In this document: positions 1 to 64,000 of the stretch, in pieces
Layout: the number at the start of each line of letters is the position of its first letter
Position numbering within the stretch: position 1 is the stretch's first letter
Source of the DNA: Bacillus bingmayongensis
GTDB lineage: Bacteria; Bacillota; Bacilli; Bacillales; Bacillaceae_G
Reading direction: 5' to 3'
NCBI RefSeq assembly: GCF_000299035.1
Contig: NZ_JH921517.1
Location: 795,317 to 859,316 of the forward strand
DNA length: 64,000 nucleotides
Notes under the pieces: model-generated
Seen by the model: the letters and a program-made list of their open reading frames with translations, nothing else
Told to the model about the DNA's origin: nothing
Database searches by the model: none
Position numbers and translations under genes: made by a program

Positions 1-232
1 CAATTAATTTTATGTTTTCACCATAATCTTTCCAGGCTCCATATGGAAGACCAGAACAACAATTTTTACAAGGCTGGTAACCAGTTCGTTCAGCTTCTTT
101 TCTAGATTTTAATTCTATATTGTTTTTTGTAGAGCGTTTTTGTTTACAATAAGGAAAACAGTAGATTTTCGTTGTTTTTTCACCTATAAAATATGGAGCA
201 TCCCATTCAAAAGGACTTCTAGTATTCTTCAT
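1..232 (-). CDS. Ada-type metal-binding domain protein (C-terminus outside window)
   Basis: The minus-strand reading frame begins at the ATG at 232 behind a strong AGGAGG site and is still open at the window edge after 77 codons. The visible part has the cysteine spacing of the Ada methyl-phosphotriester zinc domain: YCFPYC (Cys-x3-Cys) and later PCKNCC (Cys-x2-Cys). It lies 21 bp downstream of ogt and is co-oriented with adaA-ogt, so it is probably the third gene of an alkylation-response operon. What follows the zinc domain, for example a glycosylase, cannot be seen. Family assignment is good; function is inferred. Confidence 0.6.
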   Translation of the reverse strand, partial: MKNTRSPFEWDAPYFIGEKTTKIYCFPYCKQKRSTKNNIELKSRKEAERTGYQPCKNCCSGLPYGAWKDYGENIKLI

Positions 233-253
233 TTGCAACCTCCTCCAGTATTT

Positions 254-772
254 CTAGTGCTTTTTTTCTAGTGTCAATAATTCTCTTTTCATTTCTAAAC
301 CACCTCTAAACCCAGTTAACTTTCCATTCTTTCCAATTACACGGTGACAAGGGATTGTAATTAATAGAGGATTTGCACCAATCGCGGTACTAACAGCACG
401 TACTGATTTTGGTTTTTGAATAAGCTTTGCAATATCTGAGTAGGAATAGGTTTTCCCATACGGAATTTCACGTAATGCATTCCAAACAGTTAATTGGAAA
501 GGAGTTCCGTGAACATCAACAGGACATGTAAATACTTCACGTTGATTTTTTAGGTATTCTACTAGTTCTTGAACATATGGCTGTAGCTTTAGGGGATCTT
601 GGACTAAAGTATGTTTCGGAAAATGTTTTTTCGTCCAAGTTGTTAATTCTTCAAAAGTTTGATTTTGAGATCCTATAAAGCATAATCCTGTTGATGTTGC
701 GGCAATATACATATGCCAATTTTCATGAACAAATAGCGTCCAATATATAATTTGATTTGTTTTAGATTTCAT
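254..772 (-). CDS. ogt: methylated-DNA-[protein]-cysteine S-methyltransferase
   Basis: A 172-residue protein with the alkyl-acceptor motif IPCHRVIG (acceptor Cys about residue 142), preceded by the recognition-helix segment SVRAVSTAIGANP. It repairs O6-alkylguanine by irreversible transfer of the alkyl group to its own cysteine, acting in the cytoplasm on DNA. Length fits the Ogt/AdaB family. It starts immediately after the adaA stop, as in the Bacillus adaA-adaB operon, so it is probably induced with adaA. The call could equally be named adaB. Confidence 0.92.
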   Translation of the reverse strand: MKSKTNQIIYWTLFVHENWHMYIAATSTGLCFIGSQNQTFEELTTWTKKHFPKHTLVQDPLKLQPYVQELVEYLKNQREVFTCPVDVHGTPFQLTVWNALREIPYGKTYSYSDIAKLIQKPKSVRAVSTAIGANPLLITIPCHRVIGKNGKLTGFRGGLEMKRELLTLEKKH

Positions 773-773
773 A

Positions 774-1370
774 CTATTGTACCTCGTTTATATGATTCAT
801 TTTTCGATATTCAGTAGGGGTATACCCCGTTTTTCTTTTAAACAATGTTGCAAAATGTGCAGTGTTGGGTATACCGACAGCAAACCCGATTTCCATAATT
901 GTTTGATTTGTATCTGTAAGATATTGCATTGCTTTAGTGATCCTTATTTGTTGTATATATTCTAGTGGAGTGATACCTTTCATTCTCTTAAAAGTACGCT
1001 GTAAATGATAGGGACTGCCGTGACACATATCGGCAAGTATTTCGAGAGTTAATGGTTGGCGATAATTGTTATCAATGTACTTTATAATTTGTGTTACCCA
1101 ATCTTCATCAGGTAACTTTAGTCCATTTGGTTTACAACGTTTGCATGGACGAAATTTTTCGGATAATGCTTGCTGTGCATTGAGAAAAATGCGGACATTG
1201 TTTTTGTTAGGTGTTCTAGATTTACATGATGGGCGGCAAAAAATACCTGTTGTTTTTACAGCGTAAAAAAACTTGTCATCATAAGAAGAATCGTTGTGTA
1301 TAATTGCTTGCCAGCGTTCATCCGTCAAATTATTTACACTTGTTTCTAATCGTAATCTCTCATTTTGCAT
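774..1370 (-). CDS. adaA: methylphosphotriester-DNA methyltransferase / AraC-type activator
   Basis: A 198-residue protein with two parts. The N-terminal Ada zinc domain carries Cys45, Cys49, Cys76 and Cys79 (FCRPSC and PCKRC). The C-terminal AraC-type helix-turn-helix spans roughly residues 90-190, with the family signature near GYTPTEYRK. In Bacillus AdaA the zinc-bound cysteine takes the methyl group from phosphotriesters, which turns the protein into an activator of the ada operon. The ATG at 1370 has GGAGGTG about 6 bases upstream. It is first in the operon, ahead of ogt. Confidence 0.92.
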   Translation of the reverse strand: MQNERLRLETSVNNLTDERWQAIIHNDSSYDDKFFYAVKTTGIFCRPSCKSRTPNKNNVRIFLNAQQALSEKFRPCKRCKPNGLKLPDEDWVTQIIKYIDNNYRQPLTLEILADMCHGSPYHLQRTFKRMKGITPLEYIQQIRITKAMQYLTDTNQTIMEIGFAVGIPNTAHFATLFKRKTGYTPTEYRKMNHINEVQ

Positions 1371-1608
1371 GGAATCACCTCCGAAATTAGTATACCCTGA
1401 AACAAGTACGTATGTACGTATTTATGAATGTAAGAGCAAGATTACAAAGATGAAAAATGATAGTCTTTTTATCATTTTAACCGAGAAGACCCCTTCTTCT
1501 AAATGGAGTGAAGGTGGGGGAGTTCAATATGTGTTAGCATGTAAGTAGAAAATAAAAATATGGGACAAGTATTGTATAATGCTATGACATCAAGAGGAGG
1601 AACAAAAA

Positions 1609-2367
1609 GTGAAATTTATTTCGTGGAATGTAAATGGCTTACGAGCGGTTATTGCAAAAGGCGGTTTCATAGAATACTTAGAAGAAACGGATGCGGATAT
1701 TTTTTGTTTACAGGAAATTAAATTGCAGAGTGGGCAAATCAATCTAAATCCTAAGGGGTACCATGTGTATTGGAATTATGCTGTGAAAAAAGGTTATTCA
1801 GGAACTGCTATTTTTACAAAAAAAGAACCACTTTCTGTTACATATGGTTTAGGAATTGAAGAGCATGATCAAGAAGGAAGATTAATCACATTAGAATTTG
1901 AAAAATTTTATATGCTAACGCTCTATACACCGAATGCTAAACGGGGGTTAGAACGTTTAGATTATCGAATGAAATGGGAGGATGCCTTCTTATCTTATAT
2001 TAAGCAATTAGATAAACAAAAGCCTGTTATTTTTTGTGGTGATCTGAATGTGGCACATAAAGAAATCGATTTAAAAAATCCAAAAACAAATCGAAAAAAC
2101 CCAGGATTTTCTGATCAGGAAAGAGAAAAATTTACTCGGATTTTAGATGAAGGATTTATCGATACATATCGTTATTTATACCCCGATCAAGAAGGGGCTT
2201 ATTCATGGTGGTCATATCGTATGAATGCAAGAGCGAAAAACATTGGTTGGCGTTTGGATTATTTCGTCGTCTCTGAAAGATTAAAAAATCAAATTGTTGA
2301 TGCGAAAATTAATAGTGAGGTAATGGGATCAGATCATTGCCCTGTGGAATTGAATATGGAATTTTAG
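1609..2367 (+). CDS. exoA: exodeoxyribonuclease III / AP endonuclease
   Basis: A 252-residue endonuclease/exonuclease/phosphatase-fold enzyme with [13 protein letters not shown] at the start, LQEIK (metal-binding Glu), GDLNVAH (catalytic Asp/Asn) and the terminal GSDHCPVEL (catalytic Asp-His). It incises abasic sites in base-excision repair. It begins at GTG with GAGGAGG 8 bases upstream. It is divergent from the ada operon, so repair genes face each other across about 240 bp. A terminator follows directly. Confidence 0.95.
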
Positions 2368-2377
2368 AAAAATAAAG

Positions 2378-2419
2378 AAGTCGTATTTATCTTGGATGAA
2401 GGATAGATACGACTTTTTT
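2378..2419 (+). terminator. intrinsic terminator of exoA
   Basis: Inverted arms AAGTCGTATTTATC and GATAGATACGACTT (one mismatch) enclose a short loop and run into a T-tract, just after the exoA stop. Confidence 0.85.
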
Positions 2420-2485
2420 ATTTATTTTGTTAAAATTTTTCAAATCATTCTTGAAATAATTGACTTATAAATATATAATTAGTAA

Positions 2486-2500
2486 CGATAATCATTATCA
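2486..2500 (+). promoter_or_regulatory. Fur box upstream of feuA
   Basis: CGATAATCATTATCA matches the Bacillus 7-1-7 Fur motif TGATAATNATTATCA at 14 of 15 positions. It lies about 155 bp before the feuA start. Iron repression of the feu operon is therefore expected; no binding data are available. Confidence 0.85.
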
Positions 2501-2654
2501 TTTGATGAGGGTAGCAGATAATTTGGTATTAGGGGAAGTGAAGTGAATGGGCTTTAATTTCAAATAAATGTATTGTAAGGGGATACATAAAAAGTTTAGT
2601 TCAATAAACTACTATATTTAAAGATTGCAAATTTGGAGAGGAGCATTTATAGAC

Positions 2655-3623
2655 ATGAATAAGAAGTTATTTACACTAGGGATGGTTACAGTATTAAGCG
2701 TAGGTCTTGCAGCATGTAACAGTGCAGATAAAAGTTCAGGAGAACAAAAACAAGAATCAAAAGCAACTGAAACAAAGAAGGATGAAAAACAAAAAATCAC
2801 ATATTTAGGAAAAGAATATACAGTTCCTGCAAAAGTATCAAAAATTGTAACTGCTAGCTTAGAATCTATGGAAGATGCAGCTGTGCTTGGTATTAAGCCA
2901 GTAGGAGCAATTACAGTAGGTGGAAAATTACCTGGGTATTTAGCAAAAGATTTAGAAGGTGCAAAATCTATTGGTGAGAAAATGCAACCGAATTTTGAAA
3001 CATTACTTCAATTAAAACCAGATGTAATTACATCTAGTTCGAAATTCCCGCCAGAGGCAGCTGAGAAATTCACGAAGGTAGCTCCAACATTCCCAGTTTC
3101 ACATATTTCTACAAATTGGGAAGATAACTTAAAGTTAATGGGCGAACTATCTGGTAAAAAAGATAAAGCTGAAAAAATTATTAAGGATTATAAGAATGAT
3201 GCTGCAAAAGCAAAAGAAGAAATTGGAGATAAATTAAAAGATAAAAAGGTTCTTGTAGTAAGACTAAGAGCTAGTAACTTGTACCTATATCCAGAAGGAG
3301 TATACTTCAATCCTGTTATTTATAAAGATTTAGGATTAACTGTTCCAGAGCAAATTAAAACTGTAAAAGCACAAGAAGCAATCTCTTTAGAAAAATTAGC
3401 TGAAATCAATCCAGATTATGTCTTCTTGCAATTTGAAGCAAGTGAGAATAAAGATAAACCACAAGTATTGGAAGAGTTACAAAGCAATCCAATTTGGCAA
3501 AGTATGGCAGCTGCAAAAGACAAAAAAGTATTTGTAAATGCTGTTGATCCAATGGCACAAGGTGGTACTGCTTGGAGTAAAACAGCCTTCTTAAAAGAAG
3601 CGGTGAAAAATTTATCTAAATAA
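2655..3623 (+). CDS. feuA: ferric-siderophore (bacillibactin-type) binding lipoprotein
   Basis: A lipoprotein of the periplasmic-binding fold: Lys-rich N-terminus, hydrophobic stretch and lipobox LAAC at about residues 15-18, then a charged linker. Residues resemble B. subtilis FeuA from memory, including the ESMEDA, PVSHIS, NPIWQS and AQGGTAWSK segments. FeuA delivers ferric bacillibactin to the FeuBC permease. The frame can be extended upstream to a TTG at 2625, but the ATG at 2655 has GGAGAGGAG about 12 bases before it and gives a proper signal peptide. First gene of a five-gene iron operon under the Fur box. Confidence 0.88.
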   Translation: MNKKLFTLGMVTVLSVGLAACNSADKSSGEQKQESKATETKKDEKQKITYLGKEYTVPAKVSKIVTASLESMEDAAVLGIKPVGAITVGGKLPGYLAKDLEGAKSIGEKMQPNFETLLQLKPDVITSSSKFPPEAAEKFTKVAPTFPVSHISTNWEDNLKLMGELSGKKDKAEKIIKDYKNDAAKAKEEIGDKLKDKKVLVVRLRASNLYLYPEGVYFNPVIYKDLGLTVPEQIKTVKAQEAISLEKLAEINPDYVFLQFEASENKDKPQVLEELQSNPIWQSMAAAKDKKVFVNAVDPMAQGGTAWSKTAFLKEAVKNLSK

Positions 3624-3642
3624 GTAAGGTGCGTTGAATGAT

Positions 3643-4650
3643 ATGCGGAAAATAAATTCAGTACCAATGATAATTTTATGTTTAGCACCCGTATTGATAT
3701 TACTGACGATTATGCTATCTATTTTATATGGGGCAAAAAATATTGATTTTGAAACAGCTTGGAATGCACTGTTTCATTTTGACTCAGGGAATGTAAATCA
3801 TAATATTATTATTACTTCTCGTTTACCGAGAGTAGTTGGAGCTCTATTAGTAGGAGCATTTCTAGCCATATCAGGAGCACTTATGCAGGGGATGACAAGA
3901 AACTATCTTGCATCCCCTTCTATTATGGGTGTGACAGATGGCTCTGCATTTGTAATTACAATTTGTATGGTATTTCTTCCGGGAATGTCTTCAGTAGGTA
4001 TGATTTTATGTTCTATGCTTGGATCAGCATTAGGAGCCGGAATTGTTTTTGGTTTTGGTTCATTACTTCGAAATGGATTATCACCAGTCAGGTTGGCGAT
4101 TATAGGAACTGTTATAGGTACATTTTTAAGTAGTATTTCAGCTGCAATTGCTTCCTATTTTCAAGTTTCGCAAAATATTAGTCTTTGGTATAACGCAAAA
4201 TTACATCAAGTGGATCCGAATATACTAAAGTTAGCCATTCCTTTTGGTTTAGTGGGTGTTATTCTGGCGCTTCTTATCTCAAAATCTATTACGATTCTTT
4301 CGTTAGGAGAAGAGGTTTCTATTAATTTAGGACAACGTACAAAGCTTGTAAAAGCTACTGCAATTATAGCTGTTGTATTTTTAACTGGGACTGCGGTTGC
4401 ATTAGTTGGGAAAATTGGTTTTGTAGGACTAATTATTCCTCATATTACTCGCTTTTTAATTGGGGTAGATTATAAATGGATTGTACCGTGTGCTGGTGTA
4501 ATTGGCGGGGTTTTTTTAGCTTTATGTGATGTATTAAGTAGATTTGTAAATTATCCATTTGAAACACCAATAGGAGTCGTTACGTCATTAATTGGAATTC
4601 CTTTCTTCCTTTACTTAATTAGAACAAGAGGAGGAGAGAAGCATGCTTAG
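3643..4650 (+). CDS. feuB: FecCD-family siderophore permease
   Basis: About 335 residues with the many hydrophobic helices of the BtuC/FecCD permease family, including the SRLPRVVGALLVGA and GKIGFVGLIIPHITR blocks; the second contacts the ATPase. The ATG at 3643 has AAGGTG 11 bases upstream; a TTG at 3634 is also in frame but sits too close to that site. It overlaps feuC by 8 bp, consistent with translational coupling and a FeuB-FeuC heterodimer. Confidence 0.88.
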   Translation: MRKINSVPMIILCLAPVLILLTIMLSILYGAKNIDFETAWNALFHFDSGNVNHNIIITSRLPRVVGALLVGAFLAISGALMQGMTRNYLASPSIMGVTDGSAFVITICMVFLPGMSSVGMILCSMLGSALGAGIVFGFGSLLRNGLSPVRLAIIGTVIGTFLSSISAAIASYFQVSQNISLWYNAKLHQVDPNILKLAIPFGLVGVILALLISKSITILSLGEEVSINLGQRTKLVKATAIIAVVFLTGTAVALVGKIGFVGLIIPHITRFLIGVDYKWIVPCAGVIGGVFLALCDVLSRFVNYPFETPIGVVTSLIGIPFFLYLIRTRGGEKHA

Positions 4651-5665
4651 AGGCTCACTGCAACGTTATGTAATGACAATGAGTATTATCATTTTTTTAA
4701 TTTTGAGTGCAATTTATATTAGTTTAACAAATGGCACGTTTGATATTACGATTACAGATGTATTTCGAACAATCTTTCGAATTGATCCAGTGCCTGAACA
4801 TGATTTAGTTATATTTGATTTCAGGCTTCCGAGAATAATAATTGCAGGGTTAGTAGGATTAGGTCTTGGAATTGCAGGTGCTGTTATTCAAGGGGTTACA
4901 AGAAACGGTTTAGCTGATCCTGGTATTTTAGGAATTAATGCAGGAGCGGGAACTGCAATCGTTATCTTTATGTTTTTCTTCCAAGGACAAATAAAAAGCA
5001 CAGATTGGATTTCAATCATGATGATGCCGTTGTTTGGCTTAGTCGGCGGGCTAGGAGCTGCTATATTAATTTATATGTTTTCTTGGCGAAATGGAAGATT
5101 AGATTCGCAACGTCTTTTGCTAACAGGGATTGCGATAGGTTCAGGATTTGGAGCATTTTCTATGTATGTATCATTGAAAATGAAAGCAACTGACTTTGAA
5201 ATGGCCGCTGTTTGGGTTTCGGGAAGTATATATAATGCAAACTGGAAATATATTATTGCGATGTTGCCGTGGCTTATTATCTTAATTCCAATTATCAAAA
5301 GAAAAGCGTATCTGCTCGACTTATTTCAATTGGAAGAGACGAGTATCACAAGTTTAGGAGTTTCGGTAGAAAGAGAAAAATCTATTTTATTATTAAGTAG
5401 TATTGGATTAGTGAGCGCTTGTGTTTCTGTTTCAGGAAGTATTGGATTTATTGGGCTAATGGCGCCGCATATTGCGAAACGTCTAGTTGGTATTCAGCAT
5501 AAGCATGTAATTCCTGTATGCGGAGCAATTGGAATGCTACTTGTGATTGCTTCGGATTTTATAGCGAAAACAATTTTTACACCTGTGGAGTTGCCAGTTG
5601 GAATTGTCATTTCAATTGTTGGTGTACCATATTTCTTATATTTGCTATACAAAGCGAAGGCGTAA
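4643..5665 (+). CDS. feuC: FecCD-family siderophore permease
   Basis: A 340-residue multi-pass membrane protein of the FecCD family with FRLPRIIIAGLVG and GSIGFIGLMAPHIAKR, the conserved ATPase-coupling segment. It starts at an ATG with GAGGAGGAG close upstream, inside the end of feuB. With FeuB it should form the transmembrane channel for ferric siderophore. Confidence 0.88.
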   Translation: MLRGSLQRYVMTMSIIIFLILSAIYISLTNGTFDITITDVFRTIFRIDPVPEHDLVIFDFRLPRIIIAGLVGLGLGIAGAVIQGVTRNGLADPGILGINAGAGTAIVIFMFFFQGQIKSTDWISIMMMPLFGLVGGLGAAILIYMFSWRNGRLDSQRLLLTGIAIGSGFGAFSMYVSLKMKATDFEMAAVWVSGSIYNANWKYIIAMLPWLIILIPIIKRKAYLLDLFQLEETSITSLGVSVEREKSILLLSSIGLVSACVSVSGSIGFIGLMAPHIAKRLVGIQHKHVIPVCGAIGMLLVIASDFIAKTIFTPVELPVGIVISIVGVPYFLYLLYKAKA

Positions 5666-5680
5666 AAGGAGTGATAGGAA

Positions 5681-6499
5681 GTGAGTGTTCTAAGTGCAAA
5701 GGATTTAGAAACAAGCTACGAAAAATTCACGGTATTTCGTGATTTGAATGTAGAGATACAAGAAGGTAAAGTAACGACGATTATTGGACCGAATGGGTGC
5801 GGGAAATCTACATTATTAAAAACAATGGGACGGATTTTAAAGCAAAAAAGTGGAAAAGTGTATTTGCAAGGACAAGATTTAAATACGATTTCTACAAAAC
5901 AAATCGCAAAGCAGCTAGCTTTACTTCCGCAAAATCCAATTGCTCCAGGGGAACTGAAGGTAGAAGAGTTGATTTCTTACGGGCGATATCCACACCGTAA
6001 TAATGTAAATAAAATATCATCTAAAGACAAAGAAATTATTGAATGGGCGATGGATATTACAAAAACGACAGCTTTTCGCAAACGCCAAATTGCAAATTTA
6101 TCGGGTGGACAAAGACAAAAAGTATGGTTAGCCATGGCGTTAGCGCAAGAAACGGAAGTATTATTATTAGATGAGCCAACTACATATCTTGATATGTCCC
6201 ATCAATTAGAAGTACTGCAAATCGTTGAACGATTAAACAGAGACCATAAATGTACGGTTGCTATGGTTTTACATGATATTAATCATGCAGCACGATTTTC
6301 AGATGAGATTATCGCAATGAAAGAAGGGAAAATCATTACAAGCGGGAGCCCGGTAGATATTATTACCAATGAAGTATTAAAAAGTGTGTTTCATATTGAT
6401 GCACGCGTCATGATAGATCCGTATAATGGGTCTCCTGTATGTTTTGGTTATGACAGTGTATTCCAAGAAGAAAATACGGAAATATATGTAACTAGTTAA
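5681..6499 (+). CDS. iron-siderophore ABC transporter ATP-binding protein
   Basis: A 272-residue ABC ATPase: Walker A GPNGCGKST, Q-loop LLPQNP, signature NLSGGQRQK, Walker B VLLLDEPT and switch His in VLHDINHA. It belongs to the FepC/FhuC group. It begins at GTG with an AAAAGGAG site upstream. In B. subtilis, to my knowledge, feuABC lacks its own ATPase and uses the separately encoded YusV; here the ATPase is in the operon, so the cluster looks self-sufficient. Confidence 0.9.
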   Translation: MSVLSAKDLETSYEKFTVFRDLNVEIQEGKVTTIIGPNGCGKSTLLKTMGRILKQKSGKVYLQGQDLNTISTKQIAKQLALLPQNPIAPGELKVEELISYGRYPHRNNVNKISSKDKEIIEWAMDITKTTAFRKRQIANLSGGQRQKVWLAMALAQETEVLLLDEPTTYLDMSHQLEVLQIVERLNRDHKCTVAMVLHDINHAARFSDEIIAMKEGKIITSGSPVDIITNEVLKSVFHIDARVMIDPYNGSPVCFGYDSVFQEENTEIYVTS

Positions 6500-6524
6500 A
6501 ATGATAAAAGGAGGGGAGAATGCC

Positions 6525-7346
6525 ATGAATACGAATATTGAAAAAAAAGATGTTACCATTTCAGGTGCAGAGCAATGGAAGGTGCATTCGAAAACAGAGA
6601 ATCGTGAATATCAAATTTATATTTCGATGCCAAAGCAACCTGCTCCAGACTCTGGATATCCCGTTATATATGTATTGGATGGAAATGCATTTTTCCAAAC
6701 GTTTCAAGAGGCTATTAAAATTCAATCGGTAAGAGCAGAAAAAACAGGAGTTGCACCATCTATTATTGTTGGTATTGGTTATCCGATAGAAGGAACCTTT
6801 GCAGCTTCTGAAAGATGCTATGACTTTACTCCTTCCTCACCTTCAGGTGATGCACCACCAAAACCTGATGGAAAACCGTGGCCTAAGTCAGGAGGGGCAA
6901 GTGAGTTTTTAGAATTTATTCAAAATGAATTGAAGCCGCAAGTTGAAAAGAATTTTGAGATTGATAAAGAAAGACAAACAATATTTGGGCATTCACTTGG
7001 TGGATTATTTGCTTTACATGTATTGTTTACAAATATAAATGCTTTTCAAAATTATTTCATCAGTAGCCCGTCGATTTGGTGGAACAACCAGTCTGTCCTT
7101 GATAAGGAAGCAGTGTTTATAAATGAACTGAATAGAGCGAACTCTGAAGTTGGAGTCTTTCTTACGGTGGGAGGACTAGAAAGAGAACATATGGTTCGAG
7201 ATGCCAATGCATTATCAGAGCGTTTGTTGAAGTTACAACATAATAAGCTTCGATTTGTATTTTATGAAGCTGAAGGAGAGAACCATGCATCGGTGGTACC
7301 AACAACTTTGAGTAGAGCGCTAAGGTTTATAAGTAACGGATGCTAG
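6525..7346 (+). CDS. siderophore trilactone esterase (BesA-like alpha/beta hydrolase)
   Basis: A 273-residue esterase of the esterase-D/Fes family: nucleophile motif FGHSLGGLF and the catalytic His in GENHAS. BesA-type enzymes hydrolyse the trilactone of ferric bacillibactin in the cytoplasm to release iron. Its place as last gene of the feu operon supports that substrate. The ATG at 6525 follows GGAGGGG; the in-frame ATG at 6501 lies upstream of that ribosome site and is not preferred. No signal peptide, as expected for an intracellular step. Confidence 0.8.
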   Translation: MNTNIEKKDVTISGAEQWKVHSKTENREYQIYISMPKQPAPDSGYPVIYVLDGNAFFQTFQEAIKIQSVRAEKTGVAPSIIVGIGYPIEGTFAASERCYDFTPSSPSGDAPPKPDGKPWPKSGGASEFLEFIQNELKPQVEKNFEIDKERQTIFGHSLGGLFALHVLFTNINAFQNYFISSPSIWWNNQSVLDKEAVFINELNRANSEVGVFLTVGGLEREHMVRDANALSERLLKLQHNKLRFVFYEAEGENHASVVPTTLSRALRFISNGC

Positions 7347-7379
7347 AATAACCAAGAAAGGGATTTGAAAATTAACTGT

Positions 7380-7429
7380 ACCCTATAGACGAGACATTTG
7401 AAATAGTCTACTCTATAGGGTCTTTTTTG
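7380..7429 (+). terminator. intrinsic terminator of the feu operon
   Basis: Arms ACCCTATAG...GAC and GTC...CTATAGGGT pair across a short loop and end in TCTTTTTTG. Confidence 0.85.
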
Positions 7430-7584
7430 TTTGATAGGATAGGCAAATTATATATTTGGCTAAATAGTTGTGAATAAAAATTAGCGTCTAGTCTTTAACT
7501 AGTAGTTAGGGATATTTTATAGTAATGGTAAAATGTAGTACAATACATATATTGTTTATTCGCATCTGAGAGGAGAGGGTAATA

Positions 7585-9656
7585 TTGGAAAGAATACCAT
7601 TATTAAATAATCCTGAGAAAAATATATTAATAAGAGTTATTATGAGCAGTATGATCGCGCTGCTATTAATAGTTTGTCTTTTTTTATCTTTGAGGATGTT
7701 TGGCTTAGAGGGAGCTAAAATTTATATGAATCAAAAGCTGCCTCTAGCTATTAGTTACGTTCTTTTGTGGGGGGGGAGCAATATATTTAACACTCTCTTA
7801 CAAAGGAATAGGTGAAAGAAGGAAGCTAAAGTCACTAGTTTATGTATTTGCGGTATTATTCATATTAGCAAATACAATGAGTGTATTTCTAATGTATATG
7901 CAGAATGAACTAAATGTATTCAAGACAGTGGATTGGCTGTATGGACATGTGGCACATTTTATGTTTAGTTTTGTGCTCATTTATATCATGTATATTTTGA
8001 CGTATGCTTTGAGTGGCAGTGTATTTTTTAGTAGTGTTTTCACAAGTATTTTATTTCTTGTATTTTCTACTATTAACTATTTAAAAATTTTCTTTAGAGG
8101 AGATCCATTTTATCCATCTGATTTTACCCAAATTGCTCATTTGCAATCTGTAATACCAATGGTAATGGATTCTATTCATACAAAGTCTATATGGATAAGT
8201 ATATTAGGAATAGTATGTAGTATTTTGCTTATCATGTATCTTCGCAAGTACATTAAACCCATAAAAATCCATTTGGTAATAAGAATGATTATCAGTATCA
8301 GTTATATGTGGATTTTCTATATATATGCGAATTATTCTGATAGCTTTGTAGGAAAATGGTTTCAAAAATGGGATGTAAATTTTGTCTTGTGGGACCAATG
8401 GGCCAATTACACTGAAAATGGTACGATTTTAGGATTTATTAGTAATTTAGATACAACAGTTGCTAAAGAGCCTGATGAATATACAAAAGACAATGTCATC
8501 AAAATTGCAAATAAAATAAAGAACAATTATAAGCACAATGTTGCGAGTGAGAAACAAGTGGACAAGCCAAATGTTATTCTTATAATGAGTGAGTCATTTT
8601 GGGACCCAACGAAATTAACAAATCTTACTTTTAGTGAAGATCCCCTGCCAAATCTTCATCATTATATAGGTGAGTTCCCAGCAGGACAAACGATTTCACC
8701 AACATTCGGTGGTAATACTGCAAATACCGAATTTGAAGCATTAACGAGTTATTTCTATGAGTTTTTTAAATCCAGGATCTATACCGTATCAGCAAGCGAT
8801 TCCGAAAAAGAAGGAAATACCATCTATTGTTAGTGAACTCAAAAAAAATGGTTATCATGCGACAGCAATTCATGCATTTGGCCGAAATTTCTTTAAGCGT
8901 GATTACGTATACAGTATATTAGGATTTGATAAATTTAATGCATATGATACGATGAAGCATAAGGAACAAGATGGAGAAGGGTATGTTAGTGATGTATCTA
9001 TGAGTAAGGAAATTATGGATGAGTTAAAAGCTGAGAAGGAACCTACTTTTATTCATGCTGTGACGATGCAAAATCATTTTCCATTTTCTCCAGGAAGATA
9101 TGAAGAAACGAGAACAAAGATTGAAGGATTAAATGAAGAGTCGAAGGCGCAATTAGAAGAATACACAGAAGGCTTGAGACGATCAGATGAAGCACTTCAA
9201 TATTTAATCGAAGAAATCAATGCTTTATCAGAACCGACTTTGCTGGTGTTCTTTGGAGACCATCTACCAGCATTAGGAGTAAATAAATCGATTTATAAAG
9301 AGGCTGGATATATAAATGCGGAGAAAACGGTACAGGAAAGATTGGCTATGTCAGAAACTCCATTGCTAGTTTATGCGAATTTTCCATTGCAAAATGATGA
9401 TTTAGGAATGGTGAGTCCGATTTATTTTTCAAATATGGTATTTGATTATATAGGAATCAATAAGTCGCCATTCTATCAATTTTTATCCAAATTGCAAGAG
9501 GAAATCCCTGTGTTAAAAGATGATTTAAAAGTGAATCGGGATGGAGAAAAGATAAATTTAAATGCAGAGCAAAAAGAAATGTTAAAGCAGTATCAATTAA
9601 TTCAATATGATTTATTAATTGGAAAACAATATAGTAAAGATATATTATTTTCATAA
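7585..9656 (+). pseudogene. LTA-synthase-like membrane sulfatase, broken by two frameshifts
   Basis: Three consecutive reading frames (7585-7815, 7877-8833, 8757-9656) together encode one protein of about 690 residues: N-terminal hydrophobic helices, then an extracellular sulfatase-like domain of the lipoteichoic acid synthase family (SESFWDP metal site, GGNTANTEFEALT with the nucleophile Thr, FFGDHLPALG metal site). Break 1 is in a run of eight G at 7769-7776; removing one G restores continuous sequence (WGGAIYLTLSYKG). Break 2 is near 8751-8754; removing one T gives LTSYSMSFLNPG. Both are +1 insertions. Either a decaying gene or sequencing indels; LtaS-type enzymes polymerise glycerol phosphate outside the membrane. 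Confidence 0.75.
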
Positions 9657-9670
9657 TTGGAATGTCAAAA

Positions 9671-9704
9671 AGACTGTGGAGAAATTTCTCTCCACATCTT
9701 TTTT
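9671..9704 (+). terminator. intrinsic terminator
   Basis: TGTGGAGA-aatt-TCTCCACA hairpin followed by a T-run, 15 bp after the sulfatase-like gene. Confidence 0.85.
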
Positions 9705-9775
9705 GTCTGAGGTCCTTGTGATTTGTTAACACTGATAAAAAGTAATGAACAGATATGAGATAAGTTATGAGCCAA

Positions 9776-9818
9776 TACTTATACGGGGTATCATCTCATA
9801 GATATTTAATGCTATAAT
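9776..9818 (+). promoter_or_regulatory. candidate csoR promoter with CsoR-like operator
   Basis: A TATAAT -10 lies at 9813-9818. Just upstream, at 9776-9792, is ATAC-N9-GTAT, containing the half-site GGGGTAT typical of CsoR operators (known form TACCC-N-GGGGTA). The left half is weak (TACTT). Autoregulation is inferred only. Confidence 0.35.
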
Positions 9819-9882
9819 TGGTGTACTCGTGGAGGCAGTATGTTTATATATGGACGAAGATCAACATTAAGAAGGTGATAAA

Positions 9883-10188
9883 ATGAAGCATAATGAAAAT
9901 GAAGCAGCTACTACCCATAGGTCGGATAAAGAAAAAGAACAAATCATGAATCGGTTAAAGAGAATTGAAGGGCAAGTACGTGGTATCCAAAACATGATTG
10001 AAAATGACCGCTATTGTGTGGATATTTTAGTGCAAATTTCAGCTATTAATGCTGCGATGAAGAAGGTTGGTTTAGGAATACTTAAAAATCATACAAATCA
10101 TTGTGTGTCTAATGCTATTAAAGATGGTAATGGAGACGAAGCAATTGAAGAGTTAATGACAGTGTTTGAACGATTCTCAAAAGCGTAA
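9883..10188 (+). CDS. csoR: copper-sensing repressor of the CsoR/FrmR family
   Basis: A 101-residue all-helical DNA-binding protein. The RLKRIEGQVRGIQ helix and the Cys-His-Cys copper site (Cys in RYCVDIL, His and Cys in NHTNHC) match CsoR rather than the FrmR or RcnR metal patterns. CsoR releases DNA on binding Cu(I), normally derepressing copZA. No copA or copZ is adjacent here, so its targets lie elsewhere. GAAGGTG precedes the ATG at 9883. Confidence 0.85.
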   Translation: MKHNENEAATTHRSDKEKEQIMNRLKRIEGQVRGIQNMIENDRYCVDILVQISAINAAMKKVGLGILKNHTNHCVSNAIKDGNGDEAIEELMTVFERFSKA

Positions 10189-10234
10189 TGAAACAAGCTA
10201 GTGATTTTAACTGGCTTGCCCACATTAACGGAAT

Positions 10235-10276
10235 GAAAAAACAGCCTTCTCATAAGCGAGAAGGCTACTTTTTTAT
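10235..10276. terminator. bidirectional terminator between csoR and HU
   Basis: AGCCTTCTC (10243-10251) pairs with GAGAAGGCT (10258-10266), with A-run on the left and T-run on the right, so it can serve both converging genes. Confidence 0.85.
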
Positions 10277-10548
10277 TATTTTACTGCTTCTTTTAGTTCT
10301 TTACCAGCTTTAAATGCAGGTACTTTTGAAGCTGCGATTTGCATTTCTTCACCTGTTTGTGGGTTACGGCCTGTACGAGCAGCTCTTTCACGAACTTCGA
10401 ATGTACCGAATCCGATAAGTTGTACTTTTTCACCAGCAGCTAAAGTGTTTGTGATAGACTCTACTACAGATTGTACAACTACAGTAGCTTCTTTTTGAGA
10501 AATTTCAGCTGTTTGTGCTACATTTTTAATTAATTCTGTTTTATTCAT
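10276..10548 (-). CDS. hup: histone-like DNA-binding protein HU
   Basis: A 90-residue HU protein: MNKTELI start, [22 protein letters not shown] signature region with the Arg/Pro intercalating beta-arm, and a Lys-rich C-terminus. It bends and compacts DNA as a homodimer. A ribosome site GAGGTGA precedes the start. Bacillus cereus group genomes carry several HU paralogues; which one this is cannot be decided here. Confidence 0.93.
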
Positions 10549-10649
10549 TTCTTCACCTCATATGTAAATAATGCTATTTAAGTTGTTATTATAACGTATA
10601 AAAGAGAAGAGAACAAGTGTACTGTGAGTTTTCTATTAAATTCTTTTTG

Positions 10650-11465
10650 TTAAGCAGTTACAGATTTTTTCTTTAATTCAGTTGTTTTATTTTTTGAGTG
10701 TCCTTGTTTGTTATAAGCTAAGAAGTATGGTAAAGCTACAAATAGCATACCACCGACTAAGTTTCCAAAGAAGACGACAATAAAATTCGGTAAGTATTCC
10801 ATCCAAGTTAGATGCCCTGCAAAGATGGCGGCTGGAATCACAAACATATTGGCAACAACATGTTGAAAGCCAATTGCAACAAAGGTCATAACAGGGAACC
10901 AAATGCCAATGACTTTTCCAGTGAATTCTTTACTACTCATACTTAACCAAACCGCTAAGCAAACGAGCCAGTTACACCCAATAGCAGAGATAAATGCTTG
11001 TAATGGTGTATCATGGAGTTTTGCTTGAGCGATAGATACGGTTTTTGCTAAAAATTGTCCCTCTGTTAATCCAACGATGTGGCCGAAAAAATAAGCTACA
11101 AATATAGCGCCAACAAAATTACTAATTGTCACAATTAGTAAATTTTTTAATACCTTAGAGAAAGAGATCTTTTTTGAAAACCAAGCAATTGATACGGTCA
11201 TCATATTACCGGTCACTAGTTCACCACCGGCAAGGATAACTAGGATTAGACCGATAGGGAAAACAGCTGCTCCTAGAAAACTAGTAAAAGATCCCCAAGA
11301 TTTTGGCATTGTTCCAATAACGTGAATATCAAGTAAGTAACCTAACGCGATGAAAGCGCCGCCAAAAAAACCCAGAATTAACATGGGTAATAGTGGTAAA
11401 AGTGCTTTTTTTTGACCTGAAATTGCGGCCAATTCAGTAACTTCTTGTGGTGTATAGACAGACAT
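10650..11465 (-). CDS. formate/nitrite transporter (FNT) family channel
   Basis: A 271-residue protein with about six hydrophobic helices, including the FNT blocks LAGGELVTGNMM and the NxF pore-loop region (FQHVVANMFVIPAAI). FNT proteins are pentameric channels for formate, nitrite or related small anions. The ATG at 11465 has GGAGGGAG a few bases upstream; a longer frame from 11510 lacks such a site. Monocistronic. Substrate (FocA/NirC/YwcJ-like) cannot be resolved by eye. Confidence 0.85.
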   Translation of the reverse strand: MSVYTPQEVTELAAISGQKKALLPLLPMLILGFFGGAFIALGYLLDIHVIGTMPKSWGSFTSFLGAAVFPIGLILVILAGGELVTGNMMTVSIAWFSKKISFSKVLKNLLIVTISNFVGAIFVAYFFGHIVGLTEGQFLAKTVSIAQAKLHDTPLQAFISAIGCNWLVCLAVWLSMSSKEFTGKVIGIWFPVMTFVAIGFQHVVANMFVIPAAIFAGHLTWMEYLPNFIVVFFGNLVGGMLFVALPYFLAYNKQGHSKNKTTELKKKSVTA

Positions 11466-12013
11466 AAATACTCCCTCCATATTTTGATAAATTACTTCAT
11501 TTCCATTCATGAGTTTTTCCGCCTCATTGATAGTTAATTTGATAAATCTGTTGGAATAAGCAAAGCCCGTCGATTAAGGGTTTTCTTTTCTCAGAACGTT
11601 AAGATGATATTTTTTCGGAATATACATAAAAAAACACCAAAAATGAGACTCATCTTGGTAAGTAAAAGTAGGGATTACTTAGAGTTGTTCTGTAGAATCT
11701 TTCATCAACAATGAAATATGAATAAAAAGTACACACATTGCATATTGTGTCGATAAATTCATGTTACATAATTTTAATAATTTTGTCAATTCGTGGTAAA
11801 GAATTCAAGTGAAATAGATGATAGTGTACTCAAAAAAATGAAAGGCATACGGTGTAATGTTTATATGTGAGTAAGTATAAGAGATTTGTTTTTTCTATAA
11901 AATAATAAAATTGACTATTATACAAACCTAGACCATTAATAGAAAACATACATAAGGTATAGCATATGAGTTTTTAAAACTCTAAAATTTTTATAAAGAG
12001 GAGAATGTAAAAT
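11466..12013. other. intergenic region with divergent promoters
   Basis: No supportable gene in this 548-bp AT-rich stretch. It must hold the promoter of the minus-strand FNT gene and that of the plus-strand SPOCS-like gene. A CATACATAA sequence resembling a SigE/SigK -10 lies near 11950, upstream of the latter. No clear FNR, Rex or other operator was found. Confidence 0.4.
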
Positions 12014-12709
12014 ATGAGTGAAAAATGTCCAATTAACGTACCATGTCAAGTTCCAGGCCAAACTCAAATTCCACTTAATGATTCAGATGCACCAGCTATT
12101 GTTAGACAAAGTGCACGGGTAAAAATCCCGGTTGTTTTGGCAGAGAGAACAATTCAAATTGTCGTAGAAGCAAATATTGACCTTTGCCCTGCAGCAGTTG
12201 AAATTAAACGCGTGTTAAAGGATGTATTTTTAACACAATGTAAACTTGTACCAGTTGCGTTCCAAGACTTTAATGAAACAGGATACCGTGAAGTAACGCG
12301 AGCAAAATTATTTGTAGAAGGCTATATTCGTAAAAATATTGAATATGCTACTGAGGATTGTAATGGAAGCCTTCAATATCGAACTGCGAATGTTCCATTT
12401 TCTGGTTTTGCTGATTTAACTGAAGATGACTTCATCACTCTTCCACTTATCGCTGCTGGTTCCGCAAATAGATCACAATTCATTAATCCTAAAGATGGCG
12501 ATTTCCCTCGTTTGGATAAGTTTTTCTTTGAAAATACTGTTTTCTATAATGAGCAACCGTTTTGTGAATTAATACGTGCAGATTTCTTTGAATTAGATTT
12601 CGCTCCATGCCCTACACCTATAAATAAAGAATTTGATAAGATTCGTGAAAAAGTAGTATTAGATCTTACTTTGAAAGTTTTACAAACTCAGCAAGTAGAA
12701 GTTTCATAA
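12014..12709 (+). CDS. SPOCS/DUF3794-like protein, paralogue 1 of 3 (probable spore-surface protein)
   Basis: A 231-residue soluble protein without signal peptide. Block A holds KIPVVLAERTIQIVVEA, VFLTQCKLVP and KLFVEGYIRKNIEY, a strand pattern like SPOCS/DUF3794 domains of spore-coat and exosporium proteins (possibly the CsxC-type family). Block B has VPFSGFADL and FYNEQPFCELI; block C is VVLDLTLKVLQ. It has seven or more cysteines, including CPINVPC at the N-terminus. AGAGGAG precedes the ATG. First of three adjacent paralogues. Spore location is inferred from family and context. Confidence 0.7.
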   Translation: MSEKCPINVPCQVPGQTQIPLNDSDAPAIVRQSARVKIPVVLAERTIQIVVEANIDLCPAAVEIKRVLKDVFLTQCKLVPVAFQDFNETGYREVTRAKLFVEGYIRKNIEYATEDCNGSLQYRTANVPFSGFADLTEDDFITLPLIAAGSANRSQFINPKDGDFPRLDKFFFENTVFYNEQPFCELIRADFFELDFAPCPTPINKEFDKIREKVVLDLTLKVLQTQQVEVS

Positions 12710-12710
12710 T

Positions 12711-12751
12711 AAAAAAGACATCATCTTTCATATGAAGATGATGTCTTTTTT
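12711..12751. terminator. strong bidirectional terminator after SPOCS-like gene 1
   Basis: A perfect 17-bp inverted repeat, AAAAAAGACATCATCTT and its complement, around a 7-base loop. Its core (AGACATC...GATGTCT) recurs after paralogue 2. Confidence 0.9.
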
Positions 12752-12841
12752 ATTGTTATAAAACATATATAATGTTGAAACGGTTATGTATATTTGAAAA
12801 ATACATATTAAAAAAAATCATCAGTTAGGAAGTGATTGATG

Positions 12842-13651
12842 ATGAATAAACCATGGATGGGTAATAAAATCAGTGATAAATTTTTTTCTGAGCATAAAAT
12901 AATCTCGAGGCTGAAGGGGAAAGAAAATCCATTTTCAGAAAGTGCAGTGGAAGAAAGTTCACCTTCAGAGATTGGGATAGAAGAAAACCCATTTTTAGAG
13001 AGTGAAGGGGAAGAAAGCTCATATTCTGAGATTAAGATGGAGGGAAGTACACCTACAACACCAATTGTAAAAATCCCGGTTGTATTAGCAGAGAGAACAA
13101 TTCAAATTGTTGTGGAAGCGACTATTTCATTGGATCCTTTGGCGCTTGAAATTAAACGTGAGTCAAAAAATATATTTTTAACACACTGTAAGTTAGTTCC
13201 TGTAGCGTTTACGTCAGTACCAGGTACGAATTATCGCCGGGTCATAAAAGCAAAACTATTTGTAGAGGGCTATATTCGAAAAAGCATTGAATATGTTGCC
13301 GATCAGTGTAATGGATTATTGTATAATCGAATTGTTAATATTCCGTTTTCTAGATGTTTAGATTTGACAACAGGTGATTTTAAAATCCAGCCTTTATTGG
13401 TAGCTTTTTTAGATACTACATCCCATTTTATTAATCCTAAGGGGCATTTAATGCGGTTAGATAAAACTTCCTTTGGAAATTCAGTTTTTTATAATACACA
13501 ACCGTATTGTGAATTAGTCAGATCTAATTTTTATGAGTTTGATTTTTCACCATGTTTGACAAACTTGAACAAGTCATGTAGCAAACTTCGTAAAAAAATC
13601 GTACTAGATCTTACTTTGAAAATCTTACAAGTACAGCAAGTACAAGTTTAA
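12842..13651 (+). CDS. SPOCS/DUF3794-like protein, paralogue 2 of 3
   Basis: About 269 residues. The N-terminal 80 residues are an acidic Ser/Glu/Pro-rich repeat (EENPF, EESSPSE and similar units), followed by the same A-B-C blocks as paralogue 1 (KIPVVLAERTIQIVVEA, LFVEGYIRKSIEY, FYNTQPYCELV, IVLDLTLKILQ). The ATG at 12842 aligns with the start of paralogue 3 (MNKPW) and sits 7 bases after AGGAAGTG. Upstream sequence, including CATATATAATGTTGAAACG, is nearly identical to that of paralogue 3, so promoter and leader were duplicated too. Confidence 0.7.
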   Translation: MNKPWMGNKISDKFFSEHKIISRLKGKENPFSESAVEESSPSEIGIEENPFLESEGEESSYSEIKMEGSTPTTPIVKIPVVLAERTIQIVVEATISLDPLALEIKRESKNIFLTHCKLVPVAFTSVPGTNYRRVIKAKLFVEGYIRKSIEYVADQCNGLLYNRIVNIPFSRCLDLTTGDFKIQPLLVAFLDTTSHFINPKGHLMRLDKTSFGNSVFYNTQPYCELVRSNFYEFDFSPCLTNLNKSCSKLRKKIVLDLTLKILQVQQVQV

Positions 13652-13660
13652 AAAATAGAC

Positions 13661-13702
13661 AGACATCGTCTTTTTATAATAAAAGTTGATGTCTTTTTTT
13701 TT
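13661..13702 (+). terminator. terminator after SPOCS-like gene 2
   Basis: AGACATC and GATGTCT arms with an imperfect inner stem, then a run of nine T. Confidence 0.8.
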
Positions 13703-13789
13703 ATTATAAAACATATATAATGTTGAAACGATTATAGGTTTTAAATAATACATATGTCTTTCAATTCATCAGTTAGGAAGTGATTGACG

Positions 13790-14698
13790 ATGAATAAGCC
13801 ATGGATTGGTAATGAAATGATAGATAAAATTTTTTCTGAGCATAAAAGGACCCCAGAGCTGGAAATAGAAGAAAAGTCTCCCTCAGAGATGGAGTTAGAA
13901 GAAAGTTCTCCCCCAGAGCATGAGGTTGAGGAAAGCTCACCTTCAGAGATCGAGAGGGAAGATAATTCACCTTCTGAATTAAAAGCAGGAAGGCTAGGAC
14001 GTTTGATGACAGTGAGAATCCCCTTTTCTACTATTGCTGAAGTGACTGGTTTTTTAATCTCGCCTATTATGAATAGCACGAATGAAGAAGCATTTGTATT
14101 TCAAAACGAAGAGAATGAAACATTTCGTGAGTTAGATACAAGGTTGTTAGCTACAGTACATCATTATAACGAACAGCCATATTGTCGTTTAATTTCTTCA
14201 AAACTTTTTGAAAAGAGGATTTTTCTAGAATTTTCGAGTGAGAGTTATATAAAACATAGCGGGAAAAATCAGTTAGAGCAATCTTTTTGGGTTCCAATAC
14301 ACAATTTGAATTCAAAGCAGAGAAACGAAAAAAAAAGCAGTAACTATGTAACGACGAAACTGCCAGTTGAAATAGGAAAGTATAAAACGGAAATTAGTTT
14401 AGAAGAAAGAGTGATGTTTCAAGAAGAAGTAGAAATTAAAGAAATTTCACAAGAAATTGTTTTAACAGATAGTAAATTTTTTGCTCAAAAAGTTCTAAAC
14501 GCAAAAGAGCATTCAGTAACAATTGAAAAAGGAAAATTGTTGGTAGAAGGCTATGTTGTGCAGCGCATTGAGTATACAATAGGGTGTTCTAATGAGCAAA
14601 GTAATGAATCATTTAGGTATCAGTTACTACAAAAAATGGTGCTCGAATTAATCGTTCAATTATTGCAAGAACAAGAAGTGAAAGTGGAAATTATATAA
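13790..14698 (+). CDS. SPOCS-like protein, paralogue 3 of 3, with permuted block order
   Basis: About 302 residues. It begins MNKPWIGNE like paralogue 2, followed by acidic EESSP-type repeats. The conserved blocks then come in a different order: B first (VRIPFSTIAEV, HHYNEQPYCRLI), then A (LPVEIGKYKTEISLEE, EIVLTDSKF, GKLLVEGYVVQRIEY), then C (MVLELIVQLLQEQEVKV). In paralogues 1 and 2 the order is A-B-C. Few cysteines remain. AGGAAGTG lies 7 bases before the ATG. Function unknown; spore surface is inferred. Confidence 0.65.
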   Translation: MNKPWIGNEMIDKIFSEHKRTPELEIEEKSPSEMELEESSPPEHEVEESSPSEIEREDNSPSELKAGRLGRLMTVRIPFSTIAEVTGFLISPIMNSTNEEAFVFQNEENETFRELDTRLLATVHHYNEQPYCRLISSKLFEKRIFLEFSSESYIKHSGKNQLEQSFWVPIHNLNSKQRNEKKSSNYVTTKLPVEIGKYKTEISLEERVMFQEEVEIKEISQEIVLTDSKFFAQKVLNAKEHSVTIEKGKLLVEGYVVQRIEYTIGCSNEQSNESFRYQLLQKMVLELIVQLLQEQEVKVEII

Positions 14699-14781
14699 AC
14701 ACTATTTCCATAGTGTGTATAAATGTTTTTCTTGACTTTTTATAAAAGGGCGAGGAAAATGATAAAAAAAGAAGGAGGGGA

Positions 14782-15096
14782 ATGATGGAAGAGTACGTAT
14801 TAGAGCTTTATAATGTATTGTATACGACCGATTGGCAAGATATTGTTTCGTTTCTTGGGATTTTATTTTGTTTGAAATTCGTAATCTTGTACATGGAAGA
14901 GCAAGGTATGTTCTATTCCTTCTCGTCTCCTTCCGATATAGAGCAGGAATCATTGCTTAGCTATGTCAATATAAAGCAGATGGAACTTCCTTTTATTACA
15001 TTTTTTATGATTCGGTTTATAACAGTAATTGTGAAGAAAAAAGAAGACAAAGAAGGAGATTGCTATCCGACTTGTAATGCAGCGTATTGTTTATAA
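14782..15096 (+). CDS. hypothetical protein
   Basis: A 104-residue protein not recognised. There is a hydrophobic stretch around residues 22-37 and another near 68-82 (FITFFMIRFITVIV), then a Lys/Glu-rich segment and a Cys-containing tail. AAGGAGGGG precedes the adjacent ATG codons at 14782 and 14785. It is followed after 24 bp by a 38-codon membrane peptide, so the two may form a small operon. Confidence 0.5.
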   Translation: MMEEYVLELYNVLYTTDWQDIVSFLGILFCLKFVILYMEEQGMFYSFSSPSDIEQESLLSYVNIKQMELPFITFFMIRFITVIVKKKEDKEGDCYPTCNAAYCL

Positions 15097-15120
15097 GCTA
15101 TATACAAGGAGGAGAATAAT

Positions 15121-15237
15121 ATGTGGTTTCGATTTCTTATGATTGGTTTCTTTTCATTAACAGCGATTTCTTTAATGGGATATCAAATATCAGAGATTTT
15201 TCAAGCATATAGTGACATGTTTTTTAACAAAAACTAA
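15121..15237 (+). CDS. small single-span membrane peptide
   Basis: A 38-codon frame starting MWFRFLMIGFF with one hydrophobic helix (residues about 2-20) and a polar tail ending NKN. AAGGAGGAG stands 7 bases before the ATG and a terminator follows, which support a real gene. Function unknown. Confidence 0.55.
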   Translation: MWFRFLMIGFFSLTAISLMGYQISEIFQAYSDMFFNKN

Positions 15238-15266
15238 ACGAATTGCTATTTCAATAATAAAGCGAT

Positions 15267-15306
15267 AAAATCCTTCTTGAGAAGTATGATTAAGAAGGAT
15301 TTTTTC
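15267..15306 (+). terminator. intrinsic terminator
   Basis: AAATCCTTCTT and AAGAAGGATTT arms followed by T-run, 30 bp after the small membrane peptide. Confidence 0.85.
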
Positions 15307-15407
15307 TTTGTTCGATGCCAGTGTGTCAAAGTATTGTCACATTTGCACTGTGAATAATATGTTAAAATAGTGAGGTTAATTGTACATATGTAGAAGAGGA
15401 AGAGGGA

Positions 15408-15959
15408 GTGAACAATTTGACGGATCGATTAACTAATCAGAAGAGCTATGCTCCTATTGTGATAACGCTTTCTGTGGTCGTCAATGCGATTATTTTATTT
15501 TTGTTTTTTGGACCTGTTGGTTACAAAGGAGAAGTACATTTTGATGTAACAATTTTGCCGATGTTAAATGCAATTTTTAATAGCTTTACATTTGTATTTT
15601 TATTGGCAGCACTGTTTTCTATCATTAAAAAGAATGTAAAGATGCATCGAGGTTTTATTCTTGCAGCATTTACAACAACATTGTTATTTTGTGTTTCCTA
15701 TTTAACGTATCATTACTTGGCACCAGCGACGCATTTCGGTGGAGAAGGAGTAATTAAATATGTGTACTTCTTTATTTTACTTACGCATATTTTCCTTGCA
15801 GCAATTATCGTACCGCTTGCATTATTCTCGCTTGTATATGGTTTTACAAATCAATTGACTCGTCATCGTAAGATTGTACGTTGGACAATGCCAATTTGGC
15901 TATATGTAAGTCTTTCTGGTGTTATCGTTTACTTAATGATTTCACCGTATTATCAATAA
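15408..15959 (+). CDS. DUF420 membrane protein (YozB/CtaM-like)
   Basis: A 183-residue, five-helix membrane protein of the DUF420 family. Conserved features are the HRGFILAAF segment, the YHYLAPATHFGGEG loop and RKIVRWTMPIWLYVSLSGV near the end. The family member CtaM is needed for haem A-type cytochrome oxidase maturation in Staphylococcus; B. subtilis YozB is the close relative. The start is a GTG; a TTG nine bases on (15417) would have better spacing from AGAGGGAG. Monocistronic. Confidence 0.8.
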   Translation: MNNLTDRLTNQKSYAPIVITLSVVVNAIILFLFFGPVGYKGEVHFDVTILPMLNAIFNSFTFVFLLAALFSIIKKNVKMHRGFILAAFTTTLLFCVSYLTYHYLAPATHFGGEGVIKYVYFFILLTHIFLAAIIVPLALFSLVYGFTNQLTRHRKIVRWTMPIWLYVSLSGVIVYLMISPYYQ

Positions 15960-15960
15960 A

Positions 15961-15991
15961 AAAATCTCAGCCTTTTGGCTGGGATTTTTTT
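15961..15991 (+). terminator. intrinsic terminator of the DUF420 gene
   Basis: AATCTCAGCC pairs with GGCTGGGATT (one G-U), followed by a T-tract that supplies the TTTAT where the next repeat begins. Confidence 0.85.
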
Positions 15992-15993
15992 AT

Positions 15994-16091
15994 TCCGCAA
16001 TTATCAGACAGTAATATCCACACCTCAAGATTTAGAGAAAGGTGAAGTGATTGCTGAGAGATAACTCTCACTGATGGAAGTTTCACTTTAT
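15994..16091. repeat. bcr1-like interspersed repeat, copy A (shortened)
   Basis: Shares GACAGTAA, CACCTCAAGATT and the terminal ACTGATGGAAGTTTCACTTT with copies B-D in this window. TTTAT flanks it on both sides (15989-15993 and 16087-16091), as reported for the B. cereus group repeat bcr1. About 93 bp, so shorter than copies B and C. Confidence 0.65.
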
Positions 16092-16174
16092 GAAGCAAAT
16101 ATTTTTGTGAAATGAACAAAATATGTTATACAAAAGTATAGTAGCTTTTATATTGAAAGGGTGGGGAGAGAATT

Positions 16175-17338
16175 ATGCAAAATTTTGTGTTTCGTAATCC
16201 GACAAAGCTTATTTTCGGTCAAGGGCAGTTAGAGCAATTAAAGGCAGAGATTCCTCAGTATGGTAAAAAAGTTCTTCTCGTATATGGCGGGGGGAGTATT
16301 AAACGAAATGGTATATATGATAATATAATCTCTATCTTAAAAGAAATTGATTCAGAAATTTTTGAGTTAACAGGTGTTGAACCGAATCCACGCTTATCAA
16401 CTGTAAACAAGGGAATTCAAATCTGCAAAGAAAATGATATTGAATTTATTTTAGCTGTCGGTGGTGGAAGTGTGATCGATTGTACGAAAGCAATTGCCGC
16501 AGGTAGTAAATATGATGGTGATGTATGGGACATCGTGACAAAGAAAGTATTTGCAAATGAGGCTTTACCATTTGGGACAGTACTAACTCTTGCAGCGACA
16601 GGTTCTGAGATGAACGCAGGTTCTGTTATTACAAATTGGGAAACGAATGAAAAATATGGATGGGGCAGTCCTGTTACTTTCCCGCAGTTTTCTATTTTAG
16701 ATCCAGTGCATACAGTTTCTGTCCCAAGAAACCAAACCATTTATGGTATGGTTGATATTATGTCACATGTATTAGAACAATATTTTCATCAAGGTACAAA
16801 TACAGAATTACAAGACCGTTATTGTGAATCTATTTTAAAAACAGTTATTGAAACAGCTCCAAAACTTTTAAACGATTTAGAAAGCTATGAGCACCGAGAA
16901 ACGATTTTATATTGCGGAACAATGGCGTTAAATGGCATTTTAGCAATGGGAGTCCGCGGTGATTGGGCAACGCATAATATTGAGCATGCTGTTTCAGCTG
17001 TATATGATATTCCACATGGTGGTGGCTTAGCGATTTTATTCCCAAATTGGATGAAGCATGTTTTAGATGAAAACGTAGAACGCTTTAAACAATTCGCGGT
17101 GCATGTGTTTAATGTAGAGACAGAAGGAAAAATGGATAAGGAAATTGCCTTAGAAGGAATCGAAGCCTTGCGAAGTTTTTGGATATCAATTGAAGCACCG
17201 TCTCGTTTAGCTGATTATGAAATTGGAGAAGAGAAAATTGATGTAATGGCTGAAAAAGCAATGGTTTATGGTGAGTTTGGTCATTTTAAAAAGTTAAATA
17301 AACAAGATGTGATAGCGATTTATAGAGCTTCATTGTAA
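16175..17338 (+). CDS. iron-containing (NADH-dependent butanol-type) alcohol dehydrogenase
   Basis: A 387-residue group III alcohol dehydrogenase. Seen: nucleotide-binding [12 protein letters not shown], metal ligands in [12 protein letters not shown] (Asp, His) and the signature region [19 protein letters not shown]. Length and sequence resemble YugJ/YugK, which reduce aldehydes such as butanal with NADH. GGGTGGGGAG precedes the ATG. Monocistronic with its own terminator. Confidence 0.9.
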
Positions 17339-17354
17339 AGGATAAAGATAATTT

Positions 17355-17391
17355 GAAAAACCTTCTTGCTACGTATCAAGAAGGTTTTTTT
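17355..17391 (+). terminator. intrinsic terminator
   Basis: AAACCTTCTT and AAGAAGGTTT arms with a T-run after the alcohol dehydrogenase gene. Confidence 0.85.
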
Positions 17392-17444
17392 GATTGTTAT
17401 TGAGCGGTTAGTGATTTATTTTGAATGAATTTGATTGTTTATGA

Positions 17445-17473
17445 TTGATTTTTGAATTCGGTTTCATTATAAT
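17445..17473 (+). promoter_or_regulatory. candidate sigma-A promoter of the fru operon
   Basis: TTGATT (17445-17450), 17-bp spacer, TATAAT (17468-17473). TGAA-N6-TTCA lies in the spacer and could be a repressor site; this is untested. Confidence 0.45.
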
Positions 17474-17497
17474 GTAATCAAAGAAGAGGTGAGTGAT

Positions 17498-18250
17498 ATG
17501 TTAACTCCTGAACGTCATCAGCTAATTTTACAGCTTGTGAAAGAGAAAAAAGTAGTGAAATTACAACAGTTGGTGGAAGAAACTAAAAGTTCAGAATCAA
17601 CGATCCGTCGTGATTTAGCGCAATTAGAAAAAGAGCGTTTATTAAAAAGAGTACATGGCGGTGCTGCTGTATTAACTGGAAAAGGTGAAGAGCCTACGAT
17701 GGTTGAAAAATCGGCCAAAAACATTCAAATGAAAAAGAAAATCGCTAAACATGCTGCGGTTTTTGTAGCAAAAGGTGATTGTATTTATTTAGATGCAGGA
17801 AGTACAACTTTTGAAATGATTCCATATTTAATAGATAAAGAAGTTACAGTTGTGACAAATGGACTGATGCACATTGAAGCGTTAGTTGAAAATAATATTC
17901 GTGCTTACTTGCTTGGTGGGATGATGAAGAGTCGGACAAAAGCATTAATTGGTGCAATGGCACAGGAAAGTATGCAGCAGTATCGATTTGATAAGTGTTT
18001 CTTAGGGGCGAATGGTGTGCATGAACAGCTTGGATATACAACACCGGATCCTGAAGAAGCATTGCTAAAAAAAATAGCATTAACATTAGCCAATGAAGGT
18101 TATTTTTTAATAGATGAAAGTAAATTTGCGGAAGTTGCATTTGCGAAAATTGCAAGTATTGAAGAAGCGACAATTATTACAAATGTGTTAGAAGAAGAGC
18201 AAGAAGAATATAAGCGAAAAACAAATGTAATTGAGGTTGATAAACGATGA
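17498..18250 (+). CDS. fruR: DeoR-family fructose operon repressor
   Basis: A 250-residue DeoR-type regulator: N-terminal helix-turn-helix with SSESTIRRDLAQLEKERLLKR (winged region), then the sugar-phosphate-sensing domain with the ligand loops GSTTFEM and GANGV. MLTPERHQL is the usual FruR start, so ATG 17498 is chosen over the GTG at 17489; GAGGTG lies upstream. It overlaps fruK by 4 bp (ATGA). It should repress the operon until fructose 1-phosphate accumulates. Confidence 0.9.
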   Translation: MLTPERHQLILQLVKEKKVVKLQQLVEETKSSESTIRRDLAQLEKERLLKRVHGGAAVLTGKGEEPTMVEKSAKNIQMKKKIAKHAAVFVAKGDCIYLDAGSTTFEMIPYLIDKEVTVVTNGLMHIEALVENNIRAYLLGGMMKSRTKALIGAMAQESMQQYRFDKCFLGANGVHEQLGYTTPDPEEALLKKIALTLANEGYFLIDESKFAEVAFAKIASIEEATIITNVLEEEQEEYKRKTNVIEVDKR

Positions 18251-19158
18251 TTTATACAGTTACTTTAAATCCATCGATTGATTATGTTGTACAAGCAGAG
18301 TATTTCAATCTGGGAACTGTCAATCGAGCGGAACAAGATATGAAATTTCCTGGTGGGAAAGGGATTAATGTATCCCGTGTGCTTCATCGGCTTGGAATAG
18401 AGAATACAGCGCTTGGTTTTATAGGTGGATTCACAGGCCAATTTATTGAAGATGTTTTGAAAAGTGAAGGCGTTAAGACGAATTTTGTTCATGTAGATGG
18501 AGATTCACGCATTAATGTGAAAATAAAGGGACAGGAAGAAACAGAACTGAATGGGCAAGGGCCTGTTATTACGGATGAACAGCTCGGTCAGTTGATGAAA
18601 AAAATTGAAAAAATGCAGGCTGATGATTATCTTGTATTAGCTGGCAGTATTCCAGCGTCAATTCCAAAAACATTTTATGAAACAATTGCTACTTTTGGAG
18701 CAGAACGTCACATTAACGTTATTGTTGATGCGAGTGGAAGTGTGCTTCAGCATGTAATTCAAAATAAGCCATTTTTAATAAAGCCAAACCATCATGAGCT
18801 TGGAGAGTTATTTGGAAAAAAGCTTTCAACAATAGAAGAAATTATTCCATATGGTAAAAAGTTAATTGAGCAAGGTATACAGAATGTAATTGTTTCTATG
18901 GCAGGAGATGGAGCTTTATTGTTTACAAATGAAGGAGTATATGAGGCAACCGTACCAAAAGGAACAGTTATCAATTCTGTTGGAGCAGGTGATTCTCTTG
19001 TTGCTGGTTTTGTGGGGATATATGAAAAAATGAAAGATGTTGAAGAAGCATTTCGCTATGGCGTAGCAACGGGAAGTGCAACAGCTTTTTCAGCGGATTT
19101 ATGTACGAAAGATAAAGTAGAGGAATTATTATCGCAAGTAATGATTACAAAGCGGTAG
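18247..19158 (+). CDS. fruK: 1-phosphofructokinase
   Basis: A 303-residue PfkB-family kinase: FPGGKGINVSRVL near the N-terminus, KPNHHELGELFG and the catalytic GAGDSLVAGF. It converts fructose 1-phosphate, delivered by FruA, to fructose 1,6-bisphosphate. The start overlaps the fruR stop and fruA follows after 12 bp. Confidence 0.95.
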   Translation: MIYTVTLNPSIDYVVQAEYFNLGTVNRAEQDMKFPGGKGINVSRVLHRLGIENTALGFIGGFTGQFIEDVLKSEGVKTNFVHVDGDSRINVKIKGQEETELNGQGPVITDEQLGQLMKKIEKMQADDYLVLAGSIPASIPKTFYETIATFGAERHINVIVDASGSVLQHVIQNKPFLIKPNHHELGELFGKKLSTIEEIIPYGKKLIEQGIQNVIVSMAGDGALLFTNEGVYEATVPKGTVINSVGAGDSLVAGFVGIYEKMKDVEEAFRYGVATGSATAFSADLCTKDKVEELLSQVMITKR

Positions 19159-19170
19159 GGGGAACAGAAT

Positions 19171-21030
19171 ATGAAAATTACAGAGCTTTTAAAAAGGGAT
19201 ACAATTATCATGGATTTGACAGCTTCAGCAAAAGAGGCTGTCATCGATGAATTAGTAGGGAAACTAGAAAAGGCAGGGAGATTGAACAGTCAAGCGGAAT
19301 TTAAAGAGGCCATTTTACAGCGTGAAATGCAAAGTACAACTGGAATTGGTGAAGGAATTGCTATTCCACATGCAAAAACAAAAGCGGTCAAACAACCAGC
19401 TATTTGTTTTGGACGCAGTGTAAGCGGTATCAACTATGATTCGCTTGATGGACAACCAGCTCATTTATTCTTTATGATTGCGGCTAGCGAAGGAGCAAAT
19501 AATACACATTTGGAAACGCTATCTCGCTTATCTACGATGTTAATGGACGAAACTTTTCGTAAACAGTTATTAGAAGCAAAAAGTGAAGAGGAGCTTCTTG
19601 AATTGTTCGATGAAGAAGAAAATGAAAACGAACAAGAAGATGAACTTAGTGAAGTAACAAAGCCCGAAGGAAATGAACCGTATGTACTAGCGGTAACAGC
19701 TTGTCCGACTGGTATCGCTCACACATATATGGCCGCGGATAGTCTAAAGGCGAAAGCAGCGGAATTGGGAATTGCGATTAAGGTCGAAACAAACGGTTCT
19801 ACTGGTGTGAAAAATGGGTTAACAAAAGAAGATATTGAGCGTGCAACAGCTATTATTGTTGCCGCAGATAAGCAAGTAGAAATGAATCGCTTTGCTGGAA
19901 AGCATGTGATTCAAGTACCAGTTGCAGATGGTATTCGGAAATCAGAGCAGTTGATCCATCAAGCTGTGAATCAAGAAGCTCCAATTTTTAAAGGAATAAA
20001 AGAAAGTGGAAAAGTAGAGGGAACAGAGAAGGAAAAAGGATTTGGTATTTATAAGCATTTGATGAGCGGTGTAAGTAATATGCTACCGTTTGTTGTCGGT
20101 GGTGGTATTTTAATTGCACTAGCCTTTTTCTTCGGTGGGATCGATACTAAAGGACCGATTGCAGAAACGTTAATGTCAATTGGTGGTAAAGGGGCGTTCC
20201 AATTCCTTGTTCCGATATTGGCTGGGTTTATTGCGAGTTCTATTGCGGATCGTCCAGGGTTTATGCCTGGTATTGTTGGCGGTTTTTTAGCAGCGCAAGA
20301 CAATGCAGGATTTTTAGGTGGATTAATTGCTGGTTTCTTAGCTGGATATATTGTACTTGGTTTAAAGAAAATATTAGCAGGTTTACCAGCGCAATTAGAA
20401 GGAATTAAACCTGTTTTATTATATCCGGTACTGGGTTTGTTACTTACAGGGTTATTAATGTTGAAAGTTGTAAACCCTCCTGTTGTGGCATTAAATGAGG
20501 CATTAACGAGTTGGTTAAATGGGTTAGGTGGTGCAAATGCTATATTATTAGGACTTATTTTAGGTGGAATGATGGCTGTTGATATGGGAGGCCCTATTAA
20601 TAAAGCAGCATTTACATTTGGGATTGCTGCAATTGAGGCTGGAAACTTTGGTGTGCATTCCGCTGTTATGGCTGGTGGAATGGTACCTCCGCTTGCGATT
20701 GCCTTTGCGACGACATTCTTTAAAGCGAAATTTACAGAAGCAGAGCGTAAATCAGGTTTTACAAACTATATTATGGGAGCATCATTTATTACAGAAGGGG
20801 CAATACCATTTGCAGCAGCTGATCCAATTCGTGTGATTGTCAGTTGTGTTGTTGGCTCAAGTCTCGCTGGTGCATTATCGATGTTATTTGGAATTACATT
20901 GCCAGCGCCACACGGTGGAATATTTGTCATATTATTAGTAAATAAACCAGTTTTATATATTCTTTCTATATTAATAGGTTCTGTAGTATCGGCTCTTATG
21001 CTAGGGGGATGGAAAAAGAAAATTTCATAA
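19171..21030 (+). CDS. fruA: PTS fructose transporter subunit EIIABC
   Basis: A 619-residue fused enzyme II. EIIA covers about residues 1-145 with phosphorylated His in AIPHAKT. An acidic linker (EEENENEQEDE) leads to EIIB (about 168-265) with active Cys in VTACPTGIAHT. EIIC (about 285-615) is a multi-helix membrane domain with DRPGFMPGIVGG and the EGAIPFA motif. It imports fructose and phosphorylates it at C1. Its terminator has been split by a transposon. Confidence 0.95.
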   Translation: MKITELLKRDTIIMDLTASAKEAVIDELVGKLEKAGRLNSQAEFKEAILQREMQSTTGIGEGIAIPHAKTKAVKQPAICFGRSVSGINYDSLDGQPAHLFFMIAASEGANNTHLETLSRLSTMLMDETFRKQLLEAKSEEELLELFDEEENENEQEDELSEVTKPEGNEPYVLAVTACPTGIAHTYMAADSLKAKAAELGIAIKVETNGSTGVKNGLTKEDIERATAIIVAADKQVEMNRFAGKHVIQVPVADGIRKSEQLIHQAVNQEAPIFKGIKESGKVEGTEKEKGFGIYKHLMSGVSNMLPFVVGGGILIALAFFFGGIDTKGPIAETLMSIGGKGAFQFLVPILAGFIASSIADRPGFMPGIVGGFLAAQDNAGFLGGLIAGFLAGYIVLGLKKILAGLPAQLEGIKPVLLYPVLGLLLTGLLMLKVVNPPVVALNEALTSWLNGLGGANAILLGLILGGMMAVDMGGPINKAAFTFGIAAIEAGNFGVHSAVMAGGMVPPLAIAFATTFFKAKFTEAERKSGFTNYIMGASFITEGAIPFAAADPIRVIVSCVVGSSLAGALSMLFGITLPAPHGGIFVILLVNKPVLYILSILIGSVVSALMLGGWKKKIS

Positions 21031-21049
21031 AACTCAAAAAGGACAGCTG
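21029..21049 (+). terminator. left arm of the split fruA terminator
   Basis: AAAACTCAAAAAGGAC-AGCTG begins at the last two bases of the fruA stop. Its exact complement is at 26196-26215. Joined, the arms form a 16-bp stem with an AGCT loop; the Tn554-type element separates them. Confidence 0.8.
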
Positions 21050-21208
21050 CTTAACTATTAAATAGACTAAACTTGGAAGAGGATATTATGTTCAATATAT
21101 GAGCATATATCCTCTTTTCTTATACATATCAGATAAGTTATACAGATATTAAAAATACAGTTCAATATGTATATAATATTTAGAAAAGTATGTACACTTA
21201 AGGTGGAG

Positions 21209-21249
21209 GACGTATCCCATAGTGGGATGCGTCGTGAGGTCTTTAGACC
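21209..21249 (+). promoter_or_regulatory. structured leader before tnpA
   Basis: Two adjacent hairpins: GACGTATCCCA/TGGGATGCGTC (21209-21233) and GGTCT/AGACC (21238-21249), 33 bp before the tnpA start. They may regulate tnp expression or belong to the element end. No T-run follows the first hairpin. Confidence 0.4.
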
Positions 21250-21281
21250 GAGCGTTAATATCTTTTTAGGGGTGAAGTACT

Positions 21282-22403
21282 ATGAGGGTGCAAGAGGTTG
21301 TCTTAGAGAATAACAGCAAAAGATACATATTACTGGATCAAGAAGGATTCCCTGTAATGCCAGTTATGAAATATATAAAGTATTTAGATAAGACAGGGAA
21401 AAGACCCAATACTCAAAAAGCATATTGTTACTCCTTAAAACATTTTTATACCTACTTAGAAGAAACAAACAAAGATTACAAGTTTATTAGATTAGAAGAT
21501 TTAGTTGACTTTGTAGGGTGGTTAAGAAGCCCCTATCAGAGTTCAAATGTCACTCCTCTCCAACAAAAGAAAGCAAAGCGAACGGAAAAAACAATTAACC
21601 ATACAATTACCGTTATAGCAAACTTCTATGAATACCTCTATCGAAATGAAGAAGTACAAAATGACATGATGGAAAAGTTAATGAAGCAAGTATTTACAGG
21701 AGGATACTCACGTTACAAAAGTTTTTTACACCATGTTAATAGGGACAAGCCATCAAACAGAAACATATTGAAGTTAAAAGAACCACGCAAAAGAGTAGAA
21801 ACCCTCACAAAAGAACAAGTACAACAAGTATTACAAGCAACTACTAATATACGAGATAAATTCTTAATTCAGCTGTTATTTGAAACGGGATTGCGTATTG
21901 GAGAAGCTCTCTCTCTTTTCATGGAGGATTTTGTTTATGACCATAAAAAAGGGCATCGGATTCGTTTGGTGGAACGAGGGGAATTAGAAAACGGTGCGAT
22001 GTTAAAAACAGGAGAACGTGAAATTTATGTATCACCATCCTTAATGGATTTATATGATGATTACTTGTATGAAGTGCTTGATGAATTAGAATTGGATTCA
22101 AACTTTGTTTTTGTAAAACTGAGAGGAAAAGATGTGGGAAAACCAATGGAATATTGGAACGTTGAGTCTCTATTTAAGCGTTTAAAAAAGAAAACAGAGA
22201 TAAGCCTACATCCTCACCTATTTCGTCATACACACGCTACAATTTTCTACCAGAAAACAAAGGATATTAAGCAAGTACAAGAACGATTAGGACATTCTCA
22301 AATTCAAACAACAATGAACCTATACCTACATCCTTCGGATGAAGATATTAGAGAAGATTGGAATAAAGCACAGTCCGAATTTAGCATAAATAAAAATAAT
22401 TGA
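21282..22403 (+). CDS. tnpA: Tn554-type transposase A, tyrosine recombinase
   Basis: A 373-residue phage-integrase-family recombinase. An N-terminal SAM-like core-binding domain covers about residues 15-110. The catalytic domain has Arg in ETGLRIGEALSLF, HLFRHTHAT (His-x-x-Arg), GHSQIQTT (second His) and nucleophile Tyr in MNLYLHP. Length fits Tn554 TnpA (about 360). AGGGGTGAAG precedes the ATG. It is first of the tnpA-tnpB-tnpC operon. Confidence 0.88.
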   Translation: MRVQEVVLENNSKRYILLDQEGFPVMPVMKYIKYLDKTGKRPNTQKAYCYSLKHFYTYLEETNKDYKFIRLEDLVDFVGWLRSPYQSSNVTPLQQKKAKRTEKTINHTITVIANFYEYLYRNEEVQNDMMEKLMKQVFTGGYSRYKSFLHHVNRDKPSNRNILKLKEPRKRVETLTKEQVQQVLQATTNIRDKFLIQLLFETGLRIGEALSLFMEDFVYDHKKGHRIRLVERGELENGAMLKTGEREIYVSPSLMDLYDDYLYEVLDELELDSNFVFVKLRGKDVGKPMEYWNVESLFKRLKKKTEISLHPHLFRHTHATIFYQKTKDIKQVQERLGHSQIQTTMNLYLHPSDEDIREDWNKAQSEFSINKNN

Positions 22404-22416
22404 GAGGAATTATTGC

Positions 22417-24528
22417 ATGAAACAAATCAAAAATGTTCAGGTAGAAAACATAGACTTTCACGAAGGTTTACAACGAGAACTTTCAGCTTATAACGAAAAA
22501 ATAATACATGTAGATGGTTCTGTTTCCATTGAACAAGTAACTAATCCTTACTTCTTAGTTAATGACGAATGGAATATTAACTTTATCGGTGGAATCAAGC
22601 AATTCGAAGAATTGATAGCAAACCATAACTTTCCAGCCAAAAATGTTCGTTTTCGATTTTGCAATCCTTCAATCAATTTAGAAGTGAAATATGTCTATTA
22701 TCAGCAATTGTTTAACGATTTATGGACAATTAAGACTATATTTAATGGTAATAATGCACCGTTAAAACGAATGTCGGAATTCTTAAACGAAAAATATGCC
22801 AAACAATCATCCCTATTGGAGTTGGATATCGATAAAACTGAAAAAGAGTATTTGTTTTGGTTGCATAATAAAGGAATTAAAACTCATTATAATCGAAAAA
22901 AATTCAATTATGATAGTTATATTAAAACCCCAGTAGCCGGTTTTCTAAGAACTATTTATACTACACTCTCCCAATACACTGATAAACAAGATGGATGGGA
23001 AAAAGATAGATGGGATGTTCGTATTTTACATGAGAAATACGATATTAATTATAACAAAAGCAGGCCCAACTATTACCTCGATTTCTCAAAGATTGACAGA
23101 AAGGTTCAAGAACAAGTAAAAAAGTATGTTAAACAGCGATTGCTTAGCAAAAATAATTTTTCATTCGGTAGAGCAACGATTTATCAGAATTACTTATCAA
23201 AGTTTTTTACTTTTATATTTTCATTAGAACCAGCATGGAAGAATTTAAAGCCTTTAAAAAGAACACATATTGAAAAGTATATTAAACACTTACATGAATA
23301 CGCTAAAAATAATTTAAAACAACGGAACTCGCATCCTGAGCTATATATAAATACAGCATTGTCAATCTTACAAAAGTTTCTTGAAGATATTCAGCGATAT
23401 GAATACGACATTGCGCCTGAAACGCCTGTACGATTATTGATTTTTCCAGAAGATAAACCGAAGTTAAGAAAAAAATCAATTGATCAAATTGACTATATAC
23501 CTGACTATGTATTAGAGCAACTCTTTACTCAACTCAATGATCTACATAGTGATGTTATACCGGTGATATGGATTGCTTTTAAAACAGGACTTAGAATTTC
23601 TGATGTATTAGGTTTAACTTCTGATTGCTTAGTAAAACTCAATGGAAAATATTCTATTGAAACGGATATTGAAAAAACATATGTAAAAGGGCATAGAATT
23701 CCAATTGATGATGAATTAGCAAATATTCTAGCGGTCCTTATCGAGAAATCCAAAAAACTTAGCAATCAAGACAACAATCCCGAAGGGTATGTTTTTGTTC
23801 GTTATCGTGGTACACGAAAAGGTAAACCATTTACCCAAGGTTTTATTAGAGATTATTTAAATCAATTAGCACATCAAAAAAACATTAAGGATGAAAATGG
23901 CGACTTATTTCACTTCAAAACTCACCAGTTCCGACATACTTATGGAGTAAAAATGTTGAATGGTGGCGCGGATATTCTAACAGTACAAGAGTTATTGGCT
24001 CACTCATCACCTGAAATGACCCTACGGTATGCAAAGCTATTAGATGATACAAAAAGAAAAGCATTTGAGTCAGTCATAAAGCAAGGTGTTTTTAGTTTTG
24101 ACTTAAATGGTGAAGTACAAGAAATTAAAGCAGGAGAAGATATTCCAACAGATATATTGGATGCCTTATGGCAGGATCATAAGTTAAATGCGATGGACAA
24201 CCCTTATGGAACGTGTCACGCTCGATTAAATGGAAGTTGCCCTCATATGGAAGCACCACCTTGTCTTACTTGTGGTGTTAACCAAACACCATGTAAGGAT
24301 TTAGCAGTTGGCTTTTCAAAATTAGATAAACAAAAGTATAAACTGCACATTAAAACAACCAGGAAGGCAATTGAAATAGCAAAACAACGAGGTCGAGAAG
24401 ATATCGCGGAGAAGAACGAAAAGAATTTACTACGTTACCAAAACATTTTAAATACCCTCCAAGAAGGAAATGTTATCTTTGGTAGACAAGACCGCATGAA
24501 ACGAAAGTTAGGTGTTAAACATGGCTGA
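22417..24528 (+). CDS. tnpB: Tn554-type transposase B, tyrosine recombinase
   Basis: A 703-residue recombinase, longer than Tn554 TnpB (about 630). Catalytic residues: Arg in KTGLRISDVLGLT, HQFRHTYGVK (His-x-x-Arg), LAHSSPEMT (His) and Tyr in LRYAKLL. After the catalytic domain comes a Cys-rich segment, GTCHARLNGSCPHMEAPPC and LTCGVNQTPC, likely a zinc-binding tail, then a charged helical end. It lies 13 bp after tnpA and overlaps tnpC. Confidence 0.88.
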   Translation: MKQIKNVQVENIDFHEGLQRELSAYNEKIIHVDGSVSIEQVTNPYFLVNDEWNINFIGGIKQFEELIANHNFPAKNVRFRFCNPSINLEVKYVYYQQLFNDLWTIKTIFNGNNAPLKRMSEFLNEKYAKQSSLLELDIDKTEKEYLFWLHNKGIKTHYNRKKFNYDSYIKTPVAGFLRTIYTTLSQYTDKQDGWEKDRWDVRILHEKYDINYNKSRPNYYLDFSKIDRKVQEQVKKYVKQRLLSKNNFSFGRATIYQNYLSKFFTFIFSLEPAWKNLKPLKRTHIEKYIKHLHEYAKNNLKQRNSHPELYINTALSILQKFLEDIQRYEYDIAPETPVRLLIFPEDKPKLRKKSIDQIDYIPDYVLEQLFTQLNDLHSDVIPVIWIAFKTGLRISDVLGLTSDCLVKLNGKYSIETDIEKTYVKGHRIPIDDELANILAVLIEKSKKLSNQDNNPEGYVFVRYRGTRKGKPFTQGFIRDYLNQLAHQKNIKDENGDLFHFKTHQFRHTYGVKMLNGGADILTVQELLAHSSPEMTLRYAKLLDDTKRKAFESVIKQGVFSFDLNGEVQEIKAGEDIPTDILDALWQDHKLNAMDNPYGTCHARLNGSCPHMEAPPCLTCGVNQTPCKDLAVGFSKLDKQKYKLHIKTTRKAIEIAKQRGREDIAEKNEKNLLRYQNILNTLQEGNVIFGRQDRMKRKLGVKHG

Positions 24529-24826
24529 ATATGACCGTTCTGCACATTTGAAAGTAATTCATGCCAAACGTAAAGCAAATACCCATAAAAAAGTAGATGA
24601 AGCCATTAAAAGGCTTATAGAGGCAAATGAAAAAATAAACTTTAACAGTGTATCTAGCGAAGCTGATGTATCAAAAGCAACACTCTATAACAACAAGAGC
24701 TTTCGTTCGAGAATTGAAACATTACGAAATCAACAGTCACAAGTGCCTACACCGAAACAAGTAAAGCGAGAAATGAATGAAAGTAACAAGGATGCCCTGA
24801 TCGCTTCCCTAAAAAGGAAAAATTAG
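24521..24826 (+). CDS. tnpC: Tn554-type transposition protein C (probably truncated by a stop)
   Basis: The frame from ATG 24521 encodes 101 residues with basic N-terminus and a TetR/HTH-like segment (NFNSVSSEADVSKATLYN), as in TnpC. It ends at TAG 24824-24826. The same frame continues for 24 more codons to a TAG at 24899 and encodes a heptad-like coiled coil (QLEDENKQLREQM) typical of the TnpC C-terminus, so a nonsense change is likely. It overlaps tnpB by 8 bp. TnpC affects orientation and efficiency of Tn554 transposition rather than catalysis. Confidence 0.75.
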   Translation: MAEYDRSAHLKVIHAKRKANTHKKVDEAIKRLIEANEKINFNSVSSEADVSKATLYNNKSFRSRIETLRNQQSQVPTPKQVKREMNESNKDALIASLKRKN

Positions 24827-24964
24827 CAATTGGAAGATGAAAATAAGCAATTAAGAGAGCAAATGAAAGTAGCTTACGCAGATGTATATAAGAAGTTATA
24901 GTCAATAGGAGAACGTCGTTCTCCTTCTCCAACAATCGGGCCATTTAATTGAATAAGACTACAC

Positions 24965-25004
24965 AAAAAGTCGCTTTCCTTACGTAAGGGAAAGCGACTT
25001 TTTA
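24965..25004 (+). terminator. terminator of the tnp operon
   Basis: AAAAGTCGCTTTCC and GGAAAGCGACTTTT form a perfect stem with T-run. Confidence 0.9.
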
Positions 25005-25074
25005 GATTGATTTCCCCCTTGTTATCAAGCTTTTTACTTTAAGTTTCTTTGACTGATTTTGAAAATGTCGTTGA

Positions 25075-25134
25075 CTATTCAGTTGAACTGTATTATGTTA
25101 TTATTAAGTTGAACTATATAGTCAAACTGAATAG
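25075..25134 (+). promoter_or_regulatory. candidate operator of the transposon-borne PadR regulator
   Basis: A perfect 10-bp inverted repeat CTATTCAGTT / AACTGAATAG with arms 40 bp apart brackets the presumed promoter. AGTTGAACT occurs twice inside. It ends 11 bp before the PadR start. PadR autoregulation through such palindromes is common; binding here is inferred. Confidence 0.5.
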
Positions 25135-25145
25135 AGGATGAGGAT

Positions 25146-25463
25146 ATGAAACATAAATTATTACCGTTGTCTGAAACCATGCATTATATTTTATTAGCTA
25201 TGCGTGAGCCACTCCATGGCTATGCCGTAATGCAGAAGATAGAAAAGATAAGTAACGGTACTGTTATTTTAGCAGCTGGTACATTATATGGTGCGATTGA
25301 AAACTTGAATAAGCATGGTTGGATTGAGCCTGTTGGAGAGTCAGGTCGGAGAAAAGTTTATATGATAACTGCGGAAGGAAGTGCCATTTTGAAAATGGAA
25401 CAAAACAGGCTATTGCATATTTTATCCCTGTACGAAGGAAGTGAATCGAATGAAGAAATTTAA
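25146..25463 (+). CDS. PadR-family transcriptional regulator
   Basis: A 105-residue PadR-type winged helix: MHYILLAMREPLHGYAVMQKIEK, then the ILAAGTLYGAIENLNKHGWIEP recognition helix and wing. The short C-terminal helix makes it a PadR-s2 (Vtr-like) member. It overlaps the next gene, which encodes its usual partner, a DUF2812 protein. It is the cargo of the Tn554-type element. Confidence 0.88.
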   Translation: MKHKLLPLSETMHYILLAMREPLHGYAVMQKIEKISNGTVILAAGTLYGAIENLNKHGWIEPVGESGRRKVYMITAEGSAILKMEQNRLLHILSLYEGSESNEEI

Positions 25464-26016
25464 GATGTTTTTTGATATTGAAAAAGAGGAGCAATGGCTG
25501 AACGAGCAATTACAAAAAGGCTATCGTTGTACAAATATTAGTGGATTAGGAATATACACTTTCGAAAAAACTGACAAGAGATATGTTATGCGACTTGATT
25601 ATCAAGATTATTTACCTAAGAAAAAGTTGGTTGAATACAAAGGGATATATAAGGATTTCGGTTGGAACTATATAAAGGGGGCCTGGCTTAGTGGAATACG
25701 GTATTGGCAAAAAGAAGATGATGATCAAAATGAAATCTTCTCGGATCGCCAATCAAAGGGTAATTATTATAAAAGATTAATGGGTTATTCATTTTGGTTG
25801 GGTACGCTGTGTTTAGCTTATTCTTATATGTTTTACAAGGATTCGGGATTATATCATGAAGGTCTTTGGAATATGAAAGATTCATTATTTTGGAAGGCAT
25901 TTTTATTTGAAACTCCATTTGTCCTTGTGAAGTTGTCTCCCACACTTCTGTTTGTTTTTTTTGGTATCAGTTTCTATAAAGTTTATCGAAAGTATTCAAT
26001 GTTAAAAGAAAAATAA
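25450..26016 (+). CDS. DUF2812 domain membrane protein
   Basis: A 188-residue protein. The N-terminal DUF2812 domain (about 1-110) opens KKFKMFFDIEKEEQWLNEQLQKGY. Two hydrophobic helices follow (about 118-135 and 160-178) and then a basic tail. Such proteins are often encoded directly after PadR regulators, and their function is unknown. The ATG at 25450 has GAAGGAAGTG 6 bases upstream; a GTG at 25441 is in frame but poorly placed. Overlap with padR is 14 bp. Confidence 0.75.
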   Translation: MKKFKMFFDIEKEEQWLNEQLQKGYRCTNISGLGIYTFEKTDKRYVMRLDYQDYLPKKKLVEYKGIYKDFGWNYIKGAWLSGIRYWQKEDDDQNEIFSDRQSKGNYYKRLMGYSFWLGTLCLAYSYMFYKDSGLYHEGLWNMKDSLFWKAFLFETPFVLVKLSPTLLFVFFGISFYKVYRKYSMLKEK

Positions 26017-26106
26017 TGCGAGGAGATTAATTATGAACTGTTTTTAATTCAAAGAAGTAATTGAGGATAATGTATCTACCACAGTCGGGCGCGATTGTGG
26101 AATAAG

Positions 26107-26155
26107 AAAGGAGATTACATATTAGTCATATAAAATATGTAATCTCCTTTAATTT
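26107..26155 (+). terminator. hairpin near the right end of the Tn554-type element
   Basis: AAAGGAGATTACATATT pairs perfectly with AATATGTAATCTCCTTT across 10 bases. The T-run is interrupted. A second imperfect hairpin (CCACAGTCG/CGATTGTGG) lies at 26079-26100. Both may be transposon-end structure rather than simple terminators. Confidence 0.6.
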
Positions 26156-26195
26156 ATTTATCTTTTTTTAATTTAGGTCTTGATAATGAAAGGAT

Positions 26196-26215
26196 AGCTG
26201 TCCTTTTTGAGTTTT
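26196..26215 (+). terminator. right arm of the split fruA terminator
   Basis: AGCTGTCCTTTTTGAGTTTT is the exact complement of 21029-21048. Confidence 0.8.
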
Positions 26216-26307
26216 AATGTCAGCTATATACGAATATTAAAATACAAAAGATTTATTGCATAAAAAGACATAATGTAACTGGAATTTGTAATGTTTCAGT
26301 GTTTTTT

Positions 26308-26508
26308 TGTAACAAGATGGTAATACTATTACTTTTATTGCAAAAAAATATGACTTTTTAAAAGAAAAAAACGATTGAAACTCTTGAAAATACATATAGA
26401 ATACTATTTTCTTTTATTCTATTTTATATTACAAAGCATTAATGATTGATTACGAATCGTTTGTAATTGTGTGATATCTTAAACCTCTTAAAAAACTGTT
26501 GCTATAAT
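26308..26508 (+). promoter_or_regulatory. upstream region of the SH3/3D gene with WalR-like sites
   Basis: TGTAAC-N5-GGTAAT at 26308-26324 differs by one base from the WalR motif TGTWAH-N5-TGTWAH; further TGTAAC and TGTAAT half-sites occur nearby. An extended -10, TGCTATAAT, ends at 26508, 35 bp before the start codon. YocH-type wall proteins are WalR targets in B. subtilis, which motivates the guess. No other gene is visible between 26217 and 26542. Confidence 0.3.
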
Positions 26509-26542
26509 GAGGACACGAAAACAAAGCGAATGGAGGCTATTC

Positions 26543-27430
26543 ATGAAAAAATTAATTGGTATAGCAGCGGCAGCGGTTTTTGGTCTTGGGATTTTCACTA
26601 CTTCTGCACAAGCAGAAACTGTTGTAACAACAGAAGTATTAAATGTACGCGAGAACCCAACTACTGAATCACAAGTTGTAGGTAAAGTATTAAATGGTCA
26701 TAAATTAGATGTTACAAATACAGAAAACGGATGGTCACAAATCAAATTAAATGGTAAAGACGTATTCGTAAGTGCAGAATTCACAAAAAGCATTTATTAC
26801 GTAACAGCAAACGTATTAAACGTACGTGCTGAAGCGAACGCAAACTCAGAAATTCTTGGTACGCTTAAGAAAGACGATATGATTAAAACAACGAACCAAG
26901 TACAAAATGGGTGGTTACAATTCGAATATAACGGGAAAACGGCTTATGTTCATGTTCCTTTCTTAACAGGTACAGCACCTGTTATTGAAAAACAAGAAAC
27001 GCCAGCTCCAGCTAAAGCTGAAGCACCTGTTAAAGCTCAAACTCAACCTCAAGCGCCAGTAGCACAAGAAAAACCGGCTCCTAAGCCAGCAGTAAAAGCA
27101 GCAACAACAAATGCTCCTGCAGGTGGTCGTGAGCTAACAGTTGAAGCTACAGCATATACAGCTCATCCGAGCGAAAATGGCACATATGGCGGTCGTGTAT
27201 TAACTGCAATGGGTCATGACCTAACAGCAAATCCGAACATGAAAATGATCGCTGTTGACCCGAAAGTGATTCCACTAGGATCAAAAGTATGGGTAGAAGG
27301 ATATGGAGAAGCAATCGCTGGTGACACTGGCGGTGCAATTAAAGGTAACTGTATCGACGTTCTAGTTGGCTCTGATTCAGCTGCTAACAAATGGGGACGT
27401 AAATCTGTTAAAGTGAAAATTTTAAAATAA
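26543..27430 (+). CDS. secreted SH3b-SH3b-3D domain cell-wall protein (YocH/EntA-like)
   Basis: A 295-residue exported protein: signal peptide ending TSAQA, two bacterial SH3 domains (about 28-82 and 90-150) each with the VLNVRxxP/A motif, a Pro/Ala/Lys linker, and a C-terminal 3D domain (about 200-295) with ATAYTAHP, GDTGGAIKG and CIDVLVG (the three conserved Asp). The 3D fold resembles lytic transglycosylases and stationary-phase muralytic enzymes. B. cereus EntA/EntB-type proteins share this plan. The ATG at 26543 follows TGGAGG; an upstream in-frame ATG at 26507 gives no signal peptide. Confidence 0.85.
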   Translation: MKKLIGIAAAAVFGLGIFTTSAQAETVVTTEVLNVRENPTTESQVVGKVLNGHKLDVTNTENGWSQIKLNGKDVFVSAEFTKSIYYVTANVLNVRAEANANSEILGTLKKDDMIKTTNQVQNGWLQFEYNGKTAYVHVPFLTGTAPVIEKQETPAPAKAEAPVKAQTQPQAPVAQEKPAPKPAVKAATTNAPAGGRELTVEATAYTAHPSENGTYGGRVLTAMGHDLTANPNMKMIAVDPKVIPLGSKVWVEGYGEAIAGDTGGAIKGNCIDVLVGSDSAANKWGRKSVKVKILK

Positions 27431-27454
27431 TGCTATTGTTGTTAAAAAATAAAT

Positions 27455-27520
27455 CCAGCATTCAAATATTGAGTGCTGGTCTTTCAGGCTGTTGGGAATT
27501 TCCTAACAGCCATTTTGTTA
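27455..27520 (+). terminator. double hairpin terminator region
   Basis: CCAGCA...TGCTGG (27455-27479) then GGCTGTTGGGAA...TTCCTAACAGCC followed by ATTTTGTTATTT. Confidence 0.65.
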
Positions 27521-27531
27521 TTTAAAATTTG

Positions 27532-27774
27532 TTAAAATGGATATACAGTTCGCCCTGTAATAATCTTATATGCACTGTAAAATTGGGTTTGTGCATATTG
27601 TTTAGTTGGTTCGTCTAAAATTTGGTTATTGAATAATGTATGAAAGGAACGTAGTAAGCAGGTTAAAGCGAAATATAATTCTTCTTGTGAGCAGTTCTTT
27701 TCTTTTAATGCTGTTGCTAAAATGAGTTCTTCCGTTAATGTTGAAAAATTAATAGCAGCTTGTCCGATTTTCAT
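27532..27774 (-). CDS. hypothetical helical protein
   Basis: An 80-residue, mostly helical protein starting MKIGQAAINFSTLTEELI, with a Cys-containing core (CSQEELYFALTCLL). The ATG at 27774 has GGAGAGGA 4-5 bases upstream; an in-frame ATG at 27804 is less well placed. Not recognised. It lies between the SH3/3D gene and the repeat cluster. Confidence 0.55.
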   Translation of the reverse strand: MKIGQAAINFSTLTEELILATALKEKNCSQEELYFALTCLLRSFHTLFNNQILDEPTKQYAQTQFYSAYKIITGRTVYPF

Positions 27775-27840
27775 TATATCCTCTCCAATCTTACTTTTTA
27801 TCATGTATATGTATCGTTGGACAAACTATGTCAATTTTAT

Positions 27841-27991
27841 CTCGCTATTTGCGGGCAGTAAGACCCCCACCTCAAGATTCAGAGAGAAACGAGGAAGATA
27901 GGTGGGGACAACTGACCGTAAATGCCCGATTCGTTCAACTAACTATCAGTGGTGGATGAAGAAACCCCCACTGATGGAAGTTTCACTTTAT
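27841..27991. repeat. bcr1-like interspersed repeat, copy B
   Basis: About 146 bp between TTTAT at 27836-27840 and TTTAT at 27987-27991. It begins CTCGCTATT, contains GGGCAGTAAGACCCCCACC and CTCAAGATTCAGAGAG, and ends CCCCCACTGATGGAAGTTTC. Complementary GGTGGGG and CCCCCAC segments suggest a folded RNA or DNA. Size and TTTAT flanks fit bcr1. Confidence 0.75.
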
Positions 27992-28140
27992 CTCGCTATT
28001 CGGGGGTAGTAAAATCTTCACCTCAAGATTCAGAAAGAGGGGAGGAAGATAGTTGGAGGAGAGAATCTCTAGAAAAGCCTGATTGGTTAGGCGTGAAAAT
28101 CAGTGGGGGAAGAAGATGATCCTACTGGTTAAGGTTTTAT
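27992..28140. repeat. bcr1-like interspersed repeat, copy C (tandem with B)
   Basis: Starts CTCGCTATTCGGGGGTAGTAA directly after the TTTAT that ends copy B and stops at TTTAT 28136-28140. Middle part CACCTCAAGATTCAGA matches B; the right end differs (CAGTGGGGGAAGAAGATG). It lies 124 bp before the miaA start. Confidence 0.7.
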
Positions 28141-28263
28141 TAATCATTCTTATTTTGGAATTTTATTTACCGTATTGAAAGAACTTGCATTGTGACTATT
28201 AAAATTGGTAAGATTGGATATAATGATCAGATGGATAAGATTACATAAAGAGAGTTGAAGTAT

Positions 28264-29214
28264 ATGGGAGAACTGCAACGTGAAAAAGTTGCTGTCATCA
28301 TCGGACCGACTGCGGTGGGAAAGACAAAATTAAGCATTGATCTTGCAAAAGCGTTAAATGGTGAAATCATTAGCGGAGATTCGATGCAAATTTATCGTAC
28401 GATGGATATCGGGACAGCTAAGGTAACAACGGAAGAAATGGAAGGAATTCCGCATTACATGATCGATATTAAAAATCCAGAAGATTCATTTTCTGTGGCG
28501 GAATTTCAAGAGCTTGTTCGAGGCCATATTCGAGAAATTACAGAACGCGGGAAACTACCAATTATTGTTGGGGGTACCGGTCTTTATATACAATCAGTTT
28601 TATATGACTATCAGTTTACAGATGAGGCTGGAGACCCTGTATATCGAGAGAAACTGGAAAAACTAGCGACAGAACATGGTGTAGAATATGTACATAAGAA
28701 GCTGCAAGAGGTAGATCCAGAAAGTGCGAGTCGTATTCATGCGAATAATGTAAGGCGTGTCATTCGAGCTCTAGAAATTTTCCATACGACAGGGCAAAAG
28801 ATGAGTGATCAACTTGAAAAGCAGGAAAATGAGTTGCTATATGATGTTTCGTTAATCGGCTTGACTATGGATCGTGAAATGTTATATGATCGCATCAACT
28901 TGCGTGTCGATCTTATGGTCGGACAAGGATTGTTGCAAGAAGTGAATACTTTATATGAAAATGGAGTCCAAGATTGCCAATCCATTCAAGCAATTGGCTA
29001 CAAAGAATTATATAATTATTTCGAAGGGCATATTTCGCTAGAAGAAGCGATAATGCGATTAAAAACGAATTCACGTCGCTATGCAAAACGTCAACTAACA
29101 TGGTTCCGTAATAAAATGGATGTGACATGGTTTGATGTTACCGACGGTGAAAAAACAGCAGAAATTTTGCGATACATAGAAGGAAAGCTACAACTAAAGT
29201 CGAATAATAAGTAA
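28264..29214 (+). CDS. miaA: tRNA dimethylallyltransferase
   Basis: A 316-residue enzyme with P-loop GPTAVGKT, GDSMQIYRTMDIGTAK, GGTGLYIQ and the C-terminal KTNSRRYAKRQLTWFR helix. It adds the isopentenyl group to A37 of UNN-reading tRNAs. The ATG at 28264 (MGELQREKV) matches the B. cereus group start; an in-frame TTG at 28255 lacks a ribosome site. hfq follows 25 bp later, a classic pairing. Confidence 0.95.
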   Translation: MGELQREKVAVIIGPTAVGKTKLSIDLAKALNGEIISGDSMQIYRTMDIGTAKVTTEEMEGIPHYMIDIKNPEDSFSVAEFQELVRGHIREITERGKLPIIVGGTGLYIQSVLYDYQFTDEAGDPVYREKLEKLATEHGVEYVHKKLQEVDPESASRIHANNVRRVIRALEIFHTTGQKMSDQLEKQENELLYDVSLIGLTMDREMLYDRINLRVDLMVGQGLLQEVNTLYENGVQDCQSIQAIGYKELYNYFEGHISLEEAIMRLKTNSRRYAKRQLTWFRNKMDVTWFDVTDGEKTAEILRYIEGKLQLKSNNK

Positions 29215-29239
29215 GTAGAGAAAAAGAGGAGGATTCGAC

Positions 29240-29464
29240 ATGAAGCAATCAATCAATATTCAAGATCAGTTTTTAAATCAACTCCGTAAAGAAAATACGT
29301 TTGTGACGCTGTACTTATTAAATGGTTTCCAGCTTCGTGGATTAATTAAAGGGTTTGACAACTTTACAGTTTTATTGGAAACAGAAGGTAAGCAACAGCT
29401 TATTTATAAACATGCTATTTCCACATTTGTTCCGCAAAAAAACGTTTCAATTGAATTAGAGTAG
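29240..29464 (+). CDS. hfq: RNA chaperone Hfq
   Basis: A 74-residue Sm-like protein: [35 protein letters not shown] (Sm1) and [12 protein letters not shown] (Sm2). It forms a hexamer that binds small RNAs and A-rich RNA. AGGAGGATT precedes the ATG. It has the short C-terminus typical of Bacillus Hfq. Confidence 0.97.
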
Positions 29465-29481
29465 AAAAAATTGTACATATC

Positions 29482-29511
29482 AAAAAAAGAGCGAGAAATT
29501 CGCTCTTTTTT
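29482..29511 (+). terminator. intrinsic terminator of miaA-hfq
   Basis: AAAAAGAGCGA and TCGCTCTTTTT arms, T-tail running into TTTAT at 29509-29519. Confidence 0.9.
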
Positions 29512-29519
29512 ATTTTTAT

Positions 29520-29566
29520 TTTGCATTAATGGGCAGTAACCCCCACTAATGGAAGTGTCACTTTAT
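29520..29566. repeat. bcr1-like interspersed repeat, copy D (remnant)
   Basis: Only 42 bp remain: GGGCAGTAACCCCCACTAATGGAAG then GTCAC and TTTAT (29562-29566). It joins the left and right ends of copy B, so it looks internally deleted. It starts at the T-tail of the hfq terminator. Confidence 0.6.
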
Positions 29567-29582
29567 ATAATGTAGAAACCCT

Positions 29583-31655
29583 TTAATGAATGCGGAAGAT
29601 AGTGAGTTTAACAGTGGTATTGCCTGTATCGGGAATAGTAATTGTATTAGCAGTAGATTGAATAGTAATCGTATTTCGGGCTTTCAATGTTTCAATTGTG
29701 GAAAATGTAATTGAACTTCCAATTGCATTTGCTGAAAAGTTATCAGAAGGTATGTTGCCATTAATGGAAATGCCAAAGCCGAAGGGAGCTGAACCTGAAA
29801 ATATTGTTGAAGCTGAAAAGTCAATGACATATACACCATCTTCAAGTATTGTGATTGTGTCTGTTGCATCGAAGTGTATGTTATTTATGTTAGAAGTAAG
29901 ATTGAACCGGACGTTTTGATTGGGTTTTATAGTTTGTGGAAGTGTATTTTTTAGTACAGCTGTAGTTACCGGAAAGTTAAATCCTTGAGGCCCTCGCTCG
30001 CCCTGAGGTCCTTGTTCGCCTTGGGGTCCTTGTTCGCCCTGAGGTCCTTGTTCGCCCTGAGGTCCTTGTTCGCCTTGAGGCCCTTGTTCGCCTTGGAGTC
30101 CTTGTTCGCCTTGAGGCCCTTGTTCACCCTGAGGCCCCTGTTCGCCTTGGGGTCCTTGTTCGCCCTGAGGCCCTTGTTCGCCTTGGAGTCCTTGTTCGCC
30201 TTGAGGCCCTTGTTCACCCTGAGGCCCCTGTTCGCCTTGGGGTCCTTGTTCGCCCTGAGGCCCTTGTTCGCCTTGGAGTCCTTGTTCGCCCTGAGGCCCT
30301 TGTTCACCCTGAGGCCCCTGTTCGCCCTGAGGTCCTCGCTCGCCTTGAGGTCCTTGTTCGCCCTGAGGTCCTTGTTCGCCCTGAGGCCCTTGTTCGCCCT
30401 GAGGTCCTTGTTCGCCTTGAGGTCCTTGTTCGCCCTGAGGTCCTTGTTCGCCCTGAGGTCCTTGTTCGCCCTGAGGTCCTTGTTCGCCTTGAGGTCCTTG
30501 TTCGCCCTGAGGTCCTTGTTCGCCCTGAGGTCCTTGTTCGCCCTGAGGTCCTTGTTCGCCTTGAGGTCCTTGTTCGCCTTGGAGTCCTTGTTCGCCTTGG
30601 GGCCCTTGTTCACCCTGAGGCCCCTGTTCGCCTTGGGGTCCTTGTTCGCCCTGAGGCCCTTGTTCACCCTGGGGTCCTTGTTCACCCTGAGGCCCTTGTT
30701 CGCCTTGGGTACCTTGTTCGCCTTGAGGTCCTCGCTTACCCTGAGGTCCTTGTTTGCCTTGAGGCCCTCGTTCGCCTTGGGGCCCTTGTTCACCCTGAGA
30801 CCCTTGTTCACCCTGAGGCCCTTGTTCGCCCTGAGGCCCTTGTTCGCCTTGGGGTCCTTGTTCGCCTTGGGGTCCTTGTTCGCCCTGAGGCCCTTGTTCG
30901 CCTTGGGGTCCTTGTTCGCCTTGGGGTCCTTGTTCGCCCTGAGGCCCTTGTTCGCCTTTGGGTCCTTGTTCGCCCTGAGGCCCTTGTTCGCCCTGAGGTC
31001 CTTGTTCGCCCTGAGGCCCTTGTTCGCCTTGGGGTCCTTGTTCGCCCTGAGGCCCTTGTTCGCCTTGAGTTCCTTGTTCGCCTTGGGGTCCTTGTTCGCC
31101 TTGAGGTCCTATCTCACCTTGAGGCCCTTGTTCGCCTTGAGGTCCTATCTCACCTTGAGGCCCTTGTTCGCCTCGAGGTCCAGTCATTCCAATTGGCGCA
31201 ATTTGTAGTGAAGTAATTTGTAAATTTTTTATTTGCACGATGATTTTTTTGAATACACGATGATTGATTTTAAATAATTTAGTGGTATACAGTAAAAAGT
31301 TGAGCAAGTTTTGTAATTCAATATATGTTGCATTTGCTACAAAAGGCTGATTTTCCAAAATAGTAATTAAATTTTCGACAATTGCGATGCCGGTTTCTCG
31401 CTGTGTAAGTGTTAAGTTTAAGCGTTCCAGGAACCCTTTTATTATTTCTAATAAGTTTATAAATTCTTTTATGTTAGATTGTATTGGATAGGAAAATACA
31501 GCTGGAATAATATTAGTTAAGTCACTTAAAGTATCGGAAAAAAGATTTAAGTATAATTCAGGAATAGGGGTATAATGAACTGCCGGAATACGGAGAGGTT
31601 GTGTTGGGAAATACGGTTTTGAAGTCTTTTTCAGATTATCGTTAAAATGAGACAT
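29583..31655 (-). CDS. collagen-like repeat protein with BclA-type C-terminal domain
   Basis: 690 residues in three parts. Residues 1 to about 155 are an alpha-helical domain without signal peptide. About 130 Gly-X-Y triplets follow, almost all in GPQGEQ hexapeptides with rare [24 protein letters not shown] and GPKGEQ variants. The last 130 residues form a beta-rich domain ([16 protein letters not shown] to LTIFRIH) like the C1q/TNF-type trimerising end of BclA. There is no Thr-rich GPT triplet run as in glycosylated BclA and no obvious exosporium leader. AAAGGAG precedes ATG 31655; the frame also runs upstream to 31697. Spore-surface location is inferred. Confidence 0.82.
29985..31190 (-). 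repeat. 18-bp tandem repeat array (GPQGEQ codons) with 90-bp higher-order units
   Basis: The collagen region is a tandem array of 18-bp units such as GGTCCTTGTTCGCCCTGA (plus strand). Units starting CCTTGGAGTC recur at exactly 30091, 30181 and 30271, and the first two 90-bp blocks appear identical. Such arrays vary in copy number by slippage or recombination. Confidence 0.9.
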
Positions 31656-31749
31656 TAAAATTCTCCTTTCTAATTTAGATGCTGAAAAACCTATCATAGT
31701 AGATGCAAGTTAAATATAAAAAGGAATAGGGGAACGGGCTGTTTGTATG

Positions 31750-31784
31750 AAAAATAGTAAAAACGCCTATTTATGAGGCGTTTT
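31750..31784 (-). terminator. terminator of the tyrosine-recombinase-like gene
   Basis: AACGCCT / AGGCGTT arms include the stop codon region; T-run lies on the minus strand. Confidence 0.75.
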
Positions 31785-32733
31785 CTTTTTGTTTTGCGTA
31801 TTGATAATACCTTTTTAAGGAAATTTTTGATTTAAAACCAACACGTTTCATGATTTCTTGTTCTGGAATGTGCTGCTCAATTAAACGTAAAATAAAAGTG
31901 TTCCGAAAGTGTTGACCAGAAATTCCTTTGCGTAAATTTGCTCGAGCTACTTCAAGACGAATCATTTTTTGAACAGCTATTTCTGTTAGTGCTTTTGGGG
32001 CATCGTTTTCGTACACCCAGCGATATGTGTTACGGTTGAAATCAAATGCTACAAACAGTGGGTCATCACTATGGTATTTGGGACGAACTGGTTCAGGGAT
32101 TTTTTTATAATAGTTATATAGTTGTTTTTTGTCGTTGTGAGTTAAATTAATGGTTCTTTCAACACCTGCTACAGCTGGGATGGAAATTGTATTTGTTTCA
32201 AAATGAACGTGATGCATATTTAATGATACAAGTTCTTGTAGGGATAAGCCGTAGTCAATGAGTAAATTCACAATAGAAATATTACGATCCATTAGTAAGG
32301 GACGGACAGGACGTTGCTTCTCTGATAATCCTTCTAATGAAGTCAGGGTATGTTTTAAGCGTTTTTCGTCCTCTTTTGAAATGAAATCTTCATCGCGTAA
32401 CGCACGATTAGGTTGGATGACGAGTTCCATATCCTTTAATGGATTTGGGAGGTTTAAAAACTGATATAGTCTATTTAAGACAATAAATACACGGTGCATT
32501 GTTTTTTCAGAGTAATGTCGTTTCTTTTTTAAGTCGGAAAAATAATCTTCGTAGTCTTTTGTACAAAGTGTAGCCCATATATTACTAGAGGAAAGCTTTT
32601 TATTTTTTTTTAACCAATTCCCAAAATCTTCAATATCATAGACGTAACGTTTGATGGTTGAGGGTTTTCGACCTTTATTTAATAAAAAGGCAGAAAAAGC
32701 TTGTACCGTATCATGAAGATCCTTTGTTTCCAT
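31771..32733 (-). CDS. tyrosine-recombinase-fold protein with degenerate active site
   Basis: A 320-residue protein with an N-terminal SAM-like core-binding domain (about 1-110: KGRKPSTIKRYVYDIEDFGNWL) and a C-terminal catalytic-fold domain. The catalytic set is largely lost. The first Arg (normally GLRxxEL) is absent in YGLSLQELVSL, the HxxR His is Gln in GQHFRNTF, and the LGH His is Phe in RVGFKSK; the second Arg and a Tyr (RYYQYA) remain. It is intact and sits in the conserved hfq-spoVK interval, so it may be a DNA-binding protein rather than an active integrase. Confidence 0.75.
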   Translation of the reverse strand: METKDLHDTVQAFSAFLLNKGRKPSTIKRYVYDIEDFGNWLKKNKKLSSSNIWATLCTKDYEDYFSDLKKKRHYSEKTMHRVFIVLNRLYQFLNLPNPLKDMELVIQPNRALRDEDFISKEDEKRLKHTLTSLEGLSEKQRPVRPLLMDRNISIVNLLIDYGLSLQELVSLNMHHVHFETNTISIPAVAGVERTINLTHNDKKQLYNYYKKIPEPVRPKYHSDDPLFVAFDFNRNTYRWVYENDAPKALTEIAVQKMIRLEVARANLRKGISGQHFRNTFILRLIEQHIPEQEIMKRVGFKSKISLKRYYQYAKQKENAS

Positions 32734-32850
32734 ATTCCCACCACCCTGTTTTTTCTTATATTATAGCAAATTTTTCTGAAAATAGTTATTTATAGGGGAA
32801 GTGGAAATATTAATAATACTATTTGGTGAGTTGATAAAAGAGGTGATTGT

Positions 32851-33807
32851 ATGGAACAATCGATGCGAAAGAAAAATAATAATCAAATTAATATCGTGTT
32901 AAATCACCGGAAAAAATTTTCAGTACCTGCTTCAGAAAATAAGCCGATAATTTCAAATGAAACTTCTACGAAGCATGAGATGCTGCAGCGAATCGAAGAG
33001 GAAATGGGTAAACTTATTGGAATGGAAGATATAAAAAAAATAATAAAAGAAATTTATGCATGGATTTATGTGAATAAGAAAAGGCAAGAAATCGGTTTGA
33101 AGTCAGAAAAGCAAGTGCTTCATATGTTATTTAAGGGAAATCCGGGAACAGGAAAAACAACTGTTGCAAGAATGATTGGGAAATTATTATTTGAGATGAA
33201 TATTTTATCAAAAGGGCATTTAGTCGAAGCAGAACGCGCGGACCTTGTGGGAGAATATATTGGGCATACAGCTCAAAAAACAAGAGATTTAATTAAAAAA
33301 GCCATGGGAGGAATATTGTTCATTGATGAAGCGTATTCGTTAGCGCGTGGTGGAGAGAAAGATTTTGGAAAAGAAGCGATTGATACACTTGTTAAACATA
33401 TGGAGGATAAGCAGCATGGATTTGTTTTAATTTTAGCGGGATATTCAAGAGAAATGAATCATTTTCTATCTTTAAATCCAGGATTACAATCGCGCTTTCC
33501 GTTTATTATTGAGTTTGCGGATTATACAGTAAATCAGTTGCTCGAAATTGGAAAGAGAATGTATGATGAACGAGAATATCAGTTATCAAAAGAGGCGGAG
33601 TGGAAATTCCGTGATCATTTACATGCGGTGAAATATTCATCACAAATTACATCATTTAGTAATGGGCGCTATGTCCGGAATATTGTTGAGAAATCCATTC
33701 GTACGCAGGCGATGCGCTTACTACAAGAGGATGCATACGATAAATATGATTTAATTGGGATATCAAGTAGTGATTTAACGCTTGAAGAAGAGACGCACAG
33801 TTCATAA
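32851..33807 (+). CDS. spoVK: stage V sporulation protein K, AAA ATPase
   Basis: A 318-residue CbxX/CfxQ-type AAA ATPase: Walker A FKGNPGTGKTTVA, Walker B GILFIDEAYSLARGG and sensor region LILAGYSREM. SpoVK acts in the mother cell during spore maturation. GAGGTGATTGT precedes the ATG. It lies before hflX-ynbB-glnRA as in B. subtilis. Confidence 0.93.
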   Translation: MEQSMRKKNNNQINIVLNHRKKFSVPASENKPIISNETSTKHEMLQRIEEEMGKLIGMEDIKKIIKEIYAWIYVNKKRQEIGLKSEKQVLHMLFKGNPGTGKTTVARMIGKLLFEMNILSKGHLVEAERADLVGEYIGHTAQKTRDLIKKAMGGILFIDEAYSLARGGEKDFGKEAIDTLVKHMEDKQHGFVLILAGYSREMNHFLSLNPGLQSRFPFIIEFADYTVNQLLEIGKRMYDEREYQLSKEAEWKFRDHLHAVKYSSQITSFSNGRYVRNIVEKSIRTQAMRLLQEDAYDKYDLIGISSSDLTLEEETHSS

Positions 33808-33847
33808 ACTGTGCGTTTGCTTTATGTGAAGAGAAAGGCATCGCGTT

Positions 33848-33982
33848 TTATTTTGTATTTTTGGTTTTTGCTCGTTGTTCTAATTTGCTTTTTGGGCTTT
33901 GATCAGCTACATCTGATGCAAGTCCTTGTGGATTAACGCTACTACTTTGTCCACGATTGCGATTGTTATTTCCTTTTGCCAT
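33848..33982 (-). CDS. tiny basic Asn/Gln-rich protein (possible minor spore protein)
   Basis: A 44-codon frame beginning MAKGNNNRNRGQSSS, hydrophilic, Asn/Gln/Lys-rich, with no hydrophobic segment. GGAGTG lies 9 bases before the ATG and it follows a similar tiny gene by 12 bp. Composition resembles minor small acid-soluble spore proteins, but no family is recognised with certainty. Confidence 0.5.
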   Translation of the reverse strand: MAKGNNNRNRGQSSSVNPQGLASDVADQSPKSKLEQRAKTKNTK

Positions 33983-33994
33983 CTTAAATCACTC

Positions 33995-34132
33995 CTATTC
34001 TTCTTTAGCTTTTTGTTGATATGCCCTATGATACCGCTCCATCTTCTTGCTTTTTTCATGGGCGGATTTTGGATCGAAGCTAATTTGATTGACCGAGCTC
34101 TTTTGAGCTCCTTTGTTTACGTGGTTTGTCAT
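33995..34132 (-). CDS. tiny charged protein (possible minor spore protein)
   Basis: A 45-codon frame starting MTNHVNKGAQKSSVNQ and ending YQQKAKEE, rich in Lys, Gln and Ser. GCGAGGTGA precedes the ATG by 6 bases. It is transcribed away from spoVK's end toward it, upstream of the 44-codon gene, and the two probably form an operon. Function unknown. Confidence 0.5.
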   Translation of the reverse strand: MTNHVNKGAQKSSVNQISFDPKSAHEKSKKMERYHRAYQQKAKEE

Positions 34133-34192
34133 TATATTCACCTCGCTTTAAAATTTAGTATGGACACTATGGACAGAAAAACACGTCAGAAA

Positions 34193-34221
34193 AGAAAAAA
34201 ACCTTTACGGTATGTAAAGGG
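34193..34221 (-). terminator. terminator of the TRIC gene
   Basis: CCTTTAC-ggtat-GTAAAGG hairpin with T-run on the minus strand. Confidence 0.8.
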
Positions 34222-34227
34222 ATGAAG

Positions 34228-34854
34228 TTACTGTTTATGAAGAGAACGCTCTTTATTATCTAAGCGTCTGTGTGGTAAATGCCATTTGTAATGAATAGAG
34301 ATCATACGGAAGCAAACAATCAAAATGAATAAAATGTACAAAGACCAATCGCTAACAACGATTTTGGCGCCAATTAAAAATCCTGCTAAAATCGTCCAAA
34401 ATGCATATACTTCTGCGCGAAGAACGAGAGGTTTGCGGCGTGCTAATAAATCACGAATGATACCGCCGCCAATCCCTGTTAAAACAGATGCGACGATTGT
34501 GGCGCTAATAGGTAAATTGAGCTTTTGTGCATAAAGTGCTCCTTGAACAGCGAATGCCGATAAGCCAATGGCATCTGTAATGTTTTCCCATCGTTTCCAA
34601 TGTGTAATTAATTTATTTGGAAATAGAAAAATAATTGTCATTGACAAAAGTGCAATTTGAAATAACATGTCTTGTTGCCAAAAAGCACCGATTGGATAAC
34701 CGATCAATAAGTTACGAAGGGCACCTCCCCCAAATGCGGTTGCCATTCCTAAGATATATACCCCAAAAATATCGTAATCTTCTTCCATTGCGACAATAGC
34801 TCCGCTAAGTGCGAAGGCAATTGTACCAATGATACTAAAAATCTCCCATGCCAT
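34228..34854 (-). CDS. trimeric intracellular cation channel (TRIC/UPF0126) family protein
   Basis: A 208-residue protein with seven hydrophobic helices in two inverted repeats, each carrying the Gly-rich motif (FGGGALRNLL and IGGGIIRDLL). Bacterial TRIC proteins are potassium/sodium channels; B. subtilis YvgT is a relative. Monocistronic, divergent from hflX. Confidence 0.85.
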   Translation of the reverse strand: MAWEIFSIIGTIAFALSGAIVAMEEDYDIFGVYILGMATAFGGGALRNLLIGYPIGAFWQQDMLFQIALLSMTIIFLFPNKLITHWKRWENITDAIGLSAFAVQGALYAQKLNLPISATIVASVLTGIGGGIIRDLLARRKPLVLRAEVYAFWTILAGFLIGAKIVVSDWSLYILFILIVCFRMISIHYKWHLPHRRLDNKERSLHKQ

Positions 34855-34943
34855 GAATTTTCTCCCCCGCTAACTAGATGAAATGTGCTTCCTCTGCTAT
34901 TATATTAGAAGGTTTAATTTTCGAAAAGGATGAGTGAACATAT

Positions 34944-36224
34944 TTGATGGAAGAAAAAGAAAAAGTCATATTAGTTGGCTGTCAATTGCCGCAAGATGAT
35001 GATGAACGGTTTATGCATTCCATGAAAGAGCTTGCGTCGCTCGCGAAGACAGCCCGTGCGGAGGTTTTGGTATCTACAACGCAAAAACGTCCTGAATTTC
35101 ATCCTGCTACTTACATAGGTAAGGGGAAATTAGAAGAACTTGCGGCGCTGACAGAAGAATTAGAACCGGCTGTTATTATATTTAATAATGAGTTAACACC
35201 GAGTCAAATTCGCAATTTATCCTCTTTTTTAGATGCAAGAGTGATTGATCGTACGCAATTGATATTGGATATTTTTGCTCAGCGTGCGAAATCAAGAGAA
35301 GGTAAGCTTCAAGTGGAATTAGCTCAATTGCAATATACAATGCCACGCCTTATGGGGCAAGGATTAGCGCTATCACGTCTTGGAGGTGGAATTGGTACGA
35401 GAGGTCCTGGTGAAACGAAGTTAGAAACAGATCGTCGTCACATTCGTTCCCGGATTGATGAAATTAAGAAACAGCTAGAGGTTGTTGTGGAGCACCGGAA
35501 AAGATATCGTGAGCGTAGAAAGGATAATCAAGTATTTCAAGTTGCGTTAATTGGTTATACAAATGCTGGGAAATCGACATTGTTTAACAGATTAACAGAA
35601 GCGGATACGTTTGAAGAAAATTTGCTATTTGCGACGTTAGATCCAACGACAAGAAAGATGCAATTACCGTGTGGTTACACGGTGCTATTAACTGATACGG
35701 TGGGTTTTATTCAAGATTTGCCAACGTCATTGGTTGCTGCGTTTCGCTCTACATTGGAAGAAGCAGGTGAAGCCGATGTGATTTTACACGTCGTTGATTC
35801 TGCAGATCCGAATTATGTGGGGCATGAACAGACGGTAAAACAATTACTACAGGATCTTGAAATTGATCATATTCCAATTATTACGGTTTACAATAAGAAG
35901 GATAAATTACATCAGAATTTTATTCCGTTTCCAAAAAGTGATTTTCTTATGACAAGTGCTTTTGAGGAAGTGGATTTATTAAGACTGAAAGAATCGGTAG
36001 AAACGAAGATGATGGAAGAGATGGAATCGTATAAGGCTATGATTCCTCCGAGCGAAGGTAAATTACTAGCGCTTTTAAAAACAGAAACTGTATTAACTGG
36101 GATGGAATTTAAAGAAAATGAATTCTTCTATGAGTGTACAGGTTATATATTTGGTCATTCCCCGCTGAATGGGCAATTAAAGAGATTTTTAGTGGAAAAA
36201 GGAGAAGAGAATAACAATGTTTGA
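34944..36224 (+). CDS. hflX: ribosome-associated GTPase HflX
   Basis: A 426-residue GTPase. The N-terminal HflX domain includes [26 protein letters not shown]. The G domain has G1 [10 protein letters not shown]3 [10 protein letters not shown] and G4 NKKD. HflX splits stalled ribosomes under stress. Start could be TTG 34944 or the adjacent ATG 34947; the ribosome site is weak. It overlaps ynbB by 8 bp (B. subtilis ynbA-ynbB). Confidence 0.93.
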
Positions 36225-37488
36225 TCGTTTGAAAAATGGAGGGAGAATCGCTCCTATTGTAAAAGAAGTAGAAGAACAAATTACAGGTGTACATAAACGC
36301 ATTGATGCAGTAATTGAAAGTAATCAATTCCGTGTATTAGAAAGTTTTCGTGATCATAAAATTAGTGATTCTCACTTTATCCCAACGACAGGATATGGTT
36401 ATGATGATATTGGCCGTGATACGTTAGAGAAAGTTTATGCTGATGTATTTGGAGCAGAAGCGGGTCTTGTTCGTCCGCAAATTATTTCAGGTACACATGC
36501 GATTTCAACAGCTTTGTTTGGTATTTTACGCCCTAGTGATGAGCTATTATATATAACTGGGAAACCATATGACACGTTAGAAGAGATTGTCGGTGTGCGA
36601 GGTAAAGGTGTTGGCTCTTTTAAAGAATATAACATTGGCTATAATGCTGTACCGTTAACGACAGAAGGTCGTGTTGATTTTAAAGCTGTGGAAGCTGCGA
36701 TCCATGAAAATACGAAAATGATTGGCATTCAGCGTTCAAAAGGATATGCGACTCGTCCATCATTTACAATTGCAGAAATTAAAGAGATGATCTCTTTTGT
36801 AAAAGAAATTAAGCCAGATGTTGTTGTATTTGTAGATAACTGCTACGGAGAATTTATTGAGGAGTTAGAGCCGTGCCATGTTGGTGCGGATTTAATGGCA
36901 GGATCCCTTATTAAAAATCCAGGTGGTGGAATTGTGAAAACAGGTGGTTACATTGTTGGGAAAGAGCAATATGTAGAAGCTTGTGCGTATCGTTTAACGT
37001 CTCCAGGAATTGGAGCAGAAGCGGGTGCGTCTTTATATAGCTTACAAGAAATGTATCAAGGTTTCTTTTTAGCTCCTCATGTTGCTGGCCAAGCGTTAAA
37101 AGGAGCGGTCTTTACAGCTGCATTTTTAGAGAAGTTAGGAATGAATACATCACCAACATGGAATGCTGCAAGAACAGATTTGATTCAGTCTGTTCAATTT
37201 GATGACAAAGAGCGTATGATTGCATTTTGCCAAGCAATTCAATATGCATCTCCAATTAATTCTCACTTTACACCGTATCCAAACTATATGCCAGGTTATG
37301 AAGATGATGTTATTATGGCTGCAGGTACGTTTATTCAAGGTGCAAGCATTGAATTGTCAGCAGATGGTCCAATTCGTCCTCCGTATGTTGCTTATGTACA
37401 AGGTGGGTTAACTTATTCTCACGTGAAGATTGCGATTTGTTCCGCGATCGATGCGTTAATTGAAAAACAACTATTAACAATTTCGTAA
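36217..37488 (+). CDS. ynbB: PLP-dependent methionine gamma-lyase-like protein YnbB
   Basis: A 423-residue Cys/Met-metabolism PLP enzyme of the YnbB (aluminium resistance) family. [12 protein letters not shown] holds the PLP-ring Asp and [13 protein letters not shown] the Schiff-base Lys. Substrate in Bacillus is not settled. AAAGGAGAAG precedes the ATG inside hflX. Confidence 0.88.
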
Positions 37489-37492
37489 GAGG

Positions 37493-37518
37493 GAGCTGTC
37501 GATTTCGACAGCTTTTTT
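37493..37518 (+). terminator. intrinsic terminator of hflX-ynbB
   Basis: AGCTGTCGA-tt-TCGACAGCT followed by a T-run. Confidence 0.88.
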
Positions 37519-37577
37519 GTATAGAAGAAGGGATTTGTACCATGTTAAAAAAGAATGAAAAAATTTATAAAAAATCA

Positions 37578-37627
37578 TGTAAGAAAAGCTAACATCTGTT
37601 GACATCAAACATAACATGGTATAAAAT
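37578..37627 (+). promoter_or_regulatory. glnRA promoter with two GlnR/TnrA boxes
   Basis: Box 1, TGTAAGAAAAGCTAACA (37578-37594), fits TGTNA-N7-TNACA exactly. Box 2, TGACATCAAACATAACA (37600-37616), overlaps the -35 TTGACA (37599-37604). TAAAAT at 37622-37627 is the -10 with a 17-bp spacer. The double-operator layout is that of B. subtilis glnRA, giving feedback repression under nitrogen excess. Confidence 0.85.
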
Positions 37628-37661
37628 GAGAAACAGTTAAGGCGAAGGAGGAACTGAAACA

Positions 37662-38051
37662 ATGAAAGAAGATAGACGTTCTGCCCCGCTGTTTCCTATT
37701 GGTATTGTAATGGATTTAACACAATTATCTGCTCGGCAAATTCGCTACTATGAAGAGCACAATTTAATTTTCCCAACCCGTACAAAGGGAAATCGTAGAT
37801 TGTTTTCATTTAACGATGTAGATAAGTTGTTAGAAATTAAAGATTTGTTAGATCAAGGCTTAAATATGGCTGGTATTAAACAAGTATTGCAAATGAAAGA
37901 AAATCAAACAGAAGCAGTGAAAGTAAAAGAAGAATCGAAAGAAATTTCAAAATCTGAGCTTCGTAAAATTCTTCGAGATGAACTGCAACATACAGGCAGA
38001 TTCAATCGAACTTCATTACGACAAGGTGATATTTCAAGGTTTTTTCACTAG
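37662..38051 (+). CDS. glnR: MerR-type nitrogen repressor GlnR
   Basis: A 129-residue MerR-family regulator: [18 protein letters not shown] helix-turn-helix and wing, and a C-terminal tail ([16 protein letters not shown]) that senses feedback-inhibited glutamine synthetase. AAGGAGGAAC precedes the ATG. Co-transcribed with glnA from the boxed promoter. Confidence 0.95.
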
Positions 38052-38099
38052 AGATAACTGATTCTGAAGGTGTTTAGAGGGACTAAGGAGGAATTTATA

Positions 38100-39434
38100 A
38101 TGGCAAAGTACACTAGAGAAGATATTTTCCGTTTAGCGAAAGAAGAGAATGTAAAGTATATCCGTCTACAATTTACGGATCTTTTAGGGATTATTAAAAA
38201 CGTAGAGATTCCAGTTAGTCAGTTAACGAAAGCTTTAGATAATAAAATGATGTTTGATGGATCTTCAATTGAAGGATTTGTTCGTATTGAAGAGTCTGAT
38301 ATGTACTTATATCCAGACTTAGATACTTGGGTAGTATTCCCTTGGACTGCTGAAAAAGGTAAAGTAGCTCGTCTAATCTGTGACATCTACAATGCTGATG
38401 GTACTCCGTTTGAAGGTGACCCACGTAACAATTTAAAGCGTATGTTAAAAGAAATGGAAGCATTAGGATTTACTGAATTCAACCTTGGACCAGAACCAGA
38501 GTTCTTCTTATTCAAAGTTGATGAAAAAGGAAATCCAACATTAGAACTAAATGATAATGGTGGATACTTCGACCTTGCGCCGATGGATTTAGGGGAAAAC
38601 TGTCGTCGTGATATCGTTCTTGAACTTGAAGAAATGGGCTTCGAAATTGAAGCATCTCACCATGAAGTTGCACCAGGGCAACATGAAATTGACTTTAAAT
38701 ATGCGAATGCGATTCGTTCATGTGATGACATTCAAACATTTAAACTTGTTGTAAAGACGATTGCTCGTAAACACGGTTTACATGCAACATTTATGCCAAA
38801 ACCATTATTCGGAGTGAACGGTTCTGGTATGCACTGTAACTTATCGCTATTCAAAAATGGAGAAAACGTATTCTACGATCAAAATGGTGACTTACAATTA
38901 AGTGACGATGCTCGTCACTTTATCGCAGGTATTTTAAAACACGCACCAGCATTTACAGCGGTAGCAAACCCAACTGTAAACTCTTACAAACGTCTAGTAC
39001 CTGGATATGAGGCACCTTGTTACGTAGCATGGTCTGCACAAAACCGTAGTCCATTAGTGCGTATTCCAGCATCTCGCGGCGTAAGTACACGTGTAGAAGT
39101 ACGCAGTGTTGACCCAGCAGCAAACCCATATTTAGTAATGGCGACATTATTAGCAGCAGGCCTTGACGGAATTAAAAATAAATTAACTCCGTCAGCTGCA
39201 GTAGATCGTAACATCTATGTTATGACAAAAGAAGAGCGTGAAGAAGCGGGTATCGTTGACTTACCAGCAACATTAGCGCAAGCATTAGTTACATTACAAT
39301 CTGACGAAATCGTATGCGGCGCATTAGGTGAGCATTTACTTGAGCACTTTATCGAAGCGAAAGAGATTGAGTGGGATATGTTCCGCACGCAAGTTCACCA
39401 ATGGGAACGCGATCAATATATGACTCTTTACTAA
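38100..39434 (+). CDS. glnA: glutamine synthetase type I
   Basis: A 444-residue GSI-alpha enzyme: [17 protein letters not shown] with Arg62 (feedback-inhibition residue), [17 protein letters not shown] metal ligands, [12 protein letters not shown], and the [17 protein letters not shown] loop. It makes glutamine from glutamate and ammonium and, when inhibited, acts as GlnR co-repressor. The ATG at 38100 follows AAGGAGG; the frame also runs upstream to 38070 without support. Confidence 0.97.
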
Positions 39435-39439
39435 GAGTC

Positions 39440-39477
39440 TCAAACCCTTGACACATAATGTGTCAAGGGTTTTTTCT
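39440..39477 (+). terminator. intrinsic terminator of glnRA
   Basis: AAACCCTTGACACA and TGTGTCAAGGGTTT pair perfectly around TAA, followed by TTTTCTG. Confidence 0.92.
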
Positions 39478-39488
39478 GTTTGGTCGTG

Positions 39489-39808
39489 TTACATATGTCC
39501 CATCAAGGAAACTATCTTTGTCTCGCTTTTTTCCATATTAACTTCTTGCCCCATATAAGCATTATATTTAGTTTCTTCATTCTCAATGATTTTAGGAGTA
39601 ATATGAGAATAAATATCGGCTGTGATTTCAATGCTGTTATGACCTAATCGTTCAACGCCAGCTTTTAATAAAGGTACGGTATAGGAACGTCCAAGACCAT
39701 GAATACTTAATGAATGTAATTTTGTTGTTTTAGAATGCGATCTAGTGTATTTTTAAATGTTGATTTAGTGAGAGGGTTTTCTGTTAATGTAAAAACAATT
39801 TTCTTTTC
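39489..39808 (-). pseudogene. remnant of a phage-type tyrosine integrase (C-terminal part)
   Basis: Minus-strand fragments in shifted frames spell the end of an integrase: KIVFTLTENPLTKSTFKN, then LHSLSIHGLGRS (degenerate RHTHA box), LLKAGVERLGHNSIEITADIYSHITP (split here as GHNSIEIT and the Tyr region ADIYSHITP) and a tail ending SLMGHM. At least one frameshift and an internal loss before RLGH are visible. It marks an old integration event directly after glnA. Confidence 0.75.
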
Positions 39809-40906
39809 TTAAGACTGCAAATATTGTTGAATTTGGCTAATACATAAATTTCTCATCTGTGCACTGGAGTACGTATTGTAATTTTTATACCAGTCTAATG
39901 TATGATCTATAGTCTGTTGAAGGGACCATTTTGGTTCCCAATTGAGCTTGAAATTTGCTTTACTTATATCGAGGTTTAGGGATGTTGCCTCATGAAATTC
40001 TTCTAGATGTACATTTGATGATGTCCAATTCCCACATCCCCAAGTCTTTATTATATCAGTAACAAGTTCTTTTACTGAGACAATATTATTTAGTTTTGGA
40101 CCAAAGTTCCATGCACCAGAAAAAAGAATACCGTCTGTTAAAATTTTTTCTGTTAGAAGCAAATATCCACTTAAGGGTTCGAGTACATGTTGCCAAGGTC
40201 TTATTGCATTAGTGTTTCTAATAACAATTTCACGATTTGATTCTAGTGCTCGTATACAATCAGGAATAATCCTGTCTATTGACCAATCTCCGCCGCCAAT
40301 TACATTGCCAGCTCGGACACTTGCGATTATTTTTTTATGATGCTCATATTTTTTTTCTGGAAAGTAAGAGTTACGGTAGGAAGAAATTAAAAGTTCACAG
40401 CATCCTTTGCTAGAGCTATAGAGGTCATATCCGCCCATTGGATCATTTTCGCGATATCCCCAAACCCATTCACTGTTCTCATAACATTTGTCACTTGTAA
40501 CTATAATTCCTACTTTAGTTGATTCATGTAAACGAATTGCTTCCAATATATTCATTGTTCCCATAACATTTATATCATACGTATTTTTAGGATAATCATA
40601 GGAATATTTAACAAGTGGTTGTGCAGCTAAATGAAATACAATCTCAGGCTTATATTCTTTGAAAATTTTATTTAATTTATTAAAGTCTCTAATATCCCCA
40701 CGAATATCAATTATATCGTTTTGGAGATTTGTTATTATAAAATTATCTTTTTTATTTTTCGGATTTAAAGAATATCCAAGTACAGTCGCACCTAATTCTT
40801 TTAACCATATGGATAGCCAAGAGCCTTTAAAGCCGGTGTGACCTGTAATTAAAACCTTTTTTCCATGAAACACATTATTAAAGTTATTATTTAACAATTG
40901 ATTCAC
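39809..40906 (-). CDS. rfbG: CDP-glucose 4,6-dehydratase
   Basis: A 365-residue extended SDR enzyme: ITGHTGFKGSWLSIWL nucleotide-binding turn, HLAAQPLV, TSDKCYEN and catalytic Tyr-x3-Lys in YDLYSSSKGCCE. The GHTGFKGSWL form is characteristic of CDP-glucose dehydratases. It makes CDP-4-keto-6-deoxyglucose from CDP-glucose. Last gene of the four-gene minus-strand operon. Confidence 0.87.
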   Translation of the reverse strand: MNQLLNNNFNNVFHGKKVLITGHTGFKGSWLSIWLKELGATVLGYSLNPKNKKDNFIITNLQNDIIDIRGDIRDFNKLNKIFKEYKPEIVFHLAAQPLVKYSYDYPKNTYDINVMGTMNILEAIRLHESTKVGIIVTSDKCYENSEWVWGYRENDPMGGYDLYSSSKGCCELLISSYRNSYFPEKKYEHHKKIIASVRAGNVIGGGDWSIDRIIPDCIRALESNREIVIRNTNAIRPWQHVLEPLSGYLLLTEKILTDGILFSGAWNFGPKLNNIVSVKELVTDIIKTWGCGNWTSSNVHLEEFHEATSLNLDISKANFKLNWEPKWSLQQTIDHTLDWYKNYNTYSSAQMRNLCISQIQQYLQS

Positions 40907-40923
40907 ACCTTAGAAATATATTT

Positions 40924-41889
40924 TCATGCATCCAGATATAAATGTGCATTATGTTTATACCAATTAACAGTTTTAATAATACCTTCTTCAATATTTATGC
41001 GCGGCTCCCAGGAGAGCATACTTTTGATTTTATTAATATTCGGTTTAGAAATCCATCTTTCATTAGTTCTATAGGATAATGCACCATAATTGGGTCTTTT
41101 ATCTGTCTGCAAGTGTTTAAAGAGTAATTCCACATAATGTTTTAAAGGGTGAATTTCACCACTTCCAATATTAAAAATCTCATTTTGTATAGAATTATTT
41201 TCAATGGTTAACATACAAGCATCTATAATGTTATCTATATAGCAGTAATCTCTTAATTGATTACATAAGGTTAAATCTACATTTCTATTCTGTAATACCT
41301 GTAAAATAATATAACTAAAAATTTTATGTGGTTCTTCACCTTCTCCAAATATTCCAAAGGGTCTTAAGGTTATAAGGTTTGCATTATTGTCAGCAGCAAT
41401 TTGATGAGCGAGTATAGTGGCTGCTGCTTTGCTACTTCCGTAAATATCTACTGGTGTTAGTGCCATATCTTCCTGAATAGATTCTGATTTATTTCCATAT
41501 TCAGAACTGCTTCCAATATTAATAATCTTTTTGCAATCTATAGACTTTGTTGCTTGAATAATATTAATTGTACCTACAACATTCGTCTCAATGGCATTCA
41601 TGTAATCTGTATTAGTTGAATTTACCCCATATGCAGCAAGGTGAAAAATATAGTCTGGACGGATTTTTTTTATAATATTTTGAACTTTTATTTTATCGCG
41701 TATATCTACTTCATACAGTTTGATACTTTTTAATACTTCTTTAAGACGCCAAGGATTCGATGATTTTCTTGCCAAAATAACGACCTTTGCTTGTAATTTT
41801 AATAATCTTCGTACTAAATGAGAACCAATAAATCCGTATCCACCAGTGACAAGAAATGTTTTATTTTCGAAATGATCAATCATATTCAT
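40924..41889 (-). CDS. NAD(P)-dependent nucleotide-sugar epimerase/reductase
   Basis: A 321-residue extended SDR protein: VTGGYGFIGSHLVRRL, HLAAYGVNS, IGSSSEYG and Tyr-x3-Lys in DIYGSSKAAA, then YCYIDNIIDA. Between a glycosyltransferase and rfbG, it probably reduces or epimerises the CDP-4-keto sugar. No 3-dehydratase (RfbH type) is present, so a 3,6-dideoxy sugar is not expected from this operon alone. Exact product unknown. Confidence 0.75.
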   Translation of the reverse strand: MNMIDHFENKTFLVTGGYGFIGSHLVRRLLKLQAKVVILARKSSNPWRLKEVLKSIKLYEVDIRDKIKVQNIIKKIRPDYIFHLAAYGVNSTNTDYMNAIETNVVGTINIIQATKSIDCKKIINIGSSSEYGNKSESIQEDMALTPVDIYGSSKAAATILAHQIAADNNANLITLRPFGIFGEGEEPHKIFSYIILQVLQNRNVDLTLCNQLRDYCYIDNIIDACMLTIENNSIQNEIFNIGSGEIHPLKHYVELLFKHLQTDKRPNYGALSYRTNERWISKPNINKIKSMLSWEPRINIEEGIIKTVNWYKHNAHLYLDA

Positions 41890-42007
41890 ATAATTTCATT
41901 CGTCTCCTTAAAAAATAATTTTTAGGTAAAGGGAATAAGGAATTCTAATTAGAAGTTTTATAGAAATCAGGAAATAATACTATTTATATAAAAAGAGAGA
42001 ATGGATT

Positions 42008-44083
42008 TTATCTGAAATGCGGGGAAGAGTATTGAAAATAGTTTTTTACTGAGGACTTATCTAATTGTCCAGCAAATAAAGGAGTAAGAGAAAAAATATT
42101 ATGAAGAACGCGACATGTATTTCTTATTTTTTTGATATAAGGGATATATATATATTCTAAAATTGATTGATCAATTTCTACATTTTCTTGTTTCCATAAA
42201 TCAAATTCGTTTGTATTAAAAATTTGCATACTCCCAAAATGGAAAGTGATTAATTCATCTTGATCTATAAAAATCTTGTTTTCTGCTTTTGTTATAGGAG
42301 AATGATTATTTAAAATTAGATTCCAAGGTGCAGTGTTAATACCCTTGTGAGTCAGGATTTTGATATTAGAAAATATATCAGGGATGTGATTTAAATATTT
42401 TTGATCTCCCCATCTATTCATCTCGATATCATATACATCATTGCAATATTCTAGGCACTTATCTTTCCACCATGTTAAAATATCTTTACTGTTTTGATCA
42501 TTTTTAAACCCTATTAGACCCGCCTGATACATACCGTGTACATTTTCCAGTTCAGCAGTGCCTCTCTGTGGACAAAGAAATACAGAATACTTCCACCATT
42601 CATCTAGAATTATATTAGGTTTTGCAAAGAAATACATATCTGCATCACAGTATATAATGTGATCAACTTCAGAATAATTATTAAGAATATGGAGGCACAG
42701 AGGAGCTTTTAATGTCCAACAGTATTCCTGTAAACTTCTTTCATTTTTTATACTTAAGAGTTCATGATTTTCTAGGTCTTTCACATGAACTAGTATAGCA
42801 TGCTTCAATTTTAGATTTGTGAGAATTTGATAAGTTAAATTATCCATACAACAGATCCATACAGTAAAATTAGGACAATGATTTTCAAGTGAATAATAAC
42901 AAGTTAGACCTTGAATTAAACGTTTTTGACTTATAATCATTGAATAATTCATAAAATGATTTGATTGATTTATTTTTCTTCTTAATTGTGAATCTTTATA
43001 TAAAGTTTGCGCCTCATTTATATCTTTACCACTTAATAGTCGCTTTGTTTTTTTACCTAATTTTTCTGTTAATTTTTTGAGGGTAAACTGAATTTGTTCT
43101 AAATAGGGGGTATAGATATGGTGTAATATATTATTTGGTATTGAGATTTCATCTAAAGACCAAAGATCAAAATCCTTTTCGTTGAAAATGCTAATACACG
43201 CAAAATGATATACAATTAGTCTATCTGTTTCGATGTATACCTCATCTTGTTTTTTATCAATTTTATAATTGTTATTATAAATACAATTCCAAGGTGCAGC
43301 ATTTATACCTAGATTTCTTGAGATTTTTACTTTTGGAAAATAAATGGGGATAAAATCTAAATATTTTTGATCACCAAATCTTCCATTATCAGGGATAGCG
43401 CTACACCAATCTAAGCATTTTTCTTTCCACCATCGTACGCTTTTTAATCCGTAGAAATCGTTTTTAAATCCAATTAATCCAGCTTGGTATTTTCCATATT
43501 TTTCTTCCACCCAGTCACGGTCTCTTTGTGGACAAAGAAAAATAGAATTGTCGCCCCATTCTTCAAATATCGCGTTAGGGTCAGAGAAGAAATATAAATC
43601 ACCATCACAATAAAGAACAGATGGCAAATCATAATTTACCAATAAATACTCAATAAGTACGGACTTTAAAGTCCAACAATATTCATTGACTGCCCTTTTT
43701 CTTTTAATATCTTTCAAACTTGCGTCCTCTATATCATGTGCCTGTAAGAGATTTACATTATTCAAGTTCATTTCTTTCAATATTGAATACGCGAATGAAT
43801 CTACACAACAAATCCATAATGTGAATTTTTGTGAATTTTGTATTAGAGATTGTCGTAAGGCAATTATTTTTAAGACGTATTCTGTTCCAACTATGGCACA
43901 AAAATGATTTCCAGATTGGAACTGTTTATTATAAAATAGAGGTTTTATTTTTTTAATTTTAGATTTTTTTAAGTAATTAACAGCTGGAGCATCTGAAGTA
44001 TCTGGAGATAACGGAACATCTTTTTCTACTGTAGAGGGAGTATAAGGGCGCGGTAAACTTTGCATTCTATCGCTAAAATTCAA
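42008..44083 (-). CDS. tandem two-domain GT-A glycosyltransferase
   Basis: 691 residues made of two homologous halves of about 310 residues. Each has FTLWICC or FTVWICC, EYCWTLK, a Asp-x-Asp metal motif (YCDGDLYFF in half 1, YCDADMYFF in half 2), FLCPQR, QAGLIGFKND, GDQKYL, and GIN(A/T)APWN. Both halves keep the Asp-x-Asp, so both may be active. It lies 16 bp downstream of the cytidylyltransferase gene. Substrate unknown; use of the locally made CDP-sugar is inferred. AT-rich relative to backbone genes. Confidence 0.75.
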   Translation of the reverse strand: MNFSDRMQSLPRPYTPSTVEKDVPLSPDTSDAPAVNYLKKSKIKKIKPLFYNKQFQSGNHFCAIVGTEYVLKIIALRQSLIQNSQKFTLWICCVDSFAYSILKEMNLNNVNLLQAHDIEDASLKDIKRKRAVNEYCWTLKSVLIEYLLVNYDLPSVLYCDGDLYFFSDPNAIFEEWGDNSIFLCPQRDRDWVEEKYGKYQAGLIGFKNDFYGLKSVRWWKEKCLDWCSAIPDNGRFGDQKYLDFIPIYFPKVKISRNLGINAAPWNCIYNNNYKIDKKQDEVYIETDRLIVYHFACISIFNEKDFDLWSLDEISIPNNILHHIYTPYLEQIQFTLKKLTEKLGKKTKRLLSGKDINEAQTLYKDSQLRRKINQSNHFMNYSMIISQKRLIQGLTCYYSLENHCPNFTVWICCMDNLTYQILTNLKLKHAILVHVKDLENHELLSIKNERSLQEYCWTLKAPLCLHILNNYSEVDHIIYCDADMYFFAKPNIILDEWWKYSVFLCPQRGTAELENVHGMYQAGLIGFKNDQNSKDILTWWKDKCLEYCNDVYDIEMNRWGDQKYLNHIPDIFSNIKILTHKGINTAPWNLILNNHSPITKAENKIFIDQDELITFHFGSMQIFNTNEFDLWKQENVEIDQSILEYIYIPYIKKIRNTCRVLHNIFSLTPLFAGQLDKSSVKNYFQYSSPHFR

Positions 44084-44099
44084 TGTTTATTCATTCCTT

Positions 44100-44849
44100 T
44101 CAATTAATTTTGTTAGGGTTCCAGCTTTCATTTGCATCTTTAAGATCTTTAGGTGTATCAACACTAATCCAAAAATCATTGTACTCATAAACTGAAAGTT
44201 CATTGTTTTTTATTAAATTAAGTAGGGGTTCCTCTTCAAGCATACAATCATTATCATTTAAATAATTGAATATTTCTTTATTAAATACAAAAAAACCACC
44301 ATTTATTACAGCATCAAGTAGAGGCTTTTCCTTAAAGTCTATAGCAATCCCATTTTCGACCTGTAATAAACCATATTGACTACTTTTTTTAATGCCAGTT
44401 AATGTTGCAGTTTTCCCTTTATCTTTATGAAATTTTATAAGTTCATTAATATTTATATTTGCTAATCCGTCACCATAAGTTAATAAAAATATCTCATCCT
44501 GTATATGCTTTTCAAGTTTTTTTAATCTGGTTCCGGTCATTGTTTCAATTCCTGTATCTATAAATTTTATATTCCACTTTTCTGGTTCTTCGAGCAACTG
44601 GTACTGATTATTTTTTAAATCTAAATTAAAATCATGTTCCTTCCATGTATAGTCCATGAAATATTCTTTAATTTTTTCACCTCTATATCCTAATGGTAAG
44701 ATGAATTCATAATGTCCAAATCTTCTATACCAATTCATTATATGCCAAATGAGAGGTTTTCCTTGAACTTGAACTAATGGTTTAGGAATATTTTCTAAAA
44801 TCCCCTGCATCCTTAATCCTTTTCCACCACATAAAATTATGACTTTCAC
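44100..44849 (-). CDS. rfbF: glucose-1-phosphate cytidylyltransferase-like nucleotidyltransferase
   Basis: A 249-residue sugar nucleotidyltransferase: ILCGGKGLRMQ, KPLVQVQGKPLIWH, LTYGDGLANI (metal Asp) and GGFFVFNKEIF. With rfbG in the same operon, CTP + glucose 1-phosphate to CDP-glucose is the natural reading. It starts at GTG 44849 with AGGAAAG upstream, 37 bp from a SigK-like -10. Confidence 0.82.
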   Translation of the reverse strand: MKVIILCGGKGLRMQGILENIPKPLVQVQGKPLIWHIMNWYRRFGHYEFILPLGYRGEKIKEYFMDYTWKEHDFNLDLKNNQYQLLEEPEKWNIKFIDTGIETMTGTRLKKLEKHIQDEIFLLTYGDGLANININELIKFHKDKGKTATLTGIKKSSQYGLLQVENGIAIDFKEKPLLDAVINGGFFVFNKEIFNYLNDNDCMLEEEPLLNLIKNNELSVYEYNDFWISVDTPKDLKDANESWNPNKIN

Positions 44850-44885
44850 AATATCTTTCCTGCCCTTCTGTTTATATAACTAATT

Positions 44886-44912
44886 TAAACTATGTCGCAC
44901 ATATTAACTTGT
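44886..44912 (-). promoter_or_regulatory. SigK-like promoter of the CDP-sugar operon
   Basis: On the minus strand AC, 16 bases, then CATAGTTTA: an exact fit to the mother-cell SigK consensus AC-N16-CATANNNTA. It lies 37-63 bp upstream of the first gene. The match is short, so expression data would be needed. Nothing else is visible between 44850 and 45132. Confidence 0.5.
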
Positions 44913-45132
44913 ATCCACGTATGTACGGGTATTTATAAAAAAAATAAAATGAAGGGTTAACAATAAGAAGTTGATTCCTTTAGGGAAGGTACGGAAGGCA
45001 TAATATTTACTTTAAACTACTTAATTATTCTTATTACTGAATAGTCAGTAAATAGGGAGCTAATAGGTATTAATTTTGATTTTAAACATATAAATTTATA
45101 AAGTTTATTTTGATGGACAAGGAGGGAGTAGA

Positions 45133-45471
45133 GTGAACAGGGTAGGAAAAGCTGATTTTGTTTCAGGGTTTGTACCTAATCATAATCATGGGTCTGTCGA
45201 TTATACATCTGTCGATGCGGGACATGTACATCAATGTTTAGATGTAACTTCTCCACCAATTCAAACGCAGGATGGAGGGCATATACACTATACAGAAGGA
45301 TATGTAGTATTTGAAGATGGACATACTCATTACTATAAGGCGCACTCGGGGCCAGCTATTCCAGTTGGAAATGGGATGCATGTTCATTATTATGATTTTT
45401 ATACAACGGAAGATAATGGACATAAACATCGGATTAGGGGAGTGGACCAGCCTGCTCCAGGTAATAAATAG
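45133..45471 (+). CDS. ymaF: YmaF-family histidine-rich protein
   Basis: 112 residues with repeated His-x-His units (PNHNHG, GHVHQ, GHIHY, GHTHYY, MHVHYY, GHKHR) spaced 15-25 residues apart, typical of YmaF. In B. subtilis ymaF lies beside miaA; here it is 16 kb away. The repeats could bind metal; function unknown. GGAGGGAGTAGA precedes the GTG start. Confidence 0.85.
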   Translation: MNRVGKADFVSGFVPNHNHGSVDYTSVDAGHVHQCLDVTSPPIQTQDGGHIHYTEGYVVFEDGHTHYYKAHSGPAIPVGNGMHVHYYDFYTTEDNGHKHRIRGVDQPAPGNK

Positions 45472-45479
45472 GTAAAGGA

Positions 45480-45510
45480 AGCTCACATGTTAGTTAAGTG
45501 TGGGCTTTTT
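45480..45510 (+). terminator. intrinsic terminator of ymaF
   Basis: AGCTCACA and TGTGGGCT arms, then TTTTTC. Confidence 0.75.
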
Positions 45511-45604
45511 CATTTTATAGATGAATCTTTGGTTATAGTGAATGTTACCAATTCATATACATAATGTAGCCTTGATACTTTTAAGGGCGTTAGGGGGGAG
45601 TTTA

Positions 45605-46516
45605 GTGAGTAATGGGAAACAACAATCTATTCCCGGTCATTTTGTTATGGATACACAGCGGGCTATGTTACTTCCGCCGGAATTGAAAGCCGCGCCTTCT
45701 GAATCGTTAACAGAACAATTATTTATCGAAAGGTCCTTAACTGAAAATCGGTTTTGGTTACGAATTATGAAGGAACATGCGCTGTTTCTTAGTGAAGGAT
45801 TTAATCGGAAAGATAAAAATCTAATTCAACAAGTAGATCAGTTCTTTCAACTTTTTGATCGGCATTTACAAAAAGCATTCTCTATTCCTCAAACTGTTCA
45901 AGCAGTCAGGCAATTAAATGAAGAAAGTATTCAGTTAGTTTATGCATTTCGAAATTATAAAAGAAATCTTTTAATTTTAATTATTAATTGTAAGGTAAGT
46001 GGTTTCAACTTTCCATTATTAGTAGATCATATTGCGCGAGAAGCGGAATATTTTATAAGAACGCTTCAGAAGTTTAATGAAGGAAAAATGGATCCAATTC
46101 AAGATGCGATAATTAGTGAAAATGTGTTTTGGCTAAGAATTATGATGGAACACTCTCGTTTTATTGCTTCTTTGCTTGATCAATCAGAGCGAAATTTAGT
46201 TCATACTGCTTCAAAATTTGGTGATGATTTTGAAGTTCTTCTTGGTCAAGCGAGAGATGTTGAATCAATGCTGTATCAGAAACAACCAACGTATCCAATT
46301 ATAGGTAAAATGAATAAAGATAGTGAAAATGCCACAGTTGAATTGAGGAATTTCAAAAAAGCTGGATTAGAGCTCATCCAAACATGTCAAATTAAAAGTG
46401 TAATTAATCCATTATTAGCCGATCATGTTGTAAGGGAAGCCGAGCATTTCTTATTTATGATTCATGTGTTGGAAGAAAGGTTGAAACAAAAGCAAATGCA
46501 ACAATCGATGGAATGA
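45605..46516 (+). CDS. DUF2935 protein with two repeat domains
   Basis: About 303 residues. Two homologous helical halves each contain ENxFWLRIMxEH (about residues 45 and 180) and a DHxxREAEyF helix. DUF2935 proteins have ferritin-like four-helix bundles with conserved Glu/His that may bind metal. GTG 45605 has GGGGGGAG 4 bases upstream; the in-frame ATG at 45542 lacks a ribosome site. Confidence 0.75.
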   Translation: MSNGKQQSIPGHFVMDTQRAMLLPPELKAAPSESLTEQLFIERSLTENRFWLRIMKEHALFLSEGFNRKDKNLIQQVDQFFQLFDRHLQKAFSIPQTVQAVRQLNEESIQLVYAFRNYKRNLLILIINCKVSGFNFPLLVDHIAREAEYFIRTLQKFNEGKMDPIQDAIISENVFWLRIMMEHSRFIASLLDQSERNLVHTASKFGDDFEVLLGQARDVESMLYQKQPTYPIIGKMNKDSENATVELRNFKKAGLELIQTCQIKSVINPLLADHVVREAEHFLFMIHVLEERLKQKQMQQSME

Positions 46517-46558
46517 GTGCTTTTTTATTATGCAACAATTCATGTCATTTTCATCATG

Positions 46559-46602
46559 AAAAGGTCGGTAATTTCTATGCTAAGGAATTATCGGCCTTTT
46601 CT
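46559..46602 (+). terminator. intrinsic terminator after the DUF2935 gene
   Basis: AAAAGGTCGGTAATT pairs with AATTATCGGCCTTTT (two mismatches). Confidence 0.75.
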
Positions 46603-46763
46603 GTATGCTTACCTTTCTTCATAAATATAGACTGTACGAAAGTGGATGGTCCATCTTTATCACGTATCAAGTGTCACACAATATACAAAAATTAACTAAT
46701 TACACTGTGATAATATTAGTAATGTAATAATATGAATTTAGCACGTAACGGAGATGATAAAAT

Positions 46764-47186
46764 ATGACGACCTGGTTTATAGTTATGTTAATTCTTTTCG
46801 GGGGTTTTAAAATAGTGGTGGCAAGTATTCCAACCTCTGTTGTGGAGTCTTTTATCAGTAGATTTGAACTGCATCCGCAACTAAATAATGAGGCTGTTAC
46901 CGTAACTATTGATGGAAAGTGCTTAGACGGTGAAGAAAAAATTCAAATTGTTGATTATTTTAACGAAGCGATATTTTTAGAGAAATATTATTTTCCTCCA
47001 CAAGGCAGTGGAACTACATTAGTCATCGATACTAAGAGGGGAAAAATCGATGTTAGGTTTTCTGTGTACAGTTACGATGATCACGTTGATGTAGTCAAGC
47101 AGTACAAGAAGAAAGTAGTCGCATATAGTTTGCGTTCCAAAAGCCTGCAAAATCGTTCGCTGATGGTAACGGGAAATTTAGCTTAA
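46764..47186 (+). CDS. YfmQ-family protein
   Basis: 140 residues: N-terminal hydrophobic helix (about 3-22), then a soluble domain with LVIDTKRGK and YDDHVDVVKQYKKKVVAY, matching YfmQ as I remember it. Function unknown. GGAGATG precedes the ATG and a terminator follows directly. Confidence 0.75.
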   Translation: MTTWFIVMLILFGGFKIVVASIPTSVVESFISRFELHPQLNNEAVTVTIDGKCLDGEEKIQIVDYFNEAIFLEKYYFPPQGSGTTLVIDTKRGKIDVRFSVYSYDDHVDVVKQYKKKVVAYSLRSKSLQNRSLMVTGNLA

Positions 47187-47214
47187 AGAGATTGTCAAAG
47201 AGACAATCTTTTTT
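47187..47214 (+). terminator. intrinsic terminator of the yfmQ-like gene
   Basis: AGATTGTC and GACAATCT arms around AAAGA, then six T. Confidence 0.85.
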
Positions 47215-47245
47215 ACGTATTATAAATACTAATAGGTTAATTTTA

Positions 47246-47357
47246 AAATGATATTACAAATGAAACGTTAAAAATTAATATTCCTGAAACAGCATATTTA
47301 GACGAAGAATTAGAAATATACCCTGCTGTAGTTGTATTATGGTATAACAATCTATAA
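47246..47357 (+). pseudogene. possible gene remnant
   Basis: One frame without a start codon reads NDITNETLKINIPETAYLDE and continues through IYPAVVVLWYNNL to a TAA at 47355. It looks like the end of a lost protein gene in the 330-bp gap between yfmQ and the PadR operon. Weak evidence. Confidence 0.3.
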
Positions 47358-47453
47358 AAGATATGGTTTATCACGTTTTTCCTGTATGTAGGGAAGGAGA
47401 AATCATGATTTTTTTAATTAATTGAGTGTAAAGTGCTTTATTAAATAGACAAC

Positions 47454-47511
47454 AGTACCTTGCAATAAACAATAGTAAATGGTATATTATGGGTAACGTA
47501 AGTACCTTGCA
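47454..47511 (+). promoter_or_regulatory. promoter and direct-repeat operator candidate of the PadR operon
   Basis: AGTACCTTGCA occurs at 47454-47464 and again at 47501-47511. The first overlaps a -35 (TTGCAA, 47460-47465) with TATATT 17 bases on (47483-47488). The second is followed by AGTACT, giving an AGTAC/GTACT inverted repeat. Likely site of PadR autoregulation. Confidence 0.45.
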
Positions 47512-47544
47512 TTGATTAGTACTGATTGGAAAGGAGGATTGTCT

Positions 47545-47856
47545 TTGAACGTCCAGTTTAAAAAAGGTGTGCTAGAACTGTGTGTACTGGCACTTGTCAA
47601 ACGAAAAGATTGCTACGGTTATGAACTCGTTCAGCAAATCTCCAATAAATTTTTAATATCGGAAGGGTCAGTATACCCGTTATTACGTCGTTTAACAAAA
47701 GAGGGTTATTTTCAAACGTATTTAAAAGAATCAACAGAAGGACCACCGCGTAAATATTATCAATTAACAAATCAAGGAGAAGAGCAACTCCATTTACTTG
47801 TAACGGAGTGGCGTGATTTTGCTAAAGGGGTACAAGAAATTATTGAAGAGGTGTAA
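47545..47856 (+). CDS. PadR-family transcriptional regulator
   Basis: 103 residues: [43 protein letters not shown] recognition region and a [10 protein letters not shown] wing. TTG 47545 stands 7 bases after AAAGGAGG and is preferred to the frame extension at 47512. First gene of a PadR-DUF1700-DUF4097 operon; it probably represses it. Confidence 0.88.
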
Positions 47857-47860
47857 TGAT

Positions 47861-48403
47861 ATGAATAAAGAACAGTTTCTTCGAGAATTATCCGGACATC
47901 TTAGAAAGTTACCAGAAGAAGAAAGGCGAGATATTTTATACGATTATGAGGAGCATTTTCGGTTTGGGCAAGAGGAAGGAAAAACAGAATTAGAAATTAT
48001 AAAAGGGTTAGGCTCGCCGAAATCAATTGCGAAAGAGATGTTGGCTTTATATCGTTTTGATGAAATGAAAAAAGATCCGTCTGCTTCGAATATAACAAGA
48101 GCGGTGATGGCAGCAATTGGCCTTAGTTTATTAAACTTTATTATTGTATTAGGCCCTTTAATTGCAATTGTAAGTTTTATATTTGCGCTTTGGGTTGGAG
48201 GGGTTACTTCAGTTGTGGCTCCGTTATTTGTAGTAATTAAAATACTAACTGGTACTTTTTTATGGCTTGATATATTTGTTTCTATTACGTTCGTTGGAGT
48301 AGGTTTATTGTTATGTATAGTTGCTTACTACTGTACAAAATGGTTTAAAAACTTTTGTGTAAGCTATATAAATTGGAATCTCAAAATGATTAAAGGGGAG
48401 TAA
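47861..48403 (+). CDS. DUF1700 membrane protein
   Basis: 180 residues. The N-terminal helical domain (NKEQFLRELSGHLRKLPEEE, YDYEEHF, GLGSPKSIAKEML) is typical of DUF1700; three hydrophobic helices follow (about 85-165). The ATG lies 4 bp after the padR stop, behind GAAGAGGTG. These proteins pair with DUF4097 partners, possibly in envelope-stress signalling. Confidence 0.85.
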   Translation: MNKEQFLRELSGHLRKLPEEERRDILYDYEEHFRFGQEEGKTELEIIKGLGSPKSIAKEMLALYRFDEMKKDPSASNITRAVMAAIGLSLLNFIIVLGPLIAIVSFIFALWVGGVTSVVAPLFVVIKILTGTFLWLDIFVSITFVGVGLLLCIVAYYCTKWFKNFCVSYINWNLKMIKGE

Positions 48404-48408
48404 CTGAG

Positions 48409-49209
48409 ATGAAAAAAATATTGTTAGTAGCTGTCGCTTTTATCATTATTGGCGTTATTGGTATATCACAAACATATACAAAAGCAGTAGATGCGGCGGA
48501 AAGTGGAGATAAAGAAAAGGTTATTAAAAATGAAGCAATTAAAAATTTAGAAATTGATTTGGATGCTGGGGATGTTACGGTTCAAAGAGGAAATGATTCT
48601 TCTTTTTATATAAAACAATCAGGGAATATTGCAAAACAAAAAGTGAGTATTGATGAACAAGGAGATACATTAAAGATTCAAGGGAGGATAAAAAAAGGAC
48701 TTTCATTCGATTTTTCATTTTTATCTTTCGGATTTAAAACAACAGGAGTAACAATTGTTGTTCCAGAACGTTCCTATCAAGAAATAAAAGTGAGTTCTTC
48801 TGCGGGTGAGATAACAGTAAGTGATGTGAAAGGTGAACGTGTAGATGCATCGACGCTTGGTGGGGATGTAGAAATAGAGCGAGTGACAGCGAAGAAGGTA
48901 GAAGGATCTTCAAAAGCGGGCGAAGTTAAAATGAAAAAAGTAAGTGGTAAAGTTGTAGCAAAAACCAAAAGTGGAGAGGTAGATGTTATTGATCACGACT
49001 CCAAATATGATTTGGAAGCAAGTTCCACTGCAGGAGACGTTGACATTCGCTTGCTCGAAAAGCCTCAAGATGCGACTATAAGTGGGAAAACATTTGCAGG
49101 TGAAGTGAGAATTTTTAAGGAAGAAGAGAGGGATGTAACACTAGGAAATGGTAGTGTGAAAATTAGCGGACAAACCTCCGCAGGAGACGTGACAATTGAA
49201 GCGAATTAA
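48409..49209 (+). CDS. DUF4097 membrane-anchored beta-helix protein
   Basis: 266 residues: N-terminal signal anchor (about 3-22) and an extracellular beta-rich domain with at least six turns built on SSAGEITV, TLGGDVEI, SKAGEVKM, TKSGEVDV, STAGDVDI, TFAGEVRI and TSAGDVTI. This resembles LiaG/YvlB-type proteins. It is the third gene of the PadR operon. Its terminator is interrupted by an IS3-family element. Confidence 0.83.
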   Translation: MKKILLVAVAFIIIGVIGISQTYTKAVDAAESGDKEKVIKNEAIKNLEIDLDAGDVTVQRGNDSSFYIKQSGNIAKQKVSIDEQGDTLKIQGRIKKGLSFDFSFLSFGFKTTGVTIVVPERSYQEIKVSSSAGEITVSDVKGERVDASTLGGDVEIERVTAKKVEGSSKAGEVKMKKVSGKVVAKTKSGEVDVIDHDSKYDLEASSTAGDVDIRLLEKPQDATISGKTFAGEVRIFKEEERDVTLGNGSVKISGQTSAGDVTIEAN

Positions 49210-49221
49210 AAAATAGACCAG
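49208..49221. terminator. left arm of the split DUF4097/lexA bidirectional terminator
   Basis: AAAAAATAGACCAG is the exact complement of CTGGTCTATTTTTT at 50547-50560. Removing the IS and one TCT copy restores a 14-bp stem with loop TCTTG. Confidence 0.88.
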
Positions 49222-49307
49222 TCTTGGTATTACCCCCTTTAAGTAGACAGTGTAAAAAGACCATGTACATACATGGGTGTTACACTATTACTTGGAGGGG
49301 ATTTTTC

Positions 49308-49628
49308 GTGGTTAAAAAAGGTACAACATTCAATACGTATTCAGATGGATTAAAACTATCAGCTGTTCAAAGTTATTTAAATGGAGAAGGCAGTTATCAA
49401 GCTATAGCTAAGCAATATAATATCAGGAGCTCTACACAACTTAAGGATTGGGTGAAAAAATATAAAGAATTGGGTGATATTACAGATACTCGTGGAAAAA
49501 ATAGCGGAACTCAAGGTATTCCTAATCCTCTAAAAGGAAAACGTGTCCATTTTAACAGTGTGGAGGAAGAGAGAGACTACTACAAGGCACAGGTTGCATA
49601 TTTAAAAAAGCGTTATCCAAATCTGTAA
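49308..49628 (+). CDS. IS3-family transposase OrfA
   Basis: 106 residues from GTG 49308 (GGAGGGG upstream) with a helix-turn-helix (GEGSYQAIAKQYNI) and a C-terminal heptad helix (EEERDYYKAQVAYLKKRY). The sequence A AAA AAG at 49604-49610, in the OrfA frame, is a canonical -1 slippery heptamer. Slippage leads into the OrfB frame and makes the OrfAB transposase. Confidence 0.87.
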   Translation: MVKKGTTFNTYSDGLKLSAVQSYLNGEGSYQAIAKQYNIRSSTQLKDWVKKYKELGDITDTRGKNSGTQGIPNPLKGKRVHFNSVEEERDYYKAQVAYLKKRYPNL

Positions 49629-49681
49629 ATGGAGGTGCACTGAGGCACAAGGAGCGATATCGTATCATTGAATCGTTAAAA

Positions 49682-50503
49682 ATGAAATATCCGATCACTT
49701 GGCTTACTAAATTCGCAGGTGTACATCGAGCGGGTTATTATAAATGGATCCGTGCGAAAACAGCTAAAAATGTACGATCAGAAGCGGATCAACAATTAAA
49801 AAAAGTGATACAATCTATCCACCTGAAGTACAAACAATACGGCTATCCACGTATGAAAATAGCTTTACAGGAGGAAGGTTTCTTTGTAAATCATAAAAAG
49901 GTTTATCGATTAATGAGTGAGCTCAACATTCAATCTATTATTCGTAAGAAGCGACGCTTCTTTAAAGGGAATTATTCGAATACTTTTCCGAATGTTTTAA
50001 ACCGTGAATTTAAAAATCGAAAACAAAATGAAGCGCTCGTTACAGATATTACGTATTTACGAATCCAAGATGGATTTCGCTATCTTTCTGTCGTGCAAGA
50101 CATTTATAATAATGAAATTGTTTCTTGGAAAATCTCTAGACGCAATGACAATGAACTCGTATTAGATACGCTTGAAAATTTGGTACAAAAAAGAGATGTG
50201 CGTGGAACCATTCTTCATTCAGATCAAGGGTTCCAGTACACATCTCATGTCTACAACAAACGACTTTCAGATTTGGGTATCATCGGCAGCCACTCTCGCA
50301 AAGGAAACTGCCATGATAATGCCTGCATCGAGTCATTTTTCTCCCATTTTAAATCGGAGATGTTGTATTTACACCATTTTAAAACAGAAGAAGAAGTAGT
50401 ACAAGCAATTGAGGAATATATCTACTTCTATAACTATAAACGATTCCAAAAACGACTCAACCACCGAGCTCCGATAGAATATCGAATCTTGATGGCTGCT
50501 TAG
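49682..50503 (+). CDS. IS3-family transposase OrfB (DDE domain)
   Basis: 273 residues as read from the ATG at 49682. The frame is open upstream to the slippery site near 49604, so the working product is the OrfAB fusion. An HTH_21-like segment (KYKQYGYPRMKIALQEEG) precedes the catalytic core: Asp in VTDITYL, Asp in LHSDQGFQYTS and Glu in NACIESFFSHFKSE. The terminal block FYNYKRFQKRLNHRAPIEY is typical of IS3. Confidence 0.9.
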   Translation: MKYPITWLTKFAGVHRAGYYKWIRAKTAKNVRSEADQQLKKVIQSIHLKYKQYGYPRMKIALQEEGFFVNHKKVYRLMSELNIQSIIRKKRRFFKGNYSNTFPNVLNREFKNRKQNEALVTDITYLRIQDGFRYLSVVQDIYNNEIVSWKISRRNDNELVLDTLENLVQKRDVRGTILHSDQGFQYTSHVYNKRLSDLGIIGSHSRKGNCHDNACIESFFSHFKSEMLYLHHFKTEEEVVQAIEEYIYFYNYKRFQKRLNHRAPIEYRILMAA

Positions 50504-50546
50504 TCTTTTTTATAGCTGTCTACTTGACAGGGCTAACACCATCTTG

Positions 50547-50560
50547 CTGGTCTATTTTTT
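50547..50560. terminator. right arm of the split DUF4097/lexA terminator
   Basis: CTGGTCTATTTTTT; its left arm is 1.3 kb away across the IS. It overlaps the lexA stop by two bases, so lexA transcripts now lack their hairpin. Confidence 0.88.
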
Positions 50561-51179
50561 AATGTAAGTCACGATATACACCGATTACTTTTCCGATAAC
50601 AGAAACTTTATCTAAAATTATTGGATCTAAAGAAGAGTTTTCGGGTTGCAGGCGGAAATGATCTTTTTCTTTGTAAAAACGTTTCACAGTTGCTTCATTA
50701 TCTTCTGTTAAAGCAACGACAATCTCGCCATTGTATGCGGAATGTTGCTGACGAACAACAACTAAGTCTCCATCGAAGATACCAGCTTCAATCATACTGT
50801 CTCCCGAGATTCGTAACATAAATACCTGATCTGCTCCAGCAACAATGCTTGCAGGAAGTGGGAAGTGTTCCTCTACACTTTCAACTGCTGTAATTGGTAA
50901 ACCAGCTGTAACTTTTCCTACAATTGGGACTTGAACAACTGATTGTGTTTCTGTTTCAATTCTCACTTCTCCTAAAATTTCAATGGCTCTTGGTTTTGTT
51001 GGATCACGTCGAATATAACCTTTTTCTTCTAGACGTGATAAATGTCCGTGCACAGTAGAACTAGAAGCAAGGCCAACCGCTTGACCGATTTCACGTACGG
51101 AAGGTGGATAACCTTTTTCCTGTACTTTTAGCTTAATGAAGTCGAGAATGTCTTGCTGGCGTTTTGTTAACTTTTCCAT
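50559..51179 (-). CDS. lexA: SOS repressor LexA
   Basis: 206 residues: winged helix ([21 protein letters not shown]), self-cleavage site Ala-Gly in GKVTAGLP, catalytic Ser in GDSM and Lys in TVKRF. ATG 51179 (MEKLTKRQ) follows GAGGTG; the frame also extends to 51206. Promoter on the minus strand: TTGTAG (51244-51249), 17-bp spacer, TATACT (51221-51226). Its downstream terminator is split by the IS. Confidence 0.96.
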
Positions 51180-51246
51180 GTTTTTTAACACCTCGTTTTC
51201 TTTCAATTTTCTTACTTATAAGTATAACATGCGAAAAAACATTCTA

Positions 51247-51260
51247 CAAACATAAGTTCG
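51247..51260. promoter_or_regulatory. SOS (LexA) box
   Basis: CAAACATAAGTTCG, i.e. CGAAC-ttat-GTTTG on the minus strand, fits the Bacillus box CGAAC-N4-GTTYG. It overlaps the lexA -35 and lies 62 bp before yneB, so it can control both. Confidence 0.82.
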
Positions 51261-51288
51261 AACAAAAGGACGATTTGTGATACACTAA

Positions 51289-51978
<690 letters not shown>

Positions 51979-52005
51979 CTATTGTATGATAATAATCAGT
52001 TTTAA

Positions 52006-52261
<256 letters not shown>

Positions 52262-52263
<2 letters not shown>

Positions 52264-52288
52264 AAGATGGGCGAAGCCCATCTTTTTT
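52262..52288 (+). terminator. intrinsic terminator of yneB-ynzC
   Basis: AAAAGATGGGC-gaa-GCCCATCTTTT with T-run. Confidence 0.92.
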
Positions 52289-52308
52289 GATTTTAATAGA
52301 AAGATTTA

Positions 52309-53892
52309 TTATTTGATAACTTTCCAATTACGATTGGTTGTCGCTTCAATTGTCCCTCGCTCTAAAATATAATTTGCAATAAGCTCAGACATATCGATTG
52401 GTATATCTTTTATGATAGGCTTATTTTGATACATAAAGTAATTTCCTCCACCACTTGCGCGATAATTATTCATAACTACGTCATATTCTTGCTCAAGGTG
52501 AATGGGAGATCCGTCATATTGTAGGGAAACTACTCTTTCACCAACGGGTTTTGAAATATTTAATATGTATGAAATTCCTTCCCACATATCGTAATTATAA
52601 TGCTGTGGTTTTGGCTCGATATAAGCAGGGTTTACAATAATATTCCCATCTGTATGTAACGTGAAATATTCAGCAGATAGCTCAAGTGCTTCTTTTATAT
52701 CTTTTCCTGTAATTCGTATGACCTTTAATGTATTTGGATAAATATAATTTGAAACAATATCTCTCATTGTAATATGTTTTGGAAAGCCAGAAGACTCATT
52801 ATGAAACAGGCTTGTACAAGAAATATGGACTCCAGCTACCTCCATCTGTACTTTATTTATAAATTCGATAAAGGGATGGTCTTGTAAACGTGTTTGCATT
52901 GCATCATAAATCAACATATCTCCTACAATGATACCGATAGGCTGGTCTAACCATTCTTGTGTTTGTTTTTCATAAGTCGACACGAGTGCAAGGACCGTTT
53001 CATCTGCTGGAATGCCTTGGACAGATAAAAGTTCCGAATGGCATTCCTTAATAATCCAGCGACTTTTATTTTGCTGTAGTTCCACATGAACTTTCCCTAA
53101 TGAATGACCATTACATCCGGTTTGCAAAACTGTCACACCATTTACTTCTGTATTAGAAATATAGCGGTGTTGGTGTCCAGTTAATAATATATCGATTCCT
53201 TCTATTTCTTGACACATTGCATATCCTTGATTTTCTCCTGTTAAAATTTCAGTTGGTTCTCCGGTTTGTAGATCACGTTCAAAGCCGCCATGATATGCTA
53301 CGATTAGTAAATGTGGTTGCTCCTGTTCACGAATGTAGGAAATCCATTTTTTTGTTGCCCCTAGTGCATTTTCAAATGTTAAATCTTTAATATGATGTGG
53401 TTGTTCCCAATTCGGAATGTAATGTGTTGTTACTCCTAAAATGGCAACTTTTATATCGGGATATATATGTTTGATTATATATGGTGTCCCAAAATATGGT
53501 TTCTTTGTATCTTTATCTAAAATATTAGCGGCTAGATAGGGTGTATTGGCATTTGTGACAGCTTGATTTAATACGTCCATCCCGTAGTTAAATTCGTGAT
53601 TTCCAATAATCGCTGCATCATAATCAATATAATTGGCAATAATGGACATTGGATTTTTTTCGTGTTGCATATATTTAGTGTAGTAATAGGTGAATGGAGT
53701 TCCTTGTATGAAATCACCGTTATCAATTACAATTACATGTTCGTGCTGGGTACGCTCTTGTGTGATACGTGTTGCAAGTTTGGCTAATCCTAATTCTGCT
53801 GTTTCGTTATTTCGATAATGAATTGGATAAACCGTACCGTGTATATCGCTCGTTAGTAGAATTTTTATATGAACAATGTTCTTCTTATTCAA
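52309..53892 (-). CDS. YunD-like 5'-nucleotidase / cyclic-nucleotide phosphodiesterase
   Basis: About 527 residues: metallophosphatase motifs SDIHG, DNGDFIQG, IGNHEFNYG, VAYHGG and TGHQHR, then a 5'-nucleotidase C-terminal substrate domain (VVMNNYRASGGGNYF). No signal peptide, as in cytoplasmic YunD. TTG 53892 has AGAAGG about 10 bases upstream; the TTG at 53901 abuts that site. Monocistronic. Confidence 0.83.
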   Translation of the reverse strand: MNKKNIVHIKILLTSDIHGTVYPIHYRNNETAELGLAKLATRITQERTQHEHVIVIDNGDFIQGTPFTYYYTKYMQHEKNPMSIIANYIDYDAAIIGNHEFNYGMDVLNQAVTNANTPYLAANILDKDTKKPYFGTPYIIKHIYPDIKVAILGVTTHYIPNWEQPHHIKDLTFENALGATKKWISYIREQEQPHLLIVAYHGGFERDLQTGEPTEILTGENQGYAMCQEIEGIDILLTGHQHRYISNTEVNGVTVLQTGCNGHSLGKVHVELQQNKSRWIIKECHSELLSVQGIPADETVLALVSTYEKQTQEWLDQPIGIIVGDMLIYDAMQTRLQDHPFIEFINKVQMEVAGVHISCTSLFHNESSGFPKHITMRDIVSNYIYPNTLKVIRITGKDIKEALELSAEYFTLHTDGNIIVNPAYIEPKPQHYNYDMWEGISYILNISKPVGERVVSLQYDGSPIHLEQEYDVVMNNYRASGGGNYFMYQNKPIIKDIPIDMSELIANYILERGTIEATTNRNWKVIK

Positions 53893-54025
53893 GCTTATCA
53901 ACCTTCTTTTTTTGTTATTTTATGATAAATCATAACAGATAATCTAGGTTTATTTTTGTTGATATTTATATGAGGAAAGTTTGAGGGAATGTTAATATTC
54001 TATGAGGTGATGGGATGTTTCATTT

Positions 54026-54228
54026 TTATAAGAATTTGTTCTTATGTAGCGTTATAATTACACCTTGATCAAAGTACAGTATGCTAAACGTACCAATGGA
54101 GAGAATAAACATGACCACATCTGGGATGTATTTATAAGGCGATTTTGATTTTACTGAAAGATAAATAGAAATAATTGTAGTAAGAGGAAAACAACTATAA
54201 AGTTGTATGAAGCTACTTGTTCACTCAT
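54026..54228 (-). pseudogene. frameshifted small membrane protein gene
   Basis: ATG 54228 behind GGAGGAATA starts MSEQVASYNFIVVFLLLQLF and stops early. In the next frame the sequence continues SVKSKSPYKYIPDVVMFILS and ends HKNKFL, with a second hydrophobic helix. One single-base indel near 54145 would give about 67 residues with two membrane spans. Function unknown. Confidence 0.45.
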
Positions 54229-54239
54229 TATTCCTCCAC

Positions 54240-54595
54240 TCTCAGCTTTTTTATTTGATATTTACGATGAAAATCAATATATATTTATTTCTATTATATA
54301 CATTGTGAATTAATGGTAAATGGAGGAGGGTATGGTAGATGATTAAAAAGAATATTTGCTAAAAGTTTTTAGTGGTTATGCATGAAAACACAGATAATTC
54401 CTTTTATTATTAATAAATAAACAATAAAAAAGTATGACAGATTGAATACCCATACATTCGAGAAATCACAGTTTTTTTTATAAAAAATCGAAAAAACATC
54501 AACATATTTGTCGATACATGTTGTATAATCTTGCGTGGGAAGCTATCATATAAATGTGTAAAACGTTTACTAATATAAGCGAAGGGAAGAATAGC
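54240..54595 (+). other. upstream region of tkt
   Basis: AT-rich, no supportable gene. A TATAAT at 54524-54529 lies 67 bp before the tkt start and may be its -10; no good -35 is seen at 17 bp. Confidence 0.35.
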
Positions 54596-56596
54596 ATGTC
54601 ACATTCAATCGAACAACTTTCTATCAACACGATTCGCACATTATCCATCGATGCGATTGAAAAAGCAAACTCTGGTCACCCAGGAATGCCAATGGGTGCA
54701 GCACCAATGGCTTATACATTATGGACGCAATTTATGAAACATAATCCAAATAACCCAACGTGGTTTAACCGCGATCGTTTCGTATTATCTGCAGGTCATG
54801 GTTCAATGTTATTATACAGCCTACTTCATCTATCTGGTTACGACGTAACAATGGATGATTTAAAGAACTTCCGTCAATGGGGAAGTAAAACTCCAGGACA
54901 TCCTGAGTATGGTCATACAGCAGGCGTAGATGCAACTACTGGTCCACTTGGACAAGGTATTTCAACAGCTGTTGGTATGGCAATGGCTGAAAGACATTTA
55001 GCGGCGAAGTATAACCGTGATGCGTACAATGTAGTTGACCATTATACATACGCAATTTGCGGTGATGGCGATTTAATGGAAGGCGTTTCTGCTGAAGCAT
55101 CTTCATTAGCTGCACATTTAGGATTAGGTCGACTTGTTGTGTTATACGATTCTAACGATATTTCATTAGACGGCGATTTAAATCGTTCATTCTCTGAAAG
55201 TGTAGAAGATCGTTATAAAGCATACGGTTGGCAAGTAATCCGTGTTGAGGATGGAAACGATGTAGAAGCAATTGCGAAAGCAATTGAGGAAGCAAAAGCT
55301 GACGAAAAACGCCCAACGCTAATCGAAGTAAGAACAACAATTGGTTTTGGTTCTCCAAACAAATCAGGGAAATCTGCTTCACACGGTTCTCCACTTGGAG
55401 TAGACGAAACAAAATTAACAAAAGAAGCATATGCTTGGACAACTGAGCAAGACTTCCATGTACCAGAAGAAGTATATGATAACTTCCGTAAAACAGTACA
55501 AGATGCTGGTGAGACAGCACAAGCTGAATGGAACACAATGCTTGGTGAATATGCACAAGCATATCCAGAATTAGCAAATGAATTACAAGCAGCAATGAAA
55601 GGTCTTCTTCCAGAAGGTTGGGATAAAAACTTACCAACTTATGAATTAGGATCAAAAACAGCAACTCGTTCTTCTTCAGGTGCTGTAATTAACGCGATTG
55701 CTGAAGCTGTACCATCATTCTTTGGTGGATCTGCAGACCTTGCTGGTTCTAACAAAACATACATGAATAACGAAAAAGACTTCACAAGAGCTGACTACAG
55801 CGGTAAAAATATTTGGTACGGTGTACGTGAATTTGCAATGGGTGCAGCAATGAACGGTATCGCACTTCATGGCGGTTTAAAAACTTACGGTGGTACGTTC
55901 TTCGTATTCTCCGATTACTTACGCCCAGCAATCCGTCTTGCAGCATTAATGCAATTGCCTGTAACATATGTGTTTACACATGACAGTATCGCTGTTGGTG
56001 AAGATGGTCCAACACATGAACCAATCGAGCAATTAGCGGCGCTTCGTGCAATGCCAAACGTATCTGTTATCCGTCCTGCTGATGGAAACGAGTCTGTTGC
56101 AGCTTGGAAATTAGCTTTAGAATCTACAAATAAACCAACTGCATTAATCTTAACTCGTCAAGATCTTCCAACATTAGAAGGTGCAAAAGACGATACGTAT
56201 GAAAAAGTAGCAAAAGGTGCATATGTAATTTCTGCAAGCAAGAAAGAAACTGCAGATGCAATCTTACTTGCGACTGGTTCTGAAGTAAGCTTAGCGATTG
56301 AAGCACAAAAAACATTAGCAGCAGATGGCATTGATGCAGCTGTTGTTAGCATGCCATCTATGGATCGCTTTGAAGCACAATCTGCTGAATACAAAGAATC
56401 TATATTACCAAAAGCAGTAACGAAACGTTTCGCAATCGAAATGGGTGCTACTTTCGGATGGCATCGTTATGTTGGTCTTGAAGGAGATGTACTAGGTATC
56501 GATACATTCGGTGCTTCTGCTCCTGGTGAAAAGATTATGGAAGAGTATGGATTCACTGTAGAAAATGTTGTTCGTAAAGTAAAAGAAATGCTTTAA
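54596..56596 (+). CDS. tkt: transketolase
   Basis: 666 residues: thiamine-diphosphate domain with [17 protein letters not shown] and [13 protein letters not shown]; pyrimidine domain with [17 protein letters not shown]-terminal domain. It transfers two-carbon units in the non-oxidative pentose phosphate pathway. ATG 54596 follows GAAGGGAAGA; the frame upstream to 54554 has no support. Codon use is biased as in highly expressed genes. Confidence 0.96.
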
Positions 56597-56604
56597 TGAT
56601 TTGT

Positions 56605-56635
56605 GAAAAATCTCTCCGGCATGGAGAGATTTTTC
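56605..56635 (+). terminator. intrinsic terminator of tkt
   Basis: AAAATCTCTCC and GGAGAGATTTTT arms with T-run. Confidence 0.9.
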
Positions 56636-56651
56636 TATGTAAATGAGCTTA

Positions 56652-56658
56652 TTCGACA
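56652..56658. promoter_or_regulatory. candidate Spo0A box upstream of sirA
   Basis: TTCGACA is the reverse complement of the 0A core TGTCGAA, about 60 bp upstream of a TATAAT at 56712-56717. sirA is activated by Spo0A~P in B. subtilis, which fits. A 7-mer can occur by chance. Confidence 0.45.
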
Positions 56659-56753
56659 GAAAAAGTTTTTTCTTTCTCCGCAGTCAGACAATCATTGCAT
56701 ATTTTCTTTTATATAATGTAGAGAAAAAGGTTGTCCAGAGCGGGAGGGAAAGT

Positions 56754-57194
56754 ATGAAAACGTATGAATTGTATTTAATTCAAGAAGATATTGCGAAGGC
56801 ATACTTTGGTCGGGAGTATTTGTTTTTTGATTTATTTGCTCGATTTTCAGAATCTGGTTCCCTTTCGGAAAAGAAAGTGTTATATAAACAGATGATGTAT
56901 ATTACGATGCCATTACAAGTAATGAAAATTCACCATAAATTAGAACAGGTTTTACGTTGCTTTGGAAAATATGATAGAACACATCATACACACATGCTTT
57001 ATACTGGGGCAGAATACGGCGAAATAACGGTGAAATCACAATATATTCAAATGAGTACATCTGGAAATGTATCGATGGAAACAACTTTCTTTGAAGTGCT
57101 CAGGAAATGTGAATTGACATTTTTAGCAATGGATTATGACAATAAAAAGTATGGTTGGCTAAATCCTCTGAAACAAGCACGAACATATGTGTAA
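56754..57194 (+). CDS. sirA: sporulation inhibitor of replication SirA
   Basis: 146 residues starting MKTYELYLIQEDIAKAYFGRE, matching YneE/SirA. The protein binds domain I of DnaA and blocks new replication rounds at sporulation onset. ATG 56754 has GGGAGGG close upstream; the frame also extends to 56643. Position tkt-sirA-yneF is as in B. subtilis. Confidence 0.88.
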   Translation: MKTYELYLIQEDIAKAYFGREYLFFDLFARFSESGSLSEKKVLYKQMMYITMPLQVMKIHHKLEQVLRCFGKYDRTHHTHMLYTGAEYGEITVKSQYIQMSTSGNVSMETTFFEVLRKCELTFLAMDYDNKKYGWLNPLKQARTYV

Positions 57195-57272
57195 AAAATG
57201 TCGAATACAATCTTGTCTTATTGAAAAGGTTTTAGTACACTGTAAGGTAGACAACATGAAGGAGGAAAATAT

Positions 57273-57494
57273 ATGTCAATTTGGGTAGTTGTTCTAGTGG
57301 GCGTATTAGCACTAGTAGCAGGCGTGGCGTTAGGATTTTTCATCGCCCGCAAATATATGATGAATTACTTGCAGAAAAATCCACCAATCAATGAACAAAT
57401 GTTAAAAATGATGATGATGCAAATGGGACAAAAACCATCCCAAAAGAAAATCAATCAAATGATGAGCGCAATGAACAAACAACAAATGAAATAA
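57273..57494 (+). CDS. yneF: UPF0154 membrane protein YneF
   Basis: 73 residues: one membrane helix ([19 protein letters not shown]), [17 protein letters not shown] signature, and a Met/Lys/Gln-rich tail. AAGGAGG precedes the ATG. Function unknown; highly conserved in Bacilli. Confidence 0.93.
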
Positions 57495-57499
57495 GCGCT

Positions 57500-57533
57500 A
57501 AAGGGACACTCGACAAGAGTGTCCTTTCCTTTT
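57500..57533 (+). terminator. intrinsic terminator of yneF
   Basis: GGACACTC-gacaa-GAGTGTCC followed by TTTCCTTTT. Confidence 0.85.
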
Positions 57534-57619
57534 GGAAAACTTTGGCGCTTGAAACTTTTAAAAATTCTGTATTTTTGATAAACTGAAAACATCGCTCATT
57601 TCAAGGGGAGGGGGATATA

Positions 57620-59371
57620 ATGAAGGTATTTTTTAATTTAGCGTGGTTTTTTAAACAAGAAAAACGGGCGTACATAACGGGAATTATTTTGTTATTTGGT
57701 GTAGCGCTTCTTGAGCTTGTTGCACCAAAAGTAATTGGAATTGTCGTAGACGAAATTAACAACCAAACGCTAACCTCTGAAAAGTTGTTACAGTGGGTTG
57801 TTCTTTTAGTGGCTGTCGGGATTACAATGTATATATTACGTTACATATGGCGTATTATGATTTTTGGGTCTTCTTTAAAGCTTGCGCGCCAATTACGGAA
57901 AAATTTATATGAACATTTTACAAACATGAGTCCGTCTTTTTATCAATCACATCGTACTGGGGACTTAATGGCACATGCAACGAATGATATTCAAGCAATC
58001 CAACAGACAGCTGGAGCGGGCGTTTTGACGCTTGTTGATTCGTTAGCCGTAGGTGGATGTGTGCTAGTGGCTATGGGTTTTACAATTAGTTGGAAGTTAA
58101 CATTGTTAAGCTTAATTCCGATGCCAATTGTAGCGATTTCGACTAATTATTATGGTACTTTATTACACAGACGTTTTCATAAAGCACAGCAAGCGTTTTC
58201 TGAAATCAATGACAAAGTACAAGAAAGTATGAGCGGGATGAAGGTGATACGCTCACTTGGTCAAGAAAAGGAAGATTTACAAGCATTTCGAACAAAGTCA
58301 GAAGATGTTGTGCAGAAAAATATGTTAGTTGCGCGTATCGATTCATTGTTTGATCCAACAATTTCTCTTATTGTTGGTTTTTCATTCTTAATCGCTGTGT
58401 GTTATGGCTCATTATTGGTTGTTCGCGGAGAACTGACAGTTGGTGAGTTAATTACATTTACAACATATTTAGGGACGCTTGTTTGGCCGATGCTCGCATT
58501 TGGTTGGCTGTTTAATATTATGGAACGTGGCCGTGCTTCATATGACCGTGTGGAAAAAATATTATCTCAAACTTCAGATGTTGTAAGTAGAGAAGGAGCA
58601 ATAAATAAAGATGCAAGTGGTGATATAACGTTTGCAATTGATACATTTTCCTATAAGAAAAATGAAACTCTTAATTTAGAAGATATTCATTTCACATTAA
58701 AAAAGGGCGAAACATTGGGTATTGTTGGCCGCACTGGTGCAGGGAAAACTACATTGTTAAAATGTTTAATTAGGGAATATGATCATTTTAATGGATCGCT
58801 GCAAGTTGGAGGGAAAGATATTCGTGATATGACGCTTCATGGAATTCGATCTGCTATTTCGTATGTTCCTCAAGACCATTTCCTATTTTCAGCAAGTATA
58901 GGTGAAAATATTGCATTTGGAAAGGCTGATGCTACATATAAAGAAATTGCACGTGCTGCTGATATAGCTTGTATTCATGATGATATTGTTCAATTTTCAG
59001 AAGGGTATGATACGGTAGTAGGCGAACGAGGGGTATCGTTATCAGGTGGACAAAAGCAACGGATTTCTATCGCCCGGGCCTTACTAACAAATGCTGAAAT
59101 TTTAATTTTAGACGATTGTCTATCCGCAGTTGATGCAAAGACAGAGGAAACAATTTTAACAGCGCTGAAACGAGAAAGAGAGCGAAAAACAACGATTATT
59201 ACAGCGCATCGGTTAAGTGCCATTCAACATGCAAATCTTATCCTTGTTATTGATGAAGGGAAAATTGTAGAGCGTGGTACACATGAGCAACTAATGGGGC
59301 AAGAAGGTTGGTATAAAGAGATGTATGAAAGCCAGCAGTTAGAAGCATTAGTTGAGAAGGGAGGCATATAA
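57620..59371 (+). CDS. ABC exporter half-transporter with degenerate Walker B (YheI/BmrC-like)
   Basis: 583 residues: six-helix exporter domain (1 to about 310) and nucleotide-binding domain with Walker A GRTGAGKTT, signature LSGGQKQR and Walker B ILILDDCLSAVD. The catalytic Glu after Walker B is Asp, the mark of the non-hydrolysing half of heterodimeric multidrug exporters such as BmrC. GGGGAGGGGG precedes the ATG. Overlaps its partner by one base. Confidence 0.88.
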   Translation: MKVFFNLAWFFKQEKRAYITGIILLFGVALLELVAPKVIGIVVDEINNQTLTSEKLLQWVVLLVAVGITMYILRYIWRIMIFGSSLKLARQLRKNLYEHFTNMSPSFYQSHRTGDLMAHATNDIQAIQQTAGAGVLTLVDSLAVGGCVLVAMGFTISWKLTLLSLIPMPIVAISTNYYGTLLHRRFHKAQQAFSEINDKVQESMSGMKVIRSLGQEKEDLQAFRTKSEDVVQKNMLVARIDSLFDPTISLIVGFSFLIAVCYGSLLVVRGELTVGELITFTTYLGTLVWPMLAFGWLFNIMERGRASYDRVEKILSQTSDVVSREGAINKDASGDITFAIDTFSYKKNETLNLEDIHFTLKKGETLGIVGRTGAGKTTLLKCLIREYDHFNGSLQVGGKDIRDMTLHGIRSAISYVPQDHFLFSASIGENIAFGKADATYKEIARAADIACIHDDIVQFSEGYDTVVGERGVSLSGGQKQRISIARALLTNAEILILDDCLSAVDAKTEETILTALKRERERKTTIITAHRLSAIQHANLILVIDEGKIVERGTHEQLMGQEGWYKEMYESQQLEALVEKGGI

Positions 59372-61134
59372 TGGCTGAGAAAAAAAGAAGCGATTTATGG
59401 CGATTACTTTCTTATATGAAACCATATAAAGGCTTATTGTCGCTGGCATTTCTACTTCTAGTTGGGGCAACTGTTACAGAAATGATGGGCCCGTTTTTAA
59501 TTAAGCAGTTTCTTGATGAACATTTAGTTCCTCGTAACTTTGAACAGTCAGCACTTGTGACTCTATTTGTTGTATATATGATTGCTCATTTACTAAAGGT
59601 TTTATTTACGTATTTAAATTTATTATATTTCCAAAATATTGCATTCAAAATTGTGCAAGACATGCGGGTTGAAGTGTATGAACATGTACAAAGGTTGTCA
59701 CTAAGCTTTTTTGATCGTACGCCAATTGGTACTCTCGTATCCCGTATTACCAATGATACCGAAGCAATTAAAGATTTCTATGTCAGTGTGTTATCAACAT
59801 TTGTAAAAAATGTCGTGTTTTTAATCGGGATTTTAGTGGCGATGTTTTTATTAGATGTAAAACTTGCATTGTTCTCTCTTTTATTAATTCCAATTATGTT
59901 GACGATTATGGCGATGTATCGCAGGAAAAGCTCTGTTTTTTATTTAGAACTCCGCAATCAATTAAGTATTTTAAATGCAAAGCTTAATGAATCGATTCAA
60001 GGGATGAATATTGTGCAAGTATTTCGCCAAGAAAAACGGATGCGAAAAGAATTTGAAGAAGTGAATGATAAGCATTACGGTGCCGGGCGCCGTACGTTAA
60101 AACTAGATGCATTGTTTTTACGCCCGGCAACAGATCTTGTTCATATTGTGGCGATTGCATTAGTGCTCGCATTATTTGGAATAGATGCATTGAATAGTCC
60201 GGTTGAAGTTGGTGTATTATACGCTTTTGTTAACTATATTCATCGTTTCTTCCAACCTGTAAATGAAATGATGATGAAACTCTCTTTCTTCCAGCAAGCA
60301 CTTGTTTCTTCATCACGTGTCTTTCATTTGATGGATGAAAAAGATTTAGCACCTGTTCAACAAGGGAATGAAGAGCCGAAAGTGCACGAAGGAGAAATTG
60401 AATTTAAAGATGTTACATTTTCATACGATGAAAAACGTGATGTTTTAAAAAATGTATCTTTCCATGTAAAACCTGGGCAAACAGTAGCTTTTGTTGGGCA
60501 CACTGGAAGCGGGAAAAGTACAATTATGAACTTATTGATGCGTTTTTATGATATTAAGTCGGGTAATGTTTTAATAGACGGTGTAAACTTAGAAAAATTT
60601 GAAGAGCAGGAAATTCGAAAGAGAATTGGACTTGTACTTCAAGATGCATTCTTGTTTGCTGGAAATGTAAAACAAAACATTCGTATGTATAATGAAAGCA
60701 TTACTGATGAAGAAGTAGAAGAAGCTGCTAGATTTGTGCAAGCAAATACGTTTATTGAAAAGTTACCAGAGCGGTATGATACAGAAGTAGTAGAAAGAGG
60801 GGCTGCGTTCTCAAGTGGACAAAGGCAACTCATTGCTTTTGCAAGAACAATTGCGACAAATCCGAAAGTGTTAGTATTAGACGAAGCGACGGCAAATATT
60901 GATACAGAAACGGAAGAAGCAATTCAAACAGCATTGCAGCGCATGCGAAAAGGTAGAACAACAATTGCAATCGCACACCGCTTATCTACTATTCAAGACT
61001 CTGACCAAATCTTTGTTATGCATGATGGGGAAATTGTAGAAAGAGGAACACATCAAGAGTTACTGAGTAAGCAAGGGTTGTATTACAATATGTATTTACT
61101 TCAGAATAGAGGAAGCCTTCAGAAAGCCTTGTAG
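59371..61134 (+). CDS. ABC exporter half-transporter, catalytic partner (YheH/BmrD-like)
   Basis: 587 residues: six-helix domain and nucleotide-binding domain with Walker A GHTGSGKST, Walker B VLVLDEATANID (catalytic Glu present), but signature FSSGQRQL (first Gly of SGGQ replaced by Ser). Together the two proteins form one normal site (this Walker A/B with the partner's LSGGQ) and one degenerate site. Start ATG overlaps the stop of the preceding gene (TAATG). Multidrug or lipid export is likely; substrate unknown. Confidence 0.88.
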   Translation: MAEKKRSDLWRLLSYMKPYKGLLSLAFLLLVGATVTEMMGPFLIKQFLDEHLVPRNFEQSALVTLFVVYMIAHLLKVLFTYLNLLYFQNIAFKIVQDMRVEVYEHVQRLSLSFFDRTPIGTLVSRITNDTEAIKDFYVSVLSTFVKNVVFLIGILVAMFLLDVKLALFSLLLIPIMLTIMAMYRRKSSVFYLELRNQLSILNAKLNESIQGMNIVQVFRQEKRMRKEFEEVNDKHYGAGRRTLKLDALFLRPATDLVHIVAIALVLALFGIDALNSPVEVGVLYAFVNYIHRFFQPVNEMMMKLSFFQQALVSSSRVFHLMDEKDLAPVQQGNEEPKVHEGEIEFKDVTFSYDEKRDVLKNVSFHVKPGQTVAFVGHTGSGKSTIMNLLMRFYDIKSGNVLIDGVNLEKFEEQEIRKRIGLVLQDAFLFAGNVKQNIRMYNESITDEEVEEAARFVQANTFIEKLPERYDTEVVERGAAFSSGQRQLIAFARTIATNPKVLVLDEATANIDTETEEAIQTALQRMRKGRTTIAIAHRLSTIQDSDQIFVMHDGEIVERGTHQELLSKQGLYYNMYLLQNRGSLQKAL

Positions 61135-61136
61135 TA

Positions 61137-61163
61137 TTGAGGTTTTGAAGGCCTCTTTTTTAT
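61137..61163 (+). terminator. weak terminator after the ABC pair
   Basis: GAGG...CCTC short stem followed by TTTTTTATT. Confidence 0.5.
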
Positions 61164-61309
61164 TCTTTTAAAAATACCCTCACTGCTGTAATTTCTGCTA
61201 CGCCCCACATACTGAATTCGTAATGATACTCTGTTCTTTCAATACATACACCAATTTCTAAATCATCTCCAACTAATATAAAATCAGTGAGTTTTTTGTT
61301 GAGAAACAT
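61160..61309 (-). pseudogene. C-terminal remnant of a hypothetical protein
   Basis: A 49-codon frame from an ATG (MFLNKKLTDFILVGDDLEIG) to a TAA at 61160. Coding-like sequence continues upstream in frame (INDILPVLLNSFHSSIVQ) to a stop near 61397 without a usable start, so this looks like the end of a truncated gene. Not recognised. Confidence 0.35.
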
Positions 61310-61380
61310 TTGTACTATTGATGAATGAAAGGAATTAAGAAGTACAGGAAGAATATCGTTTATAAAGAATAAAACGATGT

Positions 61381-61420
61381 GGTCAAGCTATCATATTCAT
61401 TAATTGAATAAATATGACCC
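61381..61420. repeat. inverted repeat upstream of the lipase gene
   Basis: TATTCA-ttaat-TGAATA (61394-61410), extended by GGTCA / TGACC outer arms. Two diverged direct repeats (CTTAGAAATTTTAGAAG and CTAGAAATTATAGAAG) follow. A regulatory site or old element end; no PlcR box was seen. Confidence 0.35.
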
Positions 61421-61533
61421 TTAGAAATTTTAGAAGAAAATGAGACCTAGAAATTATAGAAGTTATTGCATTGCAATAGCATAGCAAGCTATAAACTCTG
61501 CATCGTCTTTCGGAAAAAAAAGGAGGGGTTATT

Positions 61534-63138
61534 ATGCAAGTGTCGTTTAAGAGATGTATGGTGTTGATTGCTACATTCATTTTACTTGTTACTTCTGTTG
61601 GTGGTGTTGCAACTGCTGAGACAAATACTACGCCAATTTATAGGGAGATGCTTCCACCAAAAGAAACATTTAATCCAGGAGATTGGTTTTTAGGTGAGAA
61701 GCCTTTAAATTATGATGAAAATAGGCCACCGATTGTTTTTGTACAAGGGAGAAATGGAAGTGCAGATAGTTGGTATGGAAAAACAGTTTATCACGATGTA
61801 AACGACATGTATGAGTATGCTTATCGTGCAGGATATCAAACTGTATTTATTCAATTATACGATGCAGCTGGAAAGGGATCTGCAAGTCAGTGGGACAATG
61901 GTAAATTGTTGGCTATCAAGCTAGAGGAGATTTATAATCATTTTGGGAAAAAAGTGAATATTGTGGCTCATAGTAAAGGTGGAATTGACACCCAAGCAGC
62001 ACTCATTCAATATGGTGCGAATCGTTTTGTAGGAAAAGTTATTACACTAGCTTCGCCGCATTATGGATCAAATTTAGCAGACTTATCCTATAGTTGGTGG
62101 GCGGGGTGGTTGGCGTCATTACTTGGGCAAAGAGACGATGGCACTTATTCTTTACAAACAGGTGAAATGGCACAATTTCGTTCCGTAATAGATAACAATC
62201 CGAATGTTAAATTGAATCGCTATTATACAGTTGCAGGTACTAGTTGGGGACCGGCTTTCTCTGCTTTATCTTTAGGCGGATTATATCTTTCCGCGTATGG
62301 TTCTAATGATGGTTTAGTGAATGAATGGAGTACAAAATTACCTTATGGAACACATTTATTTACCGATTCTAGATTTGATCATGATGATATTCGAAAAGGT
62401 TCGGCCGTCTTTTCTCGAATCGAACCATATTTACGTACTTCTACCGCTACATTCGTTCCTTATACTTTAAATAATAATAGGGAATTTGTTGATAATTTAA
62501 ATACTACTTCTAATCAAACCGTTTTAGGTGGAGAATTGGAGCCGAATAAATGGGTTGATCAAAAGATTGCCATAGATACAAAAACAGAAGGTGTTGTCTC
62601 TGTGTTAACAGCATCTTCAGAAGTGAACATACAACTTATTTCTCCATCGGGCAAAGTATATACGAATGAAGATAGTAAGTTTACGGTAGGAGATGAAACT
62701 TCCTACTTTAAGGGTGCGTCCATTCGAACATTTAAAATAAATCAAATGGAAATCGGGGAATGGCATGTTAAAATAATGACAGCACATGCAAAAGATGCTT
62801 ATGTGATTGTTACTGACTACAAACAAAAAGCACCATTTACTTTGAAAATGCCAGGGAAAATCAAAGCGAAAAAGGCTGAATTTCAATTGAAACAATCTAC
62901 TAAAGAACCAATAAAACAAGAGAATCTTTCTTTCACTGTACGAGTTGTTGATCGAGAAGGAAATTTAGTATCGCAATCGAATCAGCTACAAAAGTGGGAT
63001 GAAGATACGTTCACAGGTTCTTTGAATCATATTAAAAAATCAGGTGTATATAATGTGACGATTGATATTAAAGGTACTAACCCAGAAGGTAAAGCTTATA
63101 CTCGTACGATTGTACGTTCTGTGTATATTGAAGAATAA
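61534..63138 (+). CDS. secreted lipase/esterase
   Basis: 534 residues: signal peptide (MQVSFKRCMVLIATFILL, cleavage near VATAE), then an alpha/beta-hydrolase domain with VFVQGRNGSADSW (oxyanion region), nucleophile motif VAHSKGG (Ala-x-Ser-x-Gly as in Bacillus lipases), an Asp in YGSNDGLVN and His in RFDHDDI. The last 200 residues are beta-rich (two Ig-like modules) and may bind surfaces. AAAGGAGGGG precedes the ATG. Monocistronic. Confidence 0.85.
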   Translation: MQVSFKRCMVLIATFILLVTSVGGVATAETNTTPIYREMLPPKETFNPGDWFLGEKPLNYDENRPPIVFVQGRNGSADSWYGKTVYHDVNDMYEYAYRAGYQTVFIQLYDAAGKGSASQWDNGKLLAIKLEEIYNHFGKKVNIVAHSKGGIDTQAALIQYGANRFVGKVITLASPHYGSNLADLSYSWWAGWLASLLGQRDDGTYSLQTGEMAQFRSVIDNNPNVKLNRYYTVAGTSWGPAFSALSLGGLYLSAYGSNDGLVNEWSTKLPYGTHLFTDSRFDHDDIRKGSAVFSRIEPYLRTSTATFVPYTLNNNREFVDNLNTTSNQTVLGGELEPNKWVDQKIAIDTKTEGVVSVLTASSEVNIQLISPSGKVYTNEDSKFTVGDETSYFKGASIRTFKINQMEIGEWHVKIMTAHAKDAYVIVTDYKQKAPFTLKMPGKIKAKKAEFQLKQSTKEPIKQENLSFTVRVVDREGNLVSQSNQLQKWDEDTFTGSLNHIKKSGVYNVTIDIKGTNPEGKAYTRTIVRSVYIEE

Positions 63139-63293
63139 AAAGTATGAGGCAGTACACTTTAAATCTTATTTTATGATTGAATTATTAAATATACTCTTTT
63201 CAAAAAGATATAGAAATATGTAAAGAAAATGGAGGGAATATAGTAAAAAATCAGGTCTATATACAGTGAAGCAAAGGGTTATCAAAATACAAG

Positions 63294-63343
63294 AGGTCTT
63301 CAGGGGAAACTGAGAGAACAAGGTTTTCCTGAAGGCTTTTTTA
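63294..63343 (+). terminator. orphan terminator downstream of the lipase
   Basis: GTCTTCAGGGGAAAC pairs with GTTTTCCTGAAGGC, then TTTTTTAT. It lies 156 bp after the lipase stop; 63139-63293 shows no gene. Confidence 0.75.
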
Positions 63344-63345
63344 TA

Positions 63346-63483
63346 CTAGCATATCTGATTATCGATATTTTTACTGCTCTTGTTTATGAAAATAACTTTT
63401 TCCGGAGATTCTGATGGATAATATTGATATACAACTATTTTCGCATCTTCAAATTCTTTGTTCATCGTTATATGAATGGCCAT
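63346..63483 (-). CDS. small hypothetical protein
   Basis: 45 codons starting MAIHITMNKEFEDAKIVVY behind AAGGAGAAG. A homologous but broken copy lies just upstream. Function unknown. Confidence 0.45.
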   Translation of the reverse strand: MAIHITMNKEFEDAKIVVYQYYPSESPEKVIFINKSSKNIDNQIC

Positions 63484-63521
63484 AAGTAATCTTCTCCTTT
63501 GTATTGAGGAATCCTCTCCGT

Positions 63522-63596
63522 CTACTTATATTTATATTGATATACAACTATCTCTTCATCTTCAAACGCTTTATTCATCGTTAAATGTATTGCTAT
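63522..63596 (-). pseudogene. degenerate tandem copy of the 45-codon gene
   Basis: The frame reads AIHLTMNKAFEDEEIVVYQY then stops at 63522. It aligns to the start of the 45-codon gene. The codon at the start position is ATA instead of ATG, although GAGGGGG is still in place, and the C-terminal half is missing. Confidence 0.45.
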
Positions 63597-63811
63597 ATGT
63601 AAAAAGCCCCCTCATATATTTTCTATATATTCGGAACTTTATACGGTTGAGCATTTCTAGTTTTCAAGTTACCTGCAATTTTTTATAGCAAATAAAGTAT
63701 GCAAAATATATCTAAGTTTTGCAGAGCATTATTATAATACGTAGTATAATAGATTAAAACTGAATTTAAAAATTTAGGTAATATTTTACTAAGGCATAAA
63801 GGAGAAAAAAG

Positions 63812-64000
63812 ATGGAATACGTACTTATATGTGTAATTTTAGCATTATTAGCCGGAGTATTTGTACTGTTTTATAAGAATAAGCAGTTAGAATCAGAGAA
63901 CCAACAAGTAGAATTTGAAAAGACAAAGTCAATAGAAAACTATCAAAGTGAGATGGCTGCAACTGTAGCGGATTATGAAGAAAAGCAAGAGACATTAAAA
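63812..64000 (+). CDS. membrane-anchored coiled-coil protein (N-terminus only)
   Basis: Starts MEYVLICVILALLAGVFVLFY behind AAAGGAG, with one membrane helix (about 3-22) followed by a charged, Glu/Gln/Lys-rich helix (KNKQLESENQQVEFEKTK) that runs out of the window. RmuC-like or another coiled-coil family is possible but cannot be decided. Confidence 0.6.
   Translation, partial: MEYVLICVILALLAGVFVLFYKNKQLESENQQVEFEKTKSIENYQSEMAATVADYEEKQETLK

What the first reader, a model, noticed from the sequence alone, without database searches (positions are those of the whole stretch)
21029..26215. Tn554-type transposon inserted in the loop of the fruA terminator
The 20 bp following fruA (21029-21048) are the exact reverse complement of 26196-26215. 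Joining the flanks and keeping one AGCTG yields a 16-bp stem with an AGCT loop and T-tail, a complete intrinsic terminator. The 5.15-kb element therefore sits exactly in the hairpin apex, with AGCTG at both junctions. Classical Tn554 targets radC with a different core, so this looks like a family member with another target.
Basis: partly seen in the sequence, partly recalled or inferred. Interest (0 to 1): 0.72.

Follow-up and report, generated by a model that had tools for sequence, protein, structure and literature searches.

The report
Transposon family inserting into terminator hairpins
A small jumping element sits inside the loop of a gene's transcription stop signal, and several of its closest relatives in other bacteria sit inside the loops of differently spelled hairpins, so they may choose a DNA shape or symmetry rather than a fixed DNA word.

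Summary
The window holds a Tn554-related transposon (tnpA, tnpB, tnpC, padR and DUF2812 cargo) right after fruA. Its reconstruction is wrong in detail: relatives put the element ends at 21058 and 26186, each flanked by a 7-nt core (TTAACTA left, TGAAAGG right). AGCTG is part of the stem, not a duplicated core; the reconstructed empty site folds as a 22-bp stem with a 9-nt loop (-31.1 kcal/mol). Of 25 elements scored with both ends (window included), 11 sit at the loop of a 10-22-bp hairpin (score >=20), against 6 of 600 mismatched flank pairs. The hairpins differ in sequence; all 11 fall in one TnpA clade (20 rows, 100/99), and 8 of 9 scored members of its inner clade qualify. For four relatives, element-free genomes or copies show the hairpin at the insertion point; the nearest kin matches the 7-nt geometry. 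The fruA empty site could not be checked. Best reading: a Tn554-related clade that targets hairpin (dyad) loops, mostly terminators. How the dyad is recognised is inferred.

The parts
19171..21030 (+). fruA (PTS EIIA_2 / IIB domains, 619 aa); the host gene whose terminator is the target
21028..21049 (+). left arm of the target hairpin (begins at the fruA stop codon)
21051..21057 (+). left 7-nt core TTAACTA, read as the target's own loop sequence
   Evidence: geometry shown by the empty site of L200
21058..26186 (+). the transposon, 5,129 bp
   Evidence: conserved left and right ends in relatives
21058..21072 (+). left terminal motif TTAAATAGACTAAAC (imperfect inverted partner of the right end)
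21075..21118 (+). hairpin just inside the left end; its 3' arm ends in TTTT, then CTTATAC; possibly a replacement terminator for fruA (inferred)
   Evidence: -21.4 kcal/mol fold; not listed by the consensus terminator scan
21149..21177 (+). promoter-like site upstream of tnpA (TTAAAA-17-TATAAT)
   Evidence: consensus match only; the region has fewer such matches than shuffles
21203..21262 (+). conserved, probably structured leader before tnpA
   Evidence: no Rfam match there
21282..22403 (+). tnpA, tyrosine recombinase, 373 aa
   Evidence: Pfam PF00589 2.7e-30; R205, H312, R315, H338, Y348 among the columns invariant in 4 sequences
22417..24528 (+). tnpB, long tyrosine recombinase, 703 aa
   Evidence: Pfam PF00589 1.2e-23
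24512..24826 (+). tnpC (DUF6262), ended early by an in-frame TAG; the relative in L001 has 126 aa
24965..25003 (+). terminator-like hairpin after tnpC
25146..25463 (+). PadR-family regulator (cargo)
25441..26016 (+). DUF2812 protein (cargo)
26107..26150 (+). hairpin just inside the right end, conserved in relatives; terminator-like
   Evidence: 17 bp perfect; right-end alignment
26187..26193 (+). right 7-nt core TGAAAGG, read as the core brought in from the previous donor site
   Evidence: rule from PMC12486829 and PMC10214605
26195..26216 (+). right arm of the target hairpin

Best explanation
A Tn554-related transposon has integrated into the loop of the fruA intrinsic terminator. TnpA and TnpB (tyrosine recombinases) with TnpC make a circular intermediate whose joint carries a 7-nt core from the old site; they exchange strands within the 7-nt loop of a host dyad, leaving the target's own core at the left end and the brought-in core at the right end. 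Its clade uses hairpin-forming dyads of unrelated sequence, mostly gene-end terminators, as attB: the two inverted arms act as the two recombinase half-sites. The element carries its own hairpins just inside both ends, so the broken terminator is probably replaced. Shown: ends, cores, hairpin at the site, hairpins at relatives' sites, hairpins at four relatives' empty sites. Inferred: that the dyad or hairpin itself is what the recombinase recognises, the route of movement (from Tn552-II and SE work), and replacement of termination.
For: Conserved ends and 7-nt cores. Stem score >=20 in 11 of 25 scored elements (all 11 score 22 or more) versus 6 of 600 mismatched flank pairs; the next-best element scores 14 and the other 13 score 10 or less; for the 11, 0 to 48 host positions in the same stretch score as high, out of 6,768 to 58,747. 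Even when left and right flanks are swapped only among the 11 hairpin sites, 4 of 110 pairs reach 20. The arms differ in sequence, with no register-fixed motif found beyond T-richness. All 11 lie in one 20-row TnpA clade (100/99); 8 of 9 scored rows in the inner 10-row clade (100/100). Empty sites: L207, flank 95% identical, reads ATCAGTGGGA-AGAAAAT-TCCCACTGA where L200 (nearest kin of the window) has AGAAAAA on the left and a foreign ACTTGTT on the right. Among the loci fetched, 16 of 19 siblings at the L046 site and 1 of 2 at the L009 site have a hairpin scoring >=18 behind the same gene, and 10 of 19 loci of the L008 repeat have one scoring >=31 with similar arms (aligned views). Upstream genes of eight sites differ: PTS, TatC, thioredoxin-like, ABC ATPase, Fer2_2, Pyr_redox_2, RadC, SSF.
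Against: Not every clade member uses a hairpin: L006 (score 9) in the inner clade, L010 (14) and L146 (7) in the wider clade, L201 (7) just outside it; L060, a 2.1-kb remnant left out of the 25, scores 12. L011 is a hairpin with no gene end within 200 nt and no T-tail; L008 lies in a repeated element rather than at a gene end. The right end of L059 is a weak model match (E 0.11). Eleven mini-elements on Priestia plasmids with both ends found, most with a left end like ours and none with an annotated transposase inside, score only 6-8 and sit in what I read as one gene family; what moved them is unknown. The threshold was set after seeing the data. The fruA empty site was not found. Only 4 of 19 siblings have the L200 target hairpin (by eye).
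Confidence: 0.8

Rival explanations
1. Loose target choice plus selection: the element inserts at many intergenic places and only harmless insertions near gene ends survive; the hairpins are incidental.
For: Most hairpin sites are close behind a gene end (7 of 11, window included, have a co-oriented stop codon 12-84 nt before the left core), and some clade members lack a hairpin.
Against: Selection for harmless gaps does not put the 7-nt core at the loop of a 10-22-bp dyad; for each of the 11, under 0.3% of positions in the same stretch do as well. L011 and L008 show hairpins without a gene-end terminator role.
Confidence: 0.1
2. Ordinary sequence-specific attB: the recombinases read a motif in the terminator arms (for example pyrimidine-rich with a T-run about 11-16 nt from the core), and pairing of the arms is a by-product of terminators.
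For: T is found in 19 of 22 arms at position 11 and 17 of 22 at position 16 from the core.
Against: Total information is not above register-shifted arms (P=0.80) and the peak position is not exceptional (P=0.11); L011 arms have no T-run yet pair over 10 bp. Both tests are weak with 11 sites.
Confidence: 0.15
3. One reading: AGCTG is a 5-bp core duplicated at both junctions, target a 16-bp stem with AGCT loop.
For: AGCTG is present at both sides.
Against: Conserved element ends lie 8 and 9 nt further in; in relatives the cores are 7 nt and differ at the two ends, and the empty site of the nearest kin shows a 7-nt loop.
Confidence: 0.03

Closest known systems
Tn554 / Tn6188 / Tn558 / Tn559 / Tn5406 (radC-targeting Tn554 family)
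   Same: tnpA-tnpB-tnpC order, two tyrosine recombinases, about 5.1 kb with a small cargo (Tn6188 is 5,117 bp), short junction sequences (passages of PMC3788773)
   Different: those show a strong preference for one conserved site inside radC; this one is in a terminator loop. L016 sits 15 nt behind a RadC-domain gene, not in it
Tn552-II (Tn554-related, Staphylococcus aureus)
   Same: 7-bp spacer, target copy at the left end, different brought-in copy at the right end, circular intermediate detected (part 1 of 3 of PMC12486829); TnpA 51% identical (H19)
   Different: targets genes such as a yolD-like gene; no hairpin target is described in the part read
[quoted passage not shown]
   Same: one ordinary and one long tyrosine recombinase plus a TnpC-like helper; left flank core carried into the circle and placed at the right of the new copy (passages of PMC10214605)
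   Different: 6-bp core, an extra tfp gene, Gammaproteobacteria; the word terminator does not occur in that paper's main text
Group IIC introns (terminator-associated insertion)
   Same: insertions at terminator stem-loops of unrelated sequence (recalled; only a search listing was seen)
   Different: RNA-based retroelement; different enzymes; inserts beside, not within, the loop (recalled)

Membership tests
Tn554-related tyrosine-recombinase transposons | tnpA, tnpB, tnpC in this order, TnpA and the long TnpB being tyrosine recombinases | tested here: met
   tnpC is DUF6262 as in the Bacillaceae and Listeria relatives
Tn554-related tyrosine-recombinase transposons | no target duplication; short core differs at the two ends | tested here: met
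   TTAACTA versus TGAAAGG
Tn554-related tyrosine-recombinase transposons | left core is the target's, right core is brought in | tested here: inconclusive
   shown cleanly for L200 and fits L008, L009, L046; the window's own empty site was not available
Tn554-related tyrosine-recombinase transposons | circular intermediate and transposition | not testable with these tools
   needs DNA from the strain; the window's tnpC is cut short
radC-targeting Tn554 group (Tn554, Tn6188) | insertion at the conserved site inside radC | tested here: not met
   insertion behind fruA
Strand-biased circularizing integrative elements | tfp gene between intA and intB | tested here: not met
   tnpA and tnpB are adjacent with 13 nt between
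Intrinsic terminator (the target) | GC-containing stem, short loop, T-run | tested here: met
   reconstructed 22-bp stem, T-rich right arm (CCTTTTTGAGTTTTA); function not measured

The most novel reading that the evidence does not exclude
A pair of transposon-encoded tyrosine recombinases recognises its target by dyad symmetry or an extruded hairpin, not by a fixed sequence, so that many terminators with a loop of about 7-9 nt are landing sites: a structure-guided integrase system comparable in principle to attC recognition by integron integrases (recalled), but on the host-target side.
Probability: 0.45. Interest if true: 0.85.

Novelty: new variant of a known kind. Interest (0 to 1): 0.7.

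Why it matters
Tn554-like elements are best known for one conserved target gene, and some carry resistance genes (PMC3788773, passages). A clade that uses terminator loops would explain how such elements reach many loci without killing genes, would make their insertion sites predictable from sequence, and would offer a testable case of DNA-shape or symmetry recognition by tyrosine recombinases.

Tried and rejected
Rejected: terminal repeats of the element as the source of the inverted repeat (flanks differ between relatives, and hairpins exist without the element). Rejected: a fixed AGCTG core (see rivals). Folding 63-nt joins and counting any crossing pairs was too noisy a test (11 of 22 real versus 115 of 462 mismatched pairs at >=12 pairs) and was replaced by a stem anchored at the core.

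Led nowhere: exact search for the empty fruA hairpin in viral contigs, first without a loop, then with a 6-16-nt gap, 0 matches each; near search of plasmids with the fruA end, no match; fruA end in 19 and 397 genomes, best-scoring match 76% identical over 582 nt; left-end pattern in viral contigs, 0 matches; Rfam at E<=1, two matches below their gathering scores; PADLOC, one weak match of the PadR protein (E 0.0091).

Literature: ten searches. Searches found no paper with all terms (Tn554 + terminator + insertion site + tyrosine recombinase; tyrosine recombinase + rho-independent terminator + integration site + hairpin; insertion sequence + inserts into + rho-independent terminators + target site). 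Searches gave listings, of which only the top rows are shown; I saw no title or abstract start there describing a Tn554-like element aimed at terminators. Most subscription papers are absent from that library. Passages were read of PMC10214605, PMC3414803, PMC3788773 and PMC10782965; a find in PMC5704250 returned none; part 1 of 3 of PMC12486829 was read.

Dropped rows: one search scored 25 elements for which I had both ends and flanks; relatives with one end or no flank (for example L007, L012, L013, L021, L055) were left out. L060 was left out by a length limit and scored later at 12, which would make it 11 of 26. The tree left out L018, L019, L036, L150 and L151 as near-copies and best pieces under 100 aa except L058 and L059. 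Of 14 Priestia records, 12 were fetched, 11 of them with both ends. Empty-site counts use the loci handed out: 19 of the other 31 genomes searched for L046 and for L200; 19 loci for L008 from 36 genomes, one of which did not align.

Full report
Observation. The inverted repeat is in the sequence: 21028-21048 and 26196-26216 pair perfectly over 21 nt, the left arm starting at the stop codon of fruA (PTS EIIA_2 and IIB domains). Between them lie tnpA (373 aa, Phage_integrase), tnpB (703 aa, Phage_integrase), tnpC (DUF6262), a PadR regulator and a DUF2812 protein. The host looks like the Bacillus cereus group (my inference from the gene neighbourhood; no tool named the organism, and no whole genome is held).

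Element limits. In most of them the alignment with the window begins at 21057-21058 on the left and ends at 26186-26187 on the right; a few run some nucleotides further. Ends read TTAAATAGACTAAAC and AGGTCTTGATAA. In a relative that interrupts a ligase-like gene (L023) the reading frame is kept, by my reading, if 7 nt are counted on each side as a core. In the window these cores are TTAACTA and TGAAAGG. This is the rule reported for Tn552-II, with a 7-bp att of the target on the left and a brought-in att on the right (PMC12486829, part 1 of 3 read), and for SEs with 6 bp (PMC10214605, passages). With the left core kept, the host flanks fold to a 22-bp stem with a 9-nt loop, -31.1 kcal/mol; with the right core kept, -33.5.

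Targets of relatives. For 25 elements with both ends, the window included, I scored the best stem beginning within 3 nt of the 7-nt core. Eleven score 22 or more (10-22 bp): window, L200, L008, L009, L046, L054, L058, L059, L016, L030, L011. The other 14 score 14 or less. Of 600 mismatched left-right pairs 6 reach 20; among pairs swapped only within the 11 hairpin sites, 4 of 110. Within each element's own host DNA, 0 to 48 positions score as high, out of 6,768 to 58,747. The arm sequences differ, and tests for a register-fixed motif were negative (P=0.80 for total information; P=0.11 for the best position), though T is common 11-16 nt from the core. Genes upstream of eight sites are unrelated: PTS, TatC, thioredoxin-like, ABC ATPase, Fer2_2, Pyr_redox_2, RadC, SSF. 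In seven of the 11 a co-oriented stop codon ends 12-84 nt before the left core, the window included, where the stop codon is in the stem. L059 lies behind a gene reading the other way, L030 is 278 nt behind a gene, L008 is in a repeated element and L011 has no ORF of 100 aa ending within 200 nt.

Empty sites. L200, nearest to the window on the tree (98/92), has AATCAGTGGGA-AGAAAAA on the left and ACTTGTT-TCCCACTGATTTTT on the right; an element-free sibling with a 95% identical flank reads AATCAGTGGGA-AGAAAAT-TCCCACTGA (L207). So the left core is the target's 7-nt loop and the right core is foreign. By eye the hairpin of this site is also in L210, L212 and L221, 4 of 19 siblings in all; the same stretch holds another hairpin nearer to tatC in most of them. 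At the L046 site 16 of 19 siblings have a hairpin of score 18 or more right behind the same ABC ATPase gene, in five of them (L166-L170) of a different sequence (for example L156 and L157); the loops there are up to 2 nt longer than the 7-nt core. At the L009 site 1 of 2 has it (L175). The L008 target is a hairpin in an element repeated in Cytobacillus genomes; 10 of 19 loci score 31 or more with similar arms, and aligned copies have CAATCTT where L008 has CAAACTT. The fruA empty site was sought in viral contigs, plasmids and in 19 and 397 genomes and not found; the best-scoring fruA was 76% identical.

Phylogeny. On a TnpA tree of 66 rows all 11 hairpin elements fall in a 20-row clade (100/99) that also holds 3 scored non-hairpin elements (L006, L010, L146) and 6 unscored rows. 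The inner 10-row clade with the window (100/100) has 8 hairpin elements, 1 not (L006) and 1 unscored. The label needs 4 changes where shuffles average 8.4 (1 of 500 as low for the hairpin label, 2 of 500 for the other). L054, L058 and L059 are short pieces and their place within the clade is unsure. Other clades interrupt genes (ligase-like, a gene with an SGRCDNC motif, and others; my reading of the flanks, not a family search).

Results against. L006, L010 and L146 in the wider clade and L201 beside it are not in hairpins by this score; L060, left out of the 25, scores 12. The right end of L059 is a weak match (E 0.11). Eleven Priestia plasmid loci with both ends, 0.9-3.3 kb long and without an annotated transposase inside (the plasmid gene table is incomplete), all score 6-8 and lie in what I read as one gene family. 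They may be moved by an L003-type helper, which lies on another plasmid of the same strain as L232 though its tnpA is in two pieces. So the end sequence does not by itself predict the target class. The threshold of 20 was chosen after seeing the scores, though the gap (14 to 22) is wide.

Mechanism. Shown: 7-nt cores, hairpin at the site, hairpins at four kin sites without the element. Taken from the literature: circle with the left core, TnpC as helper. Inferred: the two inverted arms serve as the half-sites for TnpA/TnpB, either as B-form dyad or as an extruded hairpin. The element has a 44-nt hairpin 17 nt inside its left end (21075-21118, -21.4 kcal/mol) and a 17-bp hairpin inside its right end (26107-26150), both also seen in the aligned ends of relatives, so fruA transcripts are probably still ended; this was not measured, and the consensus scan lists neither. 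The window copy's tnpC is cut by an in-frame TAG, so this copy may be impaired.

Verdict. The finding is real and larger than stated: a new target class within a known transposon kind. I file it as Tn554-related, not as a radC-type Tn554.

Noticed in passing
window 21203-21262: Leader before tnpA is strongly conserved between the window and 11 relatives and predicted to form two hairpins (13 pairs, 1 with a change on both sides); no Rfam match there. A differently spelled leader seems present in the L031-L041 group (by eye).
   Followed up: partly
L226-L234 and L236, from locus position 9001: Mini-elements of about 0.9-2.3 kb with Tn554-like ends on Priestia plasmids, 8 of these 10 carrying a map (methionyl aminopeptidase) gene and none an annotated transposase, in what reads as one target gene family.
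   Followed up: partly
L016 9767-9773 and 13824-13830; L152; L006: Left and right cores are reverse complements (7 of 7 in L016 and L152, 6 of 7 in L006). Perhaps re-insertion at the same site in the opposite orientation.
   Followed up: no
L006, L007, L051, L147 left or right flanks: A shared AATAAAGT..ACC-like sequence beside the junctions, perhaps a second target type or the end of another repeated element (by eye).
   Followed up: no
window 24824-24826: In-frame TAG ends tnpC at 104 codons; a further stretch resembling the relatives' C-terminus follows in the same frame. The relative in L001 has 126 aa.
   Followed up: partly
window 25075-25134: Nested inverted repeats before padR, possibly the PadR operator.
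   Followed up: no
window 29583-31697 and 31771-32733: A collagen-like GPQGEQ repeat gene beside another XerA-like tyrosine recombinase gene.
   Followed up: no
L014 and L047: Contigs labelled Vibrio and Chryseobacterium hold Bacillaceae-type elements; contamination is possible.
   Followed up: no
L008 9730-9842: A repeated hairpin-bearing element in Cytobacillus genomes, several copies in some genomes; its CGGGCGCGATTGT motif also occurs in the window near 26085.
   Followed up: partly
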